From contig ML996706.1 of the NCBI GenBank assembly GCA_010356995.1, positions 321,509 to 385,508 of the forward strand: 64,000 bases of DNA, in the 5' to 3' direction. The notes beneath the pieces were generated by a model. It was given only the letters and a program-made list of their open reading frames with translations, was not told the DNA's origin and ran no database searches. The translations under genes and the position numbers were made by a program. Every line of letters begins with the position of its first letter. Positions within the stretch are counted from its first letter, which is position 1. Shown piece after piece: positions 1-64,000 of the stretch. Source of the DNA: Trichodelitschia bisporula. Taxonomy: Eukaryota > Ascomycota > Dothideomycetes > Phaeotrichales > Phaeotrichaceae.

Positions 1-441
1 GCTGTCATTGTCGCTCCTTCGCTACGCCGAACGCTTCCGAGTAGCAGGCCAATATCAGTAGCACCAAGCTTACACATATTGAACCCCGCACCACGCGCAC
101 AACGCACAACTCTGGGTCACCAAACACAACTGCGGTTGCCCCCCCACTTCCCGCTGCGGAAAAGCATTCTTTCGCCTTCACACCACATTTACGCCGCACA
201 ATTCGCAACCGCACTCCGCAAAGTTCGTTCAACCTTCACAGTTGCGGATACTGGCGGTTGTTTCAAGCTGCAGACGGTCTTGAGGAGCCTCCCTACACAC
301 AGCTAGTCTTGCTTTCCAAAGGGTGTGGTAAGCGTTCTTTGTTCGCACGTCTTCCGTCAGCTCTTCGCGGCGCAAACGTCACCATACATTCGACGAGCCA
401 CCACTAATGCCGAACGCGCAGACACTCTCCCGTAGCCCGCC
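1..441. other. Upstream region of the kinase gene; no gene seen
   Basis: The short open frames here on both strands lack recognisable domains and overlap each other. The stretch probably holds the promoter and 5' leader of the kinase that starts at 442. No clear TATA box is visible. Confidence 0.5.
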
Positions 442-2779
442 ATGGTCAATCGGTCGGACCAAACCCAGCCCGCTGTCCGCTTCAGCTCAGTACAGCAAGA
501 GATCCCACCAGACGAAAGCATGCAGCATGCCGCCCCGAGCAGGTCTGAGGAACGCGAAGAGGACTTTCCTCTTGAAGCCAAGCAGGAGATCCGCAGCCTT
601 GCTATGTCGCTGCAGAACGGTCGTTTACAAAATAAGAGGATGGAAGACTTCACCTTCGAGCCGGTGTCGCTTCCGGTATCGCGAGTACGTCCCTCGCCAT
701 TTCGTACGTTCGATGCTCATATATTACAGGTGCCTTCTGGCTCCAGCTCTAACATCAACCTTTCGGGCGCTCCCTCGCCCCAAGTAGGCGCCGTGCATTC
801 ACCGCCCCTGACCCCGGCAGCATCTGGTGGTCGTGACGGAAAGCCAGTCCTCGGGCATGTGAAGCATAACTCAGAGTCTCAGTCCGTTCCTGTCACTCCG
901 CAAACCTCACCTCCCCACGAGCAGCCTCCAACGTCTATTCCGAGTGGATCTCAAGAGTTTAAGCCATCTTCTGCTGCCCAGGCGCGCCTTCCGAAGTCTC
1001 CAGGCTTGCGGCCCTCGTCCATGTACGAAGGCGTTGAGGCCGTTCCGAGCCATCCGAAACATCCTCCAGCTGGTAGCTTTGGCCCGACCGGAGATTCACT
1101 TCCACCCTCTCACGACGGTAGTCCTGCTGGTACTCCTCGGCCCGGGACTCCGAACATTCCGGCAGGTGCTCAGTCGCCTTATCCTAGGCCGTTTTCACCC
1201 CACGATGACCACAATAACCCATACGCGCGTGCAAAGCGTCCGCCTCAGCCTCAAAATTTGAATACAATAGATCCGCGGTTCGTTTTCGCGCGGGAGCGTC
1301 CCAAGAGCCCGTTCTTCATGCTCAAAGACGAGCGGAGTCGCGACTCGAAGGGATCCGAGAAGCGTTCCATTTTCGGAAGTGGCAGCAAGCACGATGAAAG
1401 TGACTCGGGGAAGCGCCCAACAGATAAGCATCATCATCACGGGTCCATGACTGATTTGAAGCGGTTCTTCAAAATTGGTGGGAAGAAGGACAAAGACAAG
1501 GAGAAGCGCGAGTCGTCGCCGGTGGGGGTCAGTGCAGCTGGAACGCGCACACCCCCTTCCATTCAGCGCAACGGTTCTGCCTTGCCATTTGCGGATGATC
1601 ACGGGATCGAGTCCAAGTACGGCAAATTCGGAAAGATCCTCGGCTCGGGGGCTGGCGGATCGGTCCGCCTGATGAAGCGGAGTTCGGACGGCGTCACGTT
1701 TGCCGTCAAGCAGTTCCGTGACCGTCACAGCTATGAGTCAGAGAAGGAGTACAATAAGAAGGTGACTGCGGAGTTCTGCATAGGCTCGACTCTCCATCAT
1801 GGCAACATCATCGAGACGATGGATATCGTGTACGAGAAGGGCAAGTGGTTCGAGGTCATGGAGTATGCACCGTTCGACCTCTTTGCCATCGTCATGACAG
1901 GCAAGATGTCACGCGAGGAGATCGGGTGCTCGACTCTTCAAATCCTGAACGGTGTTTGCTATTTGCATAGTATGGGACTGGCGCACCGCGATCTTAAGCT
2001 GGACAATGTGGTGGTCAATGAGCATGGGATCATGAAAATCATCGACTTTGGCAGCGCTGTTGTGTTTCAATATCCCTTCGAGAACGAGATTGTCCTGGCT
2101 AGCGGTAAGTTAGATCGAGCTGGGGTTTCGTTTCTGGATGCTAATTGAAACAGGGATCGTGGGATCCGATCCATACCTCGCCCCTGAAGTCTACGATCTG
2201 CCAAAGTACGATCCGCAGCCGACCGATATCTGGTCCCTCGCCATCATCTTCTGCTGCATGACGCTTCGACGCTTCCCCTGGAAGATGCCCCGTGTCAGTG
2301 ACAACTCGTACAAGCTGTTCATCTCCGAACCGACGGAGGAAGAGCTTCGCAGCAACGTCTACCCGCATGACCAACGCTCACCAATCGCCTCCTCGGAGTC
2401 GGCCTCACGCCAATCCAGCGACCCATCAAACCCGCGCTCCCACCGCCGCGGCAAATCCGAAGAAGCCCGATCCGAACCTGTTACCCGCGCGCCCACCGAC
2501 GACGTCCAGCCCGCGCAGCCGGCACCTCCTACCGTGCTCAAGGGCCCCTGGCGCCTGCTCCGCTTGCTTCCTCGCGAGACCCGCCATATCATCGGGCGCA
2601 TGCTCGAGGTGGATCCGAGGAAGCGGGCGACGCTCGAGGAGATTCTCTCGGATCAGTGGGTGCGGAAGACACTCTTCTGCATGCAGGACCCGAGCGGTAA
2701 GGTGCTACGCGCCGAAGGGCATACGCATACCCTGGAGCCTGGGAGTGGGCAGGCGCCGGCACCGGCGGCGAAGAAATAG
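442..2779 (+). CDS. HAL4/SAT4-type serine/threonine protein kinase
   Basis: Two exons (442-2104 and 2154-2779) joined across a 49 bp GTAAGT..CAG intron give 762 residues. The N-terminal 400 residues are Ser/Pro-rich and disordered, and include the segment [12 protein letters not shown] that precedes the kinase domain in HAL4-like fungal kinases. The kinase domain follows: glycine loop [10 protein letters not shown], the lysine in FAVKQF, catalytic loop [11 protein letters not shown], the DFG in [10 protein letters not shown], and [10 protein letters not shown] just after the splice junction. A Ser/Arg/Pro-rich insert of about 90 residues sits in the C-lobe before the [18 protein letters not shown] segment. 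In yeast, Hal4/Sat4 and Hal5 stabilise the Trk potassium transporters and other plasma-membrane nutrient carriers. Role here is by homology. The ATG at 442 is chosen because the early FSSVQQEI motif lies directly after it. Confidence 0.9.
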
Positions 2780-3617
2780 GATTTCTTCGATGATGGTCCT
2801 GAGGTTAAACGGCGTCGGGTGGAGGAAAAAAGTACTAGAACTGCGCTTCCAGGTATCGGGGAGTTGCTGTCGTCTGGGCATATTATCGGCGCCCGCTCCC
2901 GATAGGATGTGCGGTTTCATTGCCTATGGGCTTTATAATGATGAAGAGGCGGATAAAAGGAGTGAGTGTATAGAAGGGAAAGAGGTTGCATATGGGACGT
3001 TTTGCATATGCGCAACATGCATATGCACGGCATGCGTATGCAGGTTAATAGAATGAACACTGGTGAAATGGTCGGGTCGTTAGGGATGGCGGGCTGGGCA
3101 TTTCCGGGTTGTGTTTAGGGGGGGATGGTATCGAAGCTTGTCCATATGATGAGCTAGCTGAATGGACGTGTCTTTAGTGCTCTCGCTATGTGCCGTGTGC
3201 CGCTGTGATGCGATGTTGGTGACTCAGTGGCAAGCTACTCGGGCCGCTGAGGGCTTATCCGAGGCGTGGCGGGAGGCCCGCTCGAGCGAGTACCGAGTAC
3301 GGCGACGGGGGCTTCTCCGATGCTAGGGCGGCGGACCGAGGTCCGATTTCTGGCGATTCGAGGTCTGACTGTACGCTAGGGATGGGAGCGGAGGGCGGGG
3401 CGGAGGGCGGAGCGGAAGGAGCGGGGTGGAAGTAGTGGAGTGGAAAGAGTGAGTCTAAATCGCGACTGCCTCCTGCCTGACTGAGACATGCACATGTGAT
3501 CGGAGATTGAGTCTCGCTCGATCATCACGATTACATTACTACGAATACGGGTATATCACCAGCACACACATACACAGTCCGGATTACCGCCTCTCATTCC
3601 CCATTCTCAAAGCCCGT
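2780..3617. other. Intergenic region between convergent genes
   Basis: This holds the 3' flank of the kinase, the TGCATATG array (listed separately), a purine-rich stretch at about 3379-3450 made of GGAGCGGA-like units, and the 3' flank of the acetyltransferase gene that ends at 3618. Long open frames entering from the kinase are in a shadow frame. No gene seen. Confidence 0.5.
2987..3040. repeat. Four-copy TGCATATG array, 15-16 bp period
   Basis: The octamer TGCATATG occurs at 2987, 3003 and 3018, and TGCGTATG occurs at 3033. The steps are 16, 15 and 15 bp. The units are near-palindromic and lie about 200 bp after the kinase stop, so probably in its 3' UTR. They could be a small minisatellite or a protein- or RNA-binding array. 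Confidence 0.6.
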
Positions 3618-4517
3618 CTACCGCTTCTTCCCACCCCCTAGCCCGACCGCCGCTACATCCTCCAGCACAGCGCGGTATGCAGCTTCTTTGCGATCGAACG
3701 GGGCGTTGTACATGGCGGGAAGGACGCGTTTAGAGTCTGACCATTAGCTTTCGCTCAGTGATATCAGAAGGGTAGGGAACTTACTCGCATGCTTATCGTC
3801 GAACACGATCTCCTCTCCTCCCTTCTCCGCGACAATCCGCACCGCCTCTTCAAGTAGCGCCACACCCACGCCTTTTCCGCGATACCGGAGCTTCGTCGTC
3901 CATCCCCGCACAACGCCGCGTCCCCCCTTCCGCCGCCTGTTTCCCCGTCCCTCGCCCCGTTCCCACCCCAGGATTAGGGAGCCAATGACATCCCCCCCGA
4001 ACTTTGTAACCAGCACCACATCCTCCCCAAGCCACTCCCGTCCGACCGCTTCCGCGGCGTAAATATACCCTGCCGTCGCGGCCCGCGCCCCGACTAGCAC
4101 CGCCATCGCGACTCCGGCGCCAGTCGTGAATATCAAAGGGATGTCGCCGCGCGTCTTGTACATCAGATGCCACAGCCCAGCGAGCAGCGCAGCGAAGAGC
4201 GCGCCGTGCAGCGGGTGGTAGAGTAGGATCCGCGCAGCCAATTGCCGCTGCTGGGCCACAGAGTCGGCAACGAGCTTCAGCCCCGCAATCTGATCGGCCG
4301 GCGTAATCGCAACGTGCGTTTCCAGCGGCGGGAGTTCCTCGTCCGCGGGGGCTTCGGTGGAGGAAGGCGCGAGGGGAAGCGAAGGCGGGGACGACATGCT
4401 GCCGTTTGGTTGTGCGGTTAGGGGAGGCGTGGTTGCGGGACTGGGGAGCAGGTCGTCGTCGCTTATGCGCAGGTTTGCGCTGAGGGAGGAGAGGAAGGCT
4501 GGGTGTGTTAGGGCCAT
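3618..4517 (-). CDS. GNAT-family N-acetyltransferase, membrane-associated
   Basis: Exon 1 is 4517-3785 and exon 2 is 3736-3618, with a 48 bp GTAAGT..CAG intron containing a GCTAATG branch site. The product is 283 residues. It starts MALTHPAFLSSLSANLR, then has a Ser/Pro-rich stretch, then two hydrophobic stretches (LHGALFAALLAGLWHLMY and an Ala/Val/Gly-rich one ending in VLVGARAATAGYIY) that could be a membrane hairpin. The acetyl-CoA-binding motif A follows as LRYRGKGVGVALLEEA, fitting the Q/R-x-x-G-x-G/A pattern. The second exon encodes NSKRVLPAMYNAPFDRKEAAY, resembling the GNAT C-terminal strand region. The substrate is unknown. A longer in-frame start at 4688 exists but gives low-complexity Arg-rich sequence, so the ATG at 4517 is preferred. 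Confidence 0.75.
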
Positions 4518-4737
4518 TGTTTTTCTAAAGTTTTTGGGTTTGAGTGAGAAAGAGGGCGAGTGCGCGCGGTATATGTCGCCTCGCCGTCCCTGGCGCCGCT
4601 GGCATGTCACTGGCGGCGCGGGGGGCGCGGCCAGATCTAGTCCACGGCCCCGCTCCACGTCCACGCGGTGACATTTCGCGCGGCTCAACGCGAGGGGCTA
4701 GCCCGCGCGGCCGGCGCTCGTTGCCCAATTTTCTTTT
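4518..4737. other. Promoter region of the acetyltransferase gene
   Basis: This GC-rich spacer lies between the doubtful ORF at 4738-4980 and the start at 4517. It contains open but low-complexity Arg/Pro-rich frames on both strands. No motif stands out. Confidence 0.35.
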
Positions 4738-4980
4738 CTAGAAGGACACGGAGACATGGGACTCACTTGCGCTGGTCTTGAACCCGGGGATCTTTTCGCC
4801 CACGCTGCCGCGCGACACGTGCCGGGGCTTGAAGCTGCTGGAGCTGGAGCCCGCGCCGCTGGCTGTGGAGGCGGAGAGTTGGCGTGAGTGGCCGTGGCCG
4901 TGGCCGTGGGAGTGGGTGCGGGGGAGGGAGGGGTCGCGTGGTGGAGGGGCTGGGACTGGTGGTCCTGAGGTGTCGCGCAT
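4738..4980 (-). CDS. Doubtful small Ser/His-rich protein
   Basis: An 80-codon ORF starts with an ATG at 4980. It is preceded on the same strand by a pyrimidine-rich stretch at about 5240-5310 that looks like a fungal leader or promoter. The protein is hydrophilic, with a Pro-rich start, a THSHGHGHGHS histidine run, a Ser-rich middle and the segment KPRHVSRGSVGEKIPGFK. A perfect GTGAGT donor lies at 4766-4761, so the reading frame may instead splice onward. The nearest acceptor would make an impossibly short intron of about 29 bp, and I found no convincing downstream exon. I recognise no family. It could be a small gene, the first exon of a longer one, or chance. Confidence 0.3.
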   Translation of the reverse strand: MRDTSGPPVPAPPPRDPSLPRTHSHGHGHGHSRQLSASTASGAGSSSSSFKPRHVSRGSVGEKIPGFKTSASESHVSVSF

Positions 4981-6282
4981 CGTGGGTGCGGCTGAGGGGG
5001 TTTTTATGTACTTCTCGCTGTAGACGGGGCGGGCGGGGCGGAATCGGAGGCTACGAGTCGGTGGGCGGAAGAGAGTGGATCGTACAGCAAAGCGGAGGAA
5101 AATTTCAGATGGGATGAAAGACGTTCAAGAGCCCGCGGGGCGCAACGTGCCGGGGGACATGCTCCTGATAGGCAGGGAGCCAAGAGGCGCGGGCGGTGCT
5201 GGGCGAGGCTTGACGGTGGGAGTTTAGCCTAGCAGATTGCGGTGTTCGTCGTGGCGTTGTGCGGAGCGTAAGAAAGCGATGAAAGAAAGAAAGGAGGATG
5301 GTGATACGATGCGGTGGGGATCTCGCGATGTTTGATCCCTTCCTCCCCGCGAGCTGACGTCTGGGATAACAAGCGAACCTCGTCTCACTTCCGCGGCGCC
5401 GGAAGCACCGCAAGGTCGAACCGCAGACTGCCCACGAACCGCCCGACATCCCGCTACGCCGCACACACCGCAGCCTACTCTACCGGCCACGGGCAGGCTG
5501 GCAGATAGACGCGCATCCGCGAACCGGGCTCGCCCCCCGACGCCGCGTCCGCGCTCCTGGTGCGGAATAGATGAAGCCCGCCGGGGGTACGCTGGGACGC
5601 GCGGCGGGCGAGCCGAAACGGCCCCAACATCCCCAATACCCCTCCCTCTTCCATATTAGCTCGTCTTGCTCTTAACATTCCCTATCTTGTGTTGCTGCGG
5701 CGTTGGTATCGCGCGTTCTTAGCCTTACGGTACGACGCCGCGATGCTGTGCCCCTCGTTGCGATAAGATATGCCCCGCTCCCGCAACGCCCCGAGGCCAC
5801 TCGCCAGCCTCGCCGGGCCGTTGTGCGACGATCCACCCGGCACGTCGCGTTTCACGCCCGCGGGTTGTTCCACCATTGCGCACAGCTCGCGTGCTCGCAC
5901 GTCATACGTCACTGCTGGTTAATTAAGCCGCACTTTGTACCCTGAACGGTTGACCCGTGGGTAACTATATTAGTGGTTCTTGCACTTCACTGAGAGCCGA
6001 ATCGGAACTTCCGCAATTGCTACGTAGAAGCCCTCTATACAGATTAACGCTCTCAAGTTACAATTCTACAGACAGCTCTCAACTAAATGCACGTCTGATG
6101 CTACCCGGGTATAGTGGCTGTAAGTACTCGCAAAAGCAGCAAAGCAGTCCCAACTACAAACGCCCGCACCCCCCCTCGGCCATGCAAACTGCCCTCCCAC
6201 CACCTCACAACACCCGCAACAAGCCCACAGTAAGAGCTGAAAAACAAAAGCACAAGGAAATTTTCACAAAGTGAAAGACACT
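4981..6282. other. Intergenic region, no gene supported
   Basis: GC-rich sequence to about 5870, then AT-richer sequence from 5900 to 6280 next to the dynein stop. Several open frames of 60-120 codons overlap in different frames and show only Arg/Ser/Pro-rich composition. No tRNA-like A/B boxes seen. Confidence 0.5.
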
Positions 6283-9200
6283 CTACATCTCCACCTCCGC
6301 CATGACCTGTTCGCCCTCGTCCAAAATCCCCATGATGAGGCTCAAGTTCCGCATCATCTCCTTCGCCTGCCCAACCAACAACAGCTTCTCCGCATTTGCA
6401 GGCAAGCCCAGGAACGTCGGCGGCTCACGCTCGGGCAGGCTGCCAACCCACCCCATAAAGTCCTTCCATCCCGCCCCGCTCGGCAGCACCAGCGGCGTGT
6501 ACTCTTCGCCCTCTGTCTTGACCTGCACGTCCTGTACAATATCGTAGTCCTCTTCAAACGCCGCCGGCGTCATCACGCTGTCAACCAGCTTGCTCAGCGT
6601 AGCGTAGTCTTCCTCGTCATCGATTTTGCCGCCGTACATCTCCGTCAGCAGCGTGCGGATCATGGCCCACGGAATGTTCTTAGGATTGACGTTCGTGCGG
6701 CTCTGCGCCACTGTCTCCACCCAGTAGTCGATGATGTGGCTGCAGCATTCGTACTGTGCGGGTTAGCGTGGTTCAGCACAGATGCAAAGGGAAACTTACG
6801 TCGCTGTCATTGAACTCCCAGAAGCCCTTCCACCCCAGGTTCGGTGCATACCGCAGCCGCTCCTGTATAACCGCATGGAGGAATGAAAGCAGGAGGTACA
6901 CACGCGCGCGTTCAACAGGCTGCTTGGTAGCCTTCGTCGACAGTGATGAGAGCGAGTCCTTCATGTTGGCTTTGATACCCGCCGGCTGCTCATTCATCAG
7001 GATACGCGACGCGCGCAGCAAATTGACTGGAATCTTAGGGCTCGTCTCCATGCACAAGAAGAGCCGGAAATCGGGATGCGGCTTGAGCGAGTCGATGCGC
7101 TTCTCCAAGCTCTGCAGCCACGCCGGCGACAGGTGCACGTTCTTGACCAGCACCCAGTTGCCTGTAGCGGCGGCGTTGCTGACGGCCTTGTCTGCCGTTG
7201 CCACACCCTCGTTCGAGCCCATGGCGATGTTCGTGCACGACACGTTGTTGCGCTCCACCAGGTTCTCGACGCGGTAGCTGGCATCGAAGCCGGGGCTGGA
7301 GCTGAGCGCCACGGGCGTCACGGCCGATACTTGCTTGATGATGTCGCCGAGGTCGCTGCTGATGTCGAGGAGATTGCTGCCAAAGACTGTGGTCACGAAG
7401 CGCTCGACCGCGGGCACGAACCGGTCCACGCGGAACAGCTTGACCAGGATAAGGGATAGCAGTTGCTGATCGAAGGATTCCGTGCTCGCGGGCCATGGGT
7501 TTGGCACGTCGTTTTCGGCTAGCTCCTCGGTGAGGAACCGTTCCCAGTCCGCGCTGGAAATGTTCGACATGACGTCCTTGAATTGCCGCAGTTTGAGCAC
7601 GCGGGCCATGGCTTCGTCTTTGCGGTGGGTCTCGGTTGACACATCCACGCCCTCGAGATCACTGTCAAGGCACAAATCGATTAGGCTCTTATCCATCTTG
7701 TACGGCGCCGCCTGCGCAAGAAGCATGGCCAGCGCGACCCGATCCTTCTGCAGCATGGCAAGAGACGTACGGCGGTACGTCGAAATGAACAGATTCCGGA
7801 CGATGAAGTCGATGCGCGCATTGTTGTTCGTCTCCTTTAAAGCCTTGGCTTTTGCTAGCACATCGAGGAAGATGCCAGTAAAGTACTGCAGCGAAAACTG
7901 GTAGAAGTGGTTCATGCGATGCAGTTGTTCAAGGACAGCGAAGATGGCAGCGCAAGACCGTGCAACGACCTTGTACTGCAGCGTGATGTTCTCAACTTCG
8001 GCCCACACGCCTTCAGTCTCGGCAGCCTTCGCCGTAATGATAGCTGCTTCGGTCTTGAGCTTCTCCAACGTCTGGAGCACGTTGTCATCATCGAGGATGT
8101 TACCGCGAGACTCGTTGAGCGCCTGGAGAAGCTGCTTCTCGAGCCGGCGCAGATGCACACTGAATTCTCCTTGCATCTTAATGACGTTTGACCGGCGCTC
8201 ATCTACGTCGGGCCGCTCGGACTTGAGCACCTCATTGAGAGACTGCGTTTGCAAGCTGCTCTGGGTGACGGTGAAATTGACTAGCGTGGTGCGACTGCAG
8301 ATGTCTGGCGCGAAGTTGGCTGACGGATCGCGAGTGGACAGGAAGAGCTTGAACGCAGGTGAAAAGTCAATCTCTTGCTTGCCGAGCTGGATGAGTACAC
8401 GGCCGCCGGTCTTCTGGTGCTCCTTATTCAGCACGTGTGTGAGAATGGGGTCGAGATGCTCCGCATCCTGGATGAGGATGGGATTGCCGAAGCGCAGCGA
8501 GCTCTCCAGCTGCTTCGTGAATGAATCGTCCAGGAAGCTCGTCACCGTCAACTTGCGGTTCTTGAACTCATTTTGCAAGAACTCGGTAACACGGCCGGAC
8601 GGGTCGATGATGAGCGGGTACCGGTTGAAGCGCTTGAGCATAATAGCGTTTTCCGTGCACAGGTCGTCCACCGGCAGCGTGTTCTCCTGCCACTTGAGAC
8701 GCTCATCTGCGGTCGAGAGGTATTCGGTGACCGGATTGTGCTCCTTGTAGCGGATGCCAGACAGGGAGAGATGGTGCAGCCAGTCGTCCATCATAGCCTT
8801 GCGATACTGCTGGTCGTAGAAACCACCATACGCCATAACAGCCGCTGCAACCAAAACGTCGCCGACAAGTGTGTCGATTTGCGTCTCGAAGGACTTGCTG
8901 CTCTCTTCCCAGCGGATACGTTCCGAGGACAGGCTCTCCAGGAGGCGGACGCTGCGGTCAACCTTGGACTGCACACGATCCATCTCTTGCTTGATGGTCT
9001 GTGTCTCGCTGATAAGCAAAGCGTACTCGGCCTTATACTCCTCGATACTCTTCTCGAGGGCCTTGATCTTGTCCTCAATCACGCGAGCCTGCTCTTTGGT
9101 CTGCAGGGCTGCATTCTCGAGCTGGCCGACCTCCTCGCGGAGCGGCCCGACGCGCTCAAGAATGTCGGCATAGTTGACTTGTGCCTCGACCCACTGCACC

Positions 9201-12200
9201 AGCGGACCACACGCCTTGCTAGCACGGTTGACACGATCGTACGTGAACTCTTCCTTGGACAGATAGTCGTTGCGCATCTTGATGCGAAGCGCCCGAGTCA
9301 TCTGCTTCTCATTGTCGTAGTTGACGATGCTGGGAATAAAGCCTTCTTGCCGGATGACACTGGTGACCGATCCCCAGTCTCCCAGATTCTTGTGGCCGAG
9401 CAGTGTGCACACGGCCTCCATGGCTAGCTTGACACCAGTAGGAGGACGTGCCATAGACCGCACTTCCTGCAAATGCTGCCGCTTGATGTTGCTGACGCTC
9501 TTCTGCGCTTCAGCAACCGCCGGCTCAGCATTCGCCAAATCCCTCATCACCACCTCTTGCCGCTCCGCCACATCCCGCTCTTGCTGCTCCAATGCCTTCT
9601 GCACCTCCTCTGAAGCCTTCTTGCGCGACTCGGCCTCCTTCTGATCTGCCAACATGCGAGTAAGCTTGTCGTTAGCTTCGCGATTCTTACGCTCCAACTG
9701 GTTCTTCTTTTCGGCGAGATTCTGGCGCAGATCGCGCACCTTGTCTACCGTCTCGCGCAGCTTATCGAGACCAACATTAAGATGGCGTTGCTGCTCTTCC
9801 AGGTCCTCACGCTTCTCGCGGTGCAGCCTAACAAACTGGTCCACAAAGTCCAGGAAGTGGCGAGGCGTGAGATATGTGATCTTGTCCTGCTGCTTCGCCA
9901 GCCGCTCATTGAACCGATGCAGCGAGTAGTGGATGTGAACCATGCCGTTGACAACTGCGTCACGATGGCTCGGAGGCAGAGGCAAGTCCCGATACGCAAT
10001 CTCCAGCGACTGCGGCGCGGCATAGCTTGAGCGATCCAGGTCGATGGATTGAGTGAGCTCTGAGCCGACTTGATACAGGGCCTGGTCAGACCAGTCGCCG
10101 AACCAGTTGAGAACGCATCTGTTGAACAGAGCTGGGCTGGTGGCAGCCTTGCCGGAAAGGCCCTCGGTCGGTGGATTCATCGTGAAAACGACGTGAAGGT
10201 TCTTTGAAATCTGCGCCTTGAACCACTTGTAGAGCTCCTCTGGCGAGTCGAGCATATGCCCCTTGTCGCCCTCGCGCTGAGCACCTTCGCGGCATTGCGT
10301 CATGAGCGTTGCAAACTCATCGCCTTCGAAGAGACCTGGGATTTCAGCATTAGCCAGGAGCGTGTTCATGCGCTCAAGGAACCCAGAATCCAGCACATTG
10401 GACTCGTCCAAGATGAAGCAAATCTTCTCGCCCTTGCAGCCGCACCGCCTCAGGACGTTCCGGAGATCCTCATCGAAGTCTTCGGCGGAGTATTTGCCAT
10501 GCACCTTGATTTGGTACACCTTCAAGCCGTTCATCCAGGCAACGAATCGAGACAGCGTCGTCTTGCCACTGCCACTGACACCGATGAGGATCAAATGACC
10601 TTGTGACTGGCGGAATACGCGATCGATGCGGAGCACATGTTCAAGCAAGTCGTTGAACGGAATAAGGCGGACGTCCACCTCTTCCTCGCAGAAGGTCTTG
10701 AGGCGCTCATTGACAATGTCGCGGAGTCGCTCGCGCTCAACAGGCACGTAGTTCTTGGAATCCCAGCTGGAGAACAAGATCGGCGCGGCAAGTGCCTTCT
10801 CCTCATCGAGGGTCGGGAAATGCTCTAGCGCTATGCGATGAATTGCAGCCTCAGTCCACTTGCGTTCGTCCTCCGCAATTAGACGATCCTGGAACAGACG
10901 CAAGGCTTCATGCGCCCAGATCCGCACCAGTCCCTCGAGACTCAGCGTGTCAAGCGGTCGAATGGCTTCGTATACGCCACGGACCCAGCGCGTAAGTTCA
11001 CGAGGTGAGTACACGTAGTGTGGCTGAATGTCGGGCGTGAAGCGTTTCTGCGACTCTGAGTAGACCTGGACCATGGCCTTCGTGAGTGGTTCAGAGTAAC
11101 CACGCAGCGAAGAAATGATCTTAAGCACAGCGCTATTGAATGTGCCATAGATCTGGAGGAGCGATAGCTCGCCAGGGTAATCGACCATGACGACCGGGGC
11201 ATGGCGCAAGAACCGCAGGCCGAGAGGTGTCCGGCCAGGGTCTGTAGGTGGATTACAAGCACCAACGAACTGGATGCGGTCAAGCGTAACCCAAGTCTTG
11301 TCGCTCGTGCGCCAGAAGCCATTTTGCTCAATGAGCTGGCGCAGGAAGGAAATGGCGCGCGGTGTGCCGTACTTGTCAGGCGCTGGCAAGTTGATTTCAT
11401 CGCAGAAGAGCACCAGCCACCTGCCCACTTGTGAGGGCGTAAGTACCACACCGTTGAGCGTCTTACGATACTCGCAATATTGCTCAAAGGTCTTGATGAG
11501 CAGATCCGGTGTGGTGGCACTCGAGAAGTTGAGACCAACAACCTCCATGTGCTCTAACTTCTTCAGCGCATTAAAGAGTGTCATGGTCTTACCCGAACCG
11601 GGAGGACCACAAAGGATAAGCGGCTTGTGCTCCGCAAGCCACGAGTAAAGTATGTCTTCATGGCGGACCGTATCCAGAGTGGGAATGACGACATCAGTAT
11701 CCGTGACCGAATGCGTGTCGACCTCAATGCTCGTGACTTGCGATTGCCACGACGACCATTCGCCCTTCGGAAGGGTAACGTCGAAGTCGATGAGTGAAGT
11801 GTTCTCCGTGATCGAAGGAAGATCCACGGCCGTCATTGAGGTAAGCACATCCCCGAAGGCCTTCCGGTCGCTCAACGGACAGTCTCCGGTTAGGGACCAG
11901 ACCAGAGCCAGCAACAATCTCTTGGACAAGTATGCCTCGATCTGAGATGCTTCCAGGGGGAAGTCAGAGTGCTGCACATTGTAGTCGAGTACGTTCCGGC
12001 AGGCCTTGTTCAGCAACGAAAAGAGCGTGTTGAGAACTCGTATGTCCGTAACTTCCATGATGTGGCGGAACTGGCGCGCCTGGTCAAGCGCCTTCAGAAT
12101 GAACCCATCATCCATAAGCCTTTGCTGGAGGATGCCGGCCACCTGGCCCTGAGTTGCGAGCAGTTTCTGCGTAAGCTGACCTGGAGCGACGGACGCGTCC

Positions 12201-15200
12201 TCAATGTCGTCGAATGCAATCTCCCGCAGATTGGAAAGGTAGTTGGAGACGATCATATCCGTTGTGACGGTGTCATTGCTGAACCACACCATACCGCAAC
12301 GACTGACGGTAGCCAGCGTAGCATAGCGCAGCGTTTCGACTTCGAACATTATGCGAACGTTAGAGGGAAGGTTGAGGCGTTCACCATTGGGCAGCGTAAG
12401 CATCTTGTTGTCGTCTAGTACGCTGTTAAGATTCTCAACCCACACAGGATCGACATCACCGTCGAACACGATCCAATGACGCTTCGACTCTTCACCGCGG
12501 AGGTTGTCTACGATCTTGCGAAGAATATTGGTGAAGAGACCGTCGGTCCACTCGCGAGTGGTGCTGTCGAGCGTGCCGTAGAGATGCTCCTTGGACATGA
12601 CCTTCGGATCAATGACATGGCAAACGCCCTCAACGCCTTCGACGCGCTGCAGCGCTTTGAGCAAGATCCGCCAGGCACTAGACTTGCCGGAGCCAGCAGA
12701 CCCGACCATCATCACACCGTGGTGCAGCATCTGGATCTGATAGAGCTGAAGGACCTTGGTCATCCAGGAGTCGGTAGCGACAAGGCGAGCTTCAGCTGCT
12801 TCTTCGCGGATGGCTTTCTGCAAAGCCTCGAGCGGAGCTGGCACGTAGGCAACACCAGGGAAAGACTCTCGCTCAATGTCAAGCATCAGCTCGACATCGG
12901 ACCGAATCAGCTTTGGCGCAATCGTCTCTCTCAGACTCTGGACGATGATTTGTGGCTCAAACACTTTTTCATCCATCTCTTCATGTTCCAGAGTTACGAG
13001 CCGTGCTCGCTTGAGACCACCGGAGCTGACCAGGACACTCTTGAGCGCACGAAGACCGAAGTCGTAGTGGGCTTGCTTGGAAAGACGAGCCAGGCAGAGC
13101 TCGAAGAATGGTACTGTCTGGCGAGAAAGCTCCTTCGCGCAGGAGAAGCCCTGAGAGTACAGCATGACTTCGGCAATAAGCTCCTTGTCGGGCTTCGACA
13201 TGGCGACGCTTCGAAACAGCTTCTTGAGATTGTCGGGCAGGTTAGAACGCCCCGCATAGCCGGGATTCATCGTGATGAAGATACCCGTATTGGCATGGAC
13301 CTTCAGGTTGCGGCCTATCAGCTCGATCTCGGCCTTGTCATCAACCATGGCCTTCCGCAGGCCGAGTTGAATGTTCTGAATCTGTTGCGAAACGGCGGAC
13401 AGAATGCGCTCCTCCAGACGATTGAACTCGTCGAAGCAGCCCCAGGCACCGACCTTGCAGATACCCAGGAAGATTCTACCCATAGCTTGGAAATCGAATG
13501 TGTCGTCACAGCAGAAGACCAGCGTAAACCGACCCAACTGCAAGCCGAGAGCCTTGACGGACTCAGTCTTACCGGTACCAGCAGGACCGTAGGGCGAACC
13601 GCCCAAACGCTGAGACAAGGCTTGCGTTAAGGTCAGGAAACAACGGTCGGTGAGAGGCGTGCGGACAAGGCGGTCGGGCACTCCGAGGTATTCGTAACCG
13701 TACACGATGCTCGCATTGGCCATTTTGACGTGAAGGCGATCGAGCGGCTCAGCATCAAGACGATAGACGTAGCGCATCTGTAGCTGCCACATGTGATGGC
13801 TCGGCGAGTCGGCGGCGACCTTCTTCAACTTAGCCACAACATCCCGTTGGTGGACAAACTCGGTGATCAGGTGCTCGCACTTCCGGCGCTGGATTGTCTC
13901 CATGTCCACCAGTACAGCATTCGCAAGAAGGCGTAGGAAGGACACCAGACGGTCGTGTAACGTGCCGAGGGGCGAACCGCCTTCCTTAAGTGCCTCTTCC
14001 ACAGCGTCAGTCCAGCAAACCTGCGCCGCCAGCACGACAATTTGAGCTGGATACGCAGCGATGTATGCGGTGAAACGGTCCGACTCGGTCTCTGGAGCAT
14101 TGAGAAGCTCTGCGAAATCTTTTACCGCATCGGCAAGGAGAGCAGCAAGAGTGAGCTTCATGTTGTGCTCAAGCGCGGTCAGCCACTCGTTCACCTTGGG
14201 CGTCTTAATGAGAGAAATGTCGCGCTGCAGGAAGACCTTTTCGCCCTCCTTCGAAATGAAGCCGACGATGCTTGACTCGTCATCAGTCACGAGTGTAGCC
14301 AGACCAGCAAACATCTTCCGCAAGTGCTTGGAAACGCGCTGAGTGTCGCTGCTGTTGCCAATGATTTCCAGCAGATCCTCGTCACCAACAAAGTAAAATC
14401 GGGGGAAGGCAATCCGCTCGCGCTCGAGGTACTCGCCGAGGGCTTTCTGAATCTTGTTCAGCAGAGCCGCAAGCTCCTCCAAACGGTTCTGAATGTCCGG
14501 AATAGCCAAAACGTCCATGACAAGCGGAGACTTGGACACCAGCTTCATGACCTCGAAGAACCGGCCATTGATGTTCTTGAAATGGGCGGATTCCGTTCTA
14601 AGCAGATGCTTGATATCAGCGTTCCCGGTGAAGACGCCTTCGAGGTAGACCCATTGGCGCTGAACATCGATCCACACGTCGAACAGGACATGGATCTGGT
14701 TGAGCCGGTCCTCGTATAGGGAGGCCTCTTGCTGGAACTCCCGGTAGTAAGGCGAGTGGCGCATAGCTTGCAGCGAGTTGAGATGCTCACTGCACTGCTG
14801 GAACAACTCGTCCCAGCCGCGGATGAGCCGGCACTTGTTCTGGTAGTTGACAAGATCGAGGCTGTAGTTCTGCCACGTCTCGCGAACCTGCCGCAGGAAC
14901 TCCTCGAGCGCCAATTCGCCTTGGGCCTGTATCAACACCTCCTTGATGGTGTTTTCGTTGATCGAGAGCTGAAGGTCGTACACGTCGCCCAAAGTCATCG
15001 AGCTCTTCGCGTACCGCTTTTTGGGGCTCAGCTGCTTGAAGACCTTGATCCAGTGCCGATCTTGCATCGCATCGGACCGCATTTCGGAGAGCAGACTGTT
15101 GACCTTCAAAAGCTGGCGGAGGCGGCCCTGCATGTGTTCGAAAGCCGCATATTGCCGCATACGAGCTGGCATATCCTTCATCATCTTGAGTAGGTCATCC

Positions 15201-18200
15201 AGGCGATGGCGCAGCTTGCGAGGCTGGACACTCGCCCAAGGCTGTTCGCGAAGGTCGTTGAGATTGTCCCAAATGGTCTTGAGGCTAGCCCAAACGGATC
15301 TGAAATCTTGAACCTCCTCAAGCAGTGACGGAAGAGTGTTTTGCGGGCTGGGCTGCAAATCGAGAGCCTCCTTGGCCTTGGACACGCCATCCGCCTCGTC
15401 CCTCAGCCTCGTCAGCTTCAGCTCAAAGGCCTGCAAGACAAGCTCGGCTTCGTTAGGCGGGATGTTGCCAGAGATAGGCTTCTCTTCCACCCACTGCGCG
15501 CTGATCTCCTGGATCTTCTTGTGTACCAAGTTGTCTTCGGCAATGATTTTGGCTCGGAGTGCGTCGCTCTGGTCCTCCACGATCCTGCCCTTTCGCTCGA
15601 GGACTTGGTTGAGCATGGTCCATTCATTCTCGATCTGTTCCATGGATAGCCAGCCCTTGGGGAACTGGTGACGTTGGCGGCGAAGCGTGGTCTCGCCTTG
15701 CCGGAAAAGCTCGACATCGACGGCCCAGGACTTGACCTTGCGCTTGCATTGCTGGACAGTTGTGATGAACGACACAGCTTGCTGCGTAGATGAGGCCTCC
15801 AGCGCTTGACCCTCCAGGTCCTTACGAGCCTGCTGGATCTCGGTGAATACCAGGTTCATCCGCGCACCCAGCAGCAGCGCGAATCTAGCCAAAATATCCT
15901 GCTGCCACTGATCATAGCGGCCGTTGACCTTGAGCTGAACTTGCTCGTAGTTGACAGTGATGTGGCCGAAGCTGACGCTGACCTCGGACGTGTCGAAAGT
16001 ATCCCGGTCGTTCAGAATCTCTTGGAGGATCTGAAGCCACAAGGACAGGTCTTCCTGGAGCTCTTCGAAAACCTGTTCGATACGAAGATCCCACAGCGAC
16101 TGGAACTGGAGCCATTTGTCCACATATTCCGATACAGTTGACAATTTGCTCTCCACGTCAGTGTGAACTTGGCTCAAGGTCTCGGCACAACTACCGGGAA
16201 GATAGGAAAAGTCTTGAACCACTTCCTCGACATCCGGCTGCACCTTCATTTCGTAACGCGAAGCCTCGACCTTCTTCAGTGTCCCGATAACGCCCAACCA
16301 GGTTTGAAGCTCCTCCAGCCATTTGGCACGGGCGTACTCCAGTGGCGGCTTCAAAAAAATGGCCTGGTTGCGGATGGTAATCTCATGCACGAGTTGGTTG
16401 AGCTTGGGAAGATTTTTGGCGGAATATTCGTCGCTATGGGACGCGCTGCGCGGTAAGGCATCGTTGTATCCATCCGCGTTGTTGAAGACTTCCAACCATT
16501 CCGCAATGGCCCGCCGAAGTCTGCCGAGTAAAATGCGCTCCAGTGCCAAGTTGGTCTCCTCTACCCACCAATGCAGGTTGGCATAGTTCTCGAGGTTGAG
16601 TTGATCAACCGCCTTCTGGATGACGTCGATGTTCTGCCGGAAAGCACTAGCGCTGTAGGAGCAGACTTCAAGATCCTTGAGTGCTGCTTGCACGGTGACG
16701 TTGATAGAGGCGAGGGCCGTCGTCTTGCTCTGCAATACGTTGATGGCGTTGGTGAATTCGCGGACGAACTGAACATGTCTGCTCTCGCTTCTCCCTGCAG
16801 CTGCGGCAGCCTCGGCTCCAGAAAAGACTCCCCTAGAAGCGTGGATGTCGTACACATTGACGAAAGACTCCCACTTTAGGGGAATTCCCTTAGTAACGAG
16901 GGCATACGCCTCGTTCTGGTACCCGTTGAGAAGGGCGGATATCTCACTCATCTCCGAGATACTCCGGCTGGTTTGCGCAAAGTTGCGAATAGTCTCCATC
17001 AGGGTGACCGCGTACGGATAAACACGCTTTGCATCCTTGGACACATTGTTTATGGCGTGCGGGACTTGAAAGTTCAACCACCATAGGTTCCGGACTTCCT
17101 TGAACAAAGTGATGACCTGCTCGTCAAAGTTGACGACGAGCTCATAAGTATTTGCGGAGGCGCGGATCTTTTCGATCTTGAACAGACGCCCGGAGATGGA
17201 TACATTGCGGCGAGCGACTTCATGGAACCACGAATCGAAGATGGGCTTCGTATCAAGCTTTTTGCGGAACATGCGGCTCTCCTGTTCCAGCTTTTGTCCT
17301 TCGGTGTGCAAGTGCCAATCCCGGCCAAGAATGTCTTCAACCTTGCGCATGTAGCTATCCAGCTGGCGCTCAATTTGTCGCGCCCAGATGATGGCTCCAG
17401 ACACAGGAGGCAAGTCACGCAGCTGGGCCATAGCATGCGACTCTGAATGACCATACCGTTGCTTAAAGCGCTCGTGCAGCGCCTGGATGTCGCGCTTGAC
17501 CTCCTCAATCAGCTGCGTCTGATACTCGGAGATGGCGCTCCGGATCTTGGGGCGAACAAAGAGGGCGTTGAACTTTGAAAAGACGCGGAACATCTCGTTT
17601 GCGCCCTTAGCGGTAGCTAAACGGTCCCTCAGCCTCGCGATGATAGAGTTCTCGACCCGGGAAGTGCGGTCGTTGTATTCGGCCTCTGCCCTGCTCCATC
17701 TCGCAGTTCCCTCAGGGGATACATCCAGCACGTCAACGTCACGCAAGGCTGCATAGGCCTCCGCAACCTCCTCCGCAGCATCGACGTCTCCGAGCTCATC
17801 GACAATGATGGCACCGATGCCATCGCCATTCTCGTTGGCGCCCTTGATCGACGATCCAAGAACGTTGACAATCGTCCGCTGCAGTTGGTCGTGATTGTGT
17901 CGGAAGTTCGAGATGTACTTGAGCCGGGCCTGGGTCTCCAGCTGGCGCGGGTTAATCTTGATCGGGATGAATTTTTCGTTCCGTCGCCTAGTCACTTCAC
18001 GAGCCACATTTGTAAACTCCTTCGCGTTGTCGTCCCACGCGCGGAAGATGCTCTCCGCTTCCGCCATGAGGGTCTGGAAACGAGGATACTCTAGGTGCAT
18101 GATGGTCCGGCCATTGAGCAGGCGGTGTAGCCGGGTATCGAGGTCGCCGGATATGGATTCCACGAGGGGAAGTGCGCGCCGAACGGGATAGGGGCAGAGC

Positions 18201-19393
18201 TTGAGCTTCTTGTTGAGATGCGTGAAGATGAGATTGACCGCCTCGGCGATCTCGGTGAGGGAGTCCGCAGAAAGGAGCTCTTTCAGCGGAAAGTCGCGCA
18301 TCAGCAAGTTATACTTCTGCACAGTTTCCGCCTTTTCCCTGAGGCCGGTGTCTGCCGTGAAGCTGATGGTCGCCTGGAACCGCTTCGCATTGCGCAGGAC
18401 CTCCAGTGTCAGCAGGACACCCGCACTGCTCAACTGCTGCTCTATCAGCTCCAACGCATGCTCCATCTGCAACCAAAAGTTTATCTCCTGACTAGCGCTG
18501 ATCTTGCTTGGATCCCTGTCCACCTTGGTTGTGTTCTGGATGGAATGGATCCATTGGTTGACATTAGACTGAAGTTGGTTCAAGAAAGTGCTGTCGTTCA
18601 GAAGCTTTGGAGGAAGCATCTCTATGCTAGCTGGATATTCCTCCTCGGCCGCAGTGTCAACGGCAGACTGGATCGCGGGGTGGAGATGCAAGACGGGTGG
18701 CGGGATATCGGTGTTTTGCTGTAAATGCAGTAAAGCCAGTTCCAACTCAGTCAGCTTCCTCTTCGCGGCAGCTATGCTTCCTATCCGCGTGTCTTCGGTC
18801 TTGTTCCATTTCCGCGTGCTGCTGTCACTGCTCTTGGTGGCGGCGTCAAATGGGGCGGACACGCCGTAATGTAATAAGGAGGAGATGCCCTGAACTCCTC
18901 CCGCATGGTCTACCGAAAAGCTGCTGGGTCGAATTTGAGAGTGTATCGGCAGCCGCGCATCGATCTGGCCTGAAGATTTGAGTAGTAGGATGCAAGATAC
19001 ACAAGTAGAGGAGAAGGCGAGATCCGGGGTGAGCCTGTAGATAAATTCCAGGGCGGCTATGCGCACCGGTTAGCTGGTCCCAGAAGACTTGGGATGAAAA
19101 TTACCTGAAGAGTCATTGGAACCGTCGACGTTGAGTTCCACGCCCTCCTGCACCAAGTACAGCGCGGCATCTTGTGATTCCTGGGCGAAGCGCGAGCATC
19201 GTTGGAGGGTCTCGGAGAGCTTAGCAGGGTTGAGAAAGCTGCCGGGGGCTTTGAGATCCTCGTCAGTCGCTCCTAATAGGAGTTTGGCGATGTTGTGAAA
19301 GTGGTCGACTAGCAACTCGGGGTCTACGGTGGAGGGTACGGGCGTGCCTAATCCATTGCCGTTAACCCCCGCGACAGCCACGGGGCCGTCCAT
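6283..19393 (-). CDS. Cytoplasmic dynein heavy chain
   Basis: Three exons, 19393-19105, 19056-6800 and 6753-6283, encode 4338 residues, matching filamentous-fungal dynein heavy chains (nudA/ro-1 type). The introns are 48 and 46 bp; the middle exon is 12.3 kb without interruption. The tail and linker fill roughly the first 1890 residues. Walker A motifs are visible in AAA1 ([10 protein letters not shown], about residue 1920), AAA2 (GSAGSGKSS, about 2213), AAA3 (GPPGSGKTM, about 2578) and AAA4 (GVSGSGKTT, about 2920). The coiled-coil stalk and microtubule-binding tip lie at about 3160-3500, followed by AAA5 and AAA6. The C-terminus is short, as in fungal dyneins lacking the large C-terminal cap. 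The protein powers minus-end-directed transport and nuclear positioning. The first intron joins SNDSS to [11 protein letters not shown]. Confidence 0.96.
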
Positions 19394-19944
19394 CTCGGAT
19401 TACAAGGTCGGATCGCAAAGCATGAAGTCATGAGGGGTTGCGGAAAAGATAGAGAGAGCGTGATGAGTTTGCCCGCAGCAAGAGGAGACGTGTGGTGGGT
19501 ATCTTAGCGGGAAACCTTTGACGGTGTTTGTGACAACTTTGAGATGCAAGACAACGCACGGCGCACGCTTACTCGCCCGGCGCGCGTTCCTTGCAGTGGC
19601 GTTCCGCGTTGGCCTTCATCACGTGATACCGCAAAGTCGAAAAGCCACCTCCTTTCCCCTCCTCCTGATTATCTCATTCGACCGCCTGCTGAGCACCTGC
19701 TTCGTATAAACAGCTGTCTACCCAATTGCTGTCACGCCGAAGAGACTGCTGCAGGCACGTCGTTCTCCTGCATATTGCCTCTAGTGTTTCGACAGAAGAA
19801 AGAAGAGACGCGCAATCAGCCGGTATCTGTCTCATCAAAGTTCTCATGCGCAAGCAAATCGTGTCCTTCACTCAACATGCGCCTATTCTAACAGCAATCG
19901 ACATTTAGACCAAAAACAACTCCCGTTTCCTTTATTCTAACCTA
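19394..19944. other. Dynein promoter region
   Basis: This lies between the 3' end of the oxidoreductase gene and the dynein start; both are on the minus strand. Short overlapping ORFs only. No obvious TATA box. Confidence 0.45.
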
Positions 19945-21134
19945 TCAGATCTTGATGCACAGCTTACCAAAGTGCTTCTGGTCCCACATGTATTGATACG
20001 CTTCCTTCAGTTGGCCCAAGGTAAACACCTTCTCATCCACCACGGGATGGATATCGTTCGCCTCAATGGCCCGGATCATCTCCTCCATCTGGAGTCTCGA
20101 ACCGACAAATACAGCCCGCACGGTGCAGACGTGAGCCAGAGCCTCGAGGAAGCTGGGCTCCGGCTCTTTGGAATTACCGCCGACGAACCCGATTAGGCTA
20201 ATGATACCGTCCAATTTGATGCAATTCAACGACTGCGAAATCAGTACAGACATTCAACCGAGTAACAGCACAGTGGATCTCACCTGCTTGAGCGTGGTCG
20301 CCCCGCCGACCTCAATGACGTGGTCGACACCCACCTGGTTGGGCGTCAACTTCTTCGCCGTCTCGCCCCAGTTCGGGTCTTCCTTGTAGTTGATGATATG
20401 ATCGGCACCCAGCTTCTTGAGAAGCTCAGCCTTTTTCGCCGACGATGTCGTAGCGATGACCTTCGCGCCTGCCGCCTTGGCAAACTACATTCCGTCAGAT
20501 TCCCGATTCGATGACGTCAACGACTTGCTCACCTGGACGGCAAAGATGCTCACACCCCCGGTGCCCTGCGTGAGGACGTACTCGCCCGGCTTCAGCTGCT
20601 TCAACCCGTAGAGGGCATTCCACGACGTCAGCGCAGCACAAGTGAGCGTGCTGGTCTCGATGTCGTTCAGGTTCTTGGGCGATTGCAGCAGGCCTTGCTC
20701 ATCGAATGTGCCGTATTCGCGCTGCGTACCGGGGAGCAGGCCGCCAATGGCCGTCTGAATGGAGTGGGGATCTAGCGATCCGCCGAAGTGTTCCTGGTGG
20801 AAGAGCGTGACGACGCGGTCGCCGGGCCGGAAGCGCGTCACTTTCTTGCCCACGGCTTCGACGACGCCGGCGCCGTCTGATCCCGGGACGATGTTATCGG
20901 AGACGGGGAAGGGATAGAAGCCTTTGGAGATGCAAAGGTCGCGGTAGTTGAGGGATGAGGCATTGACTGGAGAGTTAGCCGGGCCTGGGGAGGGCAGTTG
21001 CTATGGGAGTAAATACACTTGACCAGCACTTCCTTATCGCCAACCTCGGGGACGGGAGCCTGTGAATCGAACTTGAGGCAGTCAAAGCCGCTGGTGCCTT
21101 GCACGCGCCATTGCTTCATTGTTTTAGGAGCCAT
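19945..21134 (-). CDS. Zinc-independent MDR oxidoreductase (quinone reductase/ADH-like)
   Basis: Four exons, 21134-21017, 20966-20533, 20484-20284 and 20232-19945, with introns of 50, 48 and 51 bp, encode 346 residues. The N-terminal GroES-like fold reads VLVKFNASSLNYRDLCISKG and PGSDGAGVVEAVG; the Rossmann part has LTQGTGGVSIFAVQFAKAAG and LKKLGADHIINY. It resembles fungal and S. pombe zinc-type alcohol-dehydrogenase-like proteins, but the cysteine ligands of the catalytic zinc are not evident, so an NAD(P)H-dependent quinone or enone reductase is more likely. Substrate unknown. The first donor is GTATTT; the alternative GTGTAT two bases upstream breaks the conserved SSLNYRD reading. No neighbour suggests a pathway. 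Confidence 0.88.
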
Positions 21135-21511
21135 TATCTTCGAATTGGGTTCAATTGAGGCTGTTCGGGGAGTGGATCGGCTGCGAAGTAATTGGGATGA
21201 TAATATGACCGGGGGGCTCGCAGCCTTTTGGTATGACTTTTATACGGGACTTTCTCACTAAATCCGACATGATTTGCAATCACTAGAAAGTTCCTAGCTG
21301 CTGAAGAAGCTCATGGACGATTTCCAATGGGCTAAGATGACGCAGGTTCGACGACAAGCTTTCACTAGCCGCTCCGGGAGTACCCACTCGAGGTCACTAC
21401 GTAGACTCCTCACGTCCGGAGGTCACATTCTAGAAGTCGTTCTGGCGGACGATCACTTGCTACAATCATGCAATTCAAATCATTCAGGTGTAAGCCTCCT
21501 TTGATTCCGCC
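21135..21511. other. Spacer between oxidoreductase start and polygalacturonase 3' end
   Basis: The 377 bp contain the oxidoreductase promoter and the polygalacturonase 3' flank. No coding frame or motif supported. Confidence 0.4.
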
Positions 21512-22802
21512 TTAAGCACAGCTAACCCCCGAAGGATGAATATTGTTACAACTGAACGCCTTACTCCCTCCCGGCGCCCTGACATTGATATCCTTCAGCA
21601 CAATATTCTTGCACCCAGCAGCACTCGCACACGTCAAACTCCCCACGGTATTCTTCTTCCCACTCGTCGTGCCCGAAAATCCCTGCATCAGGATATTCGA
21701 AATGGTAACCTTCGACGGATTCGCCTTGCACTTCGCCATATCCTTCTCCATATAGCACTGCGTGATCTCAATCGCCGAGTCCACCTTCGACACCCGCATA
21801 TTCTCATACGTGACATTTGCCACACGGCCGGAGCCTCCTCCGCCCTCCAGCCCCCCGCCGGCCGAGTGCCCCCCGCTCCACGTCTTGATCCGCGCGCCGT
21901 TGCTCGCGTTCGCCATGCTGACGTTGTACACCATAATGTTCTCGACGATGTCCGTCTTGCCGCGGTACTGTCCCAGAGATCCGACGCTGATGCCATGGCT
22001 CCCTGAGCATACGAGCCCTTGGACCAGGATATCGATGCTGCCCGGCTTGAACGACACGCAGTCGTCGCCGTTGTCGATGTTGCTGTTCTGGATCACGATG
22101 TTGCGCGAGTTGTACGTGCTGCTGGTCAGCCTGGTCCCACGATTACGGGGAGAGGGGGACTCACTCCCATCCATCCGTGTTCCCGTTGTGTCCGCTGATG
22201 CGCAAGTCCGAGTAAACCACATCCTGGCTGTCCTTCACGAGATGGAACCACTGCGGCGAGTTCCTGAGCGTGAGGTCCGAGATCCGCCCGCCCTTAAGCC
22301 CAATCGTGCCGAACAGAATTGGGCGCGGACTCTTCCCCTTCCACACACCCCCATTCCCATCCAGCGTCCCCCCACCATAAACATTGACATCCACCCCCCC
22401 AAGCTGGAAAAACGTCATCGCGTCCTGGAAGTTATGCTTAAACCCATGTTTCTGCCAGTAGGCAACATCGTTCGTAAACGTAATCTGCCCGTTGATAACC
22501 AGATCCACATGCTCCAGCTTACTCAAATCCATCGCCGTGCCCACGGTGTACTTCACCCCGCGCGTAAACACCACCTTCCCCCCGCCATTACACGCCTTAA
22601 CCGCCTCCATGATATGCGGCGTATCATCCCCACCACCCCCGCTCTTGACTACGCATTCCTTCGTCCGTGGCGTCGAGGGCGGTATAGGCTTGAACGGCGG
22701 CTTGGGTCCGACGGCGATGTCGAAGGCGACTTGACCGGTCAATTGCGTGACGGTTGCGCCGAGGGCGAGCCCGCTCGTTGCGAGGAGGTGGAGGAGGTGC
22801 AT
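21512..22802 (-). CDS. Secreted exo-polygalacturonase, GH28
   Basis: Exon 1 is 22802-22165. Exon 2 begins at 22121 or 22118 and ends at 21512. The product is 415 or 414 residues because the acceptor is a tandem NAGNAG. A signal peptide (MHLLHLLATSGLALGA) supports secretion. GH28 catalytic signatures are all visible: NTDG just before the intron, NGDDCVS, GSHGISVGSLG and ARIKTWSG. The pattern around GSLGQYRGKTDIVENIMVYN matches fungal exo-acting enzymes that release galacturonate from the non-reducing end of pectin. An upstream in-frame ATG at 22937 would put 45 residues before the signal peptide, so 22802 is preferred. Cysteines near the C-terminus (CASAAGC, CNN, SCA) fit the usual disulfides. 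Confidence 0.92.
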
Positions 22803-23552
22803 CGTGGACTTGGCGGTGGTGGCATGGGAAGGATCCCGGGGCGTGGGGAGCTTAAGAGGGACATTTCTTTTGCAGGAGATGGGATAGGTGGGATTTAGGC
22901 GGGTGGATGGGTGGGTGTTTATGTGGAGAGAGAGCAAGTGTCGTTATTAGGTGCTCGATTTGGGGAGGCGGGGCCTTTATCCGGTTTTAGATTGAGGATG
23001 GGGATGGCTCCTGGAAGGGGGGTGTGATTCGCGGTTAGGCAGTCACGAGGGCTCGAGATGAAGATTCCCCGTTTTGGGATACATTTGGTCGTCTATGGTA
23101 CGAGATGCGTGAGAAATTCTAGTCCCGAAGAAAGACTCCTTTCCCCCGTTTCCTAGCCTCCAGTTCCGACGTACACATGAAGTTCAGATAGAACGCCGCA
23201 AAATGACCACAATGACGCCCATGTAATGCCGCAAAAACGTAGAAGGAAGAGACTCTCTCATGTCCCACTGTGTCGTCAATGGTAGTGTGATCAGCAGCCT
23301 CCCGCGACCCAGACTACTGCTTATGCGGAGTCATAGAATTCCGACGCGCGCGCCGCAGCCCAGCACGATCATCGACACGCTGAAGACCACTGCCCCAGTA
23401 CTCTTTACCCGCAACCGCATGGCGTAAGGGAACCATATCGGTACCACCATCGGTGCCCCTTATTCCGAATTCAAGTTAGCAAACGGCTTCCAGGAGATAT
23501 AAGCTCTACGAGAAGGCCTGGTTGGTCCGGGCGTGGGGGGTTAATGTGGGGA
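22803..23552. other. Polygalacturonase promoter and eIF2B alpha 3' flank
   Basis: No coding frame. A GCGGGG at 22968-22973 fits the CreA consensus SYGGRG used in carbon repression of pectinases, but such a short motif is expected by chance in GC-rich DNA. Confidence 0.35.
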
Positions 23553-25409
23553 TTAAAACCAGATTTTGATCAGCTCCTCGCTGACGGCGCTCGGTGTGAG
23601 AATGCCTGCTTCCGTGATGATGCCGGAGATGTACTCGGGAGACTGGCAGCAGGTTAGCGCAAAATTCATATCGGGAACGGTTGTAACATACCGTGAAGTC
23701 CACGGGGTCTGGCGTCATATCCCAAGGGTTAGGTTCATCCGTGCGGAAATCGACAATGCGCTGCTCGATCCCAAGATCGCCCTGGCTAAGCGGGAACATT
23801 CGAACGAACTTATGGCTCTCAGCCACCACGTAGAAAGGGCGATGCGCAGCCTTAGCCAGCATCCCAATCTGACACGTCCCAAGCCGCGAGATGATACCGC
23901 CGTTCTCAACAACGCCCTCAGCGCCAACGATAACCATATCGACCTTGCCGCCCCCAACGCCGCCAGCAAGCGAGTACCCGACGGCGCCTTCCGACACCGT
24001 GGCAACGGGGACTCCGCGCTCCCGCAAGTCTTTTACCAGGTCCAGCCCCTCGGACTGCGGGCGCCCGGGCCGAGGCGGCGGGAGCACGTAGACGACGCGG
24101 AAGCGAACACCCCCCTCGGCAGCCTCGCGCAGCAGCGCAGCGACAACACGCGAGCCGCCCGTCGTGAGAACCGTGCAGCCCTCCTTCATCAGGTTGCGGC
24201 CAAAGGAGGCGATGCGCGCACGCGCGGCCTTAGCGTTGGCTACGAAGCTGCGGCCGTGCTTAAGGAGGTGTGCGCGGATGGTGGTGAAATCGTCCGTCGC
24301 GGGAAGCTTCTTCGTTCCCTTTTTCGAGGCGAGGGGAACGTTACCAGGCCTCAGGGACATGATCAGGTAGCGTTGGAAGAGGTCCGTTCCGGCGCTCAAC
24401 GAGATCGGGTTGGGGGTTGATTCGGCCAAGCGCTGGCTCAGATCGCGCAGCAGGTCCAGCGTCTCGGAGATGGTGGTGGTCGGATGGGCGGCAAGGCCGA
24501 GGACGAGGGACTCAATGGCTGCCACGGGCATGGTCAGGTCCGGGTCCATGGCGAGGAGGTTGCGGTAGGTTTCGACAACATCGAAGGATGAGTCGTCGAC
24601 AGCCTCCGGGGTCAGGATCTGTTCGGCAGGAGTCTCAGTCGACATGATGGCGGGTTGGTCAGATCTCGAAGCTGTCTCGGGTTGGGTAGCGTTACCGATG
24701 TTGTCCTTAGGAAATGGCTCGTCAGCGGGGGGTTCCGTAGCTGCAGGTTCGGCCGTTGGCGTGTGAACTGAAAGTTCAGCTACCGACGGAACGGAAGATC
24801 CAACTACGACTCCAGTCGTCTCGGATGGGAGAGCTTCCTCGCTGCGTTCAGAAACTGTGCCACCAGTAGTCGCAATGACTGGCTCCTCGGTAGAAAGCTC
24901 CGCAACCACAGGGACGTCCCGCTCAATTGACTGCGTCACAGGGGACTGCAGGAGTGGATCGTGCTGCGATTCAACAATTGGAATTTTCTGGGTATCAGAA
25001 GTGCCCGACAAACTGGTTGGTGCGTAGGATTCCGAATTGATAGGAAATTCACGAGATCCGGAAAGGATTTCGGGCTGCGAGCTCACAGATTTATCCTGAT
25101 CGTCGGTTTGGCGCTTTTTCGGGGAGCTGAAGGAGCGCAATCTGGTGGTAAGGTTGCCAATCCAAGATTTTCTGGTGGCTAACTTTGGGGTGGTTGGCGA
25201 GGAAGCCAGTGAATTGTCGCTGTCGGCTATCTTTGAAGGCATCGAGTCATCGCCGTCGCCAGGCAATCCTGCAAATCGCACGGCTTTCTCAGCATACAGA
25301 CTTGGCAAATTTGTGTGGCGCTAGGCGAAGTTTGGCATAGCCGGGCATGTGCCAAGGGTGATTTGAGAGACGTACCTTCACGTCGCTTCTTCTTGAACCT
25401 CAGCGACAT
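23553..25409 (-). CDS. eIF2B alpha subunit with long N-terminal extension
   Basis: Exons 25409-25376, 25268-23692 and 23642-23553 (introns 107 and 49 bp) encode 566 residues. Residues from about 220 onward are a complete eIF2B alpha (GCN3 family): SSFDVVETYRNLLAMDPDL, LTTGGSRVVAALLREA, VIVGAEGVVENGGIISRLG, and the ending LTPSAVSEELIKIWF. eIF2B exchanges GDP for GTP on eIF2; the alpha subunit senses phosphorylated eIF2. The first 219 residues are unusual: MSLRFKKKRREG from the tiny first exon, then Ser/Thr/Pro/Glu-rich disordered sequence. Met220 (codon at 24645-24643) sits exactly where family members normally start and would give 347 residues. Translation may therefore start there, or two isoforms may exist. 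Confidence 0.88.
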
Positions 25410-26239
25410 CTTGCAGCATATGCCTCACGACTGAAAGACCCGGAGGATGATGAGTTGGACTCGGTTTAAAGAGCTAGCGGACTGCGTATGCGTGAGTGGG
25501 AATGAAGTGTACCTTGGTTGGTCTATAAGAAACAGTGGTGGAGGCCGTCGTCAACTTCGTACAAGTAACTACAGCGAGGAGAATGTTGTTTGCTGCAGAA
25601 GCAAGAGGCCGCGAAGATTCATAATGGGGCGTGGCAAACACATCAGCATACGACCGCCGAGTGTGTCGTTCAACTGTTCAATGTTTGATTTGCTGCTGCG
25701 TGAGCAAATGCGCGGAATGTGTTTGCTTCGGAGAGGAGCTTGGCTCGAGAGTCTTCGGCAGGCATGAGCTCGGCTTGGGATAAAAACAAGTCGCCAGATT
25801 TGCATGTCTTCAGGATACTCATTCAAGGGGTAGCATAGGCTTATCACCTTCTTCCATTTCCGTTGGCCAGCTGTGGCATCCAGCGATATGCTGTGCCAGT
25901 GCATTGGGTAGCGACGCTTGCAGCTTCTTGCTCACAGTCAGCCTTGCTTTGCTGGAGCACTCGATGCCTCCAACCACATTTCCAACATCCCGCATGTGCC
26001 AATTCAAATACCACTAGATCACCAACCGAGTCAGAGTTGCAAGGCAGCAGACAAAAAGTGAAGATGCATCCCCGAAATAGCCTTGCAAAAACTGCCTAAA
26101 ACCAGGCACCAGCCTCAGAATGCGCCACACACCGTTGACTCTCATCCCTCCCTAATTGGCCCCCACCTCCCATCCCTTGACGACCCGAATAGCTCCCCGC
26201 ACGCTAATACCTGTATAAAACACGCTGGACCCACTCCCG
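25410..26239. other. Divergent promoter region
   Basis: This lies between the eIF2B alpha start and the plus-strand NECAP locus. Overlapping shadow ORFs only. It ends in a TATAAAA box listed separately. Confidence 0.45.
26214..26220 (+). promoter_or_regulatory. TATA box of the NECAP locus
   Basis: TATAAAA lies 20 bp before the ATG at 26240 and about 300 bp before the NECAP ATG at 26516. At normal spacing, transcription would start close to or downstream of 26240. Confidence 0.5.
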
Positions 26240-26467
26240 ATGCCCCCGCCTAGCACGACGTCCTCCTCCTCCTCCTCCCAACCCAAATCCTCAATCTACG
26301 ACCAAACCTTCCTCCTCGCCGTCATCACCCTCTTCGGCACCGGCCTCCTCTACACAATCGACACTCTCTTCCCGATCGTCGAGCCCAAGCCCCCCTCCCT
26401 CGATCTCGCCTACGGCATCGACCCTAACGCGAACGGTGACGGCGGCGACGACGGCGGCGACGACTAG
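26240..26467 (+). CDS. Possible small single-pass membrane protein or upstream ORF
   Basis: A 75-codon ORF has a Ser-rich start, one hydrophobic segment (TFLLAVITLFGTGLLYTI) and a Gly/Asp-rich end. It stops 48 bp before the NECAP start, and a TATA box lies only 20 bp upstream. It might be a tiny gene, a long upstream ORF that tunes NECAP translation, or a leader read by chance. I recognise no family. Confidence 0.35.
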   Translation: MPPPSTTSSSSSSQPKSSIYDQTFLLAVITLFGTGLLYTIDTLFPIVEPKPPSLDLAYGIDPNANGDGGDDGGDD

Positions 26468-26515
26468 CCCACTCTCTTCACCTCCCATCTCTTTACACCC
26501 TCCCAACCCGCCAAA

Positions 26516-27298
26516 ATGGACATCAACCCCCTCACCTCCCAACCCTGGCCCAGCAACACCCTCCACCGCATCCTCCACATAACCCCAAAGGTCCACATCT
26601 ACCTCATCCCCCCCGCCGGCCCCGGCTCCCTCACCGCCCGCTCCTGGACCCTCAACCCAGCCGATCACATCTTCACCGCGCGCCTCCGCATCCTCGAGTC
26701 CGCCGTCGGCGAATCCCTGTCCCTAACCATCCTCCTCGAAGACCCTTCAACCGGCGCACTCTTCGCCGCTGCACCCTATACATCCCCGGCCGCCGTCACA
26801 CAAGCCACAGACTCGTCCCGCTTTTTCGCGGTAAGGGTGGTGGGCGAGGGGGGCAGGCGCGCGACGCTGGGCGTCGGGTTCGAGGAGCGGAGCGAGGCGT
26901 TTGATTTCGGTGTTGTGTTGCAGGATGCGCGGCGCGGGATGGGCATGGATGCTCCGGCGGGTGCGCCTGCGGCTGGAGCCCGCGGCCGCCGCGCGCCGAA
27001 GAAGGAGGAACCCGAAGTAAAACGCGATTTCAGGCTTAAGGAGGGGGAGACGATTACGGTTAGCATTGGGGGCAAGGGAAAACGAGAAGCGGAGCCGGCG
27101 GCGGAGGGAGCGGCAGGCGGTGGGCTGTTTGCGATTGCGCCGCCGCCGGGCTCGGCTGGCGCCTCGGGGGGCGGGATGCCGGTGCTTGCGCCGCCGCCGA
27201 GTGCGGCGCAGGTTAGGGCGGGGAGGAGGGAGGGAGGGGCCAAGAGTGCGGCGGAGGAGTTGGGGTTTGATGATGGGGAGTTTGGGGAGTTTCAGTAG
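26516..27298 (+). CDS. NECAP-like adaptin-ear-binding coat protein
   Basis: A single 260-residue ORF. Residues 10-145 form a PHear (NECAP/DUF1681) domain: HRILHITPKVHIYLIPP, ARSWTL, LSLTILLEDPSTGALFAAAP, DSSRFFAVRV and RATLGVGFEERSEAFDFGV all align with the family. The rest is Lys/Glu- then Gly/Ala/Pro-rich, ending in the acidic aromatic tail DDGEFGEFQ, which recalls clathrin-adaptor-binding peptides. NECAPs act at clathrin-coated pits with AP-2. The start at 26516 has a good CCAAAATGG context and directly precedes the conserved domain. Coding GC is very high at third positions. Confidence 0.88.
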   Translation: MDINPLTSQPWPSNTLHRILHITPKVHIYLIPPAGPGSLTARSWTLNPADHIFTARLRILESAVGESLSLTILLEDPSTGALFAAAPYTSPAAVTQATDSSRFFAVRVVGEGGRRATLGVGFEERSEAFDFGVVLQDARRGMGMDAPAGAPAAGARGRRAPKKEEPEVKRDFRLKEGETITVSIGGKGKREAEPAAEGAAGGGLFAIAPPPGSAGASGGGMPVLAPPPSAAQVRAGRREGGAKSAAEELGFDDGEFGEFQ

Positions 27299-27468
27299 CG
27301 AGGCGTTTGGGGGTGGTGGGTTGGATAGGCGTAGAATATATGCCACGCTTGAATGTTAAGACGTTGTTGTGGCATCGTGATGCCTCTGTCGTGTAACTTA
27401 CACTGATCACCGTACAGTCACAATCACTCATGCGCAGTAAAGTTTAATACACAGTACATTGAATTCCT
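27299..27468. other. NECAP 3' flank
   Basis: Short non-coding spacer leading into the tandem repeat block. Nothing further seen. Confidence 0.4.
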
Positions 27469-27612
27469 AGGCAGACCACTCTCCTGAGTGGCGGAATGAG
27501 GATCGCCCACCCCGCCTGTCTGCCAGTACACACTAAACCAAGGCAGAACCATTCTACCTGGGGGCGGAATTGACACGCCCAGCCCACCTGTCGCCCATTC
27601 TACTCCGTAAAT
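27469..27612. repeat. Two-copy tandem repeat, 72 bp period
   Basis: Units beginning AGGCAGA at 27469 and 27541 share a GCGGAAT core, a run of CGCCCA, and CACCTGTC/CGCCTGTC. The copies are clearly diverged. The repeat follows the NECAP gene and precedes two further repeat families. Confidence 0.6.
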
Positions 27613-27749
27613 TGCATCATACACGAGGGTATCTCAAACATCCCACCACCGTACACCGCGCCAGATGCTTTCCCAGACCGACAAAATGAAGTAAAAAAAC
27701 AAACGCCGAAATGCAAGACAGTTTCCACCTGACGCCTAACAAAGCATAA

Positions 27750-28215
27750 CCCATACGCCGTTCCACCTGTGCCGATGCGACCGTCGTGATTGTCCGTTGC
27801 GCCGTGAAAACCGATTGAAGTTGAGGTAGAGATGTGTGTCACGCCCGTTGATTGGGGAGGGAGTCTGCAAAACTTGAAGGGAGATCTCGAATAAGGGTAT
27901 CGCGAATAGACGTTGATGTGGGGACAGGTGACAGTCGCCATCATCCGTGGCGCCGTGAACAAGATAAGATTGAGGTAGAAATGTGCGTGTCGCGCCGTCA
28001 GCTGCAAAAAGAGTATGCAAGATCGAGGAGGGCATCGCGAGCAGATATTGTTGTGGGGAGACGTATGATGAGGTGAGGCACGATTGGTTGCGCTGAGGTA
28101 AGGTATGGGTGTTGTCCGTCAATTGGAGGAGTCCGCAAGATCCAGGCAGGGTTCTCCAACAAGGGTATTGCCAATACACATTGATGTGGGGAGAAGATGT
28201 AAAGCTGCACGGCAT
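27750..28215. repeat. Three-copy degenerate tandem repeat, about 134 bp period
   Basis: The anchor TTGATGTGGGG or TTGTTGTGGGG recurs at about 27912, 28047 and 28180 (steps of 135 and 133). Each unit also carries a GCGCCGTGAA or GCGCTGAGGTAAG-like start, a TTGAGGTAGA or similar segment, a GCAAAA/GCAAGA stretch and a GGGTATCGCGAAT-like segment. Copies are diverged by substitution and small indels. Confidence 0.7.
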
Positions 28216-28239
28216 GGTCGCAATGTGAGCTCTATCCTG

Positions 28240-28770
28240 GAGCGGACCCGAGTGACAATAAACAAATGGAGGGCCTTTGTCCATCCCGAAGTGGCCTTAG
28301 AAAGTATGAGATGTTGAAGAGCCGATGATGTAATGTTGTGACGGATGGGCCTGAGAATATCGGTAGAAGGATGATATTGGCATCGTGCAGATGGAGGGCC
28401 GTTGTCCATCCTGAAGGAGCTCCATGAAGTAGGGTCAAGCAGAGTCGATGATGTGATGCTGCGAAGAATGGGCCTAGGAATTTCGGTAGACGGATGAGAT
28501 GTGGATCGTAAAGATGGAGGGCCGTTGTTCATCCAGAAGAAGCTCCGTGAAGTAGAGGTCAGGCGGAGTCGATGATGTGATGTTGTGACGAATGGGCCTA
28601 AGAATTTCGGCACATGGATGAAATATGGATCGTACACATGGTTGAAGGGTCCAAGGTGATGGTTGAACCAGATGGAGGGCCGTTGTCCATCCAGAACCAG
28701 AGTCAATGATGCCATGTCGTGGCGAGTCGGCCTAAGAATTTTGGTAAAACGATGAGATGCGGTTGGGACA
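28240..28770. repeat. Four-copy degenerate tandem repeat, about 125 bp period
   Basis: The anchor ATGGAGGGCC(G/T)TTGT begins at 28266, 28391, 28514 and 28672. The steps are 125, 123 and 158; the last includes an insert of about 33 bp. Each unit also has a GATGATGTGATG-like segment and GGCCTAAGAATTTCGG. Minus-strand frames across it give repeated peptides such as NGPPSxRxxxHPST, but the 125 bp step is not a multiple of three, so a conserved repeat protein is unlikely. Confidence 0.75.
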
Positions 28771-28899
28771 CTTGGACGAAGGGGGTTCTCGAGCGAGGCC
28801 AGTGTGATTATGTGGTCAAAGTTCGGGCCAGTCAGAGAAGGATCGCAGAATGATGTTGTCGGGGCCCAGATATTCTGCAAGAAGTGGTGTCCAATGGGT

Positions 28900-30925
28900 C
28901 TACAGCTCAAACTCGCCGGTGTATGATCCATGCATCAAGGTGGCAGCAAGCTGGAAGCGAGCGACATTGATTTCCTCCGGACGAACAACTTCCCTCGGGA
29001 TTTCGTTACGAAGGATTGCATGAGCGTTGCAGCAGACGAACATGCCGCAGTCCCTGTCGTTGTTCTGAAGGGCACTCAGACCTTGGAGATCCTGCCATTC
29101 ATCCCCGTTGTACTTGTCGCCTAGTTCGAACTGAAGCCAGTCACGCGCGGCTTTGAACTGTCGGGTTGAAGGCCAGTTCAGGGAGTCGTAGTATTCGATC
29201 TTGCGCACTTGAGGGCAGATTACCAGGAGAGTCCAGTGACTGCCGGCGCAAACCGGGATGAAGATCTTCTTGACTTTCAAGATGCCCTCGCCAGAGACCT
29301 TGAGGCGCTTGCCCCAACGAGTGACTGACGCCGGTCCCCTACCGCCAGTGACATTGTGGAACCATGCGGGATGGAATGTGGCGTATGGCGGCGGTGCGCC
29401 GGTGCTCTTGTCGTAACCTTCCTTGTCATTGGCGCGCTGAACAAGCGACTTGAGGCTCGCTTCGACTGCATCGTCATTCAGCCAACCGCCAGGTGCGCCA
29501 GCAAGGCTGCGGCCGCCATCAATGATGGTAGAGATGGTACGAGTGTTAATTTGCGGCAAGGGCCCGTGAGCGGCATCGTGGCGGGTATCCAAAGCTTTCC
29601 AGATCTTGAGCTCCGTTTCGTCATCTATCTCGCGGATAAGAGGCGGGCGTAACGCAGCAACTTTGGCCTTGTGCTTCTCCTCTTCAATTCGAGCGTCTTC
29701 GGCAGCCTTCGCCTTGCGCTGTTCTTCAGCGATCCGAGCTTCTTCAGCGATCCGAGCTTCTTCGGCAATCCGAGCCTGACGCTCTTCCTCTTCGATCCGG
29801 GCGCGCTCAGCAGCTGCAAGGCGCTCTGCCTCCTGCCGGGCGAGTTCGTCGTCTCTCTTCTTCTTTTCCTCAAGGATGCGGACCTTTTCTTGAGCAGCGG
29901 CGAGTTTCTGCGGAACCCGCTTGCTCCGCTTGTAGGCTTCTGAGGTCTCCAGGCCCTCGAGGGACTTGAAGGGCTTCAGCCGGATTTGCTGCAACTGGCT
30001 GGCAATATTGCCATCGGCGCCGACGTATGCGGGCGATTCCTCCGGCTGCTCGTTGGAGCTGGCGCCAGCTTCGACGGCCTCCCAATCATCTTCGTCCATG
30101 CGCTCATCTTCGTAGTAGCCCCTTGGCGTGATGTCGAGCTGTCTGCTGACGACACTGGGCGACGGCCAGTGGACGGTCTTGCGTGGCCTAGGACGGGTCG
30201 GGGTGGTGTGAGTGTGGGCATCGGGCCGGCCGGCTTTAGCGCGGCGAAGAAAGTCGGAGAGCGGAGGCCTGACGCGCTCCAGGTTCTGTGCGCGCCTCAA
30301 GATTGTCCCGGGGAGTGGCGGCCTCGTCGGCGGACGCACCATGCCTGGCCAACCAGATTCATCCTCCACGCGAGCCATCTCTTTCGCCCTCCGCAGCCTG
30401 ACCTGGCGCCGCATCTCGTAGATCTTGGCCAGCCCCGGCCCCGTCGGCTCCTCGTCCACCGTACGGTAGAGCGATTCGCGGTGCCGCACCCCGGTCGCGT
30501 CGGAGACACCCCAGAGCTCCGAAGCCCTCGCGCGAATGGACTCATCCGCCGACGGCCCGCTGCCGTACGCCGCAGCACGCGCCTCGAGGAACGACGCCAT
30601 TGTGGCGGCTGGAGGGGAGTCATGGGGAGGAGAACCGCCCCCGCTTGCGCTCCTGGAGCGGCGCGAGCCCGTGGGCGATGCCGAAGGGGAAGCCTGCGCC
30701 ATTGGCCGGCGGAAAATGGAGACGAAGGCACCAATGGCGCCGCCAACGTAGTTATGAACGGCCCCGAGGACCGATTGCTCGGGCTGAGGCGGGTCGATGC
30801 GGGCGCGCTGCGCAGGAGGCTGTTAATCACCATCAATCAGTACTGTAAGGCAACGCGATGAAACCGCCAGAAGGTGGAAATACCTCGTCCTCGGACGGCT
30901 CCGCGCGACGCTTCAAGGAAGACAT
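28900..30925 (-). CDS. Ulp1-type SUMO protease
   Basis: Exon 1 (30925-30884) encodes 14 residues and is joined across a 64 bp intron with a TTAACAG end to exon 2 (30819-28900); the product is 653 residues. The N-terminal half is disordered and basic. A central coiled coil (about residues 310-400) is rich in repeated EEARIAEEARIAEE units. The C-terminal cysteine protease domain (C48) shows WLNDDAVEA, the histidine in GSHWTLLVI, the aspartate in YYDSLNWPS, and Q..DCGMFVC with the nucleophile cysteine. It should process the SUMO precursor and remove SUMO from proteins, probably in the nucleus. The first exon plus the start of exon 2 makes a bipartite basic signal (KRRAEPSEDE / PPAQRAR). A start at Met within exon 2 (30702) is the alternative. 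Confidence 0.88.
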
Positions 30926-32696
30926 CGCGCTCCGCGATGTGGGAGCGGAGACAGAAAGTGATGCGCGATATGCGCAGGTTTTCGGGGGTTGCGTGATGGG
31001 TTTTTTTTTCAAACGGTGGAGCTGAGAATGTCGGGGAGCTGGTTGTGGTGAGGTTTTGGGTGGTGCTGAGGAAGTTGTACGGAGAGGGAGTGGTTCACGA
31101 TCTCAGAGCTGTCTGTGAACGGGGAAGCCTTTGCGCGTCGGGCGCACGGACCACCTTTTTCAATGGAGGCCAAGGGCCTGAGTCTTGGCAGTTCTGCCAC
31201 TTTTGCTGTGCAGCCGGTTGAATTGGGGAGAAGCGACGGAGCGATTGGGGGGTGATAGGGAAAGAGCAGTTTGCCAAAGAGAGTTTGTGAGTGTCGGAAT
31301 TCGAGGAAGGAGAACTTGAGGGCCAAGGAGGAGAAGGAGAGGGAGGAGGGTGACTTGCATTTTTTCAACACCAAAGAAGCCCTCCGTGAAGAAGGCGTCG
31401 AGGTGTGACGCCTGGCCGTTTTCATCCCATCGCGACAACAGGAAGAGAAAGAAACACCTCCTTCCTTCTCATAGTTGGAGAGTTGAGGTCCGATGAAAGC
31501 AGCGGCCCGACCCGGTAATAATGTAAGGCCGCTTTCAGCTTTCAACGTAGACAATAGGGTCCCCTCTTTTTCTCTCCCTGCAGTTAACGGCTACCTCATA
31601 GCTTCCCTTCCACTCATCTTCCCTTACTTTTTCCCTGAGCTTTGCTCCTCTCTCCCTTCTCAGCCCTACCCGCACATGGCGTGCATTAGCGCCCAGAATG
31701 TTGTGGGGAAAGGTTTTGATGGACGCGGCGATGGTAAACACCACCCAACACCACCCCAGGGGACTGTCCTCCCCCACACCCCCCCGCCAGTTCCGCCTTG
31801 TCTTTTGATGCTTGCGGCCCTCGTTCACTCTCACTCGTCCAATTACACCCACTTCAATCCACCAGACTCCATTCCAATTGCCGCCTTGTCCCTGATCATA
31901 TGCAGAATCCGTTTCCTGTCTCTCCGTTCAACCTCTTCAGCTCACTCTGACTCTGCATCGTAGAACGCTGCACGCCGTATGTTTCATCCTAATTCCTGTC
32001 GCTGCTGCTTTCTATGCGGCAAGGAGCTTGTGACGTTGTTGAATCGGTATATATCTATGCGAAGGATATATCATCGTGTCTACGTAGGTTTGTAGGGACG
32101 TATATATACATTGCACAACAAATTATCTGAAGATAGCAAGCTTCTGTCGGCCAAATGCTGCATGGACAGTCGGGTTTGTCGCCATAGTTTGCCCACAAAG
32201 CCGAGCTGCTCACCGGGTTGAGAGATTGCATCAAAGAGCCTGTTTTGTTCCTGTCGTTGGTGGAAAAAATAATTGTGCAGTAACTGGCTGCAGAGCACAT
32301 GGAGTGGAGATGTGTTTAAGCTGGAATCCCTAGTTGTTGCATTTCGTCGATAATTCGGCACTGCCGGCATCGGTTGATAAGGAGTGTGAATACGGGTCTG
32401 CTTTTCGAGCACCCTTGTTGAAGGCCCAAACCCTCCGAGCTTGACAGGATAGGATTTGGATATTGAGATAGACGTAATAACACCCTGCTATCATTATACC
32501 ATGGGAGCAAGAAACGAAGAGCACATCTCAAGATTCGGTTCTGCCTGAATACCTCGACTCGCTTCACTGCCTCGCTTCACTGCTATCCCAGCCGAATTCA
32601 ATGTGGATGCCTTGCTGCCTGACCCTGGACTTGGCTCTTCCGCAAATCTATCACAGCTTGAGTGATCGCGACACTCTGCCATCACCACACCACACG
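30926..32696. other. Long divergent intergenic region
   Basis: This lies between the SUMO protease and uS12m starts. It contains a nine-T run near 31001, CT-rich stretches at 31560-31650, and AT-rich sequence at 32040-32120. The longest frame (31493-31963 +) is compositionally biased and overlaps others. No gene or RNA supported. Confidence 0.5.
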
Positions 32697-33327
32697 ATGC
32701 CATTACCCTTTCTTTGCCGGCTCATCCGGACGCAGGCATCGATTCTGTCTTTTTCCGCTGTCAGACCTGCCCGTCCGACACTCCCTGCTCGCCCCGTCGG
32801 CGCCTTAGCTGCTTTCGCTGCGCGTTCCTTCTCCGCCTCCACCCCGTGTCCCGCAACCTTCAACCAAGTCCTAAGAGGATGTCGAGTCGCTCAGCGCGCG
32901 CGTAAGAAGACGTCCCCGCAACTGTCGTACCGTCCGGAGATGAAGGGTGTGTGCCTGAAGGTCGGCACGACGAAGCCCAAGAAGCCCAACTCCGGCGACC
33001 GGAAAATCGCCAGAGTGAGGTTGAGCAACGGGAAGGAGATCACGGCTTATATCCCTGGTGAAGGTGGGTTCTGGTCATTTGCCATATGCTGGATTTGGAG
33101 GCTAATGGGGCTAGGTCACAATGTGCAGCAGCATTCGGTGGTGCTCGTGAGAGGTGGAAGGGCTCAGGATTGTCCTGGTGTGCGTTATCATCTGGTTAGA
33201 GGTGCTTTGGATCTGGTAAGTTCGCGATGCGCGACCTTTGACGGGTGTCTGACGCGCATAGGGTGGTGTTCCGAACAGAATCACTTCCAGGTCGAAATAC
33301 GGGACGAAAAAGCCGAAGACCTCATAA
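32697..33327 (+). CDS. Mitochondrial small-subunit ribosomal protein uS12m
   Basis: Three exons, 32697-33063, 33115-33215 and 33262-33327 (introns 51 and 46 bp), encode 177 residues. An Arg/Ala-rich mitochondrial presequence of about 45 residues is followed by the S12 core: [63 protein letters not shown] and [16 protein letters not shown]. The last exon gives [18 protein letters not shown], the conserved end. KKPNS and the PGVRYH loop are the decoding-centre elements. The ATG at 32697 is chosen because it begins the presequence; an upstream in-frame ATG at 32601 would add 32 residues that do not look like a leader. Confidence 0.94.
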
Positions 33328-33852
33328 TTACATCTCTTTGCATGGCTCGATGCGTGTACCGTGATCGTGATACCGTATCGCATCTGCAAGCCGGAGACAC
33401 ATGCTGTGAGCCATTGGCTTAGTCTTCTCCACCATCTTCACCTTAGCGATGCAGCGTTAAGACCGCATTGCTCCGAATGCCTCCTGGATACTTGTCAATT
33501 CTGAGGAAGCTACAGTAGTGGCCATCTTGGCCCCATATCCCACTGTCAATCGCAGCATGAAACCCCAAGGAACCAGAGTTAGAGGATTTGAGCTAATCTT
33601 ACGAGTATCCAGGCGTGTTCGACTCCAGAGGGAGCTGAGCCACGGATATTGTCCCTGCGTCTGTATTTGATTGCTTAGGGTTGGCCGATCACTCCACACC
33701 AGAGGGCGACGTTCTCGCTCCAAGCGAAATTCATTCGAAAGGAAGACATCCCACACGAAGCACTATATATATCCTTATCCTTATATCTTGTGCCAGTACC
33801 TGCGCAGGTCCGGAGCTGTGCGACCGCCATTTCTCCGCCAGCTGTCATCGCA
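33328..33852. other. Promoter region of cysteine-rich gene A
   Basis: Non-coding spacer; holds the TATA-like element listed separately. Short overlapping ORFs only. Confidence 0.4.
33764..33772 (+). promoter_or_regulatory. TATA-like element before cysteine-rich gene A
   Basis: TATATATAT lies about 81 bp before the ATG at 33853, a normal promoter distance in filamentous fungi. Confidence 0.4.
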
Positions 33853-34361
33853 ATGCTTCTCAATCAGCTTTCGGTCATTCTTGTTGGCCTCCTGTAAGAT
33901 GGCCGAATCCCCACTAGACTGCTAATTCAAGTGTTAGCATACATGCACTCGCCCTCCCTCAAGACTTCCCAGCTTACCTATGCCCGGCGCATACAACCTT
34001 CGCATCGCCATATGTAACTATGATGATGCCGCGCCGTTGTCCAGTCGTCTACACGACAGCCACAACGCCCGCACCCGGCGTGCGATGCACTTTCGACACT
34101 GCCACTTGTATCAACTTGCTCTGCATGGCCTACACGACTGTCGCCAAACCGTGTCCGCCGATTAACACGGATCCATGTTGCACGAACCTCGAGACCAGGA
34201 CTGCGTATAAGGTCCGCCGATTCTCATCCCTTGCCTTGTTACTGAAGCTGAACCGCGAGCAGGCATGTCCGACGGCCTGTCCTACGGGGTGCGGAGCGAC
34301 GCAGACGATTACGGTGTCTAAGGCTTGTCCGACCGTGGAGGCGTTGGCGACACCGCTTTGA
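33853..34361 (+). CDS. Secreted cysteine-rich protein A (effector-like)
   Basis: Exon 1 (33853-33893) ends in the middle of the signal peptide; exon 2 begins at 33938 after a 44 bp GTAAGA..TAG intron. The leader reads MLLNQLSVILVGLLIHALA with a likely cut after ALA. The mature part has one cysteine-rich domain: a YTT near its start, ATCINLLC, then CPTACPTGCGA, fitting C-x3-C-x3-C-G-[AT]. A possible second intron (34212-34262, 51 bp, donor GTCCGC) has no stop and keeps frame. Splicing it gives 137 residues and aligns better with protein B; keeping it gives 154. Gene B, 700 bp downstream on the same strand, is a paralogue with the same exon-1 layout. I recognise no named family. An apoplastic or cell-wall role is inference. 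Confidence 0.75.
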
Positions 34362-35065
34362 GGAGCGTCTGTCTTTGTCGCGACCGGCATCGCGGACTAG
34401 GCTCTCTGGTTTTGACGGCCTTTCGGAGGGCGATGATGTATAACGTGTGTCTCCATGTATTTACGGATGTCAAATCCAAGCATGCGGCTCGGAGCAGAAA
34501 ACCGCGTCCTTCCGTCTCGCAACTAATCTCCTGTGTCGTGCTCTAACGAGAGGCAAAACCAGGTTCGCGTTTGGGATCTTCATAGTGCCCGCACTTCCCT
34601 CATAACATACGACCAGATTGCGGGGAAGCCCTTCAATTTCAACCAGCTCGTGTTTGTCAAGTTCAGAGTCATCCAATCACTGAAGATTCGACCAACCCCT
34701 GCGCCCGCATCGTGCGGGGAATCTTATACGTTCCAAATTTGGCATCAAAATGTTCAATTGGTTGTTGGAAATACGAACTTTGCGCCACGAATGTGCGAAC
34801 GATTGATAGATTTTGAGTGCCCGTTGGACGGAGTTGTGTAAGGTGACGGAGAATTAGAGGATTCCGCGGCGATGGAGCCCGAGCTGAGTGGGTGTGTTTC
34901 TGACATTTGTACGTCGGACGTTCGTATTTCACATTTAACGGGCTGGGCGGTCGCACGGCTGATACTAAGGCTGGATATCACGAGTGATCAGGCTGTGTCT
35001 CCTATAACCAAAGCACTCTCCCAACGAGCCTCAAGCATTCCTATCTTCCTCCATCATCAATCACC
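34362..35065. other. Spacer between paralogues A and B
   Basis: No further copy of the cysteine-rich domain found here. Short ORFs on both strands lack a signal peptide or recognisable motif. Presumably holds the gene B promoter. Confidence 0.45.
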
Positions 35066-35691
35066 ATGCTCTTCACAACTCAAATCCTCCTGGCGGCTCT
35101 CGCCCTCATCGCGTAAGCTCCTACTTGATGACCGAATCCCGCTAACAAGCCCAGCACCGCAACATCTCTCAACTGCCCCTGCTACACCGAAACCAGAACC
35201 ATCAGTCCAAGCAATTGTCCTCCCCTATCAGGGCCATGTATCCGACCTCTCTGCATCCGCCTCGTCACCAGCACCATCCCAGGCCATAACCCGCACTGCC
35301 CGAACACGCGCACAGTGCAAGTCCACAAGCCGTGTCCCACGAAATGTGAGACCGGGTGTGGGACTTCAGTACGTCTCCTACCCACTGCATGTGCCGTCTG
35401 ATGTGGAAGCAGGTCACCACCGTTACAGCGCCGGTAGCATGTCCAATGCCAACGTCAACCGGGTGCTACACGTACACCACCGGCCCGCGGCAGCCGTATC
35501 TCTGCCCTGATGTTGCTGCGACTTGTATCCGCCCCATGTGTCTCGTGCAGAAGACGTTAACGGTGCCGGCGGAGGGTCCGGCATGTCCGAGTACGCCGAC
35601 GGTGACGGTGACGCCGAGTTGTATCCCGACGTGTGTGGGGGCTTGTGGGACGGTGATTGTTACGGTTAAGGCGGAGCCGACGGAAAGTTAG
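35066..35691 (+). CDS. Secreted cysteine-rich protein B, two-domain paralogue
   Basis: Three exons, 35066-35112, 35155-35368 and 35413-35691 (introns 42 and 44 bp), encode 179 residues. The leader is MLFTTQILLAALALIATATS. Two copies of the same domain follow. Repeat 1: CPCYTETRT, GPCIRPLC, then CPTKCETGCGT. Repeat 2: CYTYTTG, ATCIRPMC, then CIPTCVGACGT. The shared signatures are [AG]-x-C-I-x3-C... and C-x3-C-x3-C-G-T, separated by Thr/Val/Pro-rich strands (TVTVTP). The intron between exons 2 and 3 falls exactly between the repeats, which fits an internal duplication. No membrane anchor is visible. It is likely a disulfide-rich secreted protein; function unknown. Confidence 0.82.
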
Positions 35692-36898
35692 GGGAGGGAG
35701 GGGAGGGTTAGGTTGGAGTTAGTTGCGGATTTGTCTTGCTGATCGAGAGTTTAGCGGATCAGATGGCAGTTGGTTTCGTTCTACCCTGTAACCATTTCTG
35801 TATGTCTAGTTTAGCGAACAGCGAGGCTCTTGTTTCAGCAGGTGTTTACGGATGGAGTTAGCATTCACATTTAACAGCACTCATTCCCTCTGCGCCCTCG
35901 CCCTGATGTAGACAAGGCAGGAGCATTGCTATGAAGGAGGGAGTATGTGAGGACATTTACCACATCGTGTATTTAGTCTCGAGCGTCTCTTGACTCTTCT
36001 TCTCTTTGTCTCCTATCAACCTTCCCATTCACGCCGTGGCCTTTTACACGTGTCAAGCCTATGCTTCCATAACACCCCTGACGGCCATCATTTCTTCAAG
36101 CCCTCCACCTCCCAGCAGATGCCAACATAAAGTGCTTGTTCCAAGTAAGCTGCCATACCACGTGATACTCAATAAGTCGGCACAAGCGATCTCCCGACAA
36201 TATTCGATCTGCCAGCGACAAGGGGCCAACATCAAGCGAAGATCTTTTTGAATGAGCTATCCGAGATTCGGGTACTATCCCTGATTGCTTGCTATATGCT
36301 TCCATGGCCGAATGCTCTCATCTCCCGGGCCAGCTATGGGGTTGAATTGAGCGTGCTGCTCCCTGGCTGTGCCAGAGGGGAGACCACTCAGGAGGCGCGG
36401 CAATCTGGACTTCATCACGACGGTGATGAGATTTCGACCGGTGGGGTAGATACTTGTAAGGAGTTACTGTCGTCCTTTTGTCCACCACTCAACGTTATAA
36501 CCGGTCTGATATACCCCGATCTCGCCTGCCGACTCCGAGCTCATCTATCTGAGCCAGGACGGTACGCATAGTAAATCAGGCCTCATAATTTTATACAGGG
36601 CGCCCATGGGCCACCTCATAACGCCTATATGCGCCGCCAACCCATTGGCTCACTTCCTTCGCCTTCATCAACGCGCGCAAGGCCTTGCAAGTCCATTCGA
36701 CCACCAGCCTTCCCGCTCGCTAGTTACCGAAGCAGCGGTCATGGGAGACGATCACGCCCATGACGGGCAAAGGTGCGGAATGGCGTATGCCCACCCACAC
36801 CCTTCAAGACACCCTCCCCGACGCACGTTCTCGGCATCTCGCACCTTTATGATCCCCGCTCTCTACGCCCACGCTCGCTAACCCACACTCCTTAAGCC
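35692..36898. other. Intergenic region before the carboxylesterase
   Basis: No supported gene. Short ORFs (for example 36248-36571 and 36606-36881) show no domain, signal peptide or conserved motif. Confidence 0.5.
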
Positions 36899-38807
36899 AT
36901 GCACCACACCGCCCCTCTCCTGGCGGCGCTCCTCGTGGCCAGCGTCTCTGCCCAACTCCCTGGCCTCCCCCGCCGCGGCTCGCCAACCGTATCCCTCGAC
37001 TCGGGCAGCATCGCAGGAACAACGACGACGGTACCAAAAGGGAGCGCCACCGTCGACGTCGAGAAGTACCTCGGGGTGCCCTTCGCCGCGCCGCCGGAGC
37101 GCTTCCGCGCACCGAAGGAGCCCCGCAGATGGCGCGGGACGCGGGACGCGAAGGCGTACAAGCCGGCGTGCATTCAGCAGTTCGTTTGTAAGTTCCCCAC
37201 AAGCGCGGTTTGGGAGTGGGGACTGATTGTGGACAGCTGGGCCCAACCGCGAGTTTACGATGAGCGTGTTTAATAACCCGGCGCCGCCGGAGAGCGAGGA
37301 TTGCTTGTATCTCAATGTGTATGCGCCGGCGAATCGCATGAGGAATGGGCGCGGGCGCGCCGTGCTGTTCTGGATTTATGGTGGGGGGTTGCAGTTTGGC
37401 TCGGCGTCGATGCCGGGGTATGATGGGTCGTATTTGGCTGCGTAAGAGGGACTGAGTGGGAGATGGGCGCATGCTGAGATGCCGCAGAAACCAGGATGTT
37501 GTCGTTGTGACGGCGAATTATCGGACAAATCGTGAGTCGCAGATCGACGGCTTGAGGGTCGCGGAAGGCTGACGCATACTGATAGTCTTCGGATTCCCGG
37601 CATCGCCGCAAATGAAGCCAACGGATCGCAACCTCGGGTTCCTGGACCAGCGGCTTGCACTCGACTGGGTGCAGCGGAACATCGATGGGTTTGGCGGAGA
37701 TCCGCGCAAGGGTGAGCGGTTCTTGTTCTGTTCTGCTATAGCTTCTGTAAGCATACTTACTACTTCAGTTACCCTGTTCGGAGAATCCGCCGGAGCCGTC
37801 TCGATCGATGCGCTGTTGACATCGTACAACGCCACCAGCAGGCCTCCGTTCCACGCCGCCATTCTGCAAAGCGGACAAATCAGCGTCAAGAGGCGAAATA
37901 CGAACCCCGCACAAGCTTTCGAGAACTGGGCCCTCCTCTCCGCCGCCGTCGGCTGCATGGGAAACCGAACGTTGACGTGCATGGAGCGCGTGTCGGCCGG
38001 CAAGCTCAAGATGGTCGGCGAGACGAATAACCTCAACTTCAACCCGGTGACGGACGGCGTGACGCTGGTCAATAATCCTGCAAGCCGAAGGATAGCGGGC
38101 CAGATCCCTAGGATCCCGGTGCTCATTGGGAGTAATGCCGGTGAGGGGAGGGTGTTCGTCAAGGGTGCGACGAATATCACTCAGTACATTGCGCAGACGT
38201 TCCCTGGGCAGCCGGAGCGGAGTAAGGCTGTTGCGAAGGAGTATGCTGTTGGAAAGGATGGATTGAAGACGCCGTATGATTCGATAGCCCAGATCATGAC
38301 GGATGTGCAGTTTGGATGCGTGAGTACCGATGTCTCTAATGGGAATGCCATGCTGACGACTCTTGTGGTAGCCTGTTGGTCGGTTCGTCAGCGATTCCCT
38401 CGCGGGGCGGTATCCGGTCTGGCGTTACTACGTAGGGAACCCATCTCGCTTGGTCAACTAGCACTGCTAACCGGATGTTACAGTACAATGCTACCTTCCC
38501 GAATCTCGAGAAGTTCCCCAACGCCGGTGCCTTCCATTCCGCAGAAATCGACCTCATCTTCGGCACGTACGGCAAGAGGCTCGCAGGGCCAGAGAGCGCG
38601 TTGCCGAGCACGCCGCAGGAGAATGCGCTGTCAGCGTACATCCAAAAGTCCTGGGCCAATTTTGCGAAGAATCCGCTTGACGGGCCTGGGTGGTTGGCAG
38701 CGGGTACAGCGAGCGCCGATGTCCTCGAGTTCGGGTCAGCCGAGGCAAAGCTCATACGGGCGAGTGACATTGATTCCAGATGCTGGTTGTACAATTCCTT
38801 GTACTAG
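36899..38807 (+). CDS. Secreted type-B carboxylesterase/lipase
   Basis: Seven exons: 36899-37187, 37237-37441, 37488-37531, 37586-37711, 37769-38319, 38372-38431 and 38484-38807, with introns of 46-57 bp, encode 532 residues. A signal peptide ([19 protein letters not shown]) is present. Family marks are [29 protein letters not shown], the oxyanion region YGGGLQFGS, the nucleophile elbow [11 protein letters not shown], and [14 protein letters not shown], which supplies the catalytic histidine. The alpha/beta-hydrolase hydrolyses carboxyl esters; the natural substrate cannot be read from sequence. N-glycosylation sequons occur (for example NAT, NRT, NIT). The highly split structure is unlike its neighbours but all junctions keep frame. 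Confidence 0.88.
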
Positions 38808-39369
38808 GATGGACAAGAAAGAGGGCGTCTTGAATCCTGGGAAATGGCTTGCTTTGGGGCTATGTAAATTGGGGGAGGTTGTGAGATTACTTGGACATGG
38901 CTTTTAACTGTCTGCTGGAGCACGCTGCGTTGATACCACTAATCCATGTTTTGGTCTGCCTTTTAGTTCTACTTGATACATGACGTGCTGCATCACTGCA
39001 AGACGACTGACAAGCCTCACTTCGGGGGCTCGTGCGCCACTTGGATAGGATTTTCGACGCGGGCCGGGGTGGACGGGACGGACGGAAAAGCTTGAATTCG
39101 GCGGTCGATGCTTCACCTGACAAGCGACCGGGTTTTGGATCGAGGGTGGGGGGGGGTAGTGATGGTGGGGGAAGATGGGTGAGGAGAGATCGGCTGATCG
39201 GGCTGGGCGGCGGTGGTGGCGATCTCCTTAGCGGTGGTACTGCAGCGAGGCTGCAGGAGTATTCTACTGGGTGTGTACCGTGCAGAGTACACAGTACGAG
39301 TAGACGGGGATAGAAGGATGATGTTTGCTCATTTGAAAGGGTCAAGAAGCAGTGAAGTTGAAGTTTCGT

Positions 39370-39387
39370 GATAATTCCGGATGATAA
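39370..39387 (+). promoter_or_regulatory. Paired GATAA sites upstream of the GATA regulator
   Basis: GATAA occurs at 39370-39374 and 39383-39387, about 580 bp before the ATG. GATA factors recognise HGATAR, so self-control or cross-control is possible. Inference only. Confidence 0.35.
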
Positions 39388-39447
39388 AACTTCCACACAG
39401 CCACGATGCACTCGCCACACCAAACGAGATGAAATGGGTGTGCCATG

Positions 39448-39561
39448 ATTGGCTATAACGTTGATCTCGGCTCGGGGCTCGGACCAGCGTGCTAACTCCG
39501 ACTTATGTGCTTGGCCAATGAGTCGCAGAGGGTTTGTCAGACTCACCAGGTCTCGGCCAAT
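39448..39561. promoter_or_regulatory. Three CCAAT boxes upstream of the GATA regulator
   Basis: CCAAT lies at 39515-39519 and 39557-39561 on the plus strand, and ATTGG (minus-strand CCAAT) at 39448-39452. In Aspergillus the CCAAT-binding complex with HapX represses sreA in iron starvation, so this cluster is in a meaningful place. Confidence 0.4.
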
Positions 39562-39963
39562 AAGCGTGCGGCTTGGAGATACGCTGTACATCTCAACCGT
39601 CGACATCGTTGGGTGCGGCTCGTCTCAAGTCCAGTGACATGTCCAGTGACGGCAAACCGGTGCATGAAAGACGCGACGTTCGCTAACATCAACATCTTCC
39701 CTCGTTCATCTCCTCCTCATCTCACATCGCGTCGCATCGTCGACATTTCCCCCACGACGTTGATAGTGCATCCCGTCCATCGGCATCTCGTCCGTCCCTA
39801 ACCTCTCTCCACCGCTATCTCGCCTGCGGGCTCCCAATAGAGTCTTGATATCAACTTGATCCTCTAACCTCTTAACCACCTTCACCTTCTTCTTACCACC
39901 ACTACTCCTATGCTTCAGCAACACTCACTCTGAACGCCCATTTTTCCACAACTAACAACTCCA

Positions 39964-41465
39964 ATGTCGCCCGCCCCCATTCAGCAACCCTCCCCACAGG
40001 CCTCTGCGCCCTCCCCTTCCTCCTCCTCCGCCGCGCCCACCGCCTCCCCTCTCCCCTCACAAGAAGATCTCGCCACTGCCGCCGTTCTCAACTCCTTCAA
40101 CCAGTACCAACCGGGCATGGCGACGACCACCTCTCCCGGCGGCCAATCTTCCCCCCGGCAACCCGATAACCCCGCTCCGACCGCGGATATGACGCGCGTC
40201 CCATCCCGAACCGCAAGTGAGACCTCGGAGTACCAACTCGACGACATTGCTGCCTACCAAACTGGACAGCGGCGTCCCTCTGCCGGCAGCACGCCGGCAC
40301 GCATTGGAGTAGGCGGGCAAATATGCAGGTTCGTCCTATTCCCATCTCATATCAACCTCCTGCTAACCCCACAGCAACTGCGGAACCACGCAAACCCCTC
40401 TCTGGCGCCGCTCACCCACCGGCCAAACCATCTGCAATGCCTGCGGCCTCTACTGGAAAGCCCGCAACCAGTCCCGGCCGATCAATCTCAAACGGGCCCC
40501 GCCGACGCCTTCCGGCGCACTGAGCACCTCGCCCGCCCAGCACGAGGCGCGGAGTACCTCGCCCGCCGGGCATGCCGCGTTGACCACGACCTACGTGCCA
40601 GCCAACCAAGTTACCTCGGGGACGTGTCCCGGCGACGGGCGGTGTAATGGCACCGGAGGGCACGCAGGATGTAACGGGTGCCCCGCGTTCAACAACCGCA
40701 TTGCGAAGACGCAGCAGATTGCGCTCGCCGCGGGAGGCGGAGTGACGGACGCGCCGCAGCACCAAATGCAGCACGAGGGTGTCGCGCCCGTAATGCCGGC
40801 GTGTCAGAACTGCGGGACGACGGTCACGCCGCTCTGGCGCAGAGATGATGGCGGACATACGATCTGCAACGCGTGTGGTACGTTGTGCTCATATGGACTA
40901 TATGCGCGGTGCTGATTATCTAGGCCTTTACTACAAGCTACACGGCCGCCACCGCCCCTCGGGTATGAAAAAGGGCGAGATCAAGCGCCGCAAGCGCGTC
41001 ATGCCCGCGCTGCCCCCCCACGTAAATCAATCCGTCTCCCCCGACCCAGCATACTCCGACGCCCACCACCAGCAGCACGCCCACCCACGCCCGCAGGGCG
41101 ATTACCCCTCCCCCCACGAACCGCCAGCCCAGTCCTACGGTCCTCCGCCCGTCGACTTCACCGGCTATACGCTGGCCGACCAGCTCCGCGCCGCCGAACA
41201 GCTCCGTGCCGCCGAAGAGGCCCGTGCCGCCGCCGCCTCCGCGAATACGCGGAAACGCACACACAGCATCTCCGAGGAGGACGGGCCGGATGAATCGGGC
41301 ACCTTTGCGCTCAGGCCTAGACCTGGGACTATTGATCCCGAGCTGGGGGGGAAGGAGGAGAGCAAGGCGGAGAGGCGGGCGATGTTGGAGAGGGAGAGGC
41401 AGGAGATGAGGGAGAAGTTGAGGGCGCTGGATGAGCAGGTTGCTATGCTGGAGGGGGAGGAGTAG
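39964..41465 (+). CDS. sreA: SreA/SRE-type iron-responsive GATA repressor
   Basis: Exons 39964-40328, 40375-40877 and 40924-41465 (two 46 bp introns) encode 469 residues. Two GATA zinc fingers are visible: [14 protein letters not shown]...CNAC and [14 protein letters not shown]...CNAC, each interrupted by an intron near or inside it. Between them lies the cysteine-rich region [12 protein letters not shown]...CNGC, the hallmark of SREA, SRE, Urbs1 and Fep1, which binds an iron-sulfur cluster and lets the protein repress siderophore and iron-uptake genes when iron is plentiful. The C-terminus ends in a predicted coiled coil ([20 protein letters not shown]), also seen in this family. Paired fingers with the CRR distinguish it from AreA or white-collar GATA factors. 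Confidence 0.93.
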
Positions 41466-41939
41466 GCGCGAAGGGGGTGGGGTGTATTTTTATGTGGGAT
41501 GGGTATATTCCCCTGGGTTGGGCTTGGGTCGGCGCTGATAATGATGAATGATGGACGGATATGAATGTGGTATGGGCATACGTAGGCTCCATCTGCGGTG
41601 GTTGATATGGACCAGATACGCCCCTCCGAGCTGGTTCTAACACCGCTTGTAGAGAATAATCATAAGGTGCGAAGTCACCTCTCAAAGCATATCTGAACAC
41701 TGCTCTTAATGCACTTGGAACATGCCGATTGCATGTCACAAATTCAGAAAGAGCATAATGCATGAAGCAGCCCAAGGCCGTATCGACATTAGGAGCGACA
41801 TTGCAATGAATCTATCTGACTAACCCACCAGCTCTATGCCATCTAGATACCGGAACGCCCGTTCAAACAGCCTCATAAGCCTCACCCCATCTCCATACCA
41901 CCATAAACCCGAACCGGAACGCCGTCCGTCAGCTAAACG
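41466..41939. other. Spacer between convergent SreA and Dicer genes
   Basis: Holds the 3' flanks of both genes. No coding frame supported. Confidence 0.45.
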
Positions 41940-44900
41940 CTAAACCGCCGTCCCAATATCAAGCTCCGCCACCGCCTCAGCCAAGTCTCCATCCCTCCAG
42001 CACTTGCACCCGAACCTCGCACGGAAGTCCGGCACACTAACCTCCCTCAGCTCCTCCGTCGCCTGCAAGCACGCCTTCATCTTCGCAACCCGACTACTGT
42101 TCGCCACACCACTCGCCACAACCTCCGTATGCACCAGCACCGCCGCAACGACCTTGCTCGGCATACCAGGGGCTATGGGCTCGGGCTCCTCGGCAAACAA
42201 GCGGAATGCGGAGCAGGCGAATTTCTCGGTGAGTAAGTCGCGCAGCACGAGCGTGGGGTGGTTGTTCGCGAACGTGTCGTAGATGGTCATGTCCCCGAAA
42301 TACGGCAGCATGTGCGTGGTGAAGAAGCGCTGAACTTGCGCGAAGTCGAAGCCGGAGTCGACGAAGATGGCGCCTACGTAGGCTTCCAGGACATCGGGGA
42401 GGCATTTGGGCGGCAAGGGGCCGTGGGTCCAATAGTCCGGCGCACCGTTGGAAACGCGTTCTGCCTCCTCGACGCTGAAAACGTAGTCGTTAATTTGTGC
42501 TGGGAGGTTCGCGTGGCTGTGGCGCATGTGCTTGTGGAAGCCGATTTTGACGCATAGGGCGCCGAGAAACTTGTTGCTCACCATGGCCATTTTGTGCTCC
42601 GTCAGCCATTGCGGGTCTTTGTCCGGGTACTTGTAGAATATGTAGCTGACACACACGGTGTCGAGCAGAGAGTCGCCTAGAAACTCCAGGCGCTGGTAGG
42701 AGGGCATCTGGTCCCACATGGCTGGGTAAGAGGGGTGATTGAAGCTCGTGCGCAGGAGGAGCGGGTTGTTGAAGTGGTAGTTGTCCTTGGTCTCGATGAT
42801 GGCCGCGAGCTCGCGGATGGATGCCGAGATAGGCAGTGAGAGGTAGTTCGGCGGCTTGTAGGCGGCAAAGTAATCATCCCATTTCTCCATTGTGTGGTCG
42901 AAATGGTCCACAAGCTCCTTCACTGCTTTGACTGCGTCGTTCCAGTTCTCCTTCTTCCATCCGAGCTGATCGTTATGCTGCACGAAAGCGGCACCAATGA
43001 GGGCTTCGCAGACGTCGGCAACAGACTTGTCAGACAAGCCGTGCGTGGGCGAAGCCGCAGGACCGCTCTTCCAGCCTTTGCCGAATGTCAACTTCAGGCC
43101 TTCGGGATACCAGGTGCGACTGTGGCTATTAGCGTTTGATATGTCATGGACAGGGATAAACTTACCGCGAGAAGGCCTGGGTACGAGCATACTCATATAA
43201 CTTCAGATCCTTTGCACGACGGAACAAGTTCTTGTTGCACAACATCACCATGCGGGCCACATGACAAAGGTACTCGTCATCACCAGGGTATCGAGCAATG
43301 AGGGAAATGGTGGTGGCCATCTTCAGGAAACAGTCCCCCATGAACTCGAGACGCTCGTAGTTGTTTCCCATTCCGGGACGGAAGTTGATGAGCTCTTCTT
43401 CATGATCACCGCTATTATCCGAGTCCTTGGTGCAAGCCTCAAGCGCAAGTCTAGCGGACACTTCAATCCCGATCAGCTGAGACGCCTCGAGAGCGATGAG
43501 ATAGTCCTCGATACGGTGAATAATGGCTGGCAGCATGTACGCCGAAGTCGCCGCTTGAGGAGCGAGCGCAGATATCTGGAAAGGCTCGGGGCAGAGCCAC
43601 GCCTTGGTCCGCAACTCAGTCTCCCTGGTCTCGGGCCGAGCCAGAAGGTTGCGACGATGGGCAATTTGCGTAGCTTGGAAGACAGGTTGGTTTGGAGTCC
43701 ATTCCTTCCGCTGACGAGATGACTTCCACAGGCTCACGGAGTAATCCAGGATGTTATCCGTGTGTTTGAATGAGACCGCCTCCTCCGGGACAGGGTCAGT
43801 CTGCTTGAACTCTGGTGCCAGGCGATCACAGAAGAAGCGACGACCACCATCCCACTTATCAACAAGGAACTTGCCTTCGAAGTCTTCATTTGGCATGGAC
43901 GGATCCCACCGGAAACCTTCAGGGTTGTCGAGAACGATTTTCATGGCTTTCCAGTCAATGAGACTCTCGGTCTCCGCATTGGCGGGCCCAAACTGATGGA
44001 GGGGAACGATCCAGTATGACATGTTAGCATCATCAGCCTCATACGTCTTATTGAAAAGATCTTTGAAGACCGTGAGGGTGTAGGACGTCATCAGCTGTAT
44101 ATTCGCAACGTCGACGTAAATCCGCTCCTTCACCTTTCGCGACTTGACCATTGTCATCTCTCCCCCGGTGAGGAAAAGAGGAAACTCTGGCAAATCTGGA
44201 AGCGGCTTTCGAGTGATGAAGCCAAGAGGCCGGTGCTCACGCTCGAGGCCATCAGTGAAGTCCAGCATAGTCAGACACACTTCAGTCGGCACAGTTCCCC
44301 GCCCCTCCTGCCACATAGCTGGCTTCAGCCTCATGGGATACTGGCTCGTCTTCTTGGAGTTCAAAGCCAACTGGGCGTTTCGCATCGCTGGAAGGCTCTT
44401 GGTGTAAATGGGCATCATGTGCTCATCGAGGTACTCGCCCTCGACCAGCTTGAGGACCATTTCAAATGCAGCTGAGCGCTTGGCTAGGGACTTGCGAGGC
44501 TGAGGATCCCCAATAGCTGACCTAATTGGCGAATTCTCTGGGAGGATAACTTCGCACTGAAACTTTCCACTTTCAGCACGCATGACGAACTGCGGCGGCT
44601 GCGCAACCGCCTGGTCTTTGAGAGGAAGAGCTGAGCAGAAATGGTGGACGACCACAAGGCTGGAGTTATAGGTCACCGTTGCCCCACTCTTCGGATGGCG
44701 AAAGTACTTCCCCTTGCCTTTACAGAACTCATTGGCACTCTCCTCATCGTTTGCCTCTAGCAGCCGGTCTGCTGGCAACTTGAGGCACCACTCCTGCATG
44801 GTTTTGGCTGCCGCTCGAGCGTCCGTTATGATTTTGAGATGGACCATGTTTCCAGATTGGACCATGTCGATGAATTCCGAACCCTTCGCGCGAGCCCGAC

Positions 44901-46819
44901 CTTTGGATTGGATGTATTGGATCATGCTGCGATACAGATCAAAGCGGATGACCAGATTGCACTCGGGGATATCCAGTCCCTCCTCGGCGACTGACGTGGC
45001 AAAGATGCAGTTCAGAGTGCCTTTCTTGAATTGGATGAGAGTCATGATTTGCTCTCGGAAGGTTATCGAAAGCTCGCCGAGACGCTTTCCCGTTCCAGTG
45101 AGCACGCCGACGCGGACATTCGGGAGATCGAGCCGCTCGAAGATGGCATGGAGAAGACGGGCTGTATGCCGCCGCTCCACAAAGACGATGCAGCGGGAGT
45201 TCGCAGAACTGGCAAAGTGCTCCTCAAGAAGTTTGTAGAGGATAGTGACTTTGCTCGACAGATCAGGCGTGCCCACCTCCGGACATTTCTTGAACTCCCA
45301 CTGTGATATGAACCCGGCTGTTTCACGCAGCTTGGCAACATGCGCATCGAATTTCTCCGTTTGATGCACTTTGTCGTTGGCTGAGTACATGCGCTCCATT
45401 TCCATCTCGGCCTTACGGGCCTCGTCCTCATCCAGGGCAAAAGACCAGTAGAAGTCGGAGGCCCAGGTCCCTAGGCTCTCGCTCGTCTCAAGTGCAATAC
45501 CCGCATACCGACGGATGATGTCGAGATGTGCAAAGCGTGACTCAATCTCTTTAAACAAAGTGCTCTTAGGAGATTTTGTCGAAGCTTCATAAGCCGCAAC
45601 AAAATCCTGGCAGCGGTTACGCCAAGTATCGGCAATCGGAGTAGTCGCAATCCGCGAGTCTAGCAGCTGCTCGAGTTCCCTGTCAGATGTTAGCTAACAA
45701 TCCCAATGACGGAACGAGGGATTAGGACCTAGCAGCCTCTACGACGTCTACTTTCGCATCAACCGGCGAAGCTGTCATTCCGAAAATCCTGGGCCGCGTG
45801 GATGGATCGGCCGGGAGGTAGAAGTCCCTAATGAGCCTTGACGAGTCAGTTTCATGTGTAGCAGGTATAGGCCAGAGCAGCAAATCTTACCGAGCATAGG
45901 GATGCTCCTTCTTTGCATGATGGGCTTCATCAAAAATCAGAAGGTTGATCTGGTCCATCTTGATATACGAGTGAAGCATGGCTTGGTGCAACACTTCAAC
46001 AGTGCAGACGATGGCCATGTTCTCCCGGAGGTGCTTGTCCCAAACCGACTTGTTCCAGAGATCTGTTCCCATGGCCCCGCAGAAGCGGTCAATCTTATGA
46101 TCTAAGTTGCAATTGAGCACCGTGAACTGCTGAAAAACCAGAGTGACGGAGTCGACCTATATCGTGTTAGCAATGGCAAGGCGTATGGGAAGTGCGATAG
46201 CAACCAGGAAGAATGCCATGCGCGGCGTCTTTTTGGCTGCACGTTCTTCGACTTCCTTATCGAGCGTATAGCGCAAAAGGAGTACAGCAATGAGAGTCTT
46301 CCCAGATCCGGTGTCAAGAACGGCAATAGTATTTTCCTTTTTGGCGCGCTCGAACAGGTCGATTTGGTAGTCTCGAGGATCAGCGATAGTGACTGATTCC
46401 TGCTTGGCCATCAAGCCAGTAACGGAGAGGTCTTCGTCGGCAATTGTCTTCAACTCCGCCGTGAACTCTTCCTTGGAGATAGTCGTCACTTTCTTCGCAA
46501 ACCATTTCTTGAACACAATACGTTGGTTGTATTTGAGCTCAATCTGGGCGGCTACAGCATCGTCAGCAATCTCTTTCGGCTGAACTTCTTCCTCATCCCA
46601 GCCCCAGCTCTTGTCGTCGAACTCTTCGCTAGGAGTGTGTTTGTGCTCAAACTCGCGAAGGGGTGGTTGCGCAGGGGTTGGTCCATGAGTGATATCATCA
46701 CCGATGACTTCATGTCTAAAATCTTCCAAATTGGGATGTTCGTTCGGGGAGTCATCCAAAATCGAGCTTAGCTCACGTTGAGCGTCGTCACTGTGGGAAT
46801 CGTCCCCGGAATCTCCCAT
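41940..46819 (-). CDS. Dicer-like protein 1
   Basis: Five exons, 46819-46205, 46156-45891, 45836-45729, 45679-43166 and 43119-41940, with introns of 46-54 bp, encode 1560 residues. An acidic N-terminus leads to a helicase: Walker A DTGSGKT (about residue 170), [12 protein letters not shown] (about 281), [11 protein letters not shown], and the C-terminal [20 protein letters not shown] Dicer dimerisation domain and a PAZ-like region follow. RNase IIIa reads [15 protein letters not shown] (about 1105) with [11 protein letters not shown]; RNase IIIb reads [13 protein letters not shown] (about 1308) with [13 protein letters not shown]. The end ([22 protein letters not shown]) matches Dcl1 rather than Dcl2. 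It cuts double-stranded RNA into small RNAs for silencing. Donors of introns 1 (GTTGCT) and 3 (GTCCTA) are weak, but frame and homology require them. Confidence 0.94.
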
Positions 46820-47363
46820 GATTACAACGAACGAGAACGTGTGGCAACCACGAGAGGCAACGAAAGCCTAGAGAATGGCGACGAAAAAAAGGCGAGAGAG
46901 TTGGAGGGAACTCGTAGGGTGCCGTGGTTTTGACGAAGTCGGTGATCAAGTGGGCATGTCGAGCAAACAAACACTAGGGTACCGAAAGAGCACAAGGCCG
47001 CAATTGCCGACTTGTAAATGGAGAGTTCAGCTTGGCATTTGGTTCTACGCGCTATATGAGGCTGCATTACCGCGTAGCGAGGTAAGGGACGGATAGAAGT
47101 TGAAGTTGAAGTTGGCAAGTGTGATGGGATGAAGAGTCGTGGTCACTGGAGCTCGATAAGAGCGCGTTTGCTACGCCTTGTCCCGTGACGTCTTGCCCCA
47201 CCATCAGGATCAGCCCCACTCACCCCCGCGCTACGCCACATACGCCACATACGCCACATTTTCTGCGGCAGGAGCCCCGCCACCCGCAGATCTACACCAC
47301 CAGTCCAGCGACATCGCTCTCCCGTACGTGAACATACATACATCGTACACATCCTCAAGAGCT
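46820..47363. promoter_or_regulatory. Divergent promoter region of Dicer and TAP42 genes
   Basis: 544 bp between two opposite start codons, so it should drive both genes. It carries the 9 bp triplet repeat listed separately. An in-frame ATG at 47178 upstream of TAP42 would add 62 unconserved residues. Confidence 0.5.
47232..47258. repeat. TACGCCACA repeated three times
   Basis: Perfect 9 bp tandem repeat in three copies, 106 bp before the TAP42 ATG. Could be a simple repeat or a clustered factor-binding site. Confidence 0.7.
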
Positions 47364-48475
47364 ATGGACTCTCAACCAAGAACACTTCGTAGTGCTTTTC
47401 TCGAAGCTGAATCCCGCCGGAGAGATCTTGAGTCGTCGTGGGAAAGTTCCAGCGCCACCTTCCAGGACAACCTTGCCGCTGCTATCGCCCTATATGAGGA
47501 AAGCTTGAAGGCAGCGCGCGAAGTTGCGCTCTTCAGTCCGAATGAGACGCTGGAAGATGTCAACTCTGGCGACCTCCAGTACATGCTCATCAACTACCAT
47601 CTGGCGGAGCTAAGCACAAAAATCACCGGTGGAGATCGCAAGGCGCATATCCTTCACGCGAGACGCTACTATGAAGCTTTCCTCAAGCTCTTAGACTCTT
47701 ATGATATGCTTTCCAAGTCTGATTCGAAGCTATATGGGCAATACACGGAGGCGCCAGACATGTTTTCCACAGCATCCAGAACAGACGCGGCAGCCCGCAG
47801 AGAGACAAAAATTGCTCGTTTCAAGGAAGAAAAAGCGCTGAAGAGCAAGCTCGAAGTACGCCACTTCAAGCCTGTAAGGTCATACTAACCGCACCGCAGC
47901 ATCTCCGCCAGAACCCCCAAGCCCTCGAAAACGACGAAGACGCCCTCCGCGACCTGCACCTCACCAGCATCTCCCTCTCCATCTACCAGACCTTCCAATC
48001 CCTCGAGTCCATCGCCCAAGAGCTGCACATACTAGCCATGGCGCCGCCCTCACAACCAGAAGGCGCCTCGCCTCGCGGATCAGATACTCGGGAGCGCGAA
48101 AGTGCAGACAAGAGCGGGTATTCGGACCGGTTAGACTCGCGCGTCGGGGGTCTGGCGGGCTTGCAAGGCCCCATCCTGAGCAAAGATGGGAGACCGCTTC
48201 GGCCGTTTACCATACTAGATAATCGGACAAGGTTTCAGCAGGGGGTGTTCCGGCCGGATCACAGTCTTCCGACGATGACTATTGATGAGTACCTTGAGGA
48301 GGAGAAGAAGCGGGGTGGGATAATAGAGGGTGGCGGCGAACAATCGGGTGTCAGGCCGGAGCCTGATGAGGATAACATGACGAAGGCGGATGAAGAGACT
48401 TTGAAGGCGCGGGAGTGGGATGAGTTTACGGAGGCGAATCCCAAGGGCTCGGGGAATACGTTCAATAGGGGCTGA
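47364..48475 (+). CDS. TAP42-like PP2A-associated protein
   Basis: Exons 47364-47855 and 47900-48475 (44 bp intron) encode 355 residues, close to yeast Tap42 (366). The N-terminal helical repeat region carries LRSAFLEAESRRRDLESSW, LQYMLINYHLAEL and ARRYYEAFLKLLDSYDML. RRETKIARFKEEKALKSKLE joins HLRQNPQAL across the intron and contains the conserved Arg/Lys-rich PP2A-binding patch. The C-terminus has RPFTILDNRTRFQQGVFRP, LPTMTIDEYLEEE and REWDEFTEANPKGSGNTFNRG, all family hallmarks. It binds PP2A-like catalytic subunits downstream of TOR. The ATG at 47364 begins the conserved part. Confidence 0.95.
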
Positions 48476-49113
48476 GTGCGAGCCTCTGGGTGCCGTCAGA
48501 GCTACCATCTCAATGCCACTCTGTCTTTGCCCCTTTCCCGGTGATGTTGTGCTTAACCCGTACGATGTCGGTCATGGTGAGGCTCCCGGGGCAAAAGTTC
48601 GTCGTCCTGAATAGTTGCCTATTGGGGCTAGCGAAGTGAAGATTAAGGGACTCAGGTTGGGCTACGCCGGATGTCAAGCTCTCACGATCCCGGAGGTAGA
48701 AGATTGCTTCTAGTGAAGGCTAAGAAGACAACACGACACACCAAAAGCACGACACTACACGTAGTTCATTACCATTACACATACACATAATAGTACACAT
48801 ATACACGCACGCACTTAGCGAGCGAACCCAACGTACGCCATACGCAATGCATAAACGCCACTCAGCAACTTAAATGCCGTTGTATCATGCACATGCGACC
48901 GCCATGCCCGAGTCTGTCTACAGCTCTCCCGTAGATGACATGCATTATATCAAATGGAAAAGCAAAGACTTTTGTTCCACCCATACCACATTTCCCGTAA
49001 CTCATGCCATATCCCCTCGTCCCCTTAAGCAAACTCCAATTCAGAATGCCCTTCGAAACAGCCTCGAATTGTGCTCTGCTGCCCTGATGCCTTCTTTACC
49101 TCTCCATCCTGCA
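48476..49113. other. Spacer between convergent TAP42 and pyrimidine genes
   Basis: 3' flanks of both genes; AT-rich CA/TA-type sequence at 48770-48830. No coding frame supported. Confidence 0.45.
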
Positions 49114-52100
49114 TTACGGCGCCATGACAAGCGCCAGCAGGGCCATGCGAGTGTAGAGTCCATAGCGCATCTGCTTTGTGTTAGACCGGTCCAAAAAAAA
49201 GGGATAATGTTCCTTGGAACTCACCTGGCGGAAGTACGCCGCGCGCGGATCAAAATCCAGCTCCTCGGCGATCTCCTGGTTGCGCGGCAGAGGATGCATG
49301 ACGATCATGTTTGTTTTAGCCGTCTTGAGCACAGCATTGTCGACGACAAACGCCGCCTTAACACGCTCATAGAGGTCTTGGTCCTCGAATCGCTCCTTCT
49401 GCACCCGCGTCACGTACAGCACGTCCGAATGAGCGACGATATCCTCCGTGAGCGTGGCCTCTTCCCTACCGAGCTGTCCGCGGCGCTTCAGAGCGTCGCG
49501 CACCTTGGCGGGCAACTCCAGCCCAGCCGGCGCCACGAGCTGAATGGTCACGTCGTAATGCTTGAGCAGCTCGCAGAGGGAGTGGACGGTGCGGCCGTAG
49601 CGCAGGTCGCCGACGAAGGTGATGGTCAGCCCGTTGACTGTGCCCAGTTCCTCGCGGATGGTGAAAAGATCGAGGAAGGCCTGGGTTGGGTGCTCGCGCG
49701 CGCCGTTGCCCGCGTTGATGATGGGGACATTGGAGAACTTGGCCGCGATGGCAGCGGAGGACTCGTCCGGGTGCCGCAACACGATAGCATCGCCGTAGCA
49801 GCCCAGGGTACGGATGGTATCGGCCAGTGATTCGCCCTTGGCAGTCGAGGAGTAGGCTTCGTTGATCTGCACGACCTCACCGCCGAGACGCTTCATGGCG
49901 GCGTCGAAGGATGACGAGGTCCGCGTCGAAGGCTCGAAAAACATGGTGCACAGCACACGGCCCTTGAGGATGTCCAGGCAGCCTTGACGCTGCACTCCAA
50001 GGCGCATTTCTTGGGCGACCGTGAAGAGATCGTGAAGATCGGCGCGAGAGAACTGTGACACCGACAAGATATGCTTACCCCGGAACGGAGAGCGAGCGAG
50101 AAGCTCCGGGAGCTGAACAGCTTTGGGAGCCTGCAGCTGGCGGTAGAGCGGAGCGGTCGTTGACTCGGATTGGGGAGCGGGCACGAAAGTCTGATAGTCG
50201 ACCTTTGTGACCTCCAGATCGTATTGACGCGCGAGAGCCTCGATCAAGATCTTTGCATTCTTCACGTTGGTGACCAAAGGCGTTTGGTAGTCCACGGCCA
50301 TGCGGCGCGTCAGGTAGCCGCGGCTCATGTAGGTGGCAGGGCGGCGGAAGCGATTGCTCGAGGGCAGATTGATGTACAGATCGATCATGTTGTTGGCGAG
50401 ATGTTGTGTCAGCGAGTACTCGGGCTTCTGGGCGTCGGAGCCCTCAGGCAGGACTTCGAGAAACTTGACCGGGATGCCATGCTCCTGAATGTAATCTGCC
50501 GTGCCCGCCGTAGCAAACAGGCTGTAGCCCATCTTGTGGAGCCGCTCGATAGATGGAAGCATCTCCAGCTTATCCTTGAAAGAACCAATGGACAGCAGGA
50601 TGTTCTTCTTGGGCAGCTTGAATCCGGTCGAGAGCAAAGCCTTGATGTACGCTTCGTACTTCGTACGGCCAAAGCAAGCGACCTCGCCCGTAGATGCCAT
50701 TTCTACGCCAAGCACGGGATCGGCACCAGACAGACGAGAAAAGGAGAACTGCGGCACCTTGACACCAACATAATCGGGCGGAATGGTCACCGGGGGGTAT
50801 TCAACGAGCGGTAAACCTGCCATGGCCTTGGTGGCCATTTCGATCAAGTCCACTCCCATCACCTTAGACACGAAGGGGAAGGAGCGGGATGCGCGGACGT
50901 TACACTCGATAACCTTGATCTCGTTGTCCTTGGCGATAAACTGGATGTTGAAGGGCCCAGTGACGTTGAGGGCATTACCGATCTTGCGCGTCGCATCTTC
51001 GATCCGACGGATGGTCTCCGGGTCTAGATCCTGAGGAGGCAGAATCAAGGTGGCATCCCCAGAGTGAACGCCTGCGTTTTCAACGTGCTCGGAGATAAAA
51101 TGGCCAATCATGGTGCCGTTGCGCGCAACAGCATCCATCTCGATCTCTTTAGCGTTCTCAATATACTTGGTGATGACAACTGGATGCTCGCGGGAAACAT
51201 CAGCAGCTTGCTTCAGGTACGCGGCCAAGTCATCCTTCGAATAAACGGTGTTCATGGCAGCGCCAGAGAGGACATAAGACGGCCGGACCAGCACAGGATA
51301 CGAAACCTTGTCGCAGAATTCGAGTGCTTCTTCGAGGCTGGTCAACTCCTTCCAAGCCGGCTGGTCGACCGAGATGCGATCCAGCATACGCGAAAACTTG
51401 TATCGGTTCTCGGCGGTGTCGATCATCTCCGGGGATGTGCCCAGAATGCGGACATTGAGGCGATACAGCGGGAGCGCAATGTTGTTGGGCGTTTGACCAC
51501 CCATGGAGAGGATAACGCCACTTGAGTTCTCCATTTGATAGATGTCAAGGATGGACTCCAGGTTGATATTCTCAAAGTACAGACGATCAGCTTCGTCGTA
51601 ATCTGTGCTGACAGTCTCCGGGTTGTAATTGACCATGACGGTTTTGAATCCGTGTTCACGGAGAGTGCGGATGGCCCGCACAGAGCACCAGTCAAACTCG
51701 ACAGATGAGCCGATGCGATACACGCCAGATCCCAAGACCATGACACCGTGATCGTCGAAAGTTATATCGCTCTCCCGACCATTGTAAGTGAGATACAAAT
51801 AATTCGTCACGGCGGGGAATTCAGCAGCCACAGTATCGATACGCTTCACGATAGGTGTGATGAAGACGTCAAGCCGGGCGCGGCGCACCTCAAGTTCCGT
51901 CGAGCTCCAGAACTTAGCAAGCTGGCGGTCGGAGAAGCCGAGCTTCTTAGCCTCCACAAATTGCGGCCGGGGAACAGTGCGTGGGCTCCACTGGCTGATG
52001 ACCTTAGAGAAGTCGCTCAGCTTCTTAAGGCGGCTCAAAAACCACTTGTCGATCTTGGTCATCTCCCAGATCTTGTTGACCGAATAACCAGCGTGCATGG

Positions 52101-54758
52101 CATTTGCGATCGCAAACAAGCGCTGGTCAGAGGGAGTCTGAAGCTCCTGGTCAATGGACATAAGGGCACTCGTTTCGTTGAAGCCCAAGTTAGAAGGATC
52201 AACACCCCGGATGGCCTTCTGAATGGCCTCCTCAAAGGTGCGACCAATGCTCATGACTTCTCCAACACTCTTCATCGAGGAACCCAGGGCCGTGGAGACG
52301 CGAGTGAATTTTTTGAGGTCCCAGCGGGGAATCTTCACCACGACGTAGTCAAGAGAAGGTTCGAAGCACGCACAGGTCGATTTTGTGACGGAGTTCGTGA
52401 TCTCGTTCAAGGGAATTCCGAGACCAAGCTTAGCCGCAACGAAAGCAAGAGGGTAACCAGTAGCCTTAGACGCCAAAGCGGATGAGCGAGACAGACGAGC
52501 ATTGACCTCGATGATACAATACTCCTTTGAAAACGGATTCAAGGCGTACTGGATGTTGCATTCGCCGACAACCCCAAGGTGCCGAATGACGTTAATAGCC
52601 GTAGTCCGCAGCATATTGTAGTCGTCATCGGAGAGGGTCTGTGACGGCGCAACAACGATGGAATCGCCCGTATGGATGCCCAGGGGATCAAAATTTTCCA
52701 TGTTGCACACCGTGATGCAGTTGTCATGCGCATCACGGACAACCTCATATTCGATCTCCTTCCATCCCTTCATGCTGCGCTCAATGAGCACCTGGGGGCT
52801 GGCAGCAAAGGCCTTGTTGCAAAGCTCGATCAGCTCCTCCTTGTTATCGGCAAAACCGCTCCCGAGGCCACCAAGGGCAAAGGCAGCGCGGACAATTAGT
52901 GGATAGCCAATCTTCTCGGAAGCATCGAGCGCCTCCTCGAGCGTCGTCGCGGAAGCCGACTTAGCACACTTCTCGCCGATCGACTCCATGCTGCGGGCGA
53001 ACAGCTCACGATCTTCGGTGGTAATGATCGTATCAATAGGAGTGCCGAGTACCTTGACGCCGAGCGCCTCCAACTCATCCTTGAGCTGAATGCCAACCTG
53101 GAGCGCCGTTTGGCCACCAAATGTAACGTAGATGGCATCGGGCTTCTCGTAGGTGATGACCTTGCGGACAAACTCGGCATTTACCGGAAGGAAGTATACC
53201 TTGTCGGCAAGCCCTTTGGATGTCTGAATTGTGGCGATGTTCGGGTTGATGAGAATGGTGTAGATACCCTCCTCCTTCAGGGCCTTGATAGCCTGGCTGC
53301 CCGAGTAATCGAATTCACCAGCCTGTCCAATGCTGAGACCACCGCTGCCCAGAACCAGTGCCTTCTTCACAGAGACGCGCGGATGCAGCTTCAGGTTCTC
53401 TTCAGCCTTGCCACCGGGGAAGATAACGGGCTCAGTAAGCGCCGCTGGTGACTCAATGCACTTCTGAATGGCGTCAATGAAGATGTCGAAGAGAAACTCG
53501 GTATCTTCCGGACCCGGTGCGTGTTCTGGGTGGAACTGGACGCTGAAGTACGGCCGGCCGATGTGATGTATGCCTTCATTGGTGCCGTCATTAGCGTTTA
53601 CGAACAGCTCCTCCCAACCGGGAAGGAGAGACTCGGTCTCCACAGCGAAACCATGATTCTGCGACGTGATGTAACAGCGCCCTGAAATGCGGTTGGTGCA
53701 AGGAATGTTGTGGCCGCGGTTGCCAAACTTCATCTTCGTTGTCCGCGCACCAGAAGCGCGCGCCAACAGCTGATGACCCAAGCAGATACCAAAGATGGGA
53801 GTTTTGGCCTTGTCTAAAGCGTCCTTGATATGGCTCACAGTGGTTTCGAGCATCGCAGGATCGCCCGGCCCGTTTGAAATGAACAGGCCATCATACTCCT
53901 CACCCAAGAGCTGGGTGAAGTCATAGTCCCACGGCACGACCAGCACCTCGACGCCGCGCTTTACTAGGCAGCGAAGCTGGTTGTACTTGAGGCCGACATC
54001 AACGCAAATCACGCGCACGGCTCGACCAGACGGGTGCTTGAGAGCGGTCGCCGGCTCTGGCGAGTAGGACTTGGGAACTTTTATGGATACTGCAAGCTGT
54101 CAGATATAGATCTCCGAGAGATTTGCGGGAAGGTTTAGCCACCTTCTGCCACAAGGTTCTTCAAATTGGGATTGACCCAGGGAAGAGTCTCAAAGTCGTC
54201 TTTCCAGCTGTGTACACCGTTCTGAGTGCCGTTTTGCACAGGGGTCGTAGAGCGAGTAATGACGGCAGAGAGATCGGTGGTGGAAGAGATATCAGGAGAA
54301 CTAGGAAGAAGCAGACGCCCAAGCATGCTGCCCTCATCGCGGATCCGCTTCGTCAATGCCCTAGTATCCACGCCATATATGGCCGGGACGCCCTGCTCTT
54401 TCAGCCACGTACCTAGCGACGACGAAGCCAGATAGTGCGAGTACTCTTCACCGGCGTATGTAGCCACCACCAGGCCAGCAACATGGATCTCATTGGACTC
54501 GAAGTGTGCGGGGAGATCTTTCAACAGTTCGTCCCTGGTCTCTCTCGAAGGCACGCCATAATTGCCAATGAGCGGGAAAGTAATGACGAGGATTTGGCCG
54601 CGGTAGGAGGGATCAGTCAGAGACTCCGGATATCCCACCATTCCCGTCTGAAAGACGAGCTCACCGGAGACGCTCTTGTTGGCACCAAAGCTGGTACCGT
54701 AGCAATGGAAACCATCCTCAAGTTCGAGGGCCATCTTGAGTATGTCGGTAACTGCCAT
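49114..54758 (-). CDS. Pyrimidine multifunctional protein: GATase-CPSase-ATCase, no DHOase-like domain
   Basis: Exons 54758-54143, 54089-49225 and 49170-49114 (introns 53 and 54 bp) encode 1845 residues. Glutaminase: [20 protein letters not shown] and the cysteine in FGICLGHQ (about residue 307). CPSase: [19 protein letters not shown] starts the first half, and [16 protein letters not shown] marks the second. An MGS-like regulatory domain has [18 protein letters not shown]. ATCase: [34 protein letters not shown] and [11 protein letters not shown]. The protein makes carbamoyl phosphate and carbamoyl aspartate, the first two steps of UMP synthesis. Fungal URA2/pyrABCN proteins are about 2,200 residues and keep a defective DHOase-like domain of roughly 330 residues before ATCase; here DYQTFVPAP runs almost straight into [14 protein letters not shown] after a linker of about 35 residues. 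The last intron is stop-free and a multiple of three. Confidence 0.93.
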
Positions 54759-56438
54759 GATGGCGACGACGTGATCTTATGGCGCCTGGAGGCTTGCACA
54801 ACTGGTAGGTGCGCAGTTGCAGATGTCGTTGGGACTGTGATGCGGAAGGGCCTCGGTGCGTCTGCGGGTTCCGGCAGCAAACTGGCTAGTTATGTGCAGA
54901 ATTGACGGAATGGCACATGAACCGGTACCCCGCTTCGAGGTTTGCGGTCTAGGACCGTGGTAGTAGGAGGTAGCGTAAGGGTGAAACGAATGATAAAGAC
55001 GAGTACGCAGATGCAGGGAGCAGACGATGTTGAGGAGAGAAAAGGGTTGGAGTGATAGGAAGAGGAAATTTGTGGTTTGCAACTTTTTGGCAAAGGCGGC
55101 GGACTGGCGGGGGAATATTTTTCTCTCTACGAAACCTCGACCCAAGACCTGGACTAAGAATTAAAATGGGGACCTGTTGAGCTACGGTAAAAGCCCTTCA
55201 AGGGTCTAGCACCCAGGTTATGCACCAGCCTGATTTGGAATGGTGTGATCTCGTTGGGCAAGCGAGCTGTACGTACCGGTTCGGGTTATGAATTGTCGGT
55301 AATCGTGGGTCCCATGGCTTGCGACTTGAAGAGATGCGCAGCGGGGCTGGCGAAGAGCTCGCGGGGCCAACGGTCTTTCGGTTTATTGGTTCGCTTCAAG
55401 CTATTCAAGCCTTTTGTCTTGGTATCATATCCCAGTCCACTCTTGAAGCATTCAACCACCAGCGTGACCGACATTGTCAGCCTAATGGCCTGCCGATGCT
55501 TCGTCGCCTTGGAAGCAGTGGTATACAGCTATTATCTTGCTGTGCCTCCGTGTCAGATGATGTTACAGATGATTGTTCCTACCGTACCGTATAGTGCAGA
55601 GTTTTGCGACCCGCTCAGCTGTTATGCATGGGTGACATAATTGTTTCTAGACCCGGGGCCACCCAAAAAAGGTTGTGACCGCACCCGTCCGCAAAGTTGC
55701 TCAGTAGGGCGGCCCATGGTTATTTCGATGGCCCTTGGACCCTCGATCCCGTCTAATGATCCCGTTTATACTCCGTAAACCCGCAGCTAGTCGCCTCTCT
55801 AGCGGAGAGTATGGCGAATTTTATGCGTGGTTGGTAGATGCAGGTGCGGCTAGGTGCAGGGCACGCCATATATGGACATTCGTCCACTGCCTTCGCCGGC
55901 CTTTGCCTCATGCTGCAGGTGGAGCGTTGTGGTAGATGCTATTTGCGAGAGAGCTGCAAGGCGGTGTGCGGGTTAATGCAACAGCGGGAAAAATGCTAGC
56001 GAATATATGGAGCGAACAATGATGGTAGCTACTGCCGTCTACTCCGTAGATGCTTCGACAGACAATTGAACCATGATGCTCCTTCTCTGTTTCATGAATC
56101 TATCTACCCCTCCACTGCCTTCCCCCCAAAGAGGGGATAGCGCTCCCGCAAGGCACTATCACGGGGCCTCTGCGTCCGTGCGCCCCTTGGCCTTGGCCCG
56201 CCGCATGGTCCACATCGATCTTGACAACCCCGAAGATAAGGATCAATCCATTCCTCAAGCATCCCTCTTCCTCCCCCTCATTCTCGACTTCTTAAGTCAT
56301 GGCATGATCGTTCTGGTCGCCGCGAATACTCTTTTCCCCGAGCATATTCATCGTTGGATTTAGTTCTTTGAAATGCAGGCATTTCTGGCTGTCAACATGC
56401 CCTTGGGTATGCGCCAGTGAGTACCGGTGCTATCTGCA
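54759..56438. other. Divergent promoter region of pyrimidine and TRP-channel genes
   Basis: 1.68 kb between opposite starts. The longest frame (55245-55640 +) has no recognisable domain and is probably chance. Purine/pyrimidine-rich and AT-rich patches only. No RNA gene seen. Confidence 0.5.
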
Positions 56439-59400
56439 ATGTTCGATTCTCTCTTGCGCCTCTCAAGGGCTCGCCGACGTGCAGAAAAAGCTCGTCAGTC
56501 CTCGACAGATCGTGACAGGCGGCGTGCGCGTGTTGAATCCACGTCTTCTAGCAACAATGGCTTTTACCGGTCTGCGTCCGAGGGGCCAGCGCGACGAGTC
56601 GGAGATGTCGAGGCATCTCTGCTGCTGCCCATATTCTCAGCGCCTCATCTTGGTATGCCTTTATCTAGAGAATCAGAGTGCTTACGGTTACTGATAAGTT
56701 CCCTAGATCGAATTCCTGTTTACAATCTCCAACACCGTATCCGTATGTTGGTGATGCAAAGGGCGGAGACCACATTGTCTTGGGACCAGCTCCGCTCGCC
56801 GCAAGTTTCACAGTTCTTGGTGAAGCCCATACACAGACAGATTCAGGACTCGAATCCACCGCGCGGCACGCTCTACGCACTGTTGGCCAACTGCCTGCAA
56901 TTCCAGAAGGACGGCGAAATGAACCCGGGTAACATCGGTGTTTGTCGCACAAGGGCAATGATATGCGAGCTTTTGGCGATGCGAATGCTCAAGGAGCTAG
57001 ACACTCAAGAGGTTCGTTTCGCTTCATTTCGCTTCCCGCATCCGCTAACCGCATTCAGAGGATCGATGCCCTGTTTTACGACTTCGACCCTCTACAGGGC
57101 ATGACCGGCTACAAGTCAGGCACGACCACGCCGGTTTTTGGGAAGCAGAGGGCGCGTATGCGAATATCAGCCGTCGAAATTGCAATCCGAGCACAGGCCA
57201 AACGCTTTCTCGCACATCCCCTTGTCGTCGCACAACTCGAGGCTATTTGGGCGGGAACAATTGTGTTCAATTCCGTGGCAGATACACTCCACCGCCGGCC
57301 AGTTGCCAAAAGGAGACACCGGAACATGCCATACGGTACTTTTGATGATTCCCACCCATCGTCACGTACCAGAGGACCCCCTGCTGAGATCTCATCTAGA
57401 CGGTCGGTAACTCTTTACGATCCATCTGAAGCTTCATTCTTCAAGCTGTCGCGCCTACGTGTACCTCGGTATCGCCAGATCTTTTCAACCTTGTCTTTCG
57501 GTGTGATGCTCGGCCTATTCCTAGCGGTTCTTGCGGAGAGATCTCTCGACATCACGGGACTCGAATTGATCTTCTGGTTCTGGAGCGCCGGCTACATGAT
57601 GGACGAGATTGTCGGCTTTTCCGAGCAGGGCTTCAGTCTCTACATCATGAGTGTCTGGAACGCCTTTGACATCGGCATTCTCCTTCTATTTGTGGCCTAT
57701 TATGTCCTCCGACTCTACAGCATCTTGATTCCGGACGGGAGGAGGGTCCGCTTGACGGCAATGGCTTATGATGTGCTGGCCTCAACTGCTGTGCTGCTTG
57801 TGCCGCGCCTATTCTCTGCGCTGGATCACTACCAGTACTTCAGTCAGCTTCTGATAGCATTCCGGATGATGGCCGTCGATCTGGCTGCCATCCTATTGTT
57901 GATCGGGATAAGTTGTAGTGGCTTCTTCGTCGCCTTCACAATGTCCTTTTCCTTTTCCGACAGCATCACCGCCTCGAATGTGGCATATGCCCTCTTCCAG
58001 ATCCTGATGGGATTCACGCCGGCTGCGTGGGAAATGTGGCCGAACTACAACTTCCTGGGCAAAGCTATCCTGACTCTGTTCCTCATCATCTGCCATTTCC
58101 TCATCGTCACCATCCTCATCACGGTGCTGACCAACTCTTTTACGGCTGTGGCGGTCAATGCGAACGATGAGCATCAGTTCCTATTTGCTGTCAATACCAT
58201 TTCGATGGTGAAGAGCGAGGCCCTTTTTTCCTATATACCGCCGACCAATATCCTGGGTTGGATCCTATCGCCACTCCGGTTCATCATCCCCTTCCGGAGG
58301 TTTGTTTGGGTCAACAGAACTTTGATCAAACTTACCCATATACCTATCTTGTTTAGCATTTGCGCGTATGAGCGCCTAATACTTTCCTCTCATGTATACG
58401 AGCCCGATGTGGCAGAAACGCGCGGCAGAAACCCAAACCGCGTCCCCGCCTTCACACTGCGCGGGTCCCGGGACCTCTTTTCTCCTGGAATGCAGCTCCG
58501 CGAGCCGTCAGTGACGGCGTATAAAAAGGACCGTGCGTTAGAGGCCGTCTTCCAGCGCCCCCCTTTGAATACTTCACCACCTCCACGACCATCTCCTGGA
58601 CCCCCCACTCCCATCAAATCACAAAATCTCAACCAAAGCTATCAACAATCGAGCATCGACGCCTGGATAGCCGGAATACCACCAAGAAGTGCGTATAGTA
58701 TTTCGTATAATTTCTCTAGTTGTTTATTAATCAATAAACAGCGAAGCGCCCAGCCCTCAAACGCTCTGAAATGGCGCCGCCGAAGGAGCATCAGCGCGCA
58801 TTCGTCTCGGATCCGGAGCACCCACAGGTAACCCCTGTTGGGCCCTCTGCAGGCGGTCCTCCGTCGCACGATGGGGATGACGAGCTGGCAACCGCGAACT
58901 CGAGCGTCGACGCTAATAGCGCCGCCTCGAGCTTCGTCGGCGGCCCACCTCAGACTCCCCGTGCGCATCAGCGTACTACGTCGACTGGGACTGTCCGACC
59001 GGCCACGGGTGGTCTGCGCAACGCGATGTCGGCCGGCGTTACGCCGCGTCCTCGTCGTCACGCAGAGCCGATTAGTATCCCGGACCTCTTGCGCGCTCGC
59101 CATCAACCGGCGTCGCGTATGTCTGGACCCCGCTCAGCGCGCACCCGTGTGCTCGGATCCTCTGCCCGCATCAATCGCCCCACGGCAGCATCTCGCGCCC
59201 CAGCGTCCCGCAACCTGGAGCGTGCCTTCCTCAATCCGCGTCCGCAGCCGGTGTCTTACCACACGGCTCCTATTCCGCCTCCCCGCTCGGTCGGCTCTCG
59301 CGATGGGCTGTTTGCGCGCACCTACAACATCGGGTCAGACATCGGCGATAATAGGGCTGCTCCGACTGGTGGAGTGCCGGCTTCGTTCGGGGACAACACT

Positions 59401-59871
59401 CTGCCAGCTCGGTCCAATACATTCTCGGCTGCGACGCGCCATTTCGCCCAGGAGACCCTCCGCTTGCGCCAGGATGAGGAGGAGTTCGAACGCAACAATC
59501 TTCTTGCTCATTCCGGCAATGAGGACATGGACCTCGACATCCCCGAGGATGTTCGAACGGCTGATGACGCTGAGGCCATGCGGCTCCAAGTGGGGGACGT
59601 CATGGACACTCTTGAGGGCATGCAAGCTCAGATGGCTGGCCTCCAGCGCCAAATGGCTGCTATTTCGCGCAAGATGGCGACGGTCACCCAGCCAAAGGTT
59701 CGGAAGCTCAAGCTTCCCGGTCTGGATTCCGCCAAAGCGCGCTCAGGCCCGATGTCTCTTGAAGACTGCCAGTCCATCTTCGACCAGGAGCGGTCCAAGC
59801 ACAACAAGGACAACGACGACATGGGCGGCGGCGGCGGCGGCGACAACGCCATCAACGATATGGCGCACTAG
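56439..59871 (+). CDS. YVC1-like TRP calcium channel with long coiled-coil C-terminal tail
   Basis: Proposed exons 56439-56652, 56707-57011, 57059-58688 and 58742-59871 (introns 54, 47 and 53 bp) give 1092 residues. An N-terminal linker domain contains IPVYNLQHRIR, LSWDQLRSPQVSQFLVKPI and RGTLYALLANCLQFQKDG. The channel has transmembrane helices from LSFGVMLGLFLAVLAE onward, the pore ILMGFTPAAWEMWPNYN, and the last helix LTLFLIICHFLIVTILITVL. Yeast Yvc1 releases vacuolar calcium. The last splice (GTGCGT donor, TTAATC branch, AACAG acceptor) joins IPPR to TKRPALKRSE and then to a 366-codon Ser/Pro/Arg-rich frame ending in a coiled coil (MDTLEGMQAQMAGLQRQM) and a Gly/Asp tail. If that splice is not used, the channel ends at 58831 and the tail would be a separate overlapping ORF starting at 58771. 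The channel part is secure; the join is less so. Confidence 0.75.
58733..58738 (+). promoter_or_regulatory. AATAAA inside the last TRP-channel intron
   Basis: A perfect AATAAA lies within intron 3 of the proposed channel gene. Intronic poly(A) use could give a short channel form without the coiled-coil tail. Such a hexamer can also arise by chance. Confidence 0.25.
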
Positions 59872-60862
59872 ATGGCATTGCGGCCCGGCCCACGCGGCAA
59901 ACATCCTCTACTACCACCACACCAACCAATGTTCTGTACCGGGCTGCTTTTCCTTCTTTCGAACAAGGGCTACCACGGCGGCCTGCAGCGGATGTGTGAA
60001 TTTTCGGCGGGCGTTAGGGCGAATGGGGGGGTATCAGGGTATCGGGTTACTACGAGACAATGGAAGCGCTTCAAACGTTCGCGTGGGTGCCTTGCGATGT
60101 GCTTGTTGTGGCTAACTACAGTTCGTGATGTTAATGATGGTCTTCCACCTTGTCTCCAACCGCCTCAAGAGAACTATTTACACTGCCTGTTCCCTTAGTC
60201 CTCCTTTCTGGTTCCCCTCCTCCCCCTTCACACTCGATCATCATTTTCGTGACAGCCTCGCCCCACCTTCCTCATCCGTCCGCCAAGTGAAGTCACGCTT
60301 CCCACCAATCCCTAACGAAAACGAACCCGCCAAGCGTCCCCCCTGTCGATGACACCAAACCTTAAACATCCATATCCCCACGACAGGCCAAGTGATGACA
60401 ACTGACCGTGATATTATGCGGGCCTTTTTCGCCTTCCCTGGGCAGCGCAGGGCTACGTGCGGAGAAATTTGACTTCATCTACCGGCTTGTGTGCCGAGCG
60501 GTTGGAAGGGTGATTGGTCCACGATGAAGTACACCTACTCGAGCAGCACTGGAGGCGGATAGAAGAGGGTTGTGGGGATGCTGTGCTTTTGGTAGGAGAC
60601 ATGATGGGACCATCCCGAAGAATGATGATGATCTCGGCCGTAGGCTGTACGATGTGGTTGTAGGCCGGCAAAGTGGTACGTCGCCTCGTTCACGCAGGGT
60701 CCACCATCGGATACTGACCGTCCCCAGATTACTATATTGCAATGTCATATGGCTCTGCGCTACGTGCCAAATATAACCACCGTACAAAAACTTCCGGCGT
60801 CCACCTCACTGTGCCACCTGCAGGACGACCTCTTTCACGGCTCAAGTCCCTCCACCACCGCC
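59872..60862. other. Intergenic region before the GH43 gene
   Basis: Contains the 3' flank of the channel/tail gene and the GH43 promoter. Short overlapping ORFs on both strands are biased in composition and unsupported. Confidence 0.45.
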
Positions 60863-61984
60863 ATGATTCCCCGCAGCCTCCTAGCATGGCTGCTTCCAGT
60901 CCTTACCATCCTCCTCCTCACACTCACTTCCCCGGCGGCAGCCCGCAACTTCACCAATCCCCTCCTCCGGCACGACGGCAGCGACCCTTTCATCACCCTG
61001 CACGCCGGGTACTACTACCTGACCACGACAACATGGAAAGACGTGCAAATCAGCCGCGCGCGCACGCTGGCCGGGCTCAAGTCCTCGCCCGAGCGCAAGG
61101 TTGTCTGGAAGGACAGCAATAAGAACCGGTGCTGCAACGTGTGGGCGCCAGGTTTGTCCCTCCCTTCCCGGGCAAGTGGACATGCTAACGCTGCGCAGAG
61201 ATCCACCAGATCGACGGCACGTGGTACGTGTACTACACCGCCGGCGCAGAGAAGGACCTCGGTTTGCAGCGGCCATACGTCCTACGCGGCGGCGCCTCGC
61301 CATGGGACAGCTACACCTTCCTCGGGCAACTGAGCAACGAGTGGGGGATTGATGGGACAGTCTCAACCATCGGCCGGTCGCGGTATTTCCTGTGGTCCTG
61401 CCAGCGCGGCGGGTTGCAGTCCATATGTATAGCCCCGCTACTCTCCCCGTCCCGGATCGGGGCTGTGAAACTCATTTCACAGCCTACCAGGGCGTGGGAG
61501 AAGGCTGAGGGGAAATTGGCGGTGAATGAGGGGCCTGCGGTGTTTACGCCGCCTGGTGGTGGGCGCGTGTTCGTTACATTCTCCGCGAGTTATTGCTGGA
61601 CTCCGTCTTACTCCTTGGGCCTGCTGACGCTCCGTGACGGGGGCGATCCGCTTGACGCGAAGGCGTGGACGAAGAGCGGTCCCGTTTTCAAGAGTGCGAA
61701 TGGGAATTGGGGGCCGGGGCATAATGGGTGAGTTGTGGCTGGTTTTGCGTTCTGTGTGCAAGGCTAATTGGTAAAGGTTCTTTCCTAGTCCCGACGGGAC
61801 GGAGGTCTGGAATGTGTACCACGCGACGACAGCGCAGAAGGGCGCGTGTGATGGGAATCGATATACGGCTGCGCAGGTTGTTAGATGGACCAGGGATGGG
61901 ATGCCGGATTTTGGCGCCCCCGCCGCGTTGAGTACGGTGCTTAAGGGGCCGAGCGGGGAGGGTGGTCCTCTAAGCCCGGAGTGA
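60863..61984 (+). CDS. Secreted GH43 alpha-L-arabinofuranosidase-like enzyme
   Basis: Exons 60863-61151, 61199-61727 and 61777-61984 (introns 47 and 49 bp) encode 341 residues. A signal peptide (IPRSLLAWLLPVLTILLLTL...AAA) is followed by a single five-bladed beta-propeller domain. The general base lies in HDGSDPFITLHAGYYYLT, the VWAPEIHQIDGTWYVYYTAG blade is characteristic, GIDGTVS supplies the modulating aspartate, and LAVNEGPAVF carries the acid glutamate. The last exon reads FFPSPDGTEVWNVYHATT. The pattern resembles exo-acting arabinofuranosidases of GH43 subfamily 26, which act on arabinan side chains of pectin; the subfamily call is from memory of motifs. The paired cysteines NRCCNVW are unusual at that place. 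Confidence 0.88.
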
Positions 61985-63532
61985 GGAGAACGGTTTGAAG
62001 TTGGCGGAGACTGTATATACGCTTACCCGAACCGAATCCTGCCAGTCGAGCTTTTCTAACGCTGATGTCGGCAACTCTGAAGTCTCCGGAACACGAACTG
62101 AGTGAAGAGAAATAATTGAGCTAGGAAAGGTTGAAGTTACGGCTAAGCCTGGTCTCTCACGCACCTGTACATGAAGCTGACAGAACGCAAAGTGGCCCGT
62201 ACTCGGCTCGAATCGTCTGAAAGATATTTCAATGCGGATGAGAGACCCGTCGGCCATCGGAATTGACGGACAATCGCATATCGGCTGCAATCACCCGAAG
62301 CGATTTTCACCTGCCCGTCGGCCAAAAGCGAGCTCCCTCATCCTTCCACCTCCATGAGGCCTTCAAGATCTATCCAGCCCCTGCCCACACATGTGGCTGA
62401 TGATTAGATCCCAATCTCCCATGGCCTCATATCTGCATACCGATCCACCGCCCTCTCGCCCCCACCCTCACCCCGCAAAGCCGAGTAACCTCCCTGCTAT
62501 CAACAACGCGCAATGAGGCCCGCCGGCGCCCTTTCACTCCAAATCCACACAGGAACCAATACCATGCATTCTTCTAGCCGATCTTTCAATCCGTCACGCC
62601 TCCAATAGAAACCGCGGATCCCTTTCTAGAAAAATTCTGCACCATCCACTCACAGCACTGCCTTCATACCGTAAATCCCTATCAGGCGATTCTCCATCCC
62701 ACTTGCGGAGAGCACGGCCTTCTCGGAGTGTGGGGTGCAGATGGCGAGGGAGGGAGGATGGGACTAGTGTAGCTCCCGCGATAGCAGCGCGCCGAACCGC
62801 TACCGACGCCCGGAAATAAAGCCGCCTGATTATCGGCACGCGGGAGATAAGATGGCCTCCGCATCGGGACCCAATAGTCGCACTGCTCTCTCAAATGCCA
62901 CTCAAAACGCCGCCCAACGCGTCTAAACGAACAAAACGCCGCCAACCTGCCATGCCCATTGTCTTTCGTCCACCGTTCGCTGTCAAACCCATCACCCGTC
63001 AAACCATTTCCCGGGGTAAGCAGGAACAGTACGGTATACCCCACGGAACCCGCTCCGCCGGGTCTGCAACCGCGGCGACAGGCGCGTTCCTGAAGGCGGA
63101 TTGTGGCGCGGAACTTGCTTTTGGCGCCACCGGCGCGGCGTTGTGGCGCGGCATCCCGCGCAGGGCCTGGGTGGGGGTTGGAAGGAATTGCCGGGTGGGA
63201 GAGGAGAGAGACTTTGGTGAATAGCATGAGAGTGGGGTGGGATTGGAGGGATGGAGATGAGATGCATGAACTGCCGCAAGGGCCGAATGGGTTGCTGGGC
63301 GGGCCTAGGGGGAAGAATTTGCGGCGTATAATGGGAATGGTGGTAAATGTCGCTTTTCGGAAAGAAGGTAGCTAAGCTCTGAGGATTACGCGCATACGGA
63401 GGTATTGTGCAATTCTTCACCTCAGCCTTCGGCATAGGCACTCCCATGCCGACCCTAAGACATTCGGCATCCCGCACCCGACCGCTTCCGACCCAGCATC
63501 GTCAGCGTCGTCCCCCCCTGCCGGCACCGACC
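61985..63532. other. Intergenic region, no gene supported
   Basis: Lies between the GH43 stop and the 3' end of the membrane-protein gene. The 62682-63227 minus frame is Arg/Pro-rich, overlaps other frames and matches no family I know. Confidence 0.5.
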
Positions 63533-64000
63533 CTAACTCGGCATCTCATGCCTCACAACTGGGACATACATCTCCGCCGGCTTCTCCGGAACCGGCATCT
63601 CATACTTCAGCGGCGCCCCTGCCGCATCCATCTCCACCAGCCCTACACACATTAGCCCTCGTCACAACAACACACCAGAGCAGCACTCACCCTTCACCCC
63701 ACGCTCCCGTCTCCGCCTCCGATGTGCCATAACAACGAACAAAAGCGTCGTCAGTGCCACAATCGCCAGTGCTCCAACCACGATCCCCGCAATCGCGCCC
63801 CCGCTCATACCCTCCTTCTTCTGCTGGCCCTCGGTGGCCGGACTTGTCGGACCGATCCCCGCTGTGGCCATATGCTCGGTAACCGTGCGTGTCGACGACC
63901 GGGAGCCGGTTTTAGCCACCACCAGCGTCTCGCCGTCCGCGCCTGTGGTTGTCTCCTCCGCCGTTGCCGTTGTGCTAGCCTTCGCACTAGCCCTCGTGCT
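63533..64000 (-). CDS. C-terminal part of a single-pass membrane protein, cut by window edge
   Basis: The reading frame is open to the window end, so the start is outside. Visible exons are 64000-63691 and 63642-63533, joined across a 48 bp GTGAGT..TAG intron, giving 139 residues. The outer part is Ser/Thr-rich (STTATAEETTTG, SRSSTRTVTEH), as in O-glycosylated wall sensors. A membrane helix follows: GGAIAGIVVGALAIVALTTL then LFVVMAHRRRRRERG as stop-transfer. The cytoplasmic tail reads LVEMDAAGAPLKYEMPVPEK and ends VVRHEMPS. This layout is common in Pezizomycotina membrane proteins with a SKG6/WSC-like single helix and ELD/EMP-rich tail; the missing N-terminus would decide the family. Confidence 0.75.

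Follow-up and report, generated by a model that had tools for sequence, protein, structure and literature searches.

In Trichodelitschia bisporula the pyrABCN/URA2-type CPSase-ATCase, the very large protein with which pyrimidine synthesis begins, has neither the inactive dihydroorotase (DHOase)-like domain that many other fungi retain in the middle of URA2/pyrABCN nor the greater part of the DHOase-ATCase linker, and the same domain has been lost elsewhere in the Pezizomycotina. Because other lineages lost it independently, the loss across many lineages is a stronger finding than the local loss in T. bisporula.

The gene lies on the minus strand (54758-49114) of the window, by which we mean the whole 64,000-nucleotide stretch of DNA that was analysed from T. 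bisporula, a member of the Dothideomycetes (Phaeotrichales). Its spliced product of 1845 residues is identical over 1845 aa to a deposited T. bisporula protein ('carbamoyl-phosphate synth'; P0001), in agreement with the length given by an earlier sequence-only reading of this DNA. A stop-free open frame (54099-49114, minus strand) spans GATase, CPSase, MGS and ATCase. The layout is as follows, with relatives that keep the DHOase-like domain called keepers:

54143..54758, minus strand: exon 1 of pyrABCN, the start of the CPSase small chain (residues 1-205; splice model, translation, PF00988 listed for P0001)
54090..54142, minus strand: intron 1, GT...AG, 53 bases (splice model)
49225..54089, minus strand: exon 2, with the remaining GATase, CPSase, MGS, the linker and the greater part of ATCase (frame open through the junction; Pfam; splice model)
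50269..50565, minus strand: MGS-like (regulatory) domain of CPSase, Pfam extent (PF02142, E 6e-19)
50086..50214, minus strand: MGS-ATCase linker, 43 residues (anchors in the spliced protein; keepers have ~440 residues there, the DHOase-like domain plus linker)
49225..50085, minus strand: ATCase, exon 2 part, from FRGKHILS to intron 2, continuing in exon 3 (PF02729, PF00185)
49171..49224, minus strand: intron 2, 54 bases (splice model)
49114..49170, minus strand: exon 3, final residues and stop (splice model)

Pfam matches in the protein comprise GATase, CPSase L_D1 (twice), L_D2 (twice), L_D3, MGS, OTCace_N and OTCace. The GATase and small-chain part (PF00117, E 8.5e-52) contains GICLGHQ and QFHPE, which we take to mark the region of the GATase catalytic Cys motif. 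Both synthetase halves of CPSase and the oligomerisation domain are present, with CPSase_L_D1 and L_D2 (two stretches each) and L_D3 over the cut-off, as is the MGS-like regulatory domain (PF02142). The ATCase domain is identified by PF02729 and PF00185, carries PSTRT, HPTQ and HPLPR, presumably the ATCase active-site motifs, and matches the Chaetomium ATCase 5nnn at E 3e-120. A TAP42-like gene of two exons (47364-48475, plus strand) lies tail-to-tail with pyrABCN; its divergent neighbour is a Dicer-like gene (43162 to about 46820, minus strand) with a DEAD-type helicase piece and helicase C, Dicer dimerisation, platform and RNase III domains.

The missing piece is the inactive dihydroorotase-like domain of roughly 340 residues (compare the Chaetomium structure 5nnl). 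Residue 1497 of the spliced protein is the last of the MGS anchor and residue 1541 the first of ATCase, and the place between MGS and ATCase where the domain would lie holds 43 residues. DYQT closes with T1506, whose codon ends at window base 50188; FVPAP opens with F1507 at 50187, and ATCase (FRGKHILS...) begins at base 50085, with 34 residues between DYQT and ATCase. The sequence-only reading had described a short junction within one open exon at 50060-50240, with about 35 residues from DYQT to ATCase, and both the position and the distance agree with what we find.

In other respects the protein resembles the fungal URA2/pyrABCN proteins of S. cerevisiae, A. nidulans and C. thermophilum: the order GATase-CPSase-MGS-...-ATCase is the same, dihydroorotase is encoded by a separate gene, and in the relatives compared the shared domains are highly identical. 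The T. bisporula protein has 1845 residues; among the matches listed, complete long forms with a species name have 2230-2322, and the shorter of the named long forms appear to be incomplete. The protein is still a URA2/pyrABCN orthologue by descent, although the usual domain definition fails, as it does for 129 of the 278 relatives collected. Animal CAD has homologous CPSase and ATCase parts in the same domain order as the fungal protein, and differs in carrying an active DHOase where the T. bisporula protein has none; Pfam shows no DHOase in this polypeptide, and a gap of 43 residues is too small for one.

The 278 proteins came from three protein searches (best 120 matches each), two of which were queried with P0101, itself a short form, and with a piece of Caeruleum protein. 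They divide into 129 without the domain, 144 with it and 5 unscored for want of anchors. The sample is non-random, since the queries were near short forms and a length rule in one of the searches favoured these, and its proportions cannot be carried over to fungi as a whole. All queries were from Pezizomycotina. Across the 273 scored relatives the MGS-ATCase gap measures either 26-132 or 341-456 residues, with none between. The comparison with relatives that the earlier reading had called for sets 43 residues in T. bisporula against 341-456 in the keepers (median 439), the 341 case having the domain and a short linker.

The best 120 of 2886 matches to the T. bisporula protein comprise 100 short and 20 long forms. 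Among these 120, all 62 proteins taken as Dothideomycetes by species name are short (the class was looked up for Trichodelitschia, Viridothelium and Acrodontium, is in the name for one and is presumed for the rest; some species are counted twice), and the other named proteins, from Caeruleum, Sarea, Xylona and Aspergillus tetrazonus, are long (4/4). The short forms include Trypetheliales and Mycosphaerellales (orders looked up) and, we assume, Pleosporales. Proteins of about 1560-1660 aa in the same 120 cross the same short junction and are probably unspliced ORFs, since their length implies that exon 1 is missing. In a FastTree phylogeny 97 short forms make up one clade (support 0.965), 18 chosen rows of which received an SH-aLRT of 98 in a 105-row IQ-TREE. 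The first branch of this Dothideomycete-type clade is the short form P0115, perhaps, as a guess, an Arthoniomycete; if so, the loss would predate the class Dothideomycetes. The Dothideomycetes crown has mean ages of 164-174 million years in four scenarios, with credibility limits of 93-252 (Table 3 of PMC3683012), and with the minimum age taken from this crown, the loss would be at least about as old. The evolutionary loss proposed in the sequence-only reading is real, in frame and located at DYQT, and it is not peculiar to the T. bisporula genome. Sampled Dothideomycetes are routinely without the domain, and the view of the loss as a special local feature falls.

Outside the Dothideomycetes, deposited gene models place losses in Helotiales, Lichinomycetes, Pycnora and further lineages. 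The Helotiales concerned are Hymenoscyphus, Phlyctema, Glarea, Drepanopeziza/Marssonina and Sclerotinia borealis. Nine named fungi have no such domain; relative to the T. bisporula protein these are independent losses, whose junctions differ and whose gaps span 27-126 residues, with old linker sequence still present in several:

Hymenoscyphus fraxineus: short form, gap 49
Phlyctema vagabunda: short form, gap 27
Glarea lozoyensis: short form, gap 78
Drepanopeziza brunnea: short form, gap 88
Marssonina coronariae: short form, gap 28
Sclerotinia borealis: short form, gap 115
Pycnora praestabilis: short form, gap 68
Peltula: short form, gap 126
Phylliscum: short form, gap 120

Six further proteins (P0232, P0234, P0237, P0241, P0245 and P0247) are also without the domain, their gaps measuring 59-80 residues; this P0234 group lies near Lecanoromycete-like keepers, with P0113 as its sister.

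A midpoint-rooted FastTree of 248 of the 278 proteins, 30 with missing anchors or a short front part being left out, contains 16 all-lost clades. The IQ-TREE of 105 hand-chosen proteins (44 lost, 61 kept; gap region excluded) needs at least 15 changes, on a tree of the 'quick' kind in which starred forks are less safe and 39 of 102 inner branches have support under 80. Lost and kept forms are sisters in this tree for Phlyctema (lost) and Coleophoma (kept), with support of 100, and for Hymenoscyphus (lost) and P0174 (kept), with support of 98. Seven losses are well supported, namely those of Dothideomycetes, Phlyctema, Hymenoscyphus, Sclerotinia borealis/P0188, P0101/P0179, P0205/P0111 and the P0234 group, where, Dothideomycetes apart, a lost lineage is counted if it shares with a keeper a fork supported at >=95, and 'quick'-tree supports need care. 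For the eight Helotiales rows, a group named after the tree had been seen, a single origin was rejected (p-AU 4.4e-06). A single origin of twelve rows (Lichinomycetes, Pycnora, P0278 and the P0234 group), likewise defined after the tree was seen, was weakly rejected (p-AU 0.032).

Taken as a whole, the explanation that we consider very probable is that the T. bisporula protein is a URA2/pyrABCN orthologue from which the DHOase-like domain was deleted in frame, that it is a working enzyme with two activities and that the domain is dispensable; in this best explanation the loss would be no younger than the ancestor common to the sampled Dothideomycetes. The sequence predicts a CPSase and ATCase enzyme whose ATCase part would trimerise as usual, with CPSase attached to that part through a linker that is short and probably flexible; carbamoyl phosphate may then be transferred by nearness or through CPSase-ATCase contact, and dihydroorotase would be a separate protein. 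The Chaetomium DHOase-like domain forms a crystal dimer that resembles human DHOase, and a structural role was proposed for it within a model of the hexamer as ATCase trimers plus DHOase dimers, mutations in either contact being reported to dissociate CAD hexamers (PMC9863657). The DHOase-like dimer contact, proposed to join two trimers into a hexamer, would be gone from the short forms; if the model holds for fungi, they must be trimers or pair via CPSase. The dead domain looks like a dispensable structural spacer or scaffold, unnecessary for catalysis or for the hand-over of carbamoyl phosphate. Its dispensability for catalysis fits the similar ATCase activity reported for Chaetomium ATCase alone and for a construct that includes the DHOase-like domain (PMC9863657). 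The earlier reading had tied the loss to the question of a scaffold, and that bearing holds: since the domain seems dispensable in many lineages, an obligatory hexamer scaffold becomes harder to uphold. A structure prediction for the short form P0038 (913 residues) from a 20-row alignment had a mean pLDDT of 50 and was discarded.

In fungi that keep it, the domain is probably doing something, because it is fairly well conserved there, at 69% identity in 66 pairwise comparisons among 12 keepers. The same 12 keepers share 82% identity in ATCase, 85% in MGS, 36% in the linker, 86% and 92% in the CPSase halves and 75% in GATase. A possible alternative, which we rate as somewhat doubtful, is that the domain was lost and the hexamer persists, with CPSase dimers or the separate dihydroorotase joining two ATCase trimers. 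The changes in MGS after loss could be adjustment to such new contacts. They were counted in hand-picked triples of lost form, keeper and outgroup, one row per clade for 12 lost lineages, with Dothideomycetes and P0196 left out for lack of a near keeper. Unique changes in MGS were more numerous in the lost form than in the keeper in 12/12 triples (115 vs 46), and 14 keeper-only triples had no MGS excess (63 vs 84); with alternative keepers and outgroups the mean MGS excess was still found in 12/12 lineages. The lost form also led in 9/12 triples for ATCase (245 vs 143) and in 9/12 for CPSase-B (234 vs 161), in 6 for GATase with the reverse in 2 (143 vs 110), and in 4 for CPSase-A with the reverse in 6 (109 vs 104). 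Relative to CPSase-B, however, the excess in MGS is modest, with an odds ratio of 1.56 (nominal p 0.03), there is no shift in ATCase (p 0.73) or in MGS and ATCase together (p 0.24), and relaxed constraint would give the same MGS pattern. Faster MGS change after loss would follow from relaxed constraint and from adjustment alike, with lineage effects only partly controlled, and counts as a lead at most. In the lost lineages, a screen of conserved positions for recurrent replacements gave 8 positions with >=3 hits and no clear surface, the top position being MGS 1486 with five hits; we base no conclusion on these raw counts. Returning to dispensability, we give about an even chance to the wider account in which the domain was dropped at least 7, perhaps 15, times in Pezizomycotina, assembly does without the DHOase-like dimer and MGS adjusts after each loss.

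An assembly collapse or gene-model error that conceals a domain truly in the genome could in principle preserve an open frame, and it is very unlikely, because the same kind of junction occurs in related fungi: a short junction bearing sequence changes of its own occurs in 97 sequences that group as one clade, and several of these are probably unspliced ORFs. To look for the displaced segment that the sequence-only reading had suggested seeking, we used a 340-residue piece of the protein of Caeruleum heppii, a keeper. This piece aligns with the 'Inactive dihydroorotase-like domain' of 5nnl over nearly its whole length (E 9e-142) and with the human CAD DHOase domain (about 1e-56), and in the 25.65 Mb T. 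bisporula genome it matches nothing at E<=10. The MGS piece of that Caeruleum protein, used as a control, did find the window (85% identity, E 2.6e-58), a lenient test in that MGS is better conserved than the DHOase-like domain. Pseudomonas-type ATCase, a helpful contrast on the question of a scaffold, also pairs with a dead DHOase relative, a separate inactive chain (pDHO) reported to be necessary for ATCase activity (PMC7053772); no pDHO-like separate dead chain was found in the T. bisporula genome.

For the separate dihydroorotase, the homodimer-type model TIGR00856 matches contig C2 (E 3e-76), and we count this as the gene, its score of 259 bits being under the curated cut-off of 293; the match holds one TGA, taken for an intron, and a short second piece also matched. 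By eye, a tandem repeat of roughly 115 bases lies near base 1500 of C2, near the contig end and 3' of the dihydroorotase gene, and is possibly subtelomeric. TIGR00857 finds a 539-aa frame on C5 in two pieces (E 2.8e-36 and 9.7e-9), taken for another, putative amidohydrolase, and further weak places on C19 and C1, none of its matches being over the cut-off. The only other transcarbamylase match in the genome, on C1, is presumably ornithine transcarbamylase.

The junctions themselves, aligned with near keepers, vary between losses in residual length and sequence, as expected of separate deletions. Sclerotinia borealis retains nearly the whole old linker (GSPAMGTRPDSSH...RSRFLDGA...LYPQPTISPSLQ), Drepanopeziza, Glarea and P0190 retain its second half or more, and Phlyctema and Marssonina almost none. 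SHRPVPPGL in Hymenoscyphus and LTLPGLIN in P0247 resemble the first residues of the lost domain and look like remains of its start; in Peltula, P0278 and most Dothideomycetes the gap alignment is too loose to show scars, and FVPAPG of many Dothideomycetes could, as a guess, be a remnant of AFVPG just inside the domain. The picture is one in which separate deletions would have excised the globular domain, with the linker worn later. Parsimony on an unrooted tree would accommodate equally well an ancestral short form that gained the domain repeatedly at one place, a history we hold highly improbable given these apparent remains of a domain start and the homology of the domain to animal CAD DHOase, which occupies the same place in CAD. 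Least credible is a recent accident private to the species or genus, in view of the uniformly short Dothideomycete proteins across several orders. Private loss, a displaced copy and assembly collapse were rejected on the relatives' junctions, the genome search with its control and the clade of 97.

A search of mainly open-access literature gave no report of this domain loss, which is weak evidence that none exists. The domain is stated to be present in fungi in the introductions of PMC9863657 and PMC4581275, and in S. cerevisiae and N. crassa in PMC6245113. Fungal ATCase is described as 'usually' joined via the pseudo-DHOase (PMC4581275), a wording that leaves room for exceptions, of which the passage concerned names none. 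The general statement that fungal CAD-like proteins contain the domain is now qualified. Natural pairs of lost and kept forms, such as Phlyctema/Coleophoma and Sclerotinia borealis/Monilinia, lend themselves to questions of assembly, channelling and feedback control, and the natural losses may already test whether the domain is needed.
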